Positions 1 through 36,785 of a DNA stretch of 36,785 bases are shown in pieces (the stretch's first letter is position 1; every line of letters begins with the position of its first letter). Made by a program: the position numbers and the translations under genes. Under the pieces are notes generated by a model, which did no database searches, was not told where the DNA came from, and saw nothing but the letters and a program-made list of their open reading frames with translations. The stretch spans positions 1 through 36,785 of the forward strand of contig MFRL01000094.1 of the NCBI GenBank assembly GCA_001784565.1, written 5' to 3'. Source of the stretch: Candidatus Melainabacteria bacterium GWF2_37_15 (GTDB lineage: Bacteria; Cyanobacteriota; Vampirovibrionia; Gastranaerophilales; UBA9971).

Positions 1-46
1 TAAATGCTATAATCGTGGAATAATAAATGCTATAATCGTGGAATAA
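1..46. repeat. Tandem 23-bp direct repeat carrying TATAAT
   Basis: Two perfect head-to-tail copies of a 23-bp unit occupy 1-23 and 24-46. Each contains TGCTATAAT on the + strand, which matches an extended -10 promoter element (TG, one base, TATAAT). The array starts at the window edge, so more copies may lie to the left. A transcript from here would run rightwards into the hairpin at 53-105 and towards the 3' end of ftsQ. The repeat is directly visible; promoter activity is inference. Confidence 0.75.
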
Positions 47-52
47 AAGCGA

Positions 53-105
53 TGCGAAGGATCTTAATCATTACTATAAATGCAACGTTAGAAAGATCCT
101 TCGCA
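53..105. repeat. Inverted repeat (13-bp arms, 27-base loop)
   Basis: The arms TGCGAAGGATCTT (53-65) and AAGATCCTTCGCA (93-105) are perfect reverse complements around a 27-base AT-rich loop. No T-run follows on either strand, so this is not a classical intrinsic terminator. It lies 3' of ftsQ and could be a transcript-end structure, part of a small RNA driven from the tandem repeat at 1-46, or a dispersed intergenic palindrome. Confidence 0.7.
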
Positions 106-216
106 ATATTTATATTCATAAATTAAAGTATAGTTTCAACGGCTCAGGAAGACGCTTTGAGATGTTCACTGGTTAGTCTTCGAAGTGGCATTAACGCAGG
201 GGTGCACGCCACGTTA

Positions 217-1134
217 TTAATGAGCAGCGGGAGTTGATTCATCTTTTATTAGAGGCTCTTCATCCTTCTTTTTAAGCTTTATGGAAACATTGTTCCATCT
301 TAAATCAATATAATTAATGGTTTCCTTAATTTTCATTGCTTCAGGAATAACAGAAGCAACTTTTTCTATCCTTTTAAATACTTCCTTCCCTTTCAAGGCG
401 CCTATCCTCAGCCGTATGTTTTTCATCTGAATGTAGACATCATCAGGATTTCTTATATCAATATAAACAAGCTTATCAGCAGTAACGCTTTCCAGAAAGA
501 TGGCCAGCTTTTCTATATAAGGAATAAGTACTGGCTTCCATGATTTATAATCATCATAGGTAATAACTTTATAAGTATGGTAACCATTTGGTAAAGGCAG
601 GTATTTTTTTCCGAGGACTTTGACTGTTGTGCCATCCTTTGTAAATACTGCAACAGGTTCAGCCTTTTGGGTAGGGACTATAGAGAGAACTGGAGTGTTT
701 TCATCGATTACTATTCTTAATCTGGCAGGCAGCCAGTATCTTCTAACAAAAACTTTTTTAACTGGAGCCATCTTAAGAAGCTTTTCCTCAATAGGGGTTG
801 TGTCTATTAAATATAAAGGTTTTTTAGGCAAGGTTATTCCCTGTAATTTTTCCATTATCTGCTTATTAGAAATGATTTTATTCCCTTCCAGTTCAAGATA
901 TCTATTCGGATAAACAGTGAAAATATTTTCATCCAGATACCAATAAGAGAGATTAATAACCTTTAGAAAAACCCATACTATTACTATAAGAAAAATTATC
1001 CTGGTAAAAACTCTGAGCCTTGAGGTCAATATTCTTACTTTACGGATATTCCTTCTTTTTTGTAGCCTGTTTAGTCTTCTTTTATTATGACTTTTTGTCC
1101 CCAGGTCCTCTTTATCAGAAATACAGGTATTCAA
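217..1134 (-). CDS. ftsQ: Cell division protein FtsQ/DivIB
   Basis: A 305-aa bitopic membrane protein of the divisome, linking the FtsB/FtsL complex and septal wall synthesis in known systems. The sequence shows a basic cytoplasmic tail of about 40 residues, one transmembrane helix (around residues 44-62), then a POTRA-like domain (LELEGNKIISNKQIMEKL) and the beta-rich FtsQ domain with RRYWLPARLRIVIDENTP, a typical FtsQ signature. The start is TTG (TTG AAT ACC); no in-frame ATG precedes the membrane helix and a purine-rich AAGGGAAGAG lies just upstream. No other division or wall-synthesis (dcw) gene flanks it inside the window, and both flanks hold repeats. The family call is firm; the exact start is less so. 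Confidence 0.85.
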   Translation of the reverse strand: MNTCISDKEDLGTKSHNKRRLNRLQKRRNIRKVRILTSRLRVFTRIIFLIVIVWVFLKVINLSYWYLDENIFTVYPNRYLELEGNKIISNKQIMEKLQGITLPKKPLYLIDTTPIEEKLLKMAPVKKVFVRRYWLPARLRIVIDENTPVLSIVPTQKAEPVAVFTKDGTTVKVLGKKYLPLPNGYHTYKVITYDDYKSWKPVLIPYIEKLAIFLESVTADKLVYIDIRNPDDVYIQMKNIRLRIGALKGKEVFKRIEKVASVIPEAMKIKETINYIDLRWNNVSIKLKKKDEEPLIKDESTPAAH

Positions 1135-1169
1135 TTTCTTCTCTTCCCTTTTAAAGAAATAATACCTTA

Positions 1170-1175
1170 ATTATA
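1170..1175 (-). promoter_or_regulatory. Possible -10 box of the ftsQ promoter
   Basis: On the - strand TATAAT (inside TATATAAT) lies about 36 bases before the TTG start of ftsQ. No convincing -35 box is visible at 16-18 bases, so the call rests on the perfect -10 and its position alone. Confidence 0.35.
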
Positions 1176-1241
1176 TAATGCTTTTCAAAAATAACAGGTA
1201 ATCACATATTATGATTGATAAATTTAAAAATTTATATTTTT

Positions 1242-1272
1242 GCAGATGGGGCGCCGGCGGCGCCCCATCTGC
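1242..1272. repeat. Perfect GC-rich hairpin (14-bp stem, 3-base loop)
   Basis: GCAGATGGGGCGCC and GGCGCCCCATCTGC are perfect complements around GGC. It is strikingly GC-rich in an AT-rich region and stands 14 bases before a second palindrome (from 1273) that has been split by the transposon-like element at 1297-1569. It resembles dispersed intergenic palindromes (REP-like). It could also terminate the ftsQ-side transcript, but there is no T-run. Confidence 0.75.
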
Positions 1273-1296
1273 CTTTGGGGTAGGGTGGCTTCGCCA

Positions 1297-1569
1297 CAAT
1301 GTCGTCAACTTAAGAAAAAAAATTAAAAAATTGTAATATTTTCTGTCAGTAGGCTGTGGCGTTGTAATAGTTAATTTTATAAAATCCAAGTTGTCCTCGG
1401 CGTTAAAAAAAATTTAAAAAGGGGGGAAACTGGCTGCGCAGCGGCCAGTTTCCCCCCTAAAATTAACTATTACGTCAAAGCTAACCTGAAAGGAAAACAA
1501 AAATTGTGTCCTGCGCCGCTGCTTTAAAAAAATATACAGACATATTTATATACTAAGTTGACGACATTG
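1297..1569. mobile_element. MITE-like non-autonomous transposon, copy 1 (273 bp)
   Basis: The element is bounded by 16-bp perfect terminal inverted repeats, CAATGTCGTCAACTTA at 1297-1312 and its complement at 1554-1569. It is flanked by a 10-bp direct repeat, GGCTTCGCCA (1287-1296 and 1570-1579). Removing element plus one repeat restores a hairpin with 17-bp arms (one mismatch) and loop TTC, so it jumped into a palindrome. Inside lie a nested 16-bp inverted repeat (GTAATAGTTAATTTTA, 1364-1379 / 1458-1473) and a central hairpin (1421-1457). There is no transposase gene. A nearly identical inverted copy lies at 29159-29419. The ends and duplication length resemble the IS231 group of the IS4 family from memory. 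Confidence 0.85.
1421..1457. repeat. Central hairpin of MITE copy 1
   Basis: GGGGGGAAACTGGC (1421-1434) pairs with GCCAGTTTCCCCCC (1444-1457) around a 9-base loop. It is the innermost of three concentric inverted repeats in the element. In copy 2 the same hairpin survives with compensating changes (perfect 15-bp stem, loop TGC), so the fold appears to be kept. Confidence 0.8.
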
Positions 1570-1775
1570 GGCTTCGCCACCCCACCCCAAAGATAATAAC
1601 AAATCATTTACAATTTAACCACACTTCCAAAACGTTACATTATATTAAGCTGCGTAAAATTTAATAAAAATTTAAGCAATTTTTAATAAAGTTTGTTGTT
1701 TATATATGTAATAGTTTAAAAGTATATACAAAATATTGCATTTGATATTTTGCATTTAGCATAGGAGAAACAAAT

Positions 1776-2429
1776 ATGGTACAAAAAATTTCCGGTACTG
1801 ACAAGGCATTAGAAGCCCGACAGCTTCAATCCACTACTCAGGTACAAACACAAGCCAAGAAACCTGTAGCAGAAGACACAGAATTAGGCGCAGCCCTTGC
1901 CGGTAAGGCAAAAGACGTTCAGGGCAATACTCAGGTAGACGCCGAAGCACAGACAGAACAGCCCGTAGCAGAAGATACGGAAGTAGGCGAAGCCCTTGCT
2001 GGTGGTAAAGGCAAAGGACATGGCCTTGGCAACGGTGGAATTCCTCCAGGAATCCAGAAAAAAATTGATAGTGGCAAAGGATTACCTCCAGGACTTGAAG
2101 GCAAATTTCCTCAACTCCAGGAAGCAATAGATGCTAAAAAAGCTGAAGAAGAAGCCGCAGCTGAAGGCGAAGAGCCTGTAGAAGGTGAAGTAGACCTTCA
2201 AACAGCTATTGGTAACCTTATAGATCAGATTCTTGGACTTGTCCAGGGTGGTGAAGATCCTACAACAGCTGTTACAGAAACAGTAGATGGCGCTGCAATT
2301 CCAGAAGAAAGCAAACCTACCATAATGGATTCACTTCTTAATTTCGTAAAGAATTTCTTTGGTATTGAAGAAGAAGCTCCAGCAGAAGAACAAGCTCCTG
2401 TATTAGAAGAACCAGCAACAACAGCATAG
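1776..2429 (+). CDS. Acidic low-complexity protein, function unknown
   Basis: A 217-aa very acidic protein rich in Ala, Glu, Gly and Pro, with no signal peptide or membrane helix. Residues about 30-45 and 63-78 form an internal duplication (KPVAEDTELGAALAG and QPVAEDTEVGEALAG). A Gly/Lys/Pro-rich segment follows (GIPPGIQKKI then GLPPGLEGKF), and the C-terminus has a short predicted helix (MDSLLNFVKNFFGI) before an acidic Pro/Ala tail. AGGAG sits 9 bases before the ATG. An intrinsic terminator follows. I do not recognise the family. The PPG-K motif occurs in several unrelated exported proteins, so it is not diagnostic. Codon use looks like the neighbours. Confidence 0.75.
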   Translation: MVQKISGTDKALEARQLQSTTQVQTQAKKPVAEDTELGAALAGKAKDVQGNTQVDAEAQTEQPVAEDTEVGEALAGGKGKGHGLGNGGIPPGIQKKIDSGKGLPPGLEGKFPQLQEAIDAKKAEEEAAAEGEEPVEGEVDLQTAIGNLIDQILGLVQGGEDPTTAVTETVDGAAIPEESKPTIMDSLLNFVKNFFGIEEEAPAEEQAPVLEEPATTA

Positions 2430-2448
2430 TTAATAAAATAATTTACGT

Positions 2449-2478
2449 AAAAAGCCTCTAATAACTTAGAGGCTTTTT
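2449..2478. terminator. Bidirectional intrinsic terminator
   Basis: AAAAAGCCTCTAA and TTAGAGGCTTTTT form a 13-bp stem around a 4-base loop. The A-run and T-run give a poly-U tract on both strands, and the hairpin sits between two convergent genes (ends 2429 + and 2477 -). It overlaps the stop codon of the decarboxylase-like gene by two bases. Confidence 0.85.
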
Positions 2479-3760
2479 AATGTTTTATAATCTCAATTTT
2501 TTCCCTGTGTTTTAAAAACTCAAGATGCGCCTCCTGAACGACTTCCCCGGCTATAATCAGGGGAATCCCCGGCGGGTAATTAACTATTGTTTCCCTGCTA
2601 ATTAAACCTACTGCATTAGCAGGCTCTACGCTCTCTGATTTCTGAGAAAAAGCCTGCGAAGGAGTTAGCATCATTATCGGAGTTATAAAAGGCATAATGT
2701 CTGCCTGTTTATTCCCTTTTTTTAATTTTTCGTGAGCTTTATTTATGGCTTTTTCCAGCTTTTTCAGGCTTTGAGCGCTGGTATCTATACCTGTAATCGC
2801 TAATATACCCCTGTCATTATTCATCTCAAACTCGATATTAAAATTATCTTCAATAAAATCAGATAATTCCTGCGCTGAGGTGCCCGGAATCCTGAAAAAT
2901 ATCTTTGTAGGGTCTGAATTTTCAAGGAAAATAGCATCGGTGCTTGCCTTTAATCGTGTCTTCATATCATTAATGTTGTTTATTAGCTGGTTTAGTTTTT
3001 TTCTGCCTTTAGTGGAATTCAAGTATTCAATTGAAGTTTCAATGCTTGAGAGCAGAATATATGAAGGAGAAGTGGTATTTATTATATTTAAAGTCTGCTG
3101 TATCAGTTCCGGGTTAATTTTTGAGTCTTTTGACAGGTGAAGTAATGCCCCCTGGTTCATGCACCCCCCGGTTTTGTGAAGCGACTGCACGCATACATCT
3201 GCGCCACAATGGATGGCGGATTCCGGTAAAAACTCAGAAAACGGCCACAACGCCCCGTGGGCTTCATCAACAATAAGAGGAATATTTTTTTCTTTGCACA
3301 ATTGGGCGATTGATCTTATATCAGTTGCAATCCCCTCATAAGTTGGGCTGGTAAGCCATATGGCCTTTACATTATCAGGAATGTTTTGAATATTTGCACA
3401 GGTGGGTATATTCCAGTCATTATCCCAGCCTGTTTCTGCCCATACGGGTACTGCTCCTGAGAGGATGAGAGCGTTTATCACTGATTTATGAGCATTTCTT
3501 GCTATAAGTACCTTGTCACCCTGCTTTACCGTAGCCAGCATCAAGGCGATAATACCTGAGGATGAGCCGTTTACAAGGTAAAAAGAGGCTTTTGAGCCGT
3601 AAATATCTGCTGTTCTTTGCAGGGATTTTAAAATAGGGCCTGTTGGGTTTTGGAGGTTATCCAGTCCCTGGAATTCCGAGAAATCAGCAAGATCTCCTGA
3701 TGTGGTGAACAGGGTGGGGTTGGTTTTTAATATGGTTTTGATTTGTTTGGTTATGTGCAT
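2477..3760 (-). CDS. Orn/Lys/Arg decarboxylase family PLP enzyme (SpeA-like)
   Basis: A 427-aa fold-type I pyridoxal-phosphate enzyme of the short (Bacillus/cyanobacterial type) Orn/Lys/Arg decarboxylase family, probably making a polyamine precursor by decarboxylating arginine, lysine or ornithine. Visible features: a glycine/serine-rich cofactor-phosphate site (YLVNGSSSGIIALML), the aspartate that contacts the PLP ring (IVDEAHGALWPF) and the Schiff-base lysine in VQSLHKTGGCMNQGA. The C-terminal part (from about residue 345) has the family's NYPPGIPLIIAGE motif, expected to close the active site. Substrate cannot be told from sequence. The start at 3760 lies only 23 bases from the divergent toxin-antitoxin genes. 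Confidence 0.85.
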   Translation of the reverse strand: MHITKQIKTILKTNPTLFTTSGDLADFSEFQGLDNLQNPTGPILKSLQRTADIYGSKASFYLVNGSSSGIIALMLATVKQGDKVLIARNAHKSVINALILSGAVPVWAETGWDNDWNIPTCANIQNIPDNVKAIWLTSPTYEGIATDIRSIAQLCKEKNIPLIVDEAHGALWPFSEFLPESAIHCGADVCVQSLHKTGGCMNQGALLHLSKDSKINPELIQQTLNIINTTSPSYILLSSIETSIEYLNSTKGRKKLNQLINNINDMKTRLKASTDAIFLENSDPTKIFFRIPGTSAQELSDFIEDNFNIEFEMNNDRGILAITGIDTSAQSLKKLEKAINKAHEKLKKGNKQADIMPFITPIMMLTPSQAFSQKSESVEPANAVGLISRETIVNYPPGIPLIIAGEVVQEAHLEFLKHREKIEIIKH

Positions 3761-3776
3761 AGAAATATGATAGTAT
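3747..3776 (+). promoter_or_regulatory. Possible promoter giving a leaderless mntA transcript
   Basis: TTGGTT (3747-3752), an 18-base spacer and TAGTAT (3771-3776) precede the ATG at 3784 by only 7 bases, and no Shine-Dalgarno sequence is present. That geometry would put the transcript start on or next to the ATG. TATATT (3774-3779) is an alternative -10. The boxes overlap the 5' end of the divergent decarboxylase gene. Confidence 0.35.
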
Positions 3777-3783
3777 ATTTAAT

Positions 3784-4104
3784 ATGCCTGAACAAAGAAT
3801 TATAAACATAATAAAAGAACTAAATAAAAGAATTTCCGAAAAATATAAGGACTTTAAAGGAAGTTATCTTTATGGTTCAACAATAAAAAGAACACGCCGT
3901 AAAGATAGCGATATAGATATTATTGCAGTTTTTGAGGATGTTAACTGGGAAAAAGATTTTGAAATTTCAGAGATTATCTGCGATTTAATGTATAAATATG
4001 ATGTATACATTGATTTACAAAGTTATACGGCAGAAAAACTTAAAAATAATCCTTTTTTCCAAACAGAAATATTCGACAAAGGCCTGTTTTATGAAGCAGC
4101 ATAA
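3784..4104 (+). CDS. MNT-type nucleotidyltransferase (MntA-like antitoxin)
   Basis: A 106-aa minimal nucleotidyltransferase-fold protein. It has the diagnostic GSYLYGST turn followed by DSDIDIIAVF, giving the GS-x-x-x-G and D-x-D metal and nucleotide motifs of the family. In studied MntA/HepT modules this partner neutralises the HEPN toxin by AMPylating it; whether that holds here is inference. It overlaps the downstream HEPN gene by 14 bases, as expected for a co-translated pair. No Shine-Dalgarno is seen at the ATG, and a -10-like box sits immediately upstream, so the mRNA may be leaderless. Confidence 0.8.
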   Translation: MPEQRIINIIKELNKRISEKYKDFKGSYLYGSTIKRTRRKDSDIDIIAVFEDVNWEKDFEISEIICDLMYKYDVYIDLQSYTAEKLKNNPFFQTEIFDKGLFYEAA

Positions 4105-4495
4105 AGTAATTCTTGCGAGAAATTCTTTAATAAAAGCTGAGGAAGCTTTAAAAGCAGGCTTTGACAATCTTGAAATAAACCTTAATGTTGCTCAAAACAG
4201 GGCATATTATACTGTTTTTTATACAGTACTTGCTTTAGGTTATCTCGACGGGTTTGTTACGAGTAGCCATCACAGTTTGATGGGCTGGTTCAACAAGAAT
4301 TATATTCATATTAACAAAGTATTTGATGTATCTTTAAGTAAAATTTATAGCACGCTTATAAGGCATAGGGAATTTTTTGATTATGATGTAAGCGAAAATC
4401 CAGTAAAAGAAGATGTATTAAAAGATTTAAATTCTGCAAAAATATTTCTGGAAAGCTTAAGGCCGTATATTTTAAAACGAATTGAAGCGGAATAA
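4091..4495 (+). CDS. HEPN domain protein (UPF0332-like toxin)
   Basis: A 134-aa all-helical HEPN protein, the usual toxin or RNase partner of an MNT nucleotidyltransferase. The family pattern is visible: NRAYYTVFYTVLAL in helix 2, SSHHSLMGWFNKNY in the middle and RHREFFDYD near the end, matching the R...DY motif of the UPF0332 branch. The start is ATG at 4091 with AAAGG 8 bases upstream; the frame is open further upstream (to 3998), but that stretch overlaps mntA entirely and is not supported. The toxin follows the antitoxin with a 14-base overlap. It ends 5 bases before a convergent gene. Confidence 0.78.
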   Translation: MKQHKVILARNSLIKAEEALKAGFDNLEINLNVAQNRAYYTVFYTVLALGYLDGFVTSSHHSLMGWFNKNYIHINKVFDVSLSKIYSTLIRHREFFDYDVSENPVKEDVLKDLNSAKIFLESLRPYILKRIEAE

Positions 4496-4500
4496 TTTTT

Positions 4501-4836
4501 CTACGCTATGCTCTCAAGCACAAACTTATTATCAGAATAAATCTCAATATTATTAAAACTTAGCCTTTCCATGGCTTTTTTAATCTCTACATTATTCACT
4601 AAAATATGGATTTTTCTAGCGCTGAATTCCAGAAAATGATACGTGCCAATGATTGTGCCAATTTTAATGCAGTCCAGGAAATTCACGTCTGTTAAATCCA
4701 GCACTGTATGCTTGCTACGATTTTCCAAAATAGCCATCTTGGCTTTCGCTATAACACTTTCAACATTTCTATCCGGCGAAACAACCGGTTTTATAATGGT
4801 GATGTCATTGTCAAAATTTTTAATTACTAAATCCAT
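4501..4836 (-). CDS. STAS-like small protein
   Basis: A 111-aa soluble protein with alternating beta strands and helices. The segment TVLDLTDVNFLDCIKIGTII resembles the core strand-loop-helix of STAS (anti-sigma-factor antagonist) domains, where a Ser/Thr after the Asp would be the phosphorylation site. Here the position is occupied by DC, so phosphorylation is doubtful. AAAGGGG precedes the ATG by about 10 bases. No kinase or sigma factor lies nearby. The call is a fold-level impression only. Confidence 0.5.
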   Translation of the reverse strand: MDLVIKNFDNDITIIKPVVSPDRNVESVIAKAKMAILENRSKHTVLDLTDVNFLDCIKIGTIIGTYHFLEFSARKIHILVNNVEIKKAMERLSFNNIEIYSDNKFVLESIA

Positions 4837-4965
4837 ATAGTCTAACCCCTTTGGCTAACCTTTATCCCGCTGACTAAAATGTGCATTAAAATTTGCATTC
4901 ATTTCTTGTTAGATAATCGAAATAAATATTTACAATCTTTAACATTTCTTAACTTTTTAAGGGAA

Positions 4966-5047
4966 ATTCATATGAATGGAGTAGGGGCAGACACACAGGT
5001 CTGCCCCTACAATTTTATTTATGATTAGCGGTGCGAAATAGCGCACC
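4966..5047. repeat. Cluster of three intergenic palindromes
   Basis: Three adjacent palindromes fill the gap between two genes: ATTCATATGAAT (4966-4977), a perfect 12-bp stem GTAGGGGCAGAC / GTCTGCCCCTAC with a 6-base loop (4981-5010), and GGTGCG / CGCACC around AAATAG (5030-5047). None has a T-run. The middle one is of the GTAGGGGC...GCCCCTAC type that I remember as a dispersed intergenic palindrome in many genomes. They may be REP-like repeats or protect the 3' end of the mRNA. Confidence 0.65.
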
Positions 5048-5057
5048 CTTGCTCTAG

Positions 5058-5504
5058 TTAACCTTCTAATCTAAGATTTTCACCTGCAACATCAACAAAT
5101 CCATTATTATTGTCACTAAAAATTTTTCTTGAAGCATATTTAAATTTACTTTGACCGTTTATAACAGCCGCAGTACCCGGTTTAAGCAAAATATGAACGT
5201 TTTCACCTTCGATATTGGCTATTTTTGCCCAGGCCGAACCCATCCTACCTTTCTCTAAAGTTAATTGAGCATTATCTTTCATTGTTCCTATTGATAGTCC
5301 ACAACCTTTACTTATTAATGTACTCCCTCCATTTATTTCATCAATTTTTACGTCTCGGAATTCAGGACTTTCTAATTTTAAATAAGCATTGATATGATTT
5401 TCTCTAATAGCAACTTGTTTACTACGGCCTTCAGTAAACATGTTTGCTGTACCGTGAATTCCTGAAAAACCTAACTTTGAATTTGAAATGCCTGAAATAG
5501 TCAT
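5058..5504 (-). CDS. Hypothetical protein with short N-terminal GFSG tag
   Basis: A 148-aa protein of unknown function. The first 15 residues (MTISGISNSKLGFSG) resemble the N-terminal tags seen in two other small proteins of this window (17906-18163 and 8156-8875). The rest is a run of short hydrophobic-polar strands with regularly spaced Gly and Ile/Val, which could be a small beta-solenoid (bactofilin-like), but no family motif is recognised. AAGGA lies upstream of the ATG. The upstream DNA carries the shared motif described in the findings, including TTGACA at 43-60 bases from the start. Confidence 0.6.
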   Translation of the reverse strand: MTISGISNSKLGFSGIHGTANMFTEGRSKQVAIRENHINAYLKLESPEFRDVKIDEINGGSTLISKGCGLSIGTMKDNAQLTLEKGRMGSAWAKIANIEGENVHILLKPGTAAVINGQSKFKYASRKIFSDNNNGFVDVAGENLRLEG

Positions 5505-5689
5505 TATTTTCTATCCTTATTTTACTGATAATTAATTCTTAACGTTTAAACGCCTGTCAATAAAAAAATTAATAAAATTTTATCCTACTGGTTACAATTT
5601 GTTACAACTAACTGTGTATTTACAGGTGCGTTTTGTATTCGTATAGTTATATAATAAAAAAACATAACGAAGAGTTAGGAGGAGTTGCC

Positions 5690-7321
5690 ATGAAACCTAG
5701 AGTTTTGATTACAGATAAAATTAATCAAGTAGCAGGTGATATTCTTTCAGAAGTCGCTGATGTGGATTTTAAAGACATTCTGCCGGAAGATGAATTATGC
5801 AAAATCATCGGTGAATACGACGGGATGATGGTCAGAAGCCAAACAACAGTCACACCTAAAATGATTGAAGCTGCCAGAAATATGAAAATCATCGGCAGGG
5901 CAGGCGTTGGCGTAGACAACATTAACCTGGAAGCAGCAACAAATAAAGGTATCATAGTTGTAAATTCCCCAGAAGGCAACACAGCCGCAGCTGCTGAACA
6001 TACAGTAGCCCTGATACTTTCTATGGCGAGGAATATTCCTCAGGCTGATGCTTCATTGAAGCAGGGTAAATGGGAAAGATCAAAATTCACCGGCGTAGAA
6101 GTTTTCAATAAAACACTGGGAACTATCGGACTCGGAAAAATCGGCTCCAGAGTAGTGAAAGCCGCTGTTGCAATGGACATGAAAGTAATTGTTTATGACC
6201 CGTATGTAACACAGGATAAAGTCGAAGAATTAGGTGCAACTCTTGTAAAAAGCCTTGATGAATTCTGGGGAGTCTGTGATTTTATTACCATTCACGTGCC
6301 AAAAACCAGAGAAACCGCTTATTTAATAAATAAAGACACATTAAATAAGATGAAAAAAGGCGTTATGATGGTGAACTGCGCCAGAGGTGGAATAGTTGAC
6401 GAAGAAGCCCTTAAAGAAGCATTGGAATCAGGTCACGTTGCCGCTGCAGCGCTTGACGTGTTTGAAAAAGAACCGATTGACCCGAATAGTCCGTTGTTAA
6501 CAGCTAATGGCCGCATTGTAATGACTCCTCACCTTGGAGCAAGCACTGAAGAAGCACAGATAAAAGTTGCTGTTGATGTTGCAGAGCAGATAAGAGACGT
6601 ATTAGCAGGCAAATCAGCAAAAAGCGCGGTAAATATACCTTATCTTAGACCTGAATTGCTAGAACCAGTCAAGGAATATATGAATCTTGCCGAAAATATC
6701 GGCCTTCTCGCCAGACAAATAAGCGAAGGCGGCATAAAACAGGTAGAGATTACTTTAAAAGGAAAGCTCTCCCAGTACGATACTACTCCGCTTAAAGTAG
6801 CCGTATTAAAAGGAATCCTTTCTCATAACCTTGAGGATGTTAATTATGTTAATACCCCGGTAATTGTTAAACAGCAAGGTTTTGAGGTTATAGAATCCAA
6901 ATCAGAGCAGTCTGGAAATTATGATGGGCTTATTAGAGTAAAGATAACTACGGATGTTGGTTCTCACCAGGTAAGCGGAGCTATGATCGCAGATAAAACC
7001 CCAAGAATAGTGACGATTGATAACTATACAATCAGCCTTGAAATAGCTGAGCACATATTAGTCACCCCGCACCAGGACAAACCCGGCATGATTGCTAAGG
7101 TTTCCACCATTCTCGGAAACAACAACATAAACATCAGAATGATGATGGTTGCGAGGAAAGAGAATACTGTCGGCGGTGAATCCACGATGATTATTACTAC
7201 TGACGAGCATATATGGGATGAAATCCTTGATGAAATCAAGCAAGTCCAGGGTATATATGACGCAAAGTACATTTCTTTAAAGCCGGATAAAACAGCACAG
7301 GCTGCGCTTTTACCGGCATAA
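5690..7321 (+). CDS. serA: D-3-phosphoglycerate dehydrogenase
   Basis: A 543-aa NAD-dependent dehydrogenase making 3-phosphohydroxypyruvate, the first step of serine synthesis. Order: substrate-binding half, Rossmann domain with GTIGLGKIGSRV (about residues 144-155), the catalytic set (NCARGGIVDEEAL, DVFEKEP, TPHLGAST), an intervening ASB domain and a C-terminal ACT domain (HILVTPHQDKPGMIAKVST) that usually senses serine. The length fits the long type 1 enzyme. The start chosen is ATG 5690, with TTAGGAGGAG 7 bases upstream; an upstream extension to 5633 lacks such support and would add residues foreign to the family. It is probably monocistronic, with 165 bases before the next coding start. 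Confidence 0.95.
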   Translation: MKPRVLITDKINQVAGDILSEVADVDFKDILPEDELCKIIGEYDGMMVRSQTTVTPKMIEAARNMKIIGRAGVGVDNINLEAATNKGIIVVNSPEGNTAAAAEHTVALILSMARNIPQADASLKQGKWERSKFTGVEVFNKTLGTIGLGKIGSRVVKAAVAMDMKVIVYDPYVTQDKVEELGATLVKSLDEFWGVCDFITIHVPKTRETAYLINKDTLNKMKKGVMMVNCARGGIVDEEALKEALESGHVAAAALDVFEKEPIDPNSPLLTANGRIVMTPHLGASTEEAQIKVAVDVAEQIRDVLAGKSAKSAVNIPYLRPELLEPVKEYMNLAENIGLLARQISEGGIKQVEITLKGKLSQYDTTPLKVAVLKGILSHNLEDVNYVNTPVIVKQQGFEVIESKSEQSGNYDGLIRVKITTDVGSHQVSGAMIADKTPRIVTIDNYTISLEIAEHILVTPHQDKPGMIAKVSTILGNNNINIRMMMVARKENTVGGESTMIITTDEHIWDEILDEIKQVQGIYDAKYISLKPDKTAQAALLPA

Positions 7322-7486
7322 ATAAAACTTAAGTCCAAATATTGTTTATTATCTGAATAAGCTTTTGTAGAGCAATTTTCATTATGGTCATTAGTTTAAA
7401 ATATCTATAGTCATTAGATATATGGGTGATGAATGATTGTTTTAATAAAAGTTAATATAAATAAACAGAATAGGGGGACTATAAAA

Positions 7487-8155
7487 ATGCCTGATAAGAT
7501 CAAGATACTGATGGTTGAAGACCATAAGCTACTAAGGGTAGGGTTAAAGGCTATTTTTGAGGAATATCCAAACCTTGAAATCATCGGCGAAGCGGAAGAC
7601 GGTCAGCAGGCAGTTAAAATGGCCAGGGATCTCAAGCCTGACGTAGTATTAATGGATATTGGACTGCCTGTGTTTTCAGGGATAGAGGCAACAAGGCGAA
7701 TAAAAGAATCCAATCCTGATATAAAAATCGTCATACTCACTTCCCATACCGATGAGAAAGAAGTTATGGACGCTCTATCCGCAGGGGCTAATGCCTATGC
7801 AATGAAAGATATAAAAACAGAACACCTGGTAAGCATTATCCAGACCGTTAACCAGGGCGCTTTCTGGCTTGATCCGGCGATAGCAAAAGTAGTTACGCAA
7901 AAAAAAACTATTTTACCGGGAAATAATAAGCCTTATTCAAGAGCTGCATTCAAAGCAGAGCACTCAAATCTAACTGAGAGAGAGTATGAAGTCCTGAAAC
8001 TTGTGGTTGACGGCAGATCAAACAATGAAATTGCCGATGAACTCAAGATAAGCGAGCATACCGCCAAGGCGCATGTTTGTAATATCATTCAAAAGCTGGT
8101 CGTAGATGACAGAACTCAGGCTGCTGTAAAGGCTATTAAGGAAGGGCTGGTTTAG
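7487..8155 (+). CDS. NarL/FixJ-family response regulator
   Basis: A 222-aa two-domain transcription factor. The receiver domain has the acidic pair (EDH at 11-13), the phospho-acceptor Asp57 in VLMDIGLP, a Thr/Ser switch (ILTSH) and the conserved Lys (AMKDI). The C-terminal LuxR-type helix-turn-helix reads LTEREYEVLKLVVDGRSNNE and ISEHTAKAHVCNIIQKL. The ATG at 7487 is preceded by AGGGGG; an in-frame ATG at 7433 lacks a ribosome site. No histidine kinase is adjacent, so it is an orphan regulator, and its signal and target genes are unknown. Its stop codon abuts that of the convergent metalloprotease-like gene. Confidence 0.92.
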   Translation: MPDKIKILMVEDHKLLRVGLKAIFEEYPNLEIIGEAEDGQQAVKMARDLKPDVVLMDIGLPVFSGIEATRRIKESNPDIKIVILTSHTDEKEVMDALSAGANAYAMKDIKTEHLVSIIQTVNQGAFWLDPAIAKVVTQKKTILPGNNKPYSRAAFKAEHSNLTEREYEVLKLVVDGRSNNEIADELKISEHTAKAHVCNIIQKLVVDDRTQAAVKAIKEGLV

Positions 8156-8875
8156 TTATTTATTAAAATACCTGTTTTTTATTAAATTAAAAGTTTTTGG
8201 AAAATAATTTTTTACAAAATCCGGCCTGTATGGCTCATTTAAACAATGATTTCCATAAACTCCTCCTCCAGGACACTGCCAGGCAATACATTCGGCAGTG
8301 ACTTCGTCAAGAGAGCCTCTCTGAGTGGGTTGTATAACACCTGAAAAATAATAATTATCTATCTTATCCATCTTTTGAGGATTTAATTTTTGTAAATCTT
8401 CCAAGAAACAATTAATTACATGAGGATCATCGAGCAGATTATCTGTCCTTATAATTACGTGACAAAGTTCATGGTTAACTGCACCCGGGTTATTTATCAC
8501 ATCCGGCAAATGTGGATATATTACCAGCTTTATAGGCTTTATGCCATCATGTACATTTAAAAGCATTGCATTTAGCCTTTTTATATCAGGAGTTAATGAT
8601 GAGATTGATTCTCGAAATAATTCAATAGGAATTTTTGCGTGTACTAAAGCATCTTCAAAATTATTAGCCAGAATAATCTTCCATTCGTCATTTTTCACTT
8701 TATCCAGAAGATGAGGTGGAAATTGCTGTATTCTTTTCACCATTGTTTCAGTGAAAGATGATGGGATACCCGATAAAATTGCAATTTCCGGCAACTTATT
8801 AAACGGCGTAAGCCCTTTAAAAGTCACAGGCCTGCGGATATTATAGATGTTTGTCTGTTGTAACGAATTAATCAT
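8156..8875 (-). CDS. Putative HExxH zinc metalloprotease, tagged N-terminus
   Basis: A 239-aa protein with a zinc-protease signature: NHELCHVI (HExxH) followed about 50 residues later by SLDEVTAECIAW, which could supply the third ligand glutamate as in anthrax-lethal-factor-like or other gluzincin families. It begins MINSLQQTNIYNIRRPVTFKG, a tag ending in TFKG. An in-frame ATG at 8929 would add 18 residues (a hydrophobic signal-like stretch) but lies inside queA, and its codons coincide with an upstream DNA motif shared with other genes, so I prefer 8875; if 8929 is right the protein is probably exported. Last gene of the truB-queA operon. The protease function is inferred from the motif only. 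Confidence 0.6.
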   Translation of the reverse strand: MINSLQQTNIYNIRRPVTFKGLTPFNKLPEIAILSGIPSSFTETMVKRIQQFPPHLLDKVKNDEWKIILANNFEDALVHAKIPIELFRESISSLTPDIKRLNAMLLNVHDGIKPIKLVIYPHLPDVINNPGAVNHELCHVIIRTDNLLDDPHVINCFLEDLQKLNPQKMDKIDNYYFSGVIQPTQRGSLDEVTAECIAWQCPGGGVYGNHCLNEPYRPDFVKNYFPKTFNLIKNRYFNK

Positions 8876-8910
8876 AATACCGATACAAAACAACTGAATA
8901 AAAAAAATTG

Positions 8911-9909
8911 CTAAAAGATTAACATACAATCCCCATAGCTGAAGAACCTGTATTTTTTCTCTACTGCTTCTCTATATGCCTTGAACACAAAATCTTTTTC
9001 CGCAAAAGCAGATACAAGCATTAAAAGCGTTGATTTAGGAAGATGGAAATTTGTTATTAACTTGTCTACAACTTGGAATTGATAGCCCGGATAAATAAAA
9101 AGTTCACTATAACCTTTATTTTTTTTCTGTGCAAAAGCTGTTTCCAGAGTCCTGACCGTGGTTGTCCCTACAGCTACAATATTTTTACCCTGGGCTTTTG
9201 CATTTTTTATAATATTTACAGTTGTTTCAGGTACTTCATAATACTCCTGGTGAATTTTATGCTCAAGAATATTTTCGCATTGTACCGGCTTAAAAGTTCC
9301 TAACCCCACATTCAGGGTAACATAGCAGATTTGAACACCTTTTTTCTTTAATTCTTTCAGTAATTTTTCAGTAAAATGCAGCCCTGCTGTCGGCGCTGCA
9401 ACTGATCCAGGAGTCTGTGCGTATACTGTCTGGTATCTTTCAGCATCCTGACTGTTGTTTTCCCTGTTTATGTAAGGAGGTAGCGGAATATTGCCGGTTC
9501 TGTTTAAAATTTCATTGAAATCATCTTCATAAATCAGCTCAACTTCTTCTTTTGAAATAACTCTGGCCTTCAGTTCCTCTGAAAACACGATTTCTGTATC
9601 TTCTTTAACTCTTTTTGCAGGCTTAATCATTACTTTCCAGATGTTTCCACACTGTTTTTCAAGCAGAAAAACCTCGATATTTGCTCCTGTAGCCTTTTTT
9701 CCGAGTAGCCTTGCCGGAATCACCCTTGTATTGTTTAATACAAGCACGTCATCTTCTGATAAATACTCTGTTATATTTAAAAATTTTCTATGTTCAATGG
9801 TCTTATCAGCTTTGTTTAAGACCATTAAGTTAGAATTATCTCTTTTAGGGCAAGGAACCTGGGCTATTAATTCTCTTGGGAGTTCGTAATCAAATTCGCT
9901 TAGTATCAT
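8911..9909 (-). CDS. queA: S-adenosylmethionine:tRNA ribosyltransferase-isomerase
   Basis: A 332-aa enzyme that transfers and isomerises the ribosyl group of SAM onto 7-aminomethyl-7-deazaguanine in tRNA, giving epoxyqueuosine. Recognisable signatures are DYELPRELIAQVPCPKRD at the start, VLVLNNTRVIPARLLG, the AAPTAGLHFTE motif, VGLGTFKPV, and the C-terminal FFSYGDCMLIF ending typical of QueA. Length is normal. It sits in a - strand operon 12 bases after the GerMN gene. Its 3' end overlaps an AT-rich motif shared with upstream regions elsewhere. Confidence 0.95.
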   Translation of the reverse strand: MILSEFDYELPRELIAQVPCPKRDNSNLMVLNKADKTIEHRKFLNITEYLSEDDVLVLNNTRVIPARLLGKKATGANIEVFLLEKQCGNIWKVMIKPAKRVKEDTEIVFSEELKARVISKEEVELIYEDDFNEILNRTGNIPLPPYINRENNSQDAERYQTVYAQTPGSVAAPTAGLHFTEKLLKELKKKGVQICYVTLNVGLGTFKPVQCENILEHKIHQEYYEVPETTVNIIKNAKAQGKNIVAVGTTTVRTLETAFAQKKNKGYSELFIYPGYQFQVVDKLITNFHLPKSTLLMLVSAFAEKDFVFKAYREAVEKKYRFFSYGDCMLIF

Positions 9910-9921
9910 AAATATCCTGGA

Positions 9922-10461
9922 TTAAATATCCTGGCTTTTATTCACATTACCTGACAGCGGCTGTGGGACCATAATGCCTTCGCCTCCGATATATTTAACC
10001 TGTTCCCCTTCAAGCTCAAAGTAAACCGGTTTTTGATTAACAGAATCCAGCGCTGTTTTAATAAGCTGTTCCAGTCTCAGGCTCATACTCGCTGAGCCGC
10101 CGCCTGCTTGAAACTCTTTAGAAAGATTTATTATTACTTGTTTTTCATCTGCGGAAATTTTAATTAACTTTGTATCTTTTGGTATTTCCGTAAAATATCC
10201 GAGTTTCTTTTCATTTTCATCAGGGCCCTGCAAGAGTTCACTTATTGCTATTTCCAGATTATTATCACCCGGGTATATTTTTCTTCGCACAGAAAGCAGT
10301 TTATAATCGTTTTCACTATAGTTTTTTACAAAATATACAGGTACTGAATTTTTCTCAGTCAATTCACCCTTTTTTATGTAAGGATACAACATAATGAGCA
10401 AAACTATTATCAATGTTACAACCGTAACGAGAAGCAATATAAACTTTCTGCTAAATAACAT
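9922..10461 (-). CDS. GerMN domain membrane-anchored protein
   Basis: A 179-aa protein with an N-terminal transmembrane anchor (about residues 6-25) and an extracytoplasmic GerMN domain. The domain pattern is YFVKNYSENDYKLLSVRR, then IAISELLQGPDENEK and a C-terminal amphipathic helix (LRLEQLIKTALD). GerMN domains occur in spore germination protein GerM and in lipoproteins of non-spore-formers, including cyanobacterial relatives; a wall or envelope role is usual but not defined. The start ATG 10461 has GTGGA 8 bases upstream; a GTG at 10479 is possible. It lies between truB and queA in the operon. Confidence 0.75.
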   Translation of the reverse strand: MLFSRKFILLLVTVVTLIIVLLIMLYPYIKKGELTEKNSVPVYFVKNYSENDYKLLSVRRKIYPGDNNLEIAISELLQGPDENEKKLGYFTEIPKDTKLIKISADEKQVIINLSKEFQAGGGSASMSLRLEQLIKTALDSVNQKPVYFELEGEQVKYIGGEGIMVPQPLSGNVNKSQDI

Positions 10462-10528
10462 TTTTATTCCACTTTCCACTCTATTTTCTATGGATATTTT
10501 AGCATTAATTCAATTTATTTTAAAATAA

Positions 10529-11380
10529 TTAACACAATACCTTAACCGGCATAATCCGTCCTGCGTCAACTTTTGCAATAGCTATCAGTGTACCATTATG
10601 AATTAGCTGCACCAGCCCTTTATACTCAATGCCTACTTCAATATACCTGCCTTTGCAGACCTCATTCTTTTGTTCATCACTTATTTCTATAATTTCAAAA
10701 TCCAGCACGTTTTGTGGAGGGATGAGAAACTTTTCCGGGTCTGCATTTTCAATTTCCTGAAGAGTAAAGCTATCTTCAATTCTGAATTTTCCTGATCTTG
10801 TCCGTATTAAATTCTCCAGACATGCGCCATAACCAAGCTTTTCTCCTAAATCATGCGCAATCGACCTTATATAAGTCCCGCCAGAACAGTCAATATCCAC
10901 CACTACCGTAGAATTTTCAATACTTATCAGCTTAATATCGTTTATTGTAACCCTTCTTTGCGGAATATCCTCTATTTCTATATTTTTTCTGGCATATTCA
11001 TAGAGCCGTTTCCCCTTATAATGCACTGCTGAATAGATAGGCGGTGTCTGGATAATTTCACCCCTAAATTCCTCAAGTAAGGCAAAAATTTGCTTTTTAT
11101 CAGGGATTACCTCGATTTTTTGCAGTATAGTGCCTTCAGTGTCGTATGTATCAGTTCTTACCCCAAGTAAAATATATGCCCTATAGGCTTTTGATGTGTC
11201 GAGATATTGAATTATTCGTGTGGCTTTACCCACACAAACAGGAAGAACCCCTACCGCCAATGGATCAAGGGTTCCTGTGTGACCTATTTGTTTTATCCCA
11301 AGGATTTTTCTTAATTTGCCCACAACATGGTGCGAAGTGAATCCTTTGGGTTTATTTACGTTTATTATTCCAAAAAGCAT
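10529..11380 (-). CDS. truB: tRNA pseudouridine(55) synthase
   Basis: A 283-aa enzyme that isomerises U55 in the T-loop of tRNA. The N-terminus reads GIINVNKPKGFTSHHVV, followed by GHTGTLDPLAVGVLPVC with catalytic Asp39, then the KAYRA, YSAVHYKGKRLYEYAR and CSGGTYIRSIAHDLGE motifs, all standard for TruB. A short C-terminal PUA-like domain follows. The gene starts 15 bases after the upstream winged-helix-like gene and is the second gene of the operon ending at 8156. Confidence 0.95.
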   Translation of the reverse strand: MLFGIINVNKPKGFTSHHVVGKLRKILGIKQIGHTGTLDPLAVGVLPVCVGKATRIIQYLDTSKAYRAYILLGVRTDTYDTEGTILQKIEVIPDKKQIFALLEEFRGEIIQTPPIYSAVHYKGKRLYEYARKNIEIEDIPQRRVTINDIKLISIENSTVVVDIDCSGGTYIRSIAHDLGEKLGYGACLENLIRTRSGKFRIEDSFTLQEIENADPEKFLIPPQNVLDFEIIEISDEQKNEVCKGRYIEVGIEYKGLVQLIHNGTLIAIAKVDAGRIMPVKVLC

Positions 11381-11395
11381 CTATCCAAAAAACAT

Positions 11396-11824
11396 CTATA
11401 TATTTAAGATGTAGCCGCCCTGGTCAGCATTTTCAAGAATATCTGTATTGGATAACTTTGAACGCAGGTTTTTTATGTATTTATAAACATAATCGTTAGG
11501 CAGGTCAAGTATTCTGGCAATATCTTTTACCATTACTTTTTGTTTTCTATTCCTGCAAAAATAATTAAAGACCAGCTCTTCTCTTTTATTCAGCTTTTTT
11601 GCGAAACTTATTTTTACTTCAATATCAGGTTTACGTTCTTTAACACTCTTTTCCTGTACCTGCTCAGGTTCTTCTACCTTTTTCAAAAGCAGGTCGTGCA
11701 GGTCATTTGTTATTTTTTTAACATTGGCTGACTTGCCAAGTCTTGAGGCGAACTCTTCCAGAGTGATTTTTTCTGTGGTGCGACGCCATTCCATCATTTC
11801 TTCTTTTGTAAGTGTTGAATACAT
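11396..11824 (-). CDS. Probable winged-helix DNA-binding protein
   Basis: A 142-aa basic protein. The N-terminal part (EWRRTTEKITLEEFASRLGK) looks like a small helical unit. A charged linker follows, and the C-terminal 60 residues (ELVFNYFCRNRKQKVMVKDIARILDLPNDYVYKYIKNLRSKL ends in GGYILNI) have the helix-turn-helix plus beta-hairpin wing expected of a winged-helix domain. I do not recognise a named family. ATAAGGAGTACAA precedes the ATG, an ideal ribosome site. As first gene of the truB-gerMN-queA operon it could be its autoregulator, which is inference. Confidence 0.6.
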   Translation of the reverse strand: MYSTLTKEEMMEWRRTTEKITLEEFASRLGKSANVKKITNDLHDLLLKKVEEPEQVQEKSVKERKPDIEVKISFAKKLNKREELVFNYFCRNRKQKVMVKDIARILDLPNDYVYKYIKNLRSKLSNTDILENADQGGYILNI

Positions 11825-12018
11825 TTGTACTCCTTATAACATATATTTAATAGTCAACATCTATATATAATAAAAAATAAATATAGTAATAATTTCCTAA
11901 TACTACTCAAAAATTAACAAAAATTAATAATCTAATCCATATTTAAGATCTTATCTCAAACAAAATAAGAAAAAACGCATTTATAACAAATTATTTACTA
12001 ATGTTAAAATTTAAATTT

Positions 12019-12945
12019 TTAATACTCAGCATAGTTGTGAGCATAGATATTTTTATTAAATAAAATCTCTGCTGTTTTGAAAATCTCAACTTCTTTAGGG
12101 TTATGTTTATTATAAGACAGGTCTGCCAGCTCACCAAACCCCTGCATAATGTTGTGCAGGTTTATCAGTACACTGTCAGCTTCACGCTCCGGCTGCTGGG
12201 TTTCTACAACTCTTATCACTCTCAATAATTCAGTATCAAACGCATCTACAATAGCGGAATCAAGCCCACATCCCATTGCCATCACGCAGAATACCCTGTT
12301 AATCAAGCCTCTAACTTCTTTTGGGCTGCCATTGGATACGTTGGATAGCCCAATAGTTGTCATTACAGGTGGATCAAATGATTCTTTAAATACTCTTATT
12401 GAATCCATTGCGGCCATAGCCTGTGATTGATCCACATTCACCGGCAATACAAGCGGATCCAGCAAAATTTTTGAATTATCTATCCCAAGCTCCATTGTTT
12501 TTTCAAGAATAGTCATTGCAATCTCCAGCCTGCCATCAGGGTCTTTAGGGATACCGGTTTCACTGCTGAGCGTGAGTGCAATAATACTGCTTCCATACTG
12601 AGCTGCAAGTCTGGTCATGTTTTCCAACCGTTCAGGGTCACCGCTTGTGCTATTGATAAGGCAATTTCCAGAATTAGGGTGGAATTTAAGGCCAGCTTCC
12701 ATTTCTGCAGAGTTTGTAGTGTCAAATGACAGATTAACAGCCATTTCATTTAAAATAATCGAGGATAACCACTCCATAGTGCCAGCCCAGCCTTTTTTCG
12801 CAGGGCCGATGTTCAGGTCAATCCACTCAACTCCTACTGCTTTTTCCCGTCTTGCCATATCAAGGATGTATGCTGAATCCCTGTTTTCTATGGCTTCCCT
12901 GGTTTTTTTAGATATTATATGTATGTTTTCGCCTATTAGTTTCAT
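12019..12945 (-). CDS. AcsE-like methyltetrahydrofolate:corrinoid methyltransferase
   Basis: A 308-aa pterin-binding TIM-barrel protein. The motifs DLNIGP, the NLSFDTTNS strand and LINSTSGDPERLE match the folate-binding site of dihydropteroate synthase relatives such as AcsE (methyl transfer from methyl-tetrahydrofolate to the corrinoid iron-sulfur protein) and MetH. AcsE proteins are usually about 260 residues; here an extra C-terminal helical tail of about 45 residues is present. It closes the one-carbon operon: its ATG lies one base after the stop of the 35-aa membrane gene, whose last codons provide AGGAT. The methyl acceptor is not encoded in the window. A pure folate-biosynthesis role is unlikely because DHPS-specific motifs are missing. 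Confidence 0.78.
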   Translation of the reverse strand: MKLIGENIHIISKKTREAIENRDSAYILDMARREKAVGVEWIDLNIGPAKKGWAGTMEWLSSIILNEMAVNLSFDTTNSAEMEAGLKFHPNSGNCLINSTSGDPERLENMTRLAAQYGSSIIALTLSSETGIPKDPDGRLEIAMTILEKTMELGIDNSKILLDPLVLPVNVDQSQAMAAMDSIRVFKESFDPPVMTTIGLSNVSNGSPKEVRGLINRVFCVMAMGCGLDSAIVDAFDTELLRVIRVVETQQPEREADSVLINLHNIMQGFGELADLSYNKHNPKEVEIFKTAEILFNKNIYAHNYAEY

Positions 12946-12946
12946 T

Positions 12947-13054
12947 TTAATCCTGTTCTCGCAATGATGTTGTTATAAAATAACCCATCATAACGAGTGC
13001 GGCGAATCCCATTATTATTACAGCAGTAGCAGCAATAATTTCATTTTCTGTCAT
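12947..13054 (-). CDS. 35-aa single-pass membrane protein (hidden small gene)
   Basis: A 36-codon frame encoding MTENEIIAATAVIIMGFAAL and continuing to ITTSLREQD. The middle (about residues 6-28) is one transmembrane helix. The ribosome site TTAGGAG lies 8-12 bases before the ATG, within the last codons of the upstream gene, and the stop TAA is one base before the ATG of the AcsE-like gene. That tight coupling and the ideal Shine-Dalgarno argue for a real gene. Function unknown; it may partner with the two-helix protein just upstream. Confidence 0.65.
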   Translation of the reverse strand: MTENEIIAATAVIIMGFAALVMMGYFITTSLREQD

Positions 13055-13055
13055 T

Positions 13056-13292
13056 TTACTGATCTCCTAATTTATAAATATAGTGTCTTATTTTCATTAT
13101 ACAAATAAAAATCCCAGCTATTACAGCTAAATCAATTATTATACCTGTATAAAGAAAAATTTTCCTCAATGTACTGTCTAAATTTAATGCTAATCCTGCA
13201 TTCCCTCCGCTAACCACAATAAACAGCGTCCACAGGTTATTCTTAAAATTTTTGTAATATTCAAGCTTTTCTTTGGCAATAATTTGATTCAT
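13056..13292 (-). CDS. Small membrane protein with two transmembrane helices
   Basis: A 78-aa protein: a charged N-terminus (IIAKEKLEYYKNFKNNLW), a first helix (about 19-38, interrupted by GGNAG), and a second helix (LYTGIIIDLAVIAGIFICIM), ending in a basic tail. No family is recognised. It starts 16 bases after the folD stop and ends one base before the ATG of the 35-aa membrane gene, so both are parts of the one-carbon operon. A membrane anchor for the operon's soluble enzymes is a guess. Confidence 0.6.
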   Translation of the reverse strand: MNQIIAKEKLEYYKNFKNNLWTLFIVVSGGNAGLALNLDSTLRKIFLYTGIIIDLAVIAGIFICIMKIRHYIYKLGDQ

Positions 13293-13308
13293 ATTTCTAT
13301 TTTACACA

Positions 13309-14154
13309 CTATAGGTTATTGTGCAACTTGAACAACTCCAGCGTATTAGCCAGCAGCATAGCTATTGTCATAGGCCCAACCCCACCCGGCACCGGAGTAA
13401 TATAACCGGCTTTTTTTGAAACCTCTTCAAAATCCACATCCCCGACAAGCTTGCCCTCTTCTGTCCTGTTGATTCCGACATCTATAACAACTGCACCTGG
13501 CTTTACCCAGTCAGCCTTAACAAACTTTGCTATTCCGACCGCTGCAACAAGAATATCCGCCTGCATACATATCCTTCTAAGGCTGGCTGTTTTGCTGTGG
13601 CAAACCGTTACAGTGGCGTTCCGGTTTAAAAGAAGCGAAGCTACTGGTTTTCCTACAATATTTGAACGGCCGATTACAACAGCGTGTTTGCCTTCTATTT
13701 CAATATTATTTTCTTCCAAAAGCTTAATTATGCCAAAAGGTGTGCAGGAAACCGCATAGGGCTTTAGTCCAATTACCAGCCTGCCCACGTTTATCGGGTG
13801 GAATCCGTCAACATCCTTTTCCGGTTTAATTCTCTCAAGTATGTCATAGGTGCTTATGTGCTTAGGGAGGGGTAACTGCACAAGTATTCCATCAACAGTA
13901 TCTTCCTTATTGAGTACATCAATGTGTGTTTCCAGTTCCTGCTGGCTTACGTCCTCCGGAAGCTCGATTACAGCTGAATTAAACCCTGCTTTTTCGGCTG
14001 TAGTTTTCTTTTTATTAACATAAACCCTGCTTGCCGGGTTATCGCCAACTATTATCACAGTTAAGCCGGGTTTTTTTTCGTAGTTTTTTACTTCCTGCGC
14101 TATATTTTCAACAATTTTTTCTGATAATTCCTTGCCTTTTATTAAAACACTCAT
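13309..14154 (-). CDS. folD: Methylene-THF dehydrogenase/cyclohydrolase
   Basis: A 281-aa bifunctional enzyme interconverting 5,10-methylene-, methenyl- and 10-formyl-tetrahydrofolate. Signatures are VGDNPASRVYVNKKKTTAEK with the catalytic Lys, DGILVQLPLPKH, KDVDGFHPINVGRL, VIGRSNIVGKPVASLLLN and TPVPGGVGPMTIAMLL. Length is standard. The ATG is 2 bases after the stop of the CooC-like gene, with GGGGAGAT in the end of that gene as ribosome site. The operon context links it to methyl-group supply for the AcsE-like and MetE-core enzymes. Confidence 0.95.
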   Translation of the reverse strand: MSVLIKGKELSEKIVENIAQEVKNYEKKPGLTVIIVGDNPASRVYVNKKKTTAEKAGFNSAVIELPEDVSQQELETHIDVLNKEDTVDGILVQLPLPKHISTYDILERIKPEKDVDGFHPINVGRLVIGLKPYAVSCTPFGIIKLLEENNIEIEGKHAVVIGRSNIVGKPVASLLLNRNATVTVCHSKTASLRRICMQADILVAAVGIAKFVKADWVKPGAVVIDVGINRTEEGKLVGDVDFEEVSKKAGYITPVPGGVGPMTIAMLLANTLELFKLHNNL

Positions 14155-14156
14155 AT

Positions 14157-14906
14157 CTATCTCCCCAATATCGACAAATTAAGCCTGAATAACAACTCAT
14201 CCACTGCCTGAACCAGCACGTCTGAATCCCGCATCAGGTTTTCATACTCTAAATTCCCGTCATACGGCAGCATTCCAATCATTTTTATATCGTGTTCAAT
14301 TAATATTGCGCTTATATTTTCCGGCACCCGGTTTTCCTTCACTTTGTTTAATATTATGCCTATTTGTCCCTGCGTTGCGAACCTGGTCGAGGATTCTTTT
14401 ATTTTTGCGGCGGAATAAACAGACGTTACGCTGGGTTCAGCAATGATTAACGTGACATCAAGCGGGTAATCCACAAGTTTATGCAGGTGTTCAAGGTCAT
14501 ATTCACAGTCAAATATAACTATATCGTAGTGTTTAATCAGGTCAATCAGGGCATCTTCAATAAACTGATCGGTTTTACAAGTACAACCCTTTGTCGCAAT
14601 AGGCCCGGAAACGATAAGATCAATTTCATCATAAAGATTTGTTACCAGATCACTAACTGCCCAGTCAACTATTTCGTGACTTTGCAGCTTTTCAGAAGGC
14701 CGATAACTGTACTTGCCAATCCTAATTGAGTTAATGGTCTTGTTAACCTCAATCCCGAACGCATTGGCAAGGTCAGTACTCAGGTCATTATCCACAAGCA
14801 GCACGGATTTTTCCGGGTATTGCGCATGTAGCGCAGTGACCAGAGATTTTACAAATGTTGTTTTTCCGCTTCCGCTTTTACCTGTAACAGCTATAGTTAT
14901 TGTCAT
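14157..14906 (-). CDS. CooC-like MinD/NifH-family ATPase with CxC motif
   Basis: A 249-aa P-loop ATPase. The deviant Walker A GKSGSGKTT (residues 9-17, with the extra signature lysine Lys10) and FDCEYD place it in the MinD/ParA/CooC class. ATKGCTCKTDQ contains Cys108-x-Cys110, matching the CxC metal-binding motif of CooC, the ATPase that inserts nickel into CO dehydrogenase. No CODH gene is in the window, so the client may be encoded elsewhere or be a different corrinoid/metal enzyme. The start overlaps the end of the MetE-like gene by 29 bases, which suggests translational coupling. Confidence 0.8.
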   Translation of the reverse strand: MTITIAVTGKSGSGKTTFVKSLVTALHAQYPEKSVLLVDNDLSTDLANAFGIEVNKTINSIRIGKYSYRPSEKLQSHEIVDWAVSDLVTNLYDEIDLIVSGPIATKGCTCKTDQFIEDALIDLIKHYDIVIFDCEYDLEHLHKLVDYPLDVTLIIAEPSVTSVYSAAKIKESSTRFATQGQIGIILNKVKENRVPENISAILIEHDIKMIGMLPYDGNLEYENLMRDSDVLVQAVDELLFRLNLSILGR

Positions 14907-15966
14907 ACAATGCTTTAGCCAGTTCTCCTGTTAGTCTCATTGCCTTTTCCGCCTGCTCAACACTCAGGCTTCCCGCACCGCATGTGGGGGTAATAAGAGT
15001 TGATTCAAAAATAAGTTTTTTGTCTATACCTTTATTCACTAGATATGAAATGGCTTCCTCATATTTTTTTATTGAAGATTCACATGTAGCGGCCATAAGT
15101 GCATCTACATCCAACGTAGGAATTATACCCCAGGCTATCTTACCGCCATTTTCCAGGAATTTTTTCAATTCACTGCTGTAAAGTCCAAGGCTTTCAGCAA
15201 AATAAAACCCGTCAAAATTTAGTATATCTGCGCCGCTCTCCGTAATTATAGACCAGTCGCTGTTTCCGCAGCAATGTACGCCAACAATAGCACCGTGCTG
15301 CTTTAATACTGACGCGATTTCAGCAAAGCAGCTTATAACATCTTCTTTTTTAACTGTAATAAACGCTGAAGTACCGTATTGAGAGATTGTCGGCTCATCC
15401 ATAAATATAATAGGCTGTGATTCGGGCGATGCTTCCTTAAACTTTTTCAAAAGCCACAAAGCTTTTAATGTTAAGGCTTTTACAAGTATTTCCCTTAAGG
15501 TTTCATCATAAAAAGCGCACTTTTTGTCCCTGTCTACCAGGCTGGTAGCAAAAGTAAACGGCCCTATAACCTGCCCTTTTACAAATGGAGGCTTATTTTG
15601 TTTTATTTTATCCAAAAATAAAGGCATAGAGGAACAGCGTTCCTCTGATATAGCGTATTTTTCAAGAGTTTCCATATCTCCATCGCTAACTATGCTTTCA
15701 TAGTCAAGCATAAACTCTTCGAGTTCCTCGCAAAAAGTTTCTGTTTCCTGATCCATGTACCAGCGTTTGTCCGTTTCATCAAAAACAACACCGGGTATCA
15801 TTTCATTAAGCTGAGAGGACATGTCCTCATTCTGGTTCTTTTTTGCGAGTTGCGGCAGGACAGGAATGTCCGGCAATGTCTCAAAAATCAGGTTAACCGC
15901 ATCTACGGGGTTTTTATGAGGCAGGCTGCCTATTGCTGTAGCGAGAAAGCTGGTACTTTTTTTCAA
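14878..15966 (-). CDS. MetE-core (UROD-fold) methyltransferase
   Basis: A 362-aa TIM-barrel protein of the cobalamin-independent methionine synthase C-terminal / UROD family. IGSLPH at the start, GPFTFATSL, FMDEPTIS, GVHCCGNSDW and TPTCGAGSLS are the core motifs; the HxC and the last Cys would be zinc ligands for thiol activation. It lacks the N-terminal folate-binding half of full MetE (about 750 residues), so like other core-MetE proteins it probably takes a methyl group from a methylcorrinoid protein, giving methionine from homocysteine. That role is inferred from family and operon. It is the first gene of the operon, divergent from an XRE regulator 65 bases away. Confidence 0.75.
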   Translation of the reverse strand: MKKSTSFLATAIGSLPHKNPVDAVNLIFETLPDIPVLPQLAKKNQNEDMSSQLNEMIPGVVFDETDKRWYMDQETETFCEELEEFMLDYESIVSDGDMETLEKYAISEERCSSMPLFLDKIKQNKPPFVKGQVIGPFTFATSLVDRDKKCAFYDETLREILVKALTLKALWLLKKFKEASPESQPIIFMDEPTISQYGTSAFITVKKEDVISCFAEIASVLKQHGAIVGVHCCGNSDWSIITESGADILNFDGFYFAESLGLYSSELKKFLENGGKIAWGIIPTLDVDALMAATCESSIKKYEEAISYLVNKGIDKKLIFESTLITPTCGAGSLSVEQAEKAMRLTGELAKALYDNNYSCYR

Positions 15967-16031
15967 TTTATATGTTTCTCCTATAATATTAATGAAAGTT
16001 TATCATTAAAATAACATTTTATGAGCACATT

Positions 16032-16439
16032 ATGAAAAAAACTCAAACACTTGCACAATTAATATCAGACAAACGGGAAGAAGCCGGTTATACACAAAAA
16101 GGCCTTGCCGACAGGGCAATTATTGACCTTGCTATGATAGAAAACATAGAGTCCGGTCAGGAATTGTTTCTTCCGCCTTCTATAAGGCAAAAACTTGCAA
16201 TGGCACTTAAGCTAAACCCTAAAAAAATTAAATCACTCGAAAAACAACCTGAACCTGACGAAAAAGATTTTGACAGAGAATTATTAAAAATAAAAATCCT
16301 GAATGAAAGCCTAAAAGGTCACATTTGTCCGCAATGCGGGTCTAATCTTGTGTGCAGGGTGGCGATAATGTATGATCTTGAGGATAATATGATCCGGGAG
16401 CCAAAAGCCAGATGCTCAAAGTGCCCGTTTTATTTATAG
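16032..16439 (+). CDS. XRE-type helix-turn-helix protein with zinc ribbon
   Basis: A 135-aa protein. Residues about 7-65 are a lambda-repressor-type HTH (LAQLISDKREEAGYTQKGLA, then IENIESGQELFLPPSIRQKL). A linker follows, and the C-terminus is a probable zinc ribbon with CPQCG and CSKCPF. It is divergent from the one-carbon operon, separated by 65 bases, so it is a natural candidate regulator of that operon, an inference from position. No strong Shine-Dalgarno is seen before the ATG. Confidence 0.75.
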   Translation: MKKTQTLAQLISDKREEAGYTQKGLADRAIIDLAMIENIESGQELFLPPSIRQKLAMALKLNPKKIKSLEKQPEPDEKDFDRELLKIKILNESLKGHICPQCGSNLVCRVAIMYDLEDNMIREPKARCSKCPFYL

Positions 16440-16443
16440 GAAT

Positions 16444-16776
16444 TTAATTTTTCAGGTTACTCAATCCTGCTCCAAAACTCTTAACAGCCGTAACAACAGT
16501 ATGAAAAAGGCGTTGTACATACATATAGCCTGGGTTTTCAGCTCTATACAGATGGTCTAAATGTTCTAAACACGATTCATATACATCGTTCTTAATGCCG
16601 AAGGGATTTGAAGCTTTAGGGTCATAGAGTCTTACAATCATCTCCTTGGTTCTCTGGCCATTACCTCTCGGAATTTCCTCAATTACTTGTCTAGATATAT
16701 TTGCAATAGGTCTTACATGGTGAACCAGTTCCTGCAAAGCTTCCCTGACTACCGTAATATTAGATTGATCTATCAT
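16444..16776 (-). CDS. Hypothetical helical protein
   Basis: A 110-aa soluble protein predicted mostly helical (NITVVREALQELVHHVRPIA, later YESCLEHLDHLYRAENPGYM). No family recognised. The ATG at 16776 is preferred over one at 16791 because AAAGGA lies 6-7 bases before it, and the upstream ATG itself overlaps that ribosome site. Upstream (16813-16842) is a 30-bp stretch almost identical to one at 8887-8916. It converges with the XRE gene (ends 4 bases apart). Confidence 0.6.
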   Translation of the reverse strand: MIDQSNITVVREALQELVHHVRPIANISRQVIEEIPRGNGQRTKEMIVRLYDPKASNPFGIKNDVYESCLEHLDHLYRAENPGYMYVQRLFHTVVTAVKSFGAGLSNLKN

Positions 16777-16849
16777 TCCCGATCCTTTCATTATTAATTT
16801 GACATTTTCTTAAAAACAACTGAATGAAAAAAATTGCTAAAAATTTTAG

Positions 16850-16855
16850 TATAAT
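16850..16855 (+). promoter_or_regulatory. Possible -10 box for the UPF0173 hydrolase gene
   Basis: A perfect TATAAT lies 28 bases before the ATG at 16884. No good -35 box is visible at the right spacing, so confidence is modest. Confidence 0.4.
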
Positions 16856-16883
16856 AAAAGTTTAATTATATGAGGTAACAAAA

Positions 16884-17528
16884 ATGTCAATAAAAATAAC
16901 CTTCATAGGTCACAGCGCTTTTAAAATCAATGACTCCATACTGATTGACCCGTTCATGGCAGGTAACCACACCGCTAACGACATACTTTTAACTCATGCC
17001 CATGGCGACCACTTGGGCGATGCAATTGAAATTTCAAGGAAAACGGGGGCAAAAATCACTGCTATATTTGAATTAGCCAACTATTGCGCGGAAAAAGGAG
17101 CAAAAGCGCAGGGTGTTAATATTGGAGGCAAGGTGCCATTTTCCTGGGGAAGCGCATACTGGCTACCTGCAAGACATAGCAGCAGCACTCCTGATGGAAA
17201 ATACGGCGGGGAACCAGCCAGCATTTTTTTAAACATCAATGGAAAAAAGATTTACCATGCCGGGGATACAGGACTGCATTATGATATGAAAATGATTGGC
17301 GAATTGTACAAACCTGATGTTGCTTTACTGCCTATAGGAGGATTTTACACCATGGGCGTGGATGAGGCTGTGAAAGCAGCGCAATGGCTCGATTGCAATA
17401 AAGTTATTCCAATGCATTACAATACTTTCCCTGCAATACAAGTGGATGTCCTGGATTTCAAGGCCAAAATCGAGGCTGTAGGAAAAGAATGTATAATCCT
17501 CAAGCCCAGCGAAAACGTGGAAGTTTAA
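16884..17528 (+). CDS. UPF0173 metal-dependent hydrolase (metallo-beta-lactamase fold)
   Basis: A 214-aa hydrolase of the UPF0173 family. The metal-binding motif THAHGDHLGD, the later histidine (PARHSSS), the aspartate in YHAGDTGLH and IPMHYNTFP make the complete two-metal site. The fold and motifs are clear but the substrate of this family is not established. The ribosome site GAGG precedes the ATG by 8 bases. Its stop codon abuts the stop of the convergent gene at 17529. Confidence 0.9.
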   Translation: MSIKITFIGHSAFKINDSILIDPFMAGNHTANDILLTHAHGDHLGDAIEISRKTGAKITAIFELANYCAEKGAKAQGVNIGGKVPFSWGSAYWLPARHSSSTPDGKYGGEPASIFLNINGKKIYHAGDTGLHYDMKMIGELYKPDVALLPIGGFYTMGVDEAVKAAQWLDCNKVIPMHYNTFPAIQVDVLDFKAKIEAVGKECIILKPSENVEV

Positions 17529-17819
17529 TTATATTTTACCTTCCCAGTATCCGCCTTTTCTATCTACCAGTGCGTCATAACATGACCACACCCTGAACGG
17601 CGGTAAAAGACCAACTACTGCATGAGTTAAAACCTTATCGCCTTTTTCATCGTTGACTGCCTGCCCTATACCTGGCCATATAATCAGGGATAATGCCCCA
17701 GCAACAACTGTTTTACCGGTTATGCCGCCTTTGTCAAATTTTCTGCCTCCAGCGAATGCCGGTGAGATTGAACAACACATAAAACTAACTAAACATAGTG
17801 ATACAATAAGTTTTTTCAT
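17529..17819 (-). CDS. Exported small protein of unknown function
   Basis: A 96-aa protein with a clear signal peptide (MKKLIVSLCLVSFMCCSISP, cleavage likely after AFA). The mature part has a glycine-rich hydrophobic segment (GKTVVAGALSLIIWPGIGQA) and a conserved-looking WSCYDAL. The Cys pair in the signal does not form a clear lipobox. The start ATG 17819 has GAGAGGA upstream and begins the signal peptide exactly; a start at 17837 is less likely. No family recognised. Confidence 0.65.
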   Translation of the reverse strand: MKKLIVSLCLVSFMCCSISPAFAGGRKFDKGGITGKTVVAGALSLIIWPGIGQAVNDEKGDKVLTHAVVGLLPPFRVWSCYDALVDRKGGYWEGKI

Positions 17820-17905
17820 TCTGGCTAATCCTCTCAAAATAGTGATTGTTTAAATAGAAATATACCACATTAAATTATTTGAGGCATGAATTTTTTAAAA
17901 CGTTA

Positions 17906-18163
17906 TTATTTGAGAAAACTCAATATATTATTAATTTCTCTCATTCTTGCTTCTTGAGAAGTAAGCAATTTTTGAAATCTATCAGTATATTTTTGTCCCA
18001 CCTTAGCAATAAGAGGTTTTTTATCAGGACTCTTTTCAGCTACATTCACTAATACGGTCATCATATCACCCAAAAAATGCGCTTCTTTCCTCATTTCTAC
18101 GGGAGATAGCAAACGGTTAGATTTAAAAGATGGAGCATGATTACCTGAAATACCATTCAACAT
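17906..18163 (-). CDS. Hypothetical protein with N-terminal SFKS tag
   Basis: An 85-aa protein starting MLNGISGNHAPSFKSNR, a short tag resembling those of the proteins at 5058-5504 and 8156-8875, followed by a mostly helical domain (VEMRKEAHFLGDMMTVLVNV and a C-terminal helix to the end). AAAGGAAG lies 7 bases before the ATG at 18163, which decides the start against one at 18193. No family recognised. A good -35/-10 pair lies upstream, inside the shared motif. Confidence 0.6.
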   Translation of the reverse strand: MLNGISGNHAPSFKSNRLLSPVEMRKEAHFLGDMMTVLVNVAEKSPDKKPLIAKVGQKYTDRFQKLLTSQEARMREINNILSFLK

Positions 18164-18185
18164 TTTAAACTTCCTTTTTACTTCT

Positions 18186-18214
18186 ATTATCATTATTTTA
18201 AAAACGCCTGAAAA
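18186..18214 (-). promoter_or_regulatory. Promoter of the SFKS-tag gene
   Basis: On the - strand TTTTCA, a 17-base spacer and GATAAT end 22 bases before the ATG, leaving a leader of about 15 bases that just holds the ribosome site. The -35 region is part of the motif TAGCAA / T-run / TTCAG / GTTTT shared with other small genes of the window. Confidence 0.5.
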
Positions 18215-18250
18215 AATAAATTGCTATTTAAATAGGAAATATTAAAAATT

Positions 18251-19552
18251 TTAAGGTTTTATTCTTTCCATCATTCTGGGGAACGGAATGGTCTCCCTTA
18301 CGTGGTGCAAGCCGCACAACCAGCCTACTGTCCGCTCAATTCCAAGCCCAAAGCCTGCATGCGGCACGCTTCCATAACGGCGTAAGTCCAAATACCATTC
18401 AAACGCTTCCTGATTAAGCTTATGTTCCTTAATTTTGCCTAATAATAAATCAAGGTTATCTTCACGCTGGCCGCCGCCTATTATTTCACCGTAGCCTTCA
18501 GGCGCTATCATATCTACACAAAGCGCATGTTTTGGACTTTCAGGGTCCTGTTTCATATAAAATGCCTTGCACTCAGCCGGATAGCGGTGTATCATAACTG
18601 GCCTATCAAACTGCTCAGAAATAACGGTTTCCTCGTCACCTCCAAAATCCTCGCCCCATTGGATTTCCTTACCCTTACTCTTTAATATTTCAATTGCTTC
18701 ATCGTAGCTGATCCTTGGGAATGGTTTCTTGATATTCTCAAGCTTGCTTATATCCCTTTCCAGCACCTCAAGTTCAGCCCTATTATTTGCTACAACAGAC
18801 TGAACTATGGTTTCAACGAAATCTTCAGCCAGGTCCATGTCCATCTTAAGGTCATAATAGGCCATTTCCGGTTCAACCATCCAGAACTCGGTGAGGTGAC
18901 GGCGTGTCTTGGATTTTTCAGCGCGGAACGTTGGCCCAAAACAGTACACCTTGCCAAATGCCATTGCTGCTGCTTCCATATATAACTGTCCGCTCTGCGT
19001 AAGGTAGGCTTTTTCATCAAAATACTCTGTTTCAAACAGATTAGTTGTGCCTTCGCACGCTGCCGGAGTGAATATCGGAGCATCTACAAGCAGGAAATTA
19101 TTATTATTAAAGTAATCCCTTATAGTTTTTATAATATTATGCCGAATTTTCATTATTGCAAGCTGCCTTGGAGAACGCAGCCACAGGTGCCTATGCTCCA
19201 AAAGAAATGCTACGCCGTGTTCTTTCGGGGTAATGGGATATTCCAGCGCTTCGCCTATGAGTTTTAAGTCCTTTACGCCGATTTCAAAGCCGATTGGTGA
19301 GCGTTTATCTTCCTTTACAGTTCCATACACTTCGATTGAGGATTCCTGCTGGATTCTGCCCGCCATTTCGAACGCTTCGGGACTAACGTCGCCTTTAAAT
19401 ACAACCGCCTGGATTATGCCGGTACCGTCCCTGACCTGTAAAAAGTGTAGTTTACCGCTTGAACGCTTGTTGTACAGCCATCCTTTAAGACATACATCCT
19501 GGCCTTCATATTTACCTATTTCTGAAATATAAACATGTTTAAGAGTCTGCAT
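18251..19552 (-). CDS. asnS: Asparagine--tRNA ligase
   Basis: A 433-aa class II aminoacyl-tRNA synthetase. An N-terminal OB-fold anticodon-binding domain ([20 protein letters not shown]) precedes the catalytic core with motif 2 ([20 protein letters not shown]) and motif 3 ([20 protein letters not shown]). The [11 protein letters not shown] form and length match bacterial AsnRS rather than AspRS. GGGGGT precedes the ATG. It is the third gene of the SLH-rlmH-asnS cluster, 48 bases after rlmH. Confidence 0.93.
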
Positions 19553-19600
19553 TTTTACCCCCGAAAATAATATCTAAAATATAATATTAGCACTTTAATA

Positions 19601-20023
19601 TTACTTATGGTAGGGCTCGTTTTTAAGAATTTTAAAAGCCCGATATATTTGTTCTACAAGAATCAATCGCATTAATTGATGAGGAAAAGTCATATCAGAA
19701 AAGCTCAACAATAAATCAGCTTTCTGCTTTATTTCATCAGACAGGCCTTCTGCCCCTCCAATTATAAACACAAGCTGGTTTATTCCCTGTGACTCAATTA
19801 CTTTAATTTGTGCGGCAAATTCTTCAGAGCTAAGGCTTTTCCCTGTTACTTCTAGCACTATTATAAACGAGCCAGCTTTTATCTGGTTTAAAATTTTATC
19901 ATCCGAGGCAACCTCAGTGATTTTTACAGACGAATACGGGGTTGTACGCTTTAAGTATTCGTCAACCCCGCATTTTAAATATTTTTCCCTGATTTTACCG
20001 ACAGTAATTATATTGATATTTAT
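19601..20023 (-). CDS. rlmH: 23S rRNA (pseudouridine1915-N3)-methyltransferase, apparent AUA start
   Basis: The frame encodes a full RlmH (SPOUT methyltransferase acting on pseudouridine 1915 of 23S rRNA). From the first candidate codon it reads as NINIITVGKIREKYLKCGVD, matching the family N-terminus, and ends FSDMTFPHQLMRLILVEQIYRAFKILKNEPYHK, with GGAEG forming the SAM loop. No in-frame ATG, GTG or TTG exists before the conserved N-terminus. The only well-placed start is ATA at 20023, 7 bases after GAGGG; ATT codons follow. A GTG at 19858 would delete over a third of the enzyme. The total, 140 aa, is slightly short of the usual 155. It starts 12 bases after the SLH gene. Confidence 0.82.
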   Translation of the reverse strand: MNINIITVGKIREKYLKCGVDEYLKRTTPYSSVKITEVASDDKILNQIKAGSFIIVLEVTGKSLSSEEFAAQIKVIESQGINQLVFIIGGAEGLSDEIKQKADLLLSFSDMTFPHQLMRLILVEQIYRAFKILKNEPYHK

Positions 20024-20035
20024 TTTTGTACCCTC

Positions 20036-21367
20036 TTAATCAAGGTTTACATCCAGGTCACTGCCTAGTTTGATGTATATGTCTTTATCAGCAGGAATGT
20101 TTACTCCGCATCCCGGAGCTGCCAATCCGAAAAGTGCACCAAGGCCACCGCCAATAGCAACGCCTGCTACAGTTCCTTCCCCGATATCGCCGTCAGCTGA
20201 AACAGTAAGGCCCATTAAAGTACCCGCAGCAGTAGTTGTTAGTGCTATTGTTCCCATTCTTTTAAGGTTACATGCTCCAAATCCAGGATCAAAAAGTTCA
20301 TTATTTACTATAGTTGCTGTTAAAGGATATTTTGCACCTGATTTAGTAACAAGATTTAAAAGATTAAGTTCCACTTCTCCATTAATATGGAAAGGTTTTC
20401 CTCTTTTAATGTCTACTATTTCTGCAGATATTTTACTTCCTGCTGGTACAAGTGTTGTTCCTTCCTGTGTAACAAGGTCTTTATTAAATACCAAATAAAC
20501 GGTATCGCCTTTATTTGAACCTTTGCTGGTAAATTTCTCTACAAATCTAACTGGAAATATATTTTCAGCAAGAATTGTTGCCTGCAATCCGGTGATATGA
20601 ACTTCATTTACACTAGCAGTATAAGGAGTAGCTGCCAGATGTTCTACCACCATTCTATTTTTTTCGGCATAGAGTTTAGGCCCTTTGTATTTATCTACAA
20701 CTACAGATGGGTTTTGTCTGATTTTGTATAATAAAACAGCGGCTTCAGCCCTTGTTAAATCGTTATTGGGTGTTAAATAGTTTTTATCAGGATGATTTAC
20801 ATATAAATCGTTTTTAACTGCCTTGGTAAAAGATGGTCTTGCCCAGTTAGCCACCTGTTCATTATCAGCAAACTGTTTAAGCTCGGAATATTTTACCTCC
20901 TCAAATGAACAGCTGCTCTTAGAATCACACGGCATTTCACAATTTTTTACTGTTTTTGAAATAATTGAAGTAGCTTCAGATTTTGTAATCTGATTACATG
21001 GCCTAAATGTGCAATCCGGGTATCCTACAATAAGTTCGAGCTCCAGGGATCTTAAAAGAGTTTCGTAACCCCAGAAATCCTTATTAATATCAGTAAAAAT
21101 ATTTGCAACATTCACAGATATATTTTCTTTATTCAATGTCTTAATAACCATTGAAGTAAATTCTGCCCTTTTAACAGTGTTTTCCGGTTTAAATGTCTGG
21201 TCAGGATATCCTGAAATGATCCCCAGATCCGAAAGACTCTGGATTTCTGTGTAAGCCCAGTAATCCTTACTTACATCAGAAAACTCTTCCGAAAAAGCCA
21301 GCGATGAATTAAAAAATAAAATTAGTAACAATAACGTTAGAGAAAATAAAGTTTTTTTCCACTGCAT
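20036..21367 (-). CDS. S-layer homology (SLH) domain envelope protein
   Basis: A 443-aa exported protein: signal peptide (MQWKKTLFSLTLLLLILFF..., cut near AFS), then three SLH repeats (about residues 27-75, 85-140 and 160-215) with FSDVSKDYWAYTEIQSL and GYPDQTFKPENTVKRAE-type motifs. SLH domains bind pyruvylated wall polymers and, in Cyanobacteria-like diderms, tether the outer membrane to peptidoglycan. The C-terminal half has a beta-rich domain (VPAGSKISAEIVDIKRGKPF) and a glycine-rich hydrophobic stretch near the end. The ATG 21367 has GAGGAGTGG upstream; a start at 21421 would bury the signal peptide. Precedes rlmH by 12 bases. Confidence 0.85.
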   Translation of the reverse strand: MQWKKTLFSLTLLLLILFFNSSLAFSEEFSDVSKDYWAYTEIQSLSDLGIISGYPDQTFKPENTVKRAEFTSMVIKTLNKENISVNVANIFTDINKDFWGYETLLRSLELELIVGYPDCTFRPCNQITKSEATSIISKTVKNCEMPCDSKSSCSFEEVKYSELKQFADNEQVANWARPSFTKAVKNDLYVNHPDKNYLTPNNDLTRAEAAVLLYKIRQNPSVVVDKYKGPKLYAEKNRMVVEHLAATPYTASVNEVHITGLQATILAENIFPVRFVEKFTSKGSNKGDTVYLVFNKDLVTQEGTTLVPAGSKISAEIVDIKRGKPFHINGEVELNLLNLVTKSGAKYPLTATIVNNELFDPGFGACNLKRMGTIALTTTAAGTLMGLTVSADGDIGEGTVAGVAIGGGLGALFGLAAPGCGVNIPADKDIYIKLGSDLDVNLD

Positions 21368-21561
21368 CTTTCCACTCCTCTTTTTATTAAATTTAAAGTT
21401 TATATCCATGTATATATTCATATCACAAGAACTTTTAAAATAAAATATTTAATCCTGTTGAATGATCCATTAAGAAACTTTTCCTTAACTTTCCCCTTTT
21501 TAGACGATGGTCTAGACCCTTTAGAATAGCTTAAATTCACCTCTTGAACGATGTCATAAAA

Positions 21562-21590
21562 TTCAATACATGGCAAACTACTAATACAAT
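21562..21590 (+). promoter_or_regulatory. Possible promoter of the small-gene/cyclase cluster
   Basis: TTCAAT (21562-21567), a 17-base spacer and TACAAT (21585-21590) lie 23 bases before the ATG of the 50-aa gene, and AGGGG lies in the leader. The -35 is poor, the -10 good. It could drive the chain 21614-24473. Confidence 0.4.
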
Positions 21591-21613
21591 ATTATTCTGG
21601 GTAGGGGTTATAA

Positions 21614-21766
21614 ATGAACAAAAACGAGGAATGCCTGCTTTCATTTCTAAAAAATCCGGGAAGGTTAGACAATACTACTGACAAACTTAAAAAGTTCATT
21701 TTTTTCATAAATGATAATAATATTATTATTGATGGAAAAGAATTACAAAAAAGTTGTTTACACTAA
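21614..21766 (+). CDS. Small 50-aa protein of unknown function
   Basis: A 51-codon frame beginning MNKNEECLLSFLKNPGRLDN and ending QKSCLH. TAGGGG lies 7 bases before the ATG. The middle is rich in Asn/Ile. It overlaps the next small gene by 35 bases in another frame. No family recognised; the good ribosome site and its position after a plausible promoter are the evidence. It could instead be a leader peptide for the downstream genes. Confidence 0.4.
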   Translation: MNKNEECLLSFLKNPGRLDNTTDKLKKFIFFINDNNIIIDGKELQKSCLH

Positions 21767-21932
21767 GAGTTCTTCACAGGGAACAGGACCGATCCCACTT
21801 GGAGCGAAGGGGAAAGTTTTACTTTTTGTGAAACATCCTGTTACAACCAAGCTCCTTGTTGATTTTTTTCGTTATGGCAAAGCCATAGTTCCATTAAGCA
21901 GTGTTACAAATATTGAGGAAGATGATGATTAG
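21732..21932 (+). CDS. Small basic beta-rich protein of unknown function
   Basis: A 66-aa protein (MEKNYKKVVYTKSSSQGTGP... ending in an acidic EEDDD). The pattern of PIPLGAKGKVLLFVKHPVT and GKAIVPLSSVTNIEE suggests a small SH3-like or KOW-like barrel, which is a fold guess. No Shine-Dalgarno precedes the ATG; it overlaps the upstream 50-aa frame, so translation may be coupled. It also overlaps the start of the CHASE2-GGDEF gene by 8 bases and supplies its ribosome site. Confidence 0.5.
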   Translation: MEKNYKKVVYTKSSSQGTGPIPLGAKGKVLLFVKHPVTTKLLVDFFRYGKAIVPLSSVTNIEEDDD

Positions 21933-23778
21933 AAAAGTCTGGGATAAAAAAACATTCCGGCAGGTTTTTTATTTCCTGTTAATAGCCGTATCTATAATGC
22001 TTTTATGGCTGATAGGACAAAAATTATTTAATTTTGAGACACTATTCGAGGCATACGAACTTAAAACATACGATCTACGCGTTGGCATGGCAACAAAACA
22101 CCGTACCCACAACCCTAACATAGTTATTTTAGCTATAGATGACCCCAGCCTGGAAATATTGGAAGAAGACCTTGGAAGATGGCCTTGGCCAAGAGATGTA
22201 TATGCTGACGCGATTGAGTATATGGAACAGAATGGAGTGGATTCTATCGCCTTTGATCTTATGTTTGTAGGAAGTCAGAAGGGATTTGAGGATAAAGACC
22301 TGAAACTTGCCCAGACTATCGGTAAATATGACAATGTATATGTTTCAATGAACTTTGATGTTAATGAAGGTGCTAAAAGCGCGCCAGAACTCCCTAAAAA
22401 ATTAAGTATAAACCTTGAAAATAACAGTAAAAATATAAATTTTGCTGGTGATGATGCTAACTACGTTTATTGCAGATTAATCCTTGATGGAATAATCAAG
22501 GCTACAGATAAAATAGGATTTATTAATTTCAGGCGTGACCCTGAAGATAATATTTCCCGGAGAAGCCCTACCTTTTTTAAATATCAGGATAATTATTATC
22601 CCTACCTTGCGTTAAAATTAGGTGCTGACTATATAAAACGACATGAAAATCTTGATTTTAATAAATTCACGATTACAAAAGATAATAAATTAACATTTGG
22701 CAGCCGCATTTTCAAGCTTGATGATAGGGGTTCAATGATAATTAAATGGTATAAATCTCAGGATAAGAAGGTGTATAAGACTTATGACTATATACCTTTC
22801 TGGAAAGTGTACAAAAAAACTCTTCCTCCCGATTATTTTAAAGACAAGATAGTATGGATTGGCGCAACTGCTGTTTCATTGTATGACATTAAAAGTACGC
22901 CGGTAAGCAGCCTCCATCCAGGAGTGGAAGTTCAAGCTACGGTTTTAAACAATATAATAGATAATCATTCAGTTAAAAGGGTTTCCCCGTGGGTCGACCT
23001 TGTTATTTCCCTTGTTTTAAGCCTTCTGGTTGCTCTGGTTGTTATAAAAATCCGTGAACCGATATTTTCATCACTTATCGCTATATTTATAATCTTAGCC
23101 TATATTTTTGCCGCTTCAGCACTTCTTGACCATTACATGCTATGGGTTGGAATTGTCAGTCAGACAACTTTTATAATTCTTACATTTACGGTGATGTTCA
23201 TTATTAAATATGTGCTTAAAGCAAAAGACTTTGAATATACTTACAAACTCGCTACAACTGATGGTTTGACCGATTTATACAACCACAGGTATTTTCAGGA
23301 AAAATTAAAAGAAAGCATCAAAAAAGCCGACAAAAACCGCTCAAACTTTTCCATTGTGCTTATAGATATAGATTTTTTCAAAAAATTTAACGATACCTAT
23401 GGCCATCAGGCAGGTGATGAGGTTCTGCGGCAGGTAGGGCAGGTTCTTAAAAGGTCTGTTAAAACTAATGATATGGTAGCACGATACGGCGGAGAAGAAA
23501 TGGTTATTATAGTAGCTGATGCGGATACGAATGCTGCTGTGTTAATAGCTGACAGAATATGTAAAACAATCGCAGCAAGAAAGTTTAATCTTGGCCAGGG
23601 ACTGGAAGTAAATGTTACAATAAGTTTAGGCGTTGCAACCTATTCCCTTCATGGCAAAACTTCGACAGAACTTATAGAATTTGCGGACAAAGGGCTATAC
23701 AGGGCCAAGAAAAATGGCAGAAACCAGGTAGGAGCACTGGAGAGCGAGGAACAACAATGTACAGAACAAAATGCATAA
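21925..23778 (+). CDS. CHASE2-sensor diguanylate cyclase (GGDEF)
   Basis: A 617-aa membrane signalling protein. An N-terminal transmembrane helix precedes an extracytoplasmic CHASE2 domain (VILAIDDPSLEILEEDLGRW, FDLMFVG, and the closing VWIGATAVSLYDIKSTPVSS), then three closely spaced transmembrane helices and a cytoplasmic GGDEF domain with the active loop ARYGGEEMVIIV, so it should make cyclic di-GMP. The inhibitory I-site is degenerate (KTND instead of RxxD). The start is ATG 21925, 5 bases after GAGGA; an adjacent in-frame ATG at 21922 is equivalent. It overlaps the TPR lipoprotein gene by 22 bases, which suggests joint action. Confidence 0.9.
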   Translation: MIRKVWDKKTFRQVFYFLLIAVSIMLLWLIGQKLFNFETLFEAYELKTYDLRVGMATKHRTHNPNIVILAIDDPSLEILEEDLGRWPWPRDVYADAIEYMEQNGVDSIAFDLMFVGSQKGFEDKDLKLAQTIGKYDNVYVSMNFDVNEGAKSAPELPKKLSINLENNSKNINFAGDDANYVYCRLILDGIIKATDKIGFINFRRDPEDNISRRSPTFFKYQDNYYPYLALKLGADYIKRHENLDFNKFTITKDNKLTFGSRIFKLDDRGSMIIKWYKSQDKKVYKTYDYIPFWKVYKKTLPPDYFKDKIVWIGATAVSLYDIKSTPVSSLHPGVEVQATVLNNIIDNHSVKRVSPWVDLVISLVLSLLVALVVIKIREPIFSSLIAIFIILAYIFAASALLDHYMLWVGIVSQTTFIILTFTVMFIIKYVLKAKDFEYTYKLATTDGLTDLYNHRYFQEKLKESIKKADKNRSNFSIVLIDIDFFKKFNDTYGHQAGDEVLRQVGQVLKRSVKTNDMVARYGGEEMVIIVADADTNAAVLIADRICKTIAARKFNLGQGLEVNVTISLGVATYSLHGKTSTELIEFADKGLYRAKKNGRNQVGALESEEQQCTEQNA

Positions 23779-24473
23779 AATTATTACTCCTTTTTATTTT
23801 TATCACCTTAACAACTTCTGGGTGCGATAAATCCTCGGAAGACATAATTAAAATTGTTTCTGACGACCATGCAATGGTTAAAGAACACTCTGAATTTAAA
23901 GTAGAAAATGCCCTTAATGAAGGACTGATAAACCTTAGGGCTGGAAATATACAGAAATCAATCGAGATACTGGAAAAATTCATTACCTACTATCCCACTA
24001 ATTCCCTGGGACATTATTATCTGGGCAAAGCCTATTTTGAAAATAATGAACTTAATAAATCTTTACATCATACAAAACAGGCTTTATATGACAAAACCCT
24101 GACAAATGAACTTGCCGGGCCGATCATTGGAAAAGGCGTCCTGGGCAGGGTTTTCGTCACCAATGAAGTCATTGAAGAAAAAAATCTTGCCCTTAAACCA
24201 AAGGCATGTTTTGATAAAAATACGCCGGTAATTTATGCTTCTCTGGAAATAATAAATGCGCCGTCTGATAGTGAGATAGAGGCTGAATGGGTTTATGAAC
24301 TACCAAAAAATGAACAGGTAAAAGTAAATTCTTCTTTATTTAAGGCGAACGGATCCAAAAATGCCCTTGTATCAGTTAAAAAACCTACTTCCGAGTGGCC
24401 TGCCGGAAAATACCGACTTAATGTATATATTAATGGTGAAAAAAATACGGATTTAACTTTTTACGTTTTTTAG
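23757..24473 (+). CDS. TPR-containing lipoprotein
   Basis: A 238-aa lipoprotein: signal peptide with lipobox TTSGC (Cys around residue 23), two TPR units (GLINLRAGNIQKSIEILEKF and GHYYLGKAYFENNELNKSLH), then a C-terminal beta-sandwich-like domain of about 110 residues resembling a macroglobulin- or Ig-like fold (EWPAGKYRLNVYINGEK). GAGGA lies 7 bases before the ATG. The 22-base overlap with the CHASE2-GGDEF gene suggests they work together, for example as periplasmic ligand binder and sensor; that is inference. Confidence 0.75.
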   Translation: MYRTKCIKLLLLFIFITLTTSGCDKSSEDIIKIVSDDHAMVKEHSEFKVENALNEGLINLRAGNIQKSIEILEKFITYYPTNSLGHYYLGKAYFENNELNKSLHHTKQALYDKTLTNELAGPIIGKGVLGRVFVTNEVIEEKNLALKPKACFDKNTPVIYASLEIINAPSDSEIEAEWVYELPKNEQVKVNSSLFKANGSKNALVSVKKPTSEWPAGKYRLNVYINGEKNTDLTFYVF

Positions 24474-24486
24474 ATAAAAGTATAGT

Positions 24487-26415
24487 ATGTATGAATTAAA
24501 AAAACCTATATGTGTTGCATTATGTTCATTAATACTGTCCCTCGGTATTAATAGAGCAATTTGTTGCGCACAAACCCCAAACACAGAAGAGGAAGAAAGG
24601 TCCACAGGTGCACAGGAAATAGCTCCTGAGCAGCTAGACAACCTTGAAAATCGTTCTTATGATGAAGCTATAACCATACAGGATATTCAAATAGAAGGAA
24701 ATACACTTGTATCAAAGGAAAAAATACTAGACCAGCTTAAGGCCAAACCGGGCCTTAAATTTAGCAGGGATTTAGTAAAGGAAGACCTTAAAAGTATTTA
24801 TGATATGGGGTATTTTACAGAAAGACTTAAAGCTGTGCCGGAGCCAAGCCCTTCAGGAATAACCCTCCGCATACAGGTAGAGGAAAATGTCCCTGTCACA
24901 GGATTCAATATTACAGGAAATGAAACGGTTTCTACAGAGGAAATACTTTCCATTATCGAAGAGCAGGCTGGCCTGCCGCAAAATATCACTGAGTTAAATC
25001 AGGCTGTAGGCAGAATTGAAAAGCTGTATGCTGATAAAGGCTATATTTTGGCAAGAATAAAAAAAGTCAGCGATGACCCTGACGGAACCATAAATATGGC
25101 AATAAATGAAGGGATGATAGACTCCGTTGAGATTAGCGGCAATGTTAAAACTAAAGAGTATGTAATTAAAAGAAATTTAACAGTACAACCCGGCGAAATA
25201 TATAATGAAGACAAACTGAAGCAGGATTTAACCAGAATATTTGGAACACAAGCTTTTTCCGACGCAAGAAGGGTTATATCACCTTCAATGGAAGATCCTG
25301 AAAAATATAAGCTCACTATTGAAGTAGACGAAAAAAAGACAGGCTCAATTTCCCTGGGAGGCGGAGTAGATACTCTTACAGGACTTTTTGGCCAGGCCGG
25401 ATATATTGATAATAACTTTTTAGGCCGGGGACAGGAAGTAAGCACTAATATCATGGTTGGAAGCGGAAGTGTACTCGATGATAAAGATGTTCTGGACAGG
25501 GCTTCTTACCAATTTGAAGCTAAATTTGTTGAACCAAGGCTTATGCAAAGCATGACTTCCCTACAGGTTAATGCTTTTGGCAAAGACATGGCAAGCTACC
25601 AGATTCCATTAAGTGTAGAAAGAAGAATAGGCGGCGAAATTGAACTGGCACGACCTCTAAAACAAGTTAAGAATCTTGCGGGAAGCGTAAGTATCGGATT
25701 TGAAGATGTTGACCTGAATGAGGGAGATGCTGACGAAATAGCCAGAATATTCAAGGAAAAAGGAATAGATATTGCAAAAAGGGCTGAGCAGTTAAAAGGC
25801 GGAACCTTTATTTCTCTAGGGCCATCTATTGTCTATGATTCAAGAAACAGCCTGTTGAATCCTACAGACGGTTGGTATTTAGGAGCCAATTTTAAGGAAT
25901 CCTTCGCTATTATGGACAGTGACGCCGAAACTTTCGGGAGAGCAACCCTGTCTGTAAGAAAATTCTTCCCTGTCGGCGAAAAATCAACTTTTGTCCTTGG
26001 TGGTAAAATGGGCTCTAAAGTTATAGGAACAGTGCCGGAATTTGAGGCATTCAGGCTTGGTGGACCTTATTCAGTAAAAGGCTTCAGGGAAGGCGATGTT
26101 GGTAATGGCGAGGGCTTCATGATGGCCACTGCTGAATTCAGGACGCCGATACCATTTGTTAATAAGTTTTTAAATTATAAAATAGTTAGAGATTTAAGAC
26201 TCGCATTTTTCATGGATGCCGGTCAACTGTTTGATGAAACGCTGACCAGCGAGTTATATAATTATCCGGGCTACGCCGTATCCATTGGCACTGGCCTTAT
26301 AGTTCCTTTACCATACCTTGGCCCAATAAGGGTTGACTATGGTTATCCGCTTACTTCTGTAGGAGCCGGAAATAAAAGAGGACGCTTTACTTTCGGCATA
26401 GGCGAAAGATATTAA
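24487..26415 (+). CDS. Omp85-family outer-membrane assembly factor (BamA-like)
   Basis: A 642-aa outer-membrane protein with a signal peptide (ending near AICCAQ), about three POTRA domains (ITIQDIQIEGNTLVSKEKIL; VTGFNITGNETVSTEEILSI; DSVEISGNVKTKEYVIKRNL) and a C-terminal beta-barrel with the Omp85 lid/loop motif GGPYSVKGFREGDVG. Three POTRAs rather than five, as in Cyanobacteria and chloroplast Toc75, is consistent with the inferred lineage. It should insert beta-barrel proteins. The strand ends FTFGIGERY rather than in Phe. No clear ribosome site is seen. OmpH follows 65 bases later. Confidence 0.9.
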   Translation: MYELKKPICVALCSLILSLGINRAICCAQTPNTEEEERSTGAQEIAPEQLDNLENRSYDEAITIQDIQIEGNTLVSKEKILDQLKAKPGLKFSRDLVKEDLKSIYDMGYFTERLKAVPEPSPSGITLRIQVEENVPVTGFNITGNETVSTEEILSIIEEQAGLPQNITELNQAVGRIEKLYADKGYILARIKKVSDDPDGTINMAINEGMIDSVEISGNVKTKEYVIKRNLTVQPGEIYNEDKLKQDLTRIFGTQAFSDARRVISPSMEDPEKYKLTIEVDEKKTGSISLGGGVDTLTGLFGQAGYIDNNFLGRGQEVSTNIMVGSGSVLDDKDVLDRASYQFEAKFVEPRLMQSMTSLQVNAFGKDMASYQIPLSVERRIGGEIELARPLKQVKNLAGSVSIGFEDVDLNEGDADEIARIFKEKGIDIAKRAEQLKGGTFISLGPSIVYDSRNSLLNPTDGWYLGANFKESFAIMDSDAETFGRATLSVRKFFPVGEKSTFVLGGKMGSKVIGTVPEFEAFRLGGPYSVKGFREGDVGNGEGFMMATAEFRTPIPFVNKFLNYKIVRDLRLAFFMDAGQLFDETLTSELYNYPGYAVSIGTGLIVPLPYLGPIRVDYGYPLTSVGAGNKRGRFTFGIGERY

Positions 26416-26436
26416 CTTGTTTAATAATTGTTATTG

Positions 26437-26442
26437 TATAAT
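26437..26442 (+). promoter_or_regulatory. Possible -10 box of the ompH promoter
   Basis: A perfect TATAAT lies 38 bases before the ATG of ompH, between two otherwise same-strand genes. The -35 region is weak (TTGTTT is only 13 bases away). It may allow ompH expression independent of the Omp85 gene. Confidence 0.35.
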
Positions 26443-26480
26443 TATTTTGATTAAGGTCTGGAAAGAGGAGAATATACATA

Positions 26481-26945
26481 ATGAAAAAATTTAAATTAAT
26501 TGCTTTAACATTAATTTCCCTATTCGTATTTACAACATTTTCAACAGCCGCACCATCCAAAGACTTTGGTGTTGTTGATTTAAATAAGGTAATAGATAAC
26601 TATACTGAAGCCCAAAAAGTGGCGGCAGACCTTAAAGTAAAAGAAAATGAACTACAAGGATTTGTGGAAGATGCACAAAAGAAGGTAAAAGAAGCTAAAT
26701 CCCCTGTGGAAAAAAAGAATCTCGAAGAAAAATTCAGTGAAGAATTTAATATAAAAAGAAATGCATATGTAAAATCGCAATCAGAGAAATGGGACACAAT
26801 AGAAAGTAATATCCTTAAGGGAATACAGGAAATATACACCCGTAAAAAATTAGAAATGGTGTTCAATAAACAAAGTGTTATTGTGGGCGGTACTGATATT
26901 ACCGACGAGCTGATTAAAAATTTAAACGAAACAGTTAAAAAGTAA
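26481..26945 (+). CDS. OmpH/Skp-family periplasmic chaperone
   Basis: A 154-aa exported protein with a signal peptide (cut near TAA) and the Skp core: FGVVDLNKVIDNYTEAQKVA, a long charged coiled-coil (about residues 50-110) and a closing VFNKQSVIVGGTDITDELIK strand. Skp trimers hold unfolded outer-membrane proteins in the periplasm before delivery to Omp85, and the position right after the Omp85 gene fits. AGAGGAG lies 10 bases before the ATG. Confidence 0.88.
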   Translation: MKKFKLIALTLISLFVFTTFSTAAPSKDFGVVDLNKVIDNYTEAQKVAADLKVKENELQGFVEDAQKKVKEAKSPVEKKNLEEKFSEEFNIKRNAYVKSQSEKWDTIESNILKGIQEIYTRKKLEMVFNKQSVIVGGTDITDELIKNLNETVKK

Positions 26946-27060
26946 TAACAGGCATACATATCATTAACTAGGATTGACTTCATATGGTTTATTTGCTAAT
27001 ATGAAATTATATTAATGAGAAATATTCTCAACAAGAGGCAGCAAAGGAGTCTGAGGCAAT

Positions 27061-27282
27061 ATGGTTAGCCTTTGTGACATAGAAATCGGCCAAGAAGTAG
27101 AGATAGCGCAATTCCTGGATTCATCTATAAAATGTAATTCCCAGAGATTCGGTTTATTCGAAGGTGGGAAAGTTAAATGTATTGCAAAACCAGGCCCGGT
27201 TATCGTTGAAATAAGCAAACAGGTTGTGGCGATAGGCCGGAATCTTGCCGGGAAAATATTTGTAAATGTGTGCGAAAAGTAA
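27061..27282 (+). CDS. FeoA-family small SH3-like protein
   Basis: A 73-aa protein with the FeoA/iron-dependent-repressor C-terminal fold: LCDIEIGQEVEIAQF, RFGLFEGGKVKCIAKPGPVI and VAIGRNLAGKIFV. FeoA normally works with the ferrous-iron permease FeoB, but no feoB lies here, so this copy stands alone. Some orphan FeoA-like proteins have other roles. It is separated from OmpH by 115 bases and from the acyl synthetase by 54 bases. GGCAGCAAAGGAG precedes the start. Confidence 0.7.
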   Translation: MVSLCDIEIGQEVEIAQFLDSSIKCNSQRFGLFEGGKVKCIAKPGPVIVEISKQVVAIGRNLAGKIFVNVCEK

Positions 27283-27336
27283 AAATTTAATTTATATCAC
27301 CTAGCAATTTCCTAAATTCACACGTTTTGTTATGCT

Positions 27337-29094
27337 ATGAGTATGACGACTACAATTAAATATAAAAATAAAGGCCTTACTAGTATTTGGGAAGAACTGG
27401 TACTTAACTATGCTGGTATAACTGCTGTTATTGATAGATATAGCGATTTTGAACTAACCTATAAAGAGTTGCACCAGCTTATTCTGGATTTTGCGTCGGG
27501 GCTTCAATCTATGGGCCTGAAAAAAGACGATCATGTATGTTTATTTTCTGAAAACAGCGCTAAATGGCTGGTTGCAGACCAGGCTGTTTTAATGTGCGGG
27601 GCTGTAAACGCTGTAAGAAGCTCACAGGCTCCTACGGAAGAACTTTTATATATATTAAACCACAGCGACAGTACGGTATTAATTGCGGAAAACCTTGCTA
27701 CTGTTGAAAAACTTAAGGATTATTCCCTGAATTTCATTATATGTCTTTCAGATGAAAACATACTTCAAGACAATGTTTATAGCTTTAAAGATGTTGTTGC
27801 ACTAGGGAAAAAGCAGGAATTTAACCCGGTAGAAATCGAAAAAGACGACCTTGCTACGCTGGTTTACACATCTGGTACAACTGGAAAACCAAAAGGCGTA
27901 ATGCTTACCCACGGGAATTTATTGTCACAAATAACGGCTTTGGTTGAGCCTCTGGGGATTTCGCCGGGAGATAAAGCTTTAAACATGCTGCCTACCTGGC
28001 ACACTTATGAGAGAACTTGTGAATACTATCTCCTTTCAAGGGGAGTAACCATGGCATACACCAATGTGATTAATTTTAAAGAGGATATAAAGCGTTATAA
28101 TCACCATTTCCTTGTATCTGTGCCGCGTATATGGGAGGCATTACACAGCGGAATACATACTGAACTTAAAAAACTACCTTATACAAGGCAAAAGCTCGCT
28201 CGATTTTTACTTAAAACAAGTGAGACACATATAAAAGCAAGACGAATACTTACAAATATGACCATTGATGGGCATAATAATAAACTGCATGCGTTAGTCA
28301 GCTTATGCGCCACATATCCGGCATACAAATTAGGTGAGAAATTAATTTTTAAAAAAATTCGCTCAGCTCTCGGCAAAAACTTTAAACAGGGAATAAGCGG
28401 AGGCGGCGCACTTGCCGGCTATCTGGAAAATTTTTATGAAACAGTCGGCATTAATATTACTGTGGGGTATGGTTTAACCGAAACATCCCCTGTTTTGACC
28501 TTAAGAAAAAGGCATTTTAACCTTAGAAACTCGGCAGGTAAACCCATTCCCGGCACTGAAATAAAAATTCAGGATGGTGTTGTTTTTGCACGCGGGGCGC
28601 AGATTATGAAAGGCTATTATAAAGACCAGCAGGCTACCAATGAAATATTATCACCTGATGGCTGGCTGAATACAGGAGATATGGGCTGGCTGACTCCAGA
28701 GAATGACCTAATTTTAACTGGAAGATGCAAGGATATAATAGTGCTCTCAAACGGTGAAAACATAGAGCCACAGCCTCTGGAGGATGCACTTCTGCAAAGT
28801 CCTTATATAAGCCAGGTTATGCTGATAGGCCAGGATCAGGCACATCTCGGCGCACTAATTGTACTCAACCCTGAAGCATCTGAAAATCCCGGCATTGAAA
28901 AAATATTAAAGAAAGAATTAAAAGAGCATATTCAGAAAAGGCCCAATTTCCGTACGTTTGAAGCAATCAAGTGTTTTAGGATTATTGATGAACCTTTCAG
29001 CATTGAAAACGGACTTTTAACCCGAACAATGAAGGTTAAAAAGCCTGAAGTTTATAAGAAATACAGCTATTTAGTAGACGAAATGTTCCGCTAA
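27337..29094 (+). CDS. Long-chain acyl-CoA/acyl-ACP synthetase (AMP-forming)
   Basis: A 585-aa ANL-superfamily enzyme that activates fatty acids through an acyl-AMP. Motifs: P-loop YTSGTTGKPKGVMLTHGN, YGLTETSP, GWLNTGDMGWL, and the C-terminal GRCKDIIVLSNGENIEPQPL. The segment AVNAVRSSQAPTEELLYILN closely matches cyanobacterial acyl-ACP synthetase (Aas), which recycles free fatty acids into lipids, so that role is likely; CoA versus ACP preference cannot be read from sequence. Two ATG codons (27337 and 27343) are possible and there is no clear Shine-Dalgarno. Confidence 0.88.
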   Translation: MSMTTTIKYKNKGLTSIWEELVLNYAGITAVIDRYSDFELTYKELHQLILDFASGLQSMGLKKDDHVCLFSENSAKWLVADQAVLMCGAVNAVRSSQAPTEELLYILNHSDSTVLIAENLATVEKLKDYSLNFIICLSDENILQDNVYSFKDVVALGKKQEFNPVEIEKDDLATLVYTSGTTGKPKGVMLTHGNLLSQITALVEPLGISPGDKALNMLPTWHTYERTCEYYLLSRGVTMAYTNVINFKEDIKRYNHHFLVSVPRIWEALHSGIHTELKKLPYTRQKLARFLLKTSETHIKARRILTNMTIDGHNNKLHALVSLCATYPAYKLGEKLIFKKIRSALGKNFKQGISGGGALAGYLENFYETVGINITVGYGLTETSPVLTLRKRHFNLRNSAGKPIPGTEIKIQDGVVFARGAQIMKGYYKDQQATNEILSPDGWLNTGDMGWLTPENDLILTGRCKDIIVLSNGENIEPQPLEDALLQSPYISQVMLIGQDQAHLGALIVLNPEASENPGIEKILKKELKEHIQKRPNFRTFEAIKCFRIIDEPFSIENGLLTRTMKVKKPEVYKKYSYLVDEMFR

Positions 29095-29117
29095 TATTAC
29101 AATTTCAAAGACTAATA

Positions 29118-29135
29118 GGTGGGCTTTAGCCCACC
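29118..29135. repeat. Perfect 18-bp palindromic hairpin next to MITE copy 2
   Basis: GGTGGGCTTTAGCCCACC folds as an 8-bp stem with a 2-base loop. The unit following it, at 29145-29160, is the same hairpin in opposite orientation (GGTGGGCTAAAGCCC...) that has been split by the element at 29159-29419. So two inverted copies of this palindrome stood here before the insertion. Confidence 0.8.
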
Positions 29136-29158
29136 AAAAGTGCTGGTGGGCTAAAGCC

Positions 29159-29419
29159 CAATGTCGTCAACTTAGTATATAAATATGTCTGTATATTTTT
29201 TTAAAGCAGCGGCACAGGACACAATTTTTGTTTTCCTTTCAGGTTAGCTTTGACGTAATAGTTAATTTTAGGGGGGAAACTGGCCGCTGCGCGGCCAGTT
29301 TCCCCTTTTTTAACGCCGAGGACAACTTGGATTTTATAAAATTAACTATTACAACGCCACAGCCTACTGACAGAAAATATTACAATTTTTTAATTTTTTT
29401 TCTTAAGTTGACGACATTG
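29159..29419. mobile_element. MITE-like non-autonomous transposon, copy 2 (261 bp)
   Basis: This is the inverted copy of the element at 1297-1569. It has the same 16-bp terminal inverted repeats (CAATGTCGTCAACTTA) and a 10-bp direct repeat GGCTAAAGCC at 29149-29158 and 29420-29429. Removing element plus one repeat restores the perfect hairpin GGTGGGCTAAAGCCCACC. The nested 16-bp inverted repeat is at 29255-29270 / 29337-29352, and a perfect 15-bp central stem (loop TGC) at 29273-29305. It differs from copy 1 mainly by a 12-base length change beside the central hairpin. No transposase is encoded. Different duplications prove two separate insertions. Confidence 0.87.
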
Positions 29420-29471
29420 GGCTAAAGCCCACCCTATTTTCTATTTTCTATCATATATTGCAACTGTTACA

Positions 29472-29921
29472 CTAAGATAATATATTCCCGATAGGCTCAT
29501 ATATAGTCGCATAGGCGGGATTTAGCTGCGCGGCTTTAAGATAGGCTTCTGCCGCGCGATACAATTGATTAGACTTATATAAAGTTTTGGCTAAAACCAA
29601 GAACGCATCTGCATCATTTGGGTCGGTTTCCGTGATCTTAATGTAAAACTGAATTGCGTTTTGGGCATCATTTAAATACACATAACTGTTTGCAATGATT
29701 TCCAGCAGGTCTTTTCTCTGTTCAAATTTTAAACCTTCCTGTGAATAGGATATTGCTTCTCCGTACTGTTTCAGGTCAAAACAGGCAATTGCCAAAAGAG
29801 AATACAAATCAACATTTTTAATATGACTAAGTAATCCTTTATACGATTCTTTTGCCTCAGGAAGCCTGCCAGCTTGGTGTAGCGCAACTGCTTTATTAAA
29901 TTTTTCCTGGAGATTATTCAT
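29472..29921 (-). CDS. TPR protein, possibly C-terminally truncated
   Basis: A 149-aa protein of about four tetratricopeptide repeats (KFNKAVALHQAGRLPEAKES, LAIACFDLKQYGEAISYSQE, ANSYVYLNDAQNAIQFYIKI, LAKTLYKSNQLYRAAEAYLK). It ends at PAYATIYEPIGNILS, midway through what would be the first helix of another repeat, and the stop is 53 bases from MITE copy 2 and its palindromes. The gene may have lost its 3' part. Its ATG directly follows the stop of the FkbM methyltransferase gene. TPR proteins next to FkbM genes often act in glycan assembly; that is inference. Confidence 0.75.
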   Translation of the reverse strand: MNNLQEKFNKAVALHQAGRLPEAKESYKGLLSHIKNVDLYSLLAIACFDLKQYGEAISYSQEGLKFEQRKDLLEIIANSYVYLNDAQNAIQFYIKITETDPNDADAFLVLAKTLYKSNQLYRAAEAYLKAAQLNPAYATIYEPIGNILS

Positions 29922-30869
29922 TTAATAAACCTCACATAAAACGTTTATTTCATTAAGAAACCTGTTGGGATTCAGCTTTTCAAAATAAAATTTATAGCCT
30001 AGATTCCAGCTTTCCAGCAAGGGTTTGAACTCGAAAAACTGTGGCGCATTATGATATATAGACCCGATAATAACAGGCTTAAACTGTTTAACAGTTTTTT
30101 CAGCTCCTCTCAGCACTTTCATGTCGAAACCTTCAACATCTATCTTGATTAAACCCACATTAAGGTTATTCTTTTCAACGTAGTTGTCTATTGTAGTTAT
30201 TTCAATCAGCTCTTTGCCTGTACATTCATTAACTTTGGAGCTGACAAGGCTACTCGCTGCACCTGATACGCATATTTCCATTGTTTCCTGCCTGTCACCC
30301 AAGCCCTGTTTTATTGGAACAGCTTTTTCCCTCAAATTATTCATTTCAATTGTCTTTAAAAGAGAATTGAAGCATTTTTCCACAGGCTCAAAACAATGAA
30401 CCCTGGCAGGATTCAAGACTTCATTAAGAATTAAAAAACTGTCTCCGTAGTGGGCACCTGCGTCAATGAAATCAGTTCCTGCAAGTTTTTCCTTGTTTTT
30501 TATGTTATCCAGCCCCATTTTGTAATAAAAAATGGATGATTCAAAAAGCTTTGTAGGCAGCATATAATGTTTATACTGAAAAAAGCCTTCTTTCTTTATA
30601 ATTTTATTATCAAAATTTTTAGCAATCTCGAGCTGTCCGTGCAATTCTTCCGGCGTAAAGTCGCAAGTAAGCTCATATTGGGTGCTGTATAAGTGTAAAG
30701 CCCTTGCAATTGTTAAATCTATAAACTTTTTCTGTTCTTGTGACAGGTTATTAACAAGCTTTTTATAATTTTCAAAATAATTTTCATTATTAAAAACATA
30801 ATCAAAAAAAGTTTTAGCAGCTTCTTTCTGGAAAGGATTTAACGTTCTAATATTTAAATCAGATTGCAC
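29922..30869 (-). CDS. FkbM-family methyltransferase
   Basis: A 315-aa SAM-dependent O-methyltransferase of the FkbM family. The SAM site FIDAGAHYGDSFLILNE, then ARVHCFEPVEKCFNSL, the TIDNYVEKNNL segment and LIKIDVEGFDMKVLRGAE are all family signatures. These enzymes often methylate sugars of surface glycans. The start is GTG at 30869 with AAGGA 8 bases upstream. It has an N-terminal helical extension of about 100 residues before the SAM domain. It is divergent from the HerA-like ATPase (58-base gap). Confidence 0.88.
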   Translation of the reverse strand: MQSDLNIRTLNPFQKEAAKTFFDYVFNNENYFENYKKLVNNLSQEQKKFIDLTIARALHLYSTQYELTCDFTPEELHGQLEIAKNFDNKIIKKEGFFQYKHYMLPTKLFESSIFYYKMGLDNIKNKEKLAGTDFIDAGAHYGDSFLILNEVLNPARVHCFEPVEKCFNSLLKTIEMNNLREKAVPIKQGLGDRQETMEICVSGAASSLVSSKVNECTGKELIEITTIDNYVEKNNLNVGLIKIDVEGFDMKVLRGAEKTVKQFKPVIIGSIYHNAPQFFEFKPLLESWNLGYKFYFEKLNPNRFLNEINVLCEVY

Positions 30870-30927
30870 TTTTAAATTCCTTTTTTAATATGGTAATCTA
30901 TACATATTAATCAATCAGGGGAGAAAA

Positions 30928-32883
30928 ATGAATACAGTTTCTGATCTAGTTGGCAGGGTTGTTGCAACGGAAAAGTTTCCGAACACAGCACAATCATTCA
31001 GTTTCTGGACTAACCTCGATTCGCCGGTGGGTATTGGAACAATCGTCAGAATTGAGGGCGATAAGGTTTATAATGACAAAAGACGCATTATTTACGGCAT
31101 AGTAACTGATGGAATAAGCTACACAGACCTTGATTCTCCTCTTAATGACTATATAAGTTCGGATTATGACCCGATGTCAAGTCAGGCAGCCCAGACAGAG
31201 AGGCCTGAAATAAGGTATTATACGGCTTCAGTTTTAAAAATGGAGCCTGAAGAGCCTATACAACCCGTACCCATAGGCAATGTATACCTCGCAACTGACA
31301 AATGCGTTGAAAAATCTCTCAGGATGGATAGTTATCCGAATTCACAGCTTCCAATTGGGCTATATATCAACGGAGACAGTAAATCTCCGGTTTACCTTGA
31401 TTCAAAATTCCTGCTTGGGCCTGAAGCTGCGCACTTAAATGTTACCGGGGTATCAGGGCTTGCAACGAAAACCAGTATTATAGAGTTTTTATTATCAAGC
31501 ATAATGCAGAAATATAAGTCTGAAAAAGGAGTTGCAACTGTATTATTTAATGTTAAAGGGTATGACCTACTGTTCCTTGACCAGCCAGTGGGAATTTTAT
31601 CTAAAGACGAGCTGGAAATGTATGATAAGCTTGGCATGAAGGTGGAGCCGTTTAAAAACGTTAAATACTACGCCCCTTACAAAGAAGACGGCTTTAACTT
31701 AAACACCCACAGAACAAATGAACACTTAACGCACAATGTTTACCCGTTGAGCTGGGGACTTGAAGAGATTTTTGACCACGTACAGGTGCTTTTAAACAAG
31801 GATGACATAGACTCCAAGGCTGATGCGTTCCTTTCAATGATTAAGGAAAACGTTATAAACAAAAAACCAAACCCTAATTATCTTGCATTTAACCCAGTAA
31901 AGAATTTTACTGACCTTGAGCATTGGTTTCAAAGGGTTTTTGAAGAAATAGAAGGGCAGGAGCAGGGCTCAGAAGGCAAAACTCAGTGGAAAAGCCACGC
32001 AACTGCAACTATAAGAAAAGTTTACAACAGGCTAATGAATATAAAAACAAGATGTAAAGGGCTTGTTACTAACAATTCTGAGTCTAATGACCTTCCGTGG
32101 GAAGATTTTGAAGATAAAGGAATGTATGTTGTAGATGTGGCGAACATTTTACCCCTTGCACAGGATCTTGTTTTCACAAGAATAGTTGAAGAGCTTAAAA
32201 AAAGGCTGGAAGAAAAGTCCCTTGGCGTGGATAAGGTGATTGTATTCGTAGATGAACTTAATAAATACGCATCTTCGGATTCCGGGAATTCCTACCTCAA
32301 ACAGACCCTGCTAGAAATCTCAGAAAGAGGCAGATATCTCGGGCTTGTGCTGTTCTCTGCGCAGCAGTTTAAATCACAGGTACACAAAAGAATTGTCGGC
32401 AACTGTGGAACAAGCATTTATGGCCGCATGGATATGGATGAACTTGCACAGCAAGGCTACAGTGTAATGCCGTCCACCATCAAAGCAGAACTTACAGTGC
32501 TTGAAAAAGGTAAATTACTAATACGTCACCCGCATTTCAACCAATATATTTTTGTGAAATTCCCACGGCCTCCAGTTATGACCAGCCAGGATGGCGCTGA
32601 AAAATTCCCTTCATCAAAAGATTTGCCCTTTGAAGAAGCAATGGTCAGGTGGTTTAAACGGCTTGACCAGTCTATAAAAGCGAATGATGTTAAGGATGCT
32701 GTTTATGGCATGGATCAGGACGAGGTTATTAGGGCATTAAACGAAACCGAGCGCAAATGCAGGGAAAATCACCTCACCTATTTCAAAAAAATAAGAAAAA
32801 CAAACCCTGTAAGGGAGTCGTTTTCGGTGAGTCATTCCCCTGCTGTGGCTTCTACGAGCATTGATGACTGGATTACAGATTAA
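30928..32883 (+). CDS. HerA-like DUF87 ATPase with unusual Walker A
   Basis: A 651-aa hexameric-type ATPase. An N-terminal HAS-barrel-like beta domain (VGRVVATEKF...IGTIVRIEGDKVY) precedes the P-loop domain. The P-loop is VTGVSGLATKTSII, where the usual GxGKT is replaced by GLATKT but the Lys-Thr is kept. Walker B is KVIVFVDELNKYA, and ISERGRYLGLVLFSAQQ carries the HerA arginine-finger/sensor segment. HerA proteins translocate DNA, for end resection with NurA or in anti-phage systems; no NurA or nuclease partner is adjacent, apart from the PIN cassette that looks inserted. AGGGGAG precedes the ATG. Its stop codon lies in a 17-bp direct repeat. Confidence 0.8.
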   Translation: MNTVSDLVGRVVATEKFPNTAQSFSFWTNLDSPVGIGTIVRIEGDKVYNDKRRIIYGIVTDGISYTDLDSPLNDYISSDYDPMSSQAAQTERPEIRYYTASVLKMEPEEPIQPVPIGNVYLATDKCVEKSLRMDSYPNSQLPIGLYINGDSKSPVYLDSKFLLGPEAAHLNVTGVSGLATKTSIIEFLLSSIMQKYKSEKGVATVLFNVKGYDLLFLDQPVGILSKDELEMYDKLGMKVEPFKNVKYYAPYKEDGFNLNTHRTNEHLTHNVYPLSWGLEEIFDHVQVLLNKDDIDSKADAFLSMIKENVINKKPNPNYLAFNPVKNFTDLEHWFQRVFEEIEGQEQGSEGKTQWKSHATATIRKVYNRLMNIKTRCKGLVTNNSESNDLPWEDFEDKGMYVVDVANILPLAQDLVFTRIVEELKKRLEEKSLGVDKVIVFVDELNKYASSDSGNSYLKQTLLEISERGRYLGLVLFSAQQFKSQVHKRIVGNCGTSIYGRMDMDELAQQGYSVMPSTIKAELTVLEKGKLLIRHPHFNQYIFVKFPRPPVMTSQDGAEKFPSSKDLPFEEAMVRWFKRLDQSIKANDVKDAVYGMDQDEVIRALNETERKCRENHLTYFKKIRKTNPVRESFSVSHSPAVASTSIDDWITD

Positions 32884-32893
32884 GCTTTATCAT
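32877..32893. repeat. 17-bp direct repeat, left copy (att-like)
   Basis: AGATTAAGCTTTATCAT overlaps the stop codon (TAA, 32881-32883) of the HerA-like gene. An identical copy is at 34101-34117, immediately after the PIN gene. The pair brackets exactly the two-gene module, as expected for an integrated cassette that duplicated a gene's 3' end. Confidence 0.8.
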
Positions 32894-32920
32894 TGATTTT
32901 AGCCTCAAATATGAGATAAT
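32893..32920 (+). promoter_or_regulatory. Promoter of the PIN module, probably leaderless
   Basis: TTGATT (32893-32898), a 16-base spacer and GATAAT (32915-32920) stand 6 bases before the ATG at 32927. There is no room for a Shine-Dalgarno and none is seen, so transcription would begin on or next to the A of the start codon. The -35 begins at the last base of the left direct repeat, so the cassette carries its own promoter. Confidence 0.55.
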
Positions 32921-32926
32921 TTTTTT

Positions 32927-33643
32927 ATGCAAGAAAGTAAGCTTACATTAAAAATAGATTGTGATAAAATCCCTGCCAAAGAATTCAGGGAAAGTATTAA
33001 TAATTTTATTGATTTAATTGATAATGTAGCAAGAAATATTTGTTCTGGTGAAAAATGTATAAATCAGCTTATTTCCATTGAGCATGGTAGTGCAATATTA
33101 CATTCTTATATTGAACAAAAAGATGAAAAATATTTTGAGTACCCTTTAAAGGTGGTACAGGCAGTATCTGAAGGATTTAAATGTCTTGAAAAAGATGGGG
33201 GAAAGCCTCCTAAATATTTTAATAATAAATCTCTTGAGTTAGTTAAAAACATAGCTAAACATAAGGATGTAAAAATAATTACTCCTAAGAATGAAGAAAT
33301 CCCTCTTACAAATAATACTGTAAATAATATAGCTTTACTTACTCAGTTAAAAACAAGTGCTCTAGGTTCAATTGAGGGGAAAATTCAAACAATTAGTACA
33401 AGAAAAGGATTAAAAGTTACAATTTATGAAGCTTTAAATGACAATCCTGTGAAATGTGCTTGTGATGATGAGAAAATTAGCGAAATTTTAAAAAGTTCCA
33501 TTGATAAAAGAGTGTGCGCTAGAGGAGAAATTTTTTATAATAAAGATGGAATTCCCCAAAAAATTAAGATAAATGAATTAAGAATATTAGGACAAGAGCC
33601 TCTGCCTAATTGGGAAGATGTAAGAGGTATTTTAAATGATTAA
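32927..33643 (+). CDS. Putative antitoxin-like partner of the PIN toxin (unrecognised)
   Basis: A 238-aa soluble protein I do not recognise. The N-terminal half is mixed helix/strand (FRESINNFIDLIDNVARNIC, then a hydrophobic ISIEHGSAILHSYIEQ). The C-terminal half (SIEGKIQTISTRKGLKVTIY...KRVCARGEIFYNKDGIPQKI) looks like a small beta-barrel, OB-like. It overlaps the PIN gene by 8 bases, the classical layout of an antitoxin-toxin pair, but is far larger than ordinary VapB antitoxins and shows no ribbon-helix-helix, AbrB or Phd motif. Base composition is more AT-rich than the flanking herA-like and radical SAM genes. Antitoxin function is an inference from position. Confidence 0.55.
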   Translation: MQESKLTLKIDCDKIPAKEFRESINNFIDLIDNVARNICSGEKCINQLISIEHGSAILHSYIEQKDEKYFEYPLKVVQAVSEGFKCLEKDGGKPPKYFNNKSLELVKNIAKHKDVKIITPKNEEIPLTNNTVNNIALLTQLKTSALGSIEGKIQTISTRKGLKVTIYEALNDNPVKCACDDEKISEILKSSIDKRVCARGEIFYNKDGIPQKIKINELRILGQEPLPNWEDVRGILND

Positions 33644-34100
33644 AAAGGAGCAGGTTTACTGGGATTCAAGTGTATTTTTAGGATGGTTTTTAAATGAAAA
33701 TGATAGAGTTGAAAAGTGCAAAGCCGGAATTGAACTAGCACAAAAAGAAAAGCTTATAATACTAACTTCTGCTATAACTTTAACAGAAGTTATAAAAATT
33801 AAAGGGCAAAAACCTTTACAAAGTGAGCAGGAAGAGGAAATAAAAAAAATCTTTGAATATGAATATATAAAATTAATTAATATTGACAGATATATAGCTG
33901 AAGATGCAAGACATTTAATATGGACATACCCGCATTTACATCCTAAAGATTCTATTCATCTTGCATCAGCTATAAAGGAAAAAATTCCAGTATTAAATAG
34001 CTTTGACGATCATTTTTTAAAATTAAATGGAAAATTTCAGAATATAGTTATTTCTCAACCTAATTTTCCCCGCCAGTTAATTTTAAATTCTCAGGATTAA
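33636..34100 (+). CDS. PIN-domain ribonuclease (VapC-like toxin)
   Basis: A 154-aa PIN-domain protein. The acidic active-site set is visible: YWDSSVFLGWF (first Asp), TLTEVIKIKG (Glu), HPKDSIHLASAI (Asp) and NSFDDHFLKL (last Asp), with the order and spacing of VapC family RNases. It overlaps the upstream 238-aa gene by 8 bases and its ribosome site (AAATGATTAAAAAGG region) is not obvious, so translation is probably coupled. The right direct repeat starts at the first base after its stop codon. Confidence 0.78.
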   Translation: MIKKEQVYWDSSVFLGWFLNENDRVEKCKAGIELAQKEKLIILTSAITLTEVIKIKGQKPLQSEQEEEIKKIFEYEYIKLINIDRYIAEDARHLIWTYPHLHPKDSIHLASAIKEKIPVLNSFDDHFLKLNGKFQNIVISQPNFPRQLILNSQD

Positions 34101-34117
34101 AGATTAAGCTTTATCAT
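34101..34117. repeat. 17-bp direct repeat, right copy (att-like)
   Basis: AGATTAAGCTTTATCAT is identical to 32877-32893. It begins directly after the PIN gene stop codon and is followed by the leader of the radical SAM gene. See the left copy. Confidence 0.8.
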
Positions 34118-34164
34118 CAACTATTTTTGGACTACACTTAATGTAAAGTAAATTGGATCATATC

Positions 34165-35631
34165 ATGAGAATCTTAATGGTTTATCCGGAATGCCCAGAC
34201 ACATTCTGGAGCCTAAAACATGTAGTAACACTTTTGGGGAAAAAAGCAACCTTACCGCCTCTTGGCTTAATGACTGTTTCCTCTCTTTTGCCAAAGGAGT
34301 TTGAAAAAAAATTAATTGACTTAAATACAACAAAGTTAACTGATGAAGATATTTTATGGGCTGATTTTGTATTTATAAGCGCAATGATCGTCCAAAAATC
34401 CTCTGCAGAAGAAGTCATTGCCCGCTGCAAAAAACTTGGAAGAAAAACCGTAGCAGGCGGTCCTCTTTTTACTTCACTCCATGAACAATTCGAGGATGTG
34501 GACTGTTTTACCCTTAACGAAGGGGAAATAACTATCCCCATGTTCTTGAAAGATCTTGAAAATGGTGAGTTAAAAAGAGTCTATAAAACAGATATTAAGC
34601 CTGAACTTGGCATTAGTCCTGTGCCGGATTTTAGCTTAATTAATCATAACGAATATTATGTAATGCCGGTTCAGACCTCACGGGGCTGCCCTTTTGACTG
34701 CGATTTCTGCGATATAGTCAACCTAAACGGCAGAATCCCCAGACTTAAAAGCCCTGAGCAGGTAATAAAGGAGCTTGAAACAATACAAAAGCTCGGCTGG
34801 AACAAAAGCATATTTTTTGTTGATGATAATTTCCTTGGTAATAAGCAAAAAACAAAGGAATTATTAAAAGCCATAATTGATTGGCGCAAGAAAGTCGATT
34901 TTAAGCCTTTATTTTATACTGAAATATCCATAAATGCCTCTGATGATGACGAGCTGCTGGAATTAATGCGGCAGGCCGGGTTTTTCATGGTGTTTGTCGG
35001 GATTGAAACGCCTTCAACTGAAGGGTTACAGGAATGCGGTAAAATGCAGAACCAGAATCGCAATCTGGTTGAATCTATAAGGAAATTTTATAAATATGGC
35101 ATGGAGGTCACAGGCGGTTTTATTGTAGGTTTTGACAGCGATGATGAAACAATATTCCAGCGCCAGCTCGATTTTATCCAGGAAGCGGGCGTTACCAAGG
35201 CAATGATTGATATCCTTCAAGCGCTTCCCGGCACAAAACTGTATAAAAGACTGGAAGCAGAAGGCAGGTTGATGATCCAGGATTCCTCGGGCGTATGCCA
35301 AGACTCCACAACCAATTTTATTTCTAAAATGGATGCCAAGATTCTATCTAAAGGCCATAAGGAATTATTGAAAAAAGCCTATTCACCCAAATATTATTTT
35401 GAAAGAGTAGATAATTTCCTTAAATTTTATGAACCCACTAGAAAAATTCCCCTACGTAAAAGGATTATTCCCTCACTTTTAAAAATTTATTTTGTACTAA
35501 AATATTTAAAAAAAGGTAGAATGGAATTTGGACTTTTTATGTTCAAAACACTACTCACCCGCATAAACTGTTTCCCTGCAGCTTTAGACCAGTCCGTGCT
35601 GTACATTCACTTTAGCAAGGTTTTTAATTAG
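34165..35631 (+). CDS. B12-binding radical SAM protein with DUF4070-type C-terminus
   Basis: A 488-aa enzyme: N-terminal cobalamin-binding domain (LMVYPECPDTFWSLKHVVTL ... WADFVFISAMIVQKSSAEEV ... VAGGPLF), radical SAM domain with the CxxxCxxC cluster motif RGCPFDCDFC, and a C-terminal helical domain with PLRKRIIPSLLK like that of HpnP-type lipid methylases. Such B12-radical SAM enzymes mostly methylate unactivated carbons; the substrate is unknown here and no hopanoid genes are near. The ATG 34165 is preferred over an in-frame TTG 12 bases upstream. GGA lies before it. Confidence 0.85.
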   Translation: MRILMVYPECPDTFWSLKHVVTLLGKKATLPPLGLMTVSSLLPKEFEKKLIDLNTTKLTDEDILWADFVFISAMIVQKSSAEEVIARCKKLGRKTVAGGPLFTSLHEQFEDVDCFTLNEGEITIPMFLKDLENGELKRVYKTDIKPELGISPVPDFSLINHNEYYVMPVQTSRGCPFDCDFCDIVNLNGRIPRLKSPEQVIKELETIQKLGWNKSIFFVDDNFLGNKQKTKELLKAIIDWRKKVDFKPLFYTEISINASDDDELLELMRQAGFFMVFVGIETPSTEGLQECGKMQNQNRNLVESIRKFYKYGMEVTGGFIVGFDSDDETIFQRQLDFIQEAGVTKAMIDILQALPGTKLYKRLEAEGRLMIQDSSGVCQDSTTNFISKMDAKILSKGHKELLKKAYSPKYYFERVDNFLKFYEPTRKIPLRKRIIPSLLKIYFVLKYLKKGRMEFGLFMFKTLLTRINCFPAALDQSVLYIHFSKVFN

Positions 35632-35648
35632 ATAAAAAGAATTAACCC

Positions 35649-35677
35649 TTGAATGTATATACAATTGTTGTTACAAT
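35649..35677 (+). promoter_or_regulatory. Promoter of the BrnT-like gene and possibly trpS
   Basis: TTGAAT (35649-35654), a 17-base spacer and TACAAT (35672-35677) lie 23 bases before the ATG at 35700, and AGGA lies in the leader about 12 bases before the start. Good agreement with a sigma-70 type promoter. Confidence 0.5.
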
Positions 35678-35699
35678 ATAGTTATAGGAACAATATTAA

Positions 35700-35930
35700 A
35701 TGAAAATTGATGGTTTTATTTGGGATGAGGGAAATTTAAGTCACTTAGAACAAGCTCATCCTAACTATAATCTTCTGGAGCTTGAAGATATTGTTCTAAG
35801 AGAAATCAAAAGATATGTTGGCGTTGATTCAAGAGGAAATAAAGTTTACGCTGCCAAGAGAAAGAAAATTACTGTTATTTTTAACCATAGAAATAATAAA
35901 GCAAGAATTTTTAGTTTAAGAATAAAATGA
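35700..35930 (+). CDS. BrnT-like toxin (DUF497 family)
   Basis: A 76-aa basic protein. FIWDEGNLSHLEQAHPNYNL and the C-terminal ITVIFNHRNNKARIFSLRIK resemble BrnT RNase toxins (IWDE...H and the RIxSxR closing strand). It is somewhat short for the family (about 90). The antitoxin-like gene follows 10 bases later on the same strand, the usual BrnT-BrnA order. The toxin activity is inferred from family resemblance. Confidence 0.6.
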   Translation: MKIDGFIWDEGNLSHLEQAHPNYNLLELEDIVLREIKRYVGVDSRGNKVYAAKRKKITVIFNHRNNKARIFSLRIK

Positions 35931-35940
35931 GGTGATTTAT

Positions 35941-36234
35941 ATGCCCAAAAAGAAACAGGAATGGACAACCCCGGAAGAAGGAATTGAACTCCTGGAAAAA
36001 GCTGAAGCTAAACATGGAGGATTTGAAAATATTCCTGCTATTGACTTTGAAATTGACCCTAAAAAACTAAAAACCCACTTAAAATCCATTAGATTAACCG
36101 AATATATAATTGAAGGTTTTGAAGTACTTGGTGAAGAATATCATGTAAAACCGCAAACCCTGATGAAAGAAGTTTTAGATGAATATTTAAACAATATGCT
36201 GCCAAAAGTCAGGAGAACCAAAAATGCATTCTAA
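35941..36234 (+). CDS. BrnA/CopG-like antitoxin
   Basis: A 97-aa protein with a charged N-terminus and a C-terminal ribbon-helix-helix-like unit (SIRLTEYIIEGFEVLGEEYH then TLMKEVLDEYLNNML). It follows the BrnT-like gene, as BrnA antitoxins do, and probably binds the toxin and the shared promoter. The ATG at 35941 has GAGGTGAT 6 bases upstream; a GTG at 35932 is less likely. Its last codons overlap the trpS start by 11 bases and provide its ribosome site. Confidence 0.55.
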   Translation: MPKKKQEWTTPEEGIELLEKAEAKHGGFENIPAIDFEIDPKKLKTHLKSIRLTEYIIEGFEVLGEEYHVKPQTLMKEVLDEYLNNMLPKVRRTKNAF

Positions 36235-36785
36235 CAAAAAACGCATAATGTCAGGTATGCGCCCAACCGGCAAGCTCCATATTGGCCACTATATGGGAGT
36301 TTTGCGCAACTGGGTCGCTTTTCAGGATGAATATGAAAGCTTTTTCTGCGTTGCTGACTGGCATGCGTTAACTACTAAATACGATGCAACTGAGGATTTA
36401 AGGCAAAATATCGCCGACGTTGTTATGGACTGGATAGCTTCAGGCATAGACCCGGAAAAATCCACCATATACGTACAGTCCCTGGTGCCTGAAACCGCAG
36501 AACTGCACTTATTATTAAGCATGATTACCCCTCAGAATTGGGTGGAGCGTGATCCTACACTTAAAGACATGGTTAAAATGCTCAGAGAAGGCGAAGAAAC
36601 GTTAAGTTACGGTCTCCTTGGCTATCCTGTACTGCAAACCGCAGACATCATCCAGTTCAATGCCTTACTCGTACCGGTTGGCAAAGATCAATTAGCGCAT
36701 CTGGAGATTTCACGCGATATCACAAGACGTTTTAACCATATTTATAAAACCGATTTCTTTGTCGAACCCCAGCCTAAACTCACTG
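36224..36785 (+). CDS. trpS: Tryptophan--tRNA ligase (5' part, runs off the window)
   Basis: The first 187 codons of a class I synthetase. It begins MHSNKKRIMSGMRPTGKLHI; PTGKLHIGHYMG is the HIGH motif for ATP binding, and LLGYPVLQTADIIQF plus LVPVGKDQLAHLEISRDI are TrpRS signatures. The ATG lies 8 bases after AGGAGA, inside the end of the antitoxin gene (11-base overlap), so trpS is probably translated from the toxin-antitoxin transcript, at least in part. The KMSKS motif lies beyond the window. Confidence 0.93.
   Translation, partial: MHSNKKRIMSGMRPTGKLHIGHYMGVLRNWVAFQDEYESFFCVADWHALTTKYDATEDLRQNIADVVMDWIASGIDPEKSTIYVQSLVPETAELHLLLSMITPQNWVERDPTLKDMVKMLREGEETLSYGLLGYPVLQTADIIQFNALLVPVGKDQLAHLEISRDITRRFNHIYKTDFFVEPQPKLT

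Follow-up and report, generated by a model that had tools for sequence, protein, structure and literature searches.

Structure of the element and its copies

The window, that is the whole 36,785-nucleotide stretch of Candidatus Melainabacteria bacterium GWF2_37_15 that was analyzed, contains a non-coding element of 273 bp without a transposase gene at positions 1297-1569 of the forward strand. The element is bounded by 16-bp terminal inverted repeats, CAATGTCGTCAACTTA at 1297-1312 on the forward strand and its reverse complement at 1554-1569, which match at 16/16 positions. The left repeat continues with AGAAAAAA, as it does in a longer insertion sequence (IS). A 10-bp target duplication, GGCTTCGCCA, lies on both sides (1287-1296 and 1570-1579). 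These repeats and the duplication had been reported in the initial annotation of the locus and proved to be exact. The whole element folds into a single long fold-back (folding z = -10). Its removal restores the target CTTTGGGGTAGGGTGGC-TTC-GCCACCCCACCCCAAAG, which forms the annotated hairpin with 17-bp arms, one mismatch and a TTC loop; the left arm is at 1273-1289, but the right arm had to be shifted from 1577-1593 to 1576-1592.

A second copy at 29159-29419 is 261 bp long, lies in reverse orientation and is 95% identical to copy 1. As had been claimed, it behaves like the first copy: it is flanked by a 10-bp duplication, GGCTAAAGCC, at 29149-29158 and 29420-29429, and interrupts a palindrome, the restored target being GGTGGGC-TAAA-GCCCACC. 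The two copies noted earlier are thus both real, but they are not the only ones. A third intact copy with one base difference was located at C63:18145-18417, where the duplication GGGTTTTGCC is found within TAGCGTGGG-TTTTG-CCCACACTA. With one mismatch allowed, the 2.27-Mb draft genome contains 24 occurrences of the 16-mer end, and about 14 insertions with these ends are present. A search for the element in 59 relatives yielded short low-scoring matches only.

The interior core of copy 1, with approximate limits at 1358-1532 on the forward strand, matches some 15 other loci that lack these IS ends, e.g. L008-L021. This indicates that an older dispersed repeat with strong folding was captured between IS4-type ends and now forms the interior. 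Several of the core loci outside the element have a common border sequence like TTGCAATCAATGCATAACTT, and the central hairpin of the core, located at 1420-1458 with 18-bp arms, is conserved among the dispersed loci. No Rfam family matched the window at gathering scores; weak sub-threshold matches for the element and the core loci were taken as chance.

Assignment to the IS4 subgroup

The ends were compared with the subgroup signatures in table 1 of PMC2266710. The signature of the IS4 subgroup is -AATR--------WTW----, and IS231 ends are required to start with CAT (PMC2266710). The element end CAATGTCGTCAACTTAAG has AATG at positions 2-5 and TTA at positions 14-16, in full agreement with the IS4 subgroup. 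It begins with CAA and deviates from the IS231 start at base 3, which rules out IS231 membership. Of the affiliation proposed in the initial annotation, the IS4 family, the non-autonomous nature and the 10-bp duplications stand, whereas IS231 has to be replaced by the IS4 subgroup.

The nearest named ends found are those of IS1675 (CAATGTCATTAAGTTAAG). An exact scan of GTDB genomes with the 18-base end recovered, among the matches listed, Clostridia, Bacteroidota, Chlamydiae, Desulfobulbales and other groups. From other genomes 18 two-ended elements with duplications of 9-11 bp, mostly 10 bp, were extracted, the selection being made by ends alone. A full-length IS with the same ends, for which a search had been recommended, was found twice in other genomes: L118 (1451 bp) and L134 (1420 bp) encode single-ORF transposases that match DDE_Tnp_1 and NCBIfam's transpos_IS4_1 and contain the Y2R3E6K (YREK) motif. 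The lengths of both lie in the range of the IS4 subgroup (1400-1650 bp). The direct repeats of 10-13 bp in that subgroup include the 10 bp found at three copies in the genome itself and exactly in three pairs of contig ends. The YREK DDE transposase was seen in L118 and L134; in the genome itself it is represented by a probable C-terminal fragment only. Because the same-ended transposases share only ~19-31% identity with those of IS4, IS1675 and ISPa1635, they form a distant lineage.

The element is short, lacks a transposase, carries the ends of a coexisting IS and is present in several copies with duplications, as is typical of a MITE or mobile insertion cassette. That a complete IS coexists with it is inferred from contig ends. 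The MITE itself is new, whereas both its kind and its style of targeting are known.

A putative autonomous partner

Twelve of the 24 16-mer ends face contig ends, and the interior there is unlike that of the small element. An exact 10-bp duplication is common to the contig-end pairs C5/C36, C31/C97 and C59/C95, from each of which a single hairpin can be rebuilt; the same applies to C6/C96, with one mismatch. The right end at C31 reads IPVRKNRKFERKKKTRSNKYPKCKRRAI-stop. This is a basic, transposase-like C-terminus with an R..R...R pattern like that conserved in aligned C-termini of IS4-family transposases. This is most simply read as about five to seven copies of a longer, same-ended IS at which assembly stopped, and such copies also offer an explanation for the 12 contig breaks. 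An autonomous partner is therefore very probably present in this genome.

The earlier statement that no transposase is present is correct for the assembled genome, in which no complete transposase gene of this IS was found. However, since 12 contigs break inside the longer same-ended IS and C31 provides a transposase-like C-terminus, the missing gene is probably due to an assembly gap. When the L118 transposase was used as query against the genome itself and 29 related genomes, nothing was detected in the former and two weak matches in the latter. Matches to PF01609 on C9, C76 and C16 were rejected as the transposase source, as matching ends were absent from the stretches read. Two solo 16-mer ends, C83:11758 (L075) and C33:4327 (L076), have no recognizable partner end and are probably decayed copies. 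The one on C83 is a lone left end beside chromosomal genes and lies outside the twelve contig-end cases.

Landing sites of copies 1 and 2

The palindrome split by copy 1 is hairpin A of a twin hairpin, the abutting hairpin B being intact at 1242-1272 (match of covariance model R1 at 1243-1299). In 1.57 Mb of covered sequence, 20 intact twins were collected, each consisting of two palindromes with 3-nt loops that abut within 0-2 nt. The outer ends of hairpin A read TTTT...AAAA, e.g. at L243:16719-16784, L269:15897-15964 and 1242-1592 of the window. Together the 20 twins contain 636 stem pairs with 4 mismatches, and their arms are ~49% identical among copies. As the twins were picked for complementarity, covariation counts are partly built in, but the abutment and the number of twins are not built in by this selection. 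For the alignment the arms were trimmed to equal length and a few junction bases were removed.

The covariance model detected roughly 35-40 twin loci in the genome, whereas its matches in 39 relatives were all weaker. No twins turned up when limited parts of seven relatives, too little sequence to be decisive, were scanned for hairpins. The twins have no common stem sequence, no linked transposase was identified for them, and no direct precedent was found in the literature. This family of landing hairpins looks new, and such genome-specific, near-perfect twins pose the question of how the arms diverge yet stay complementary. At C29:28614-28895 (L006), the flanks of an element are two half hairpins, a left one of type A and a right one of type B, and show no matching duplication; this site is probably the outcome of recombination after one twin had received two insertions. 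A further repeated hairpin (GGGGCAGAC...GTCTGCCCC) occurs at 4980-5010 of the window and outside it at L292:6532-6556.

The landing site of copy 2 is a REPIN (GGTGGGCTTTAGCCCACC / GGTGGGCTAAAGCCCACC), one half of which is split by the element. The intact REP GGTGGGCTTTAGCCCACC is located at 29118-29135, and the second REP begins at 29145-29158 and continues beyond the insertion at 29430-29433. A matching uninterrupted REPIN at C67:11984-12037 adjoins a Y1 transposase (RAYT) gene, on the opposite side of which a REP of the same family is positioned. By paralogy, the C67 REPIN can be regarded as a natural empty site for copy 2. Two Y1 (RAYT-like) genes are present, C67:12106-12444 (L265, L301) and C71:1418-1774 (L300), and the REP palindromes differ between them. 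Insertion inside a REP palindrome, as in REP-targeting ISs, was found for copy 2 and not for all copies.

Palindromes as targets

Hairpins centred on the duplication were scored against random positions. The restored hairpin of copy 1 reaches p = 0.0001 when compared with 20,000 positions drawn at random from this genome. Dyads were found in 19 of the 24 flanking 10-mers in the genome (5.4% expected); as both ends of one insertion have a common duplication, these 24 flanks represent roughly 16-17 independent events, and a binomial value calculated on the flanks overstates the significance. Seven of the eight reconstructable sites in the genome itself are hairpins at p ~0.03 or below (binomial 6e-9), and 11 of the 18 same-ended elements in other genomes lie in hairpins at p < 0.05 (binomial 1e-10). 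The other seven (L104, L116, L122, L123, L126, L138, L139) are not clearly palindromic, and some of their end pairings are doubtful. The staggered cut enters the stem ~3 bp below the apex on either side, and the loop of 3-5 nt occupies the middle. The joins are thus at the hairpin apex, in accordance with the insertion point in the loop region given in the initial annotation. The suggested preference for GGG-N5-CCC was not recovered: the targets have no one common sequence, and dyad symmetry is what the sites have in common across genomes. The idea of palindromes as safe landing sites stays a suggestion, since the intergenic position may simply reflect where palindromes are located.

The same behavior is known from related elements. 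Palindromic sites were found for three of four copies of IS4 read on four E. coli plasmids, and IS1675 is inserted in GGGTATACCC and GAGTATACCC. The IS4-family member ISRm22 targets REPs (PMC1525189), and a striking conservation of the target arms has been described for the IS4 subgroup (PMC2266710). Palindrome targeting is therefore a trait of the group and no discovery made here. The contribution of the present data is that it is replicated for one family of IS ends in several phyla with differing target sequences, so that recognition of symmetry versus sequence by an IS4-type transposase becomes testable.

The best-surviving alternative, which has a real though clearly minor chance of being correct, is that the transposase recognizes a short sequence motif such as GGC-N3-GCC, which happens to occur in palindromes, symmetry and shape having no role. 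The targets in the genome itself do have a common GGC/GCC look, and for IS231A, a member of the same family, a target consensus and DNA bending are reported in titles cited in PMC2266710. However, the targets of same-ended elements elsewhere (CCTTGAAAGG, CTCCGAGAGG, GCGTCTTCGC, CTTGTGTAAAG) differ in sequence while keeping the dyad. Target arms reach 19 bp, past the duplication, and random GC-rich 10-mers are no more dyadic than others.

A terminator-targeting IS, with ordinary intrinsic terminators as its landing hairpins, is an unlikely alternative. Some targets in other genomes are terminator-like, e.g. CCCCCAGCctaGCTGGGGGTTTT with one IS4 copy, and TTTT follows hairpin B on one strand, which leaves some room for a terminator role. 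In hairpin A of this genome, however, the stem is preceded by T and followed by A whichever strand is read. Of the 19 twins for which a gene was called on either side, 6 lie between divergent genes, as does the site of copy 1, and the twins show no orientation bias relative to genes. These flanks and the gene context disfavor the twins as simple intrinsic terminators.

Survivorship, i.e. random insertion after which only intergenic copies persist, the palindromes being intergenic, is more improbable still. It would agree with the position of copies 1 and 2 and nearly all examined twins between predicted genes. However, although the twins account for about 0.1% of the genome, they harbor at least 2 of the ~14 insertion events (p = 1.3e-4). 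Survivorship does not predict joining at the hairpin apex, and the plasmid copies of IS4 show the same palindrome pattern. Finally, that the palindromes are products of the element, by fold-back insertion or inverted duplication, can practically be dismissed: in most cases the element does lie between two arms formed by its flanks, and it is itself a fold-back, but an empty REPIN matching the site of copy 2 exists at C67, twenty or more intact twins lack the element, and the 10-bp duplication differs in length from the arms.

Proposed mechanism

The most probable reading, to which we assign a probability of roughly 0.87, is that 1297-1569 is a MITE mobilized in trans by a same-ended IS of the IS4 subgroup that was broken out of the assembly, with a captured repeat as its interior and a 10-bp stagger on a dyad target at the apex of GC-rich palindromes. 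It draws on what was read from the sequences: the ends, the duplications, the palindromic targets, the empty REPIN and the same-ended transposase family in other genomes. The IS in the same genome would supply the transposase in trans. This DDE/YREK enzyme would bind the CAATGTCGTCAACTTA ends, excise the element by cut-and-paste and insert it through cuts staggered by 10 bp around the centre of a dyad-symmetric target, preferentially at the apex of GC-rich palindromes such as REPs and twin hairpins. Mobilization in trans, the cut-and-paste chemistry and a recognition of symmetry or hairpin shape over base sequence are deduced from these features. A broader and tentative proposal, which we consider somewhat less probable than its opposite, is that target choice by IS4-subgroup transposases depends on dyad symmetry or on an extruded hairpin, not on base sequence, and that an undescribed family of twin hairpins seeds this genome with recurrent landing pads.

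Comparison with known systems

Among the known systems the IS4 subgroup is the closest, as the ends of the element fit its signature, the 10-bp duplications lie within 10-13 bp and the same-ended ISs encode a DDE_Tnp_1/YREK transposase. IS4 and IS1675 resemble the element also in being located in palindromes. IS1675 and ISPa1635 are IS4-like and presumably belong with the IS4 subgroup. The difference from IS4, IS1675 and ISPa1635 lies in the transposase, with the low identity of the same-ended proteins and the C-terminal fragment seen in the genome itself. With IS231 the element has in common duplications in the range of 10-12 bp and the AA and TAA positions of the ends, but the third base of the end is A instead of T. 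The mobile insertion cassettes of the IS231 subgroup are likewise non-autonomous cassettes between IS ends. IS231 itself occurs almost exclusively in the Bacillus cereus group (PMC2266710).

Like ISRm22 and other REP-targeting ISs (PMC1525189), the element is an IS4-family insertion inside palindromic REPs in the case of copy 2 in its REPIN, but the targets described here come from several unrelated palindrome families and not from one REP family. In comparison with REPIN/RAYT systems (PMC3116915, PMC2817692), the MITE itself is no REPIN and the twins differ by the lack of a common stem sequence; the likeness is that the two Y1 genes of the host are flanked by REP-like palindromes, and that copy 2 targets one such REPIN.
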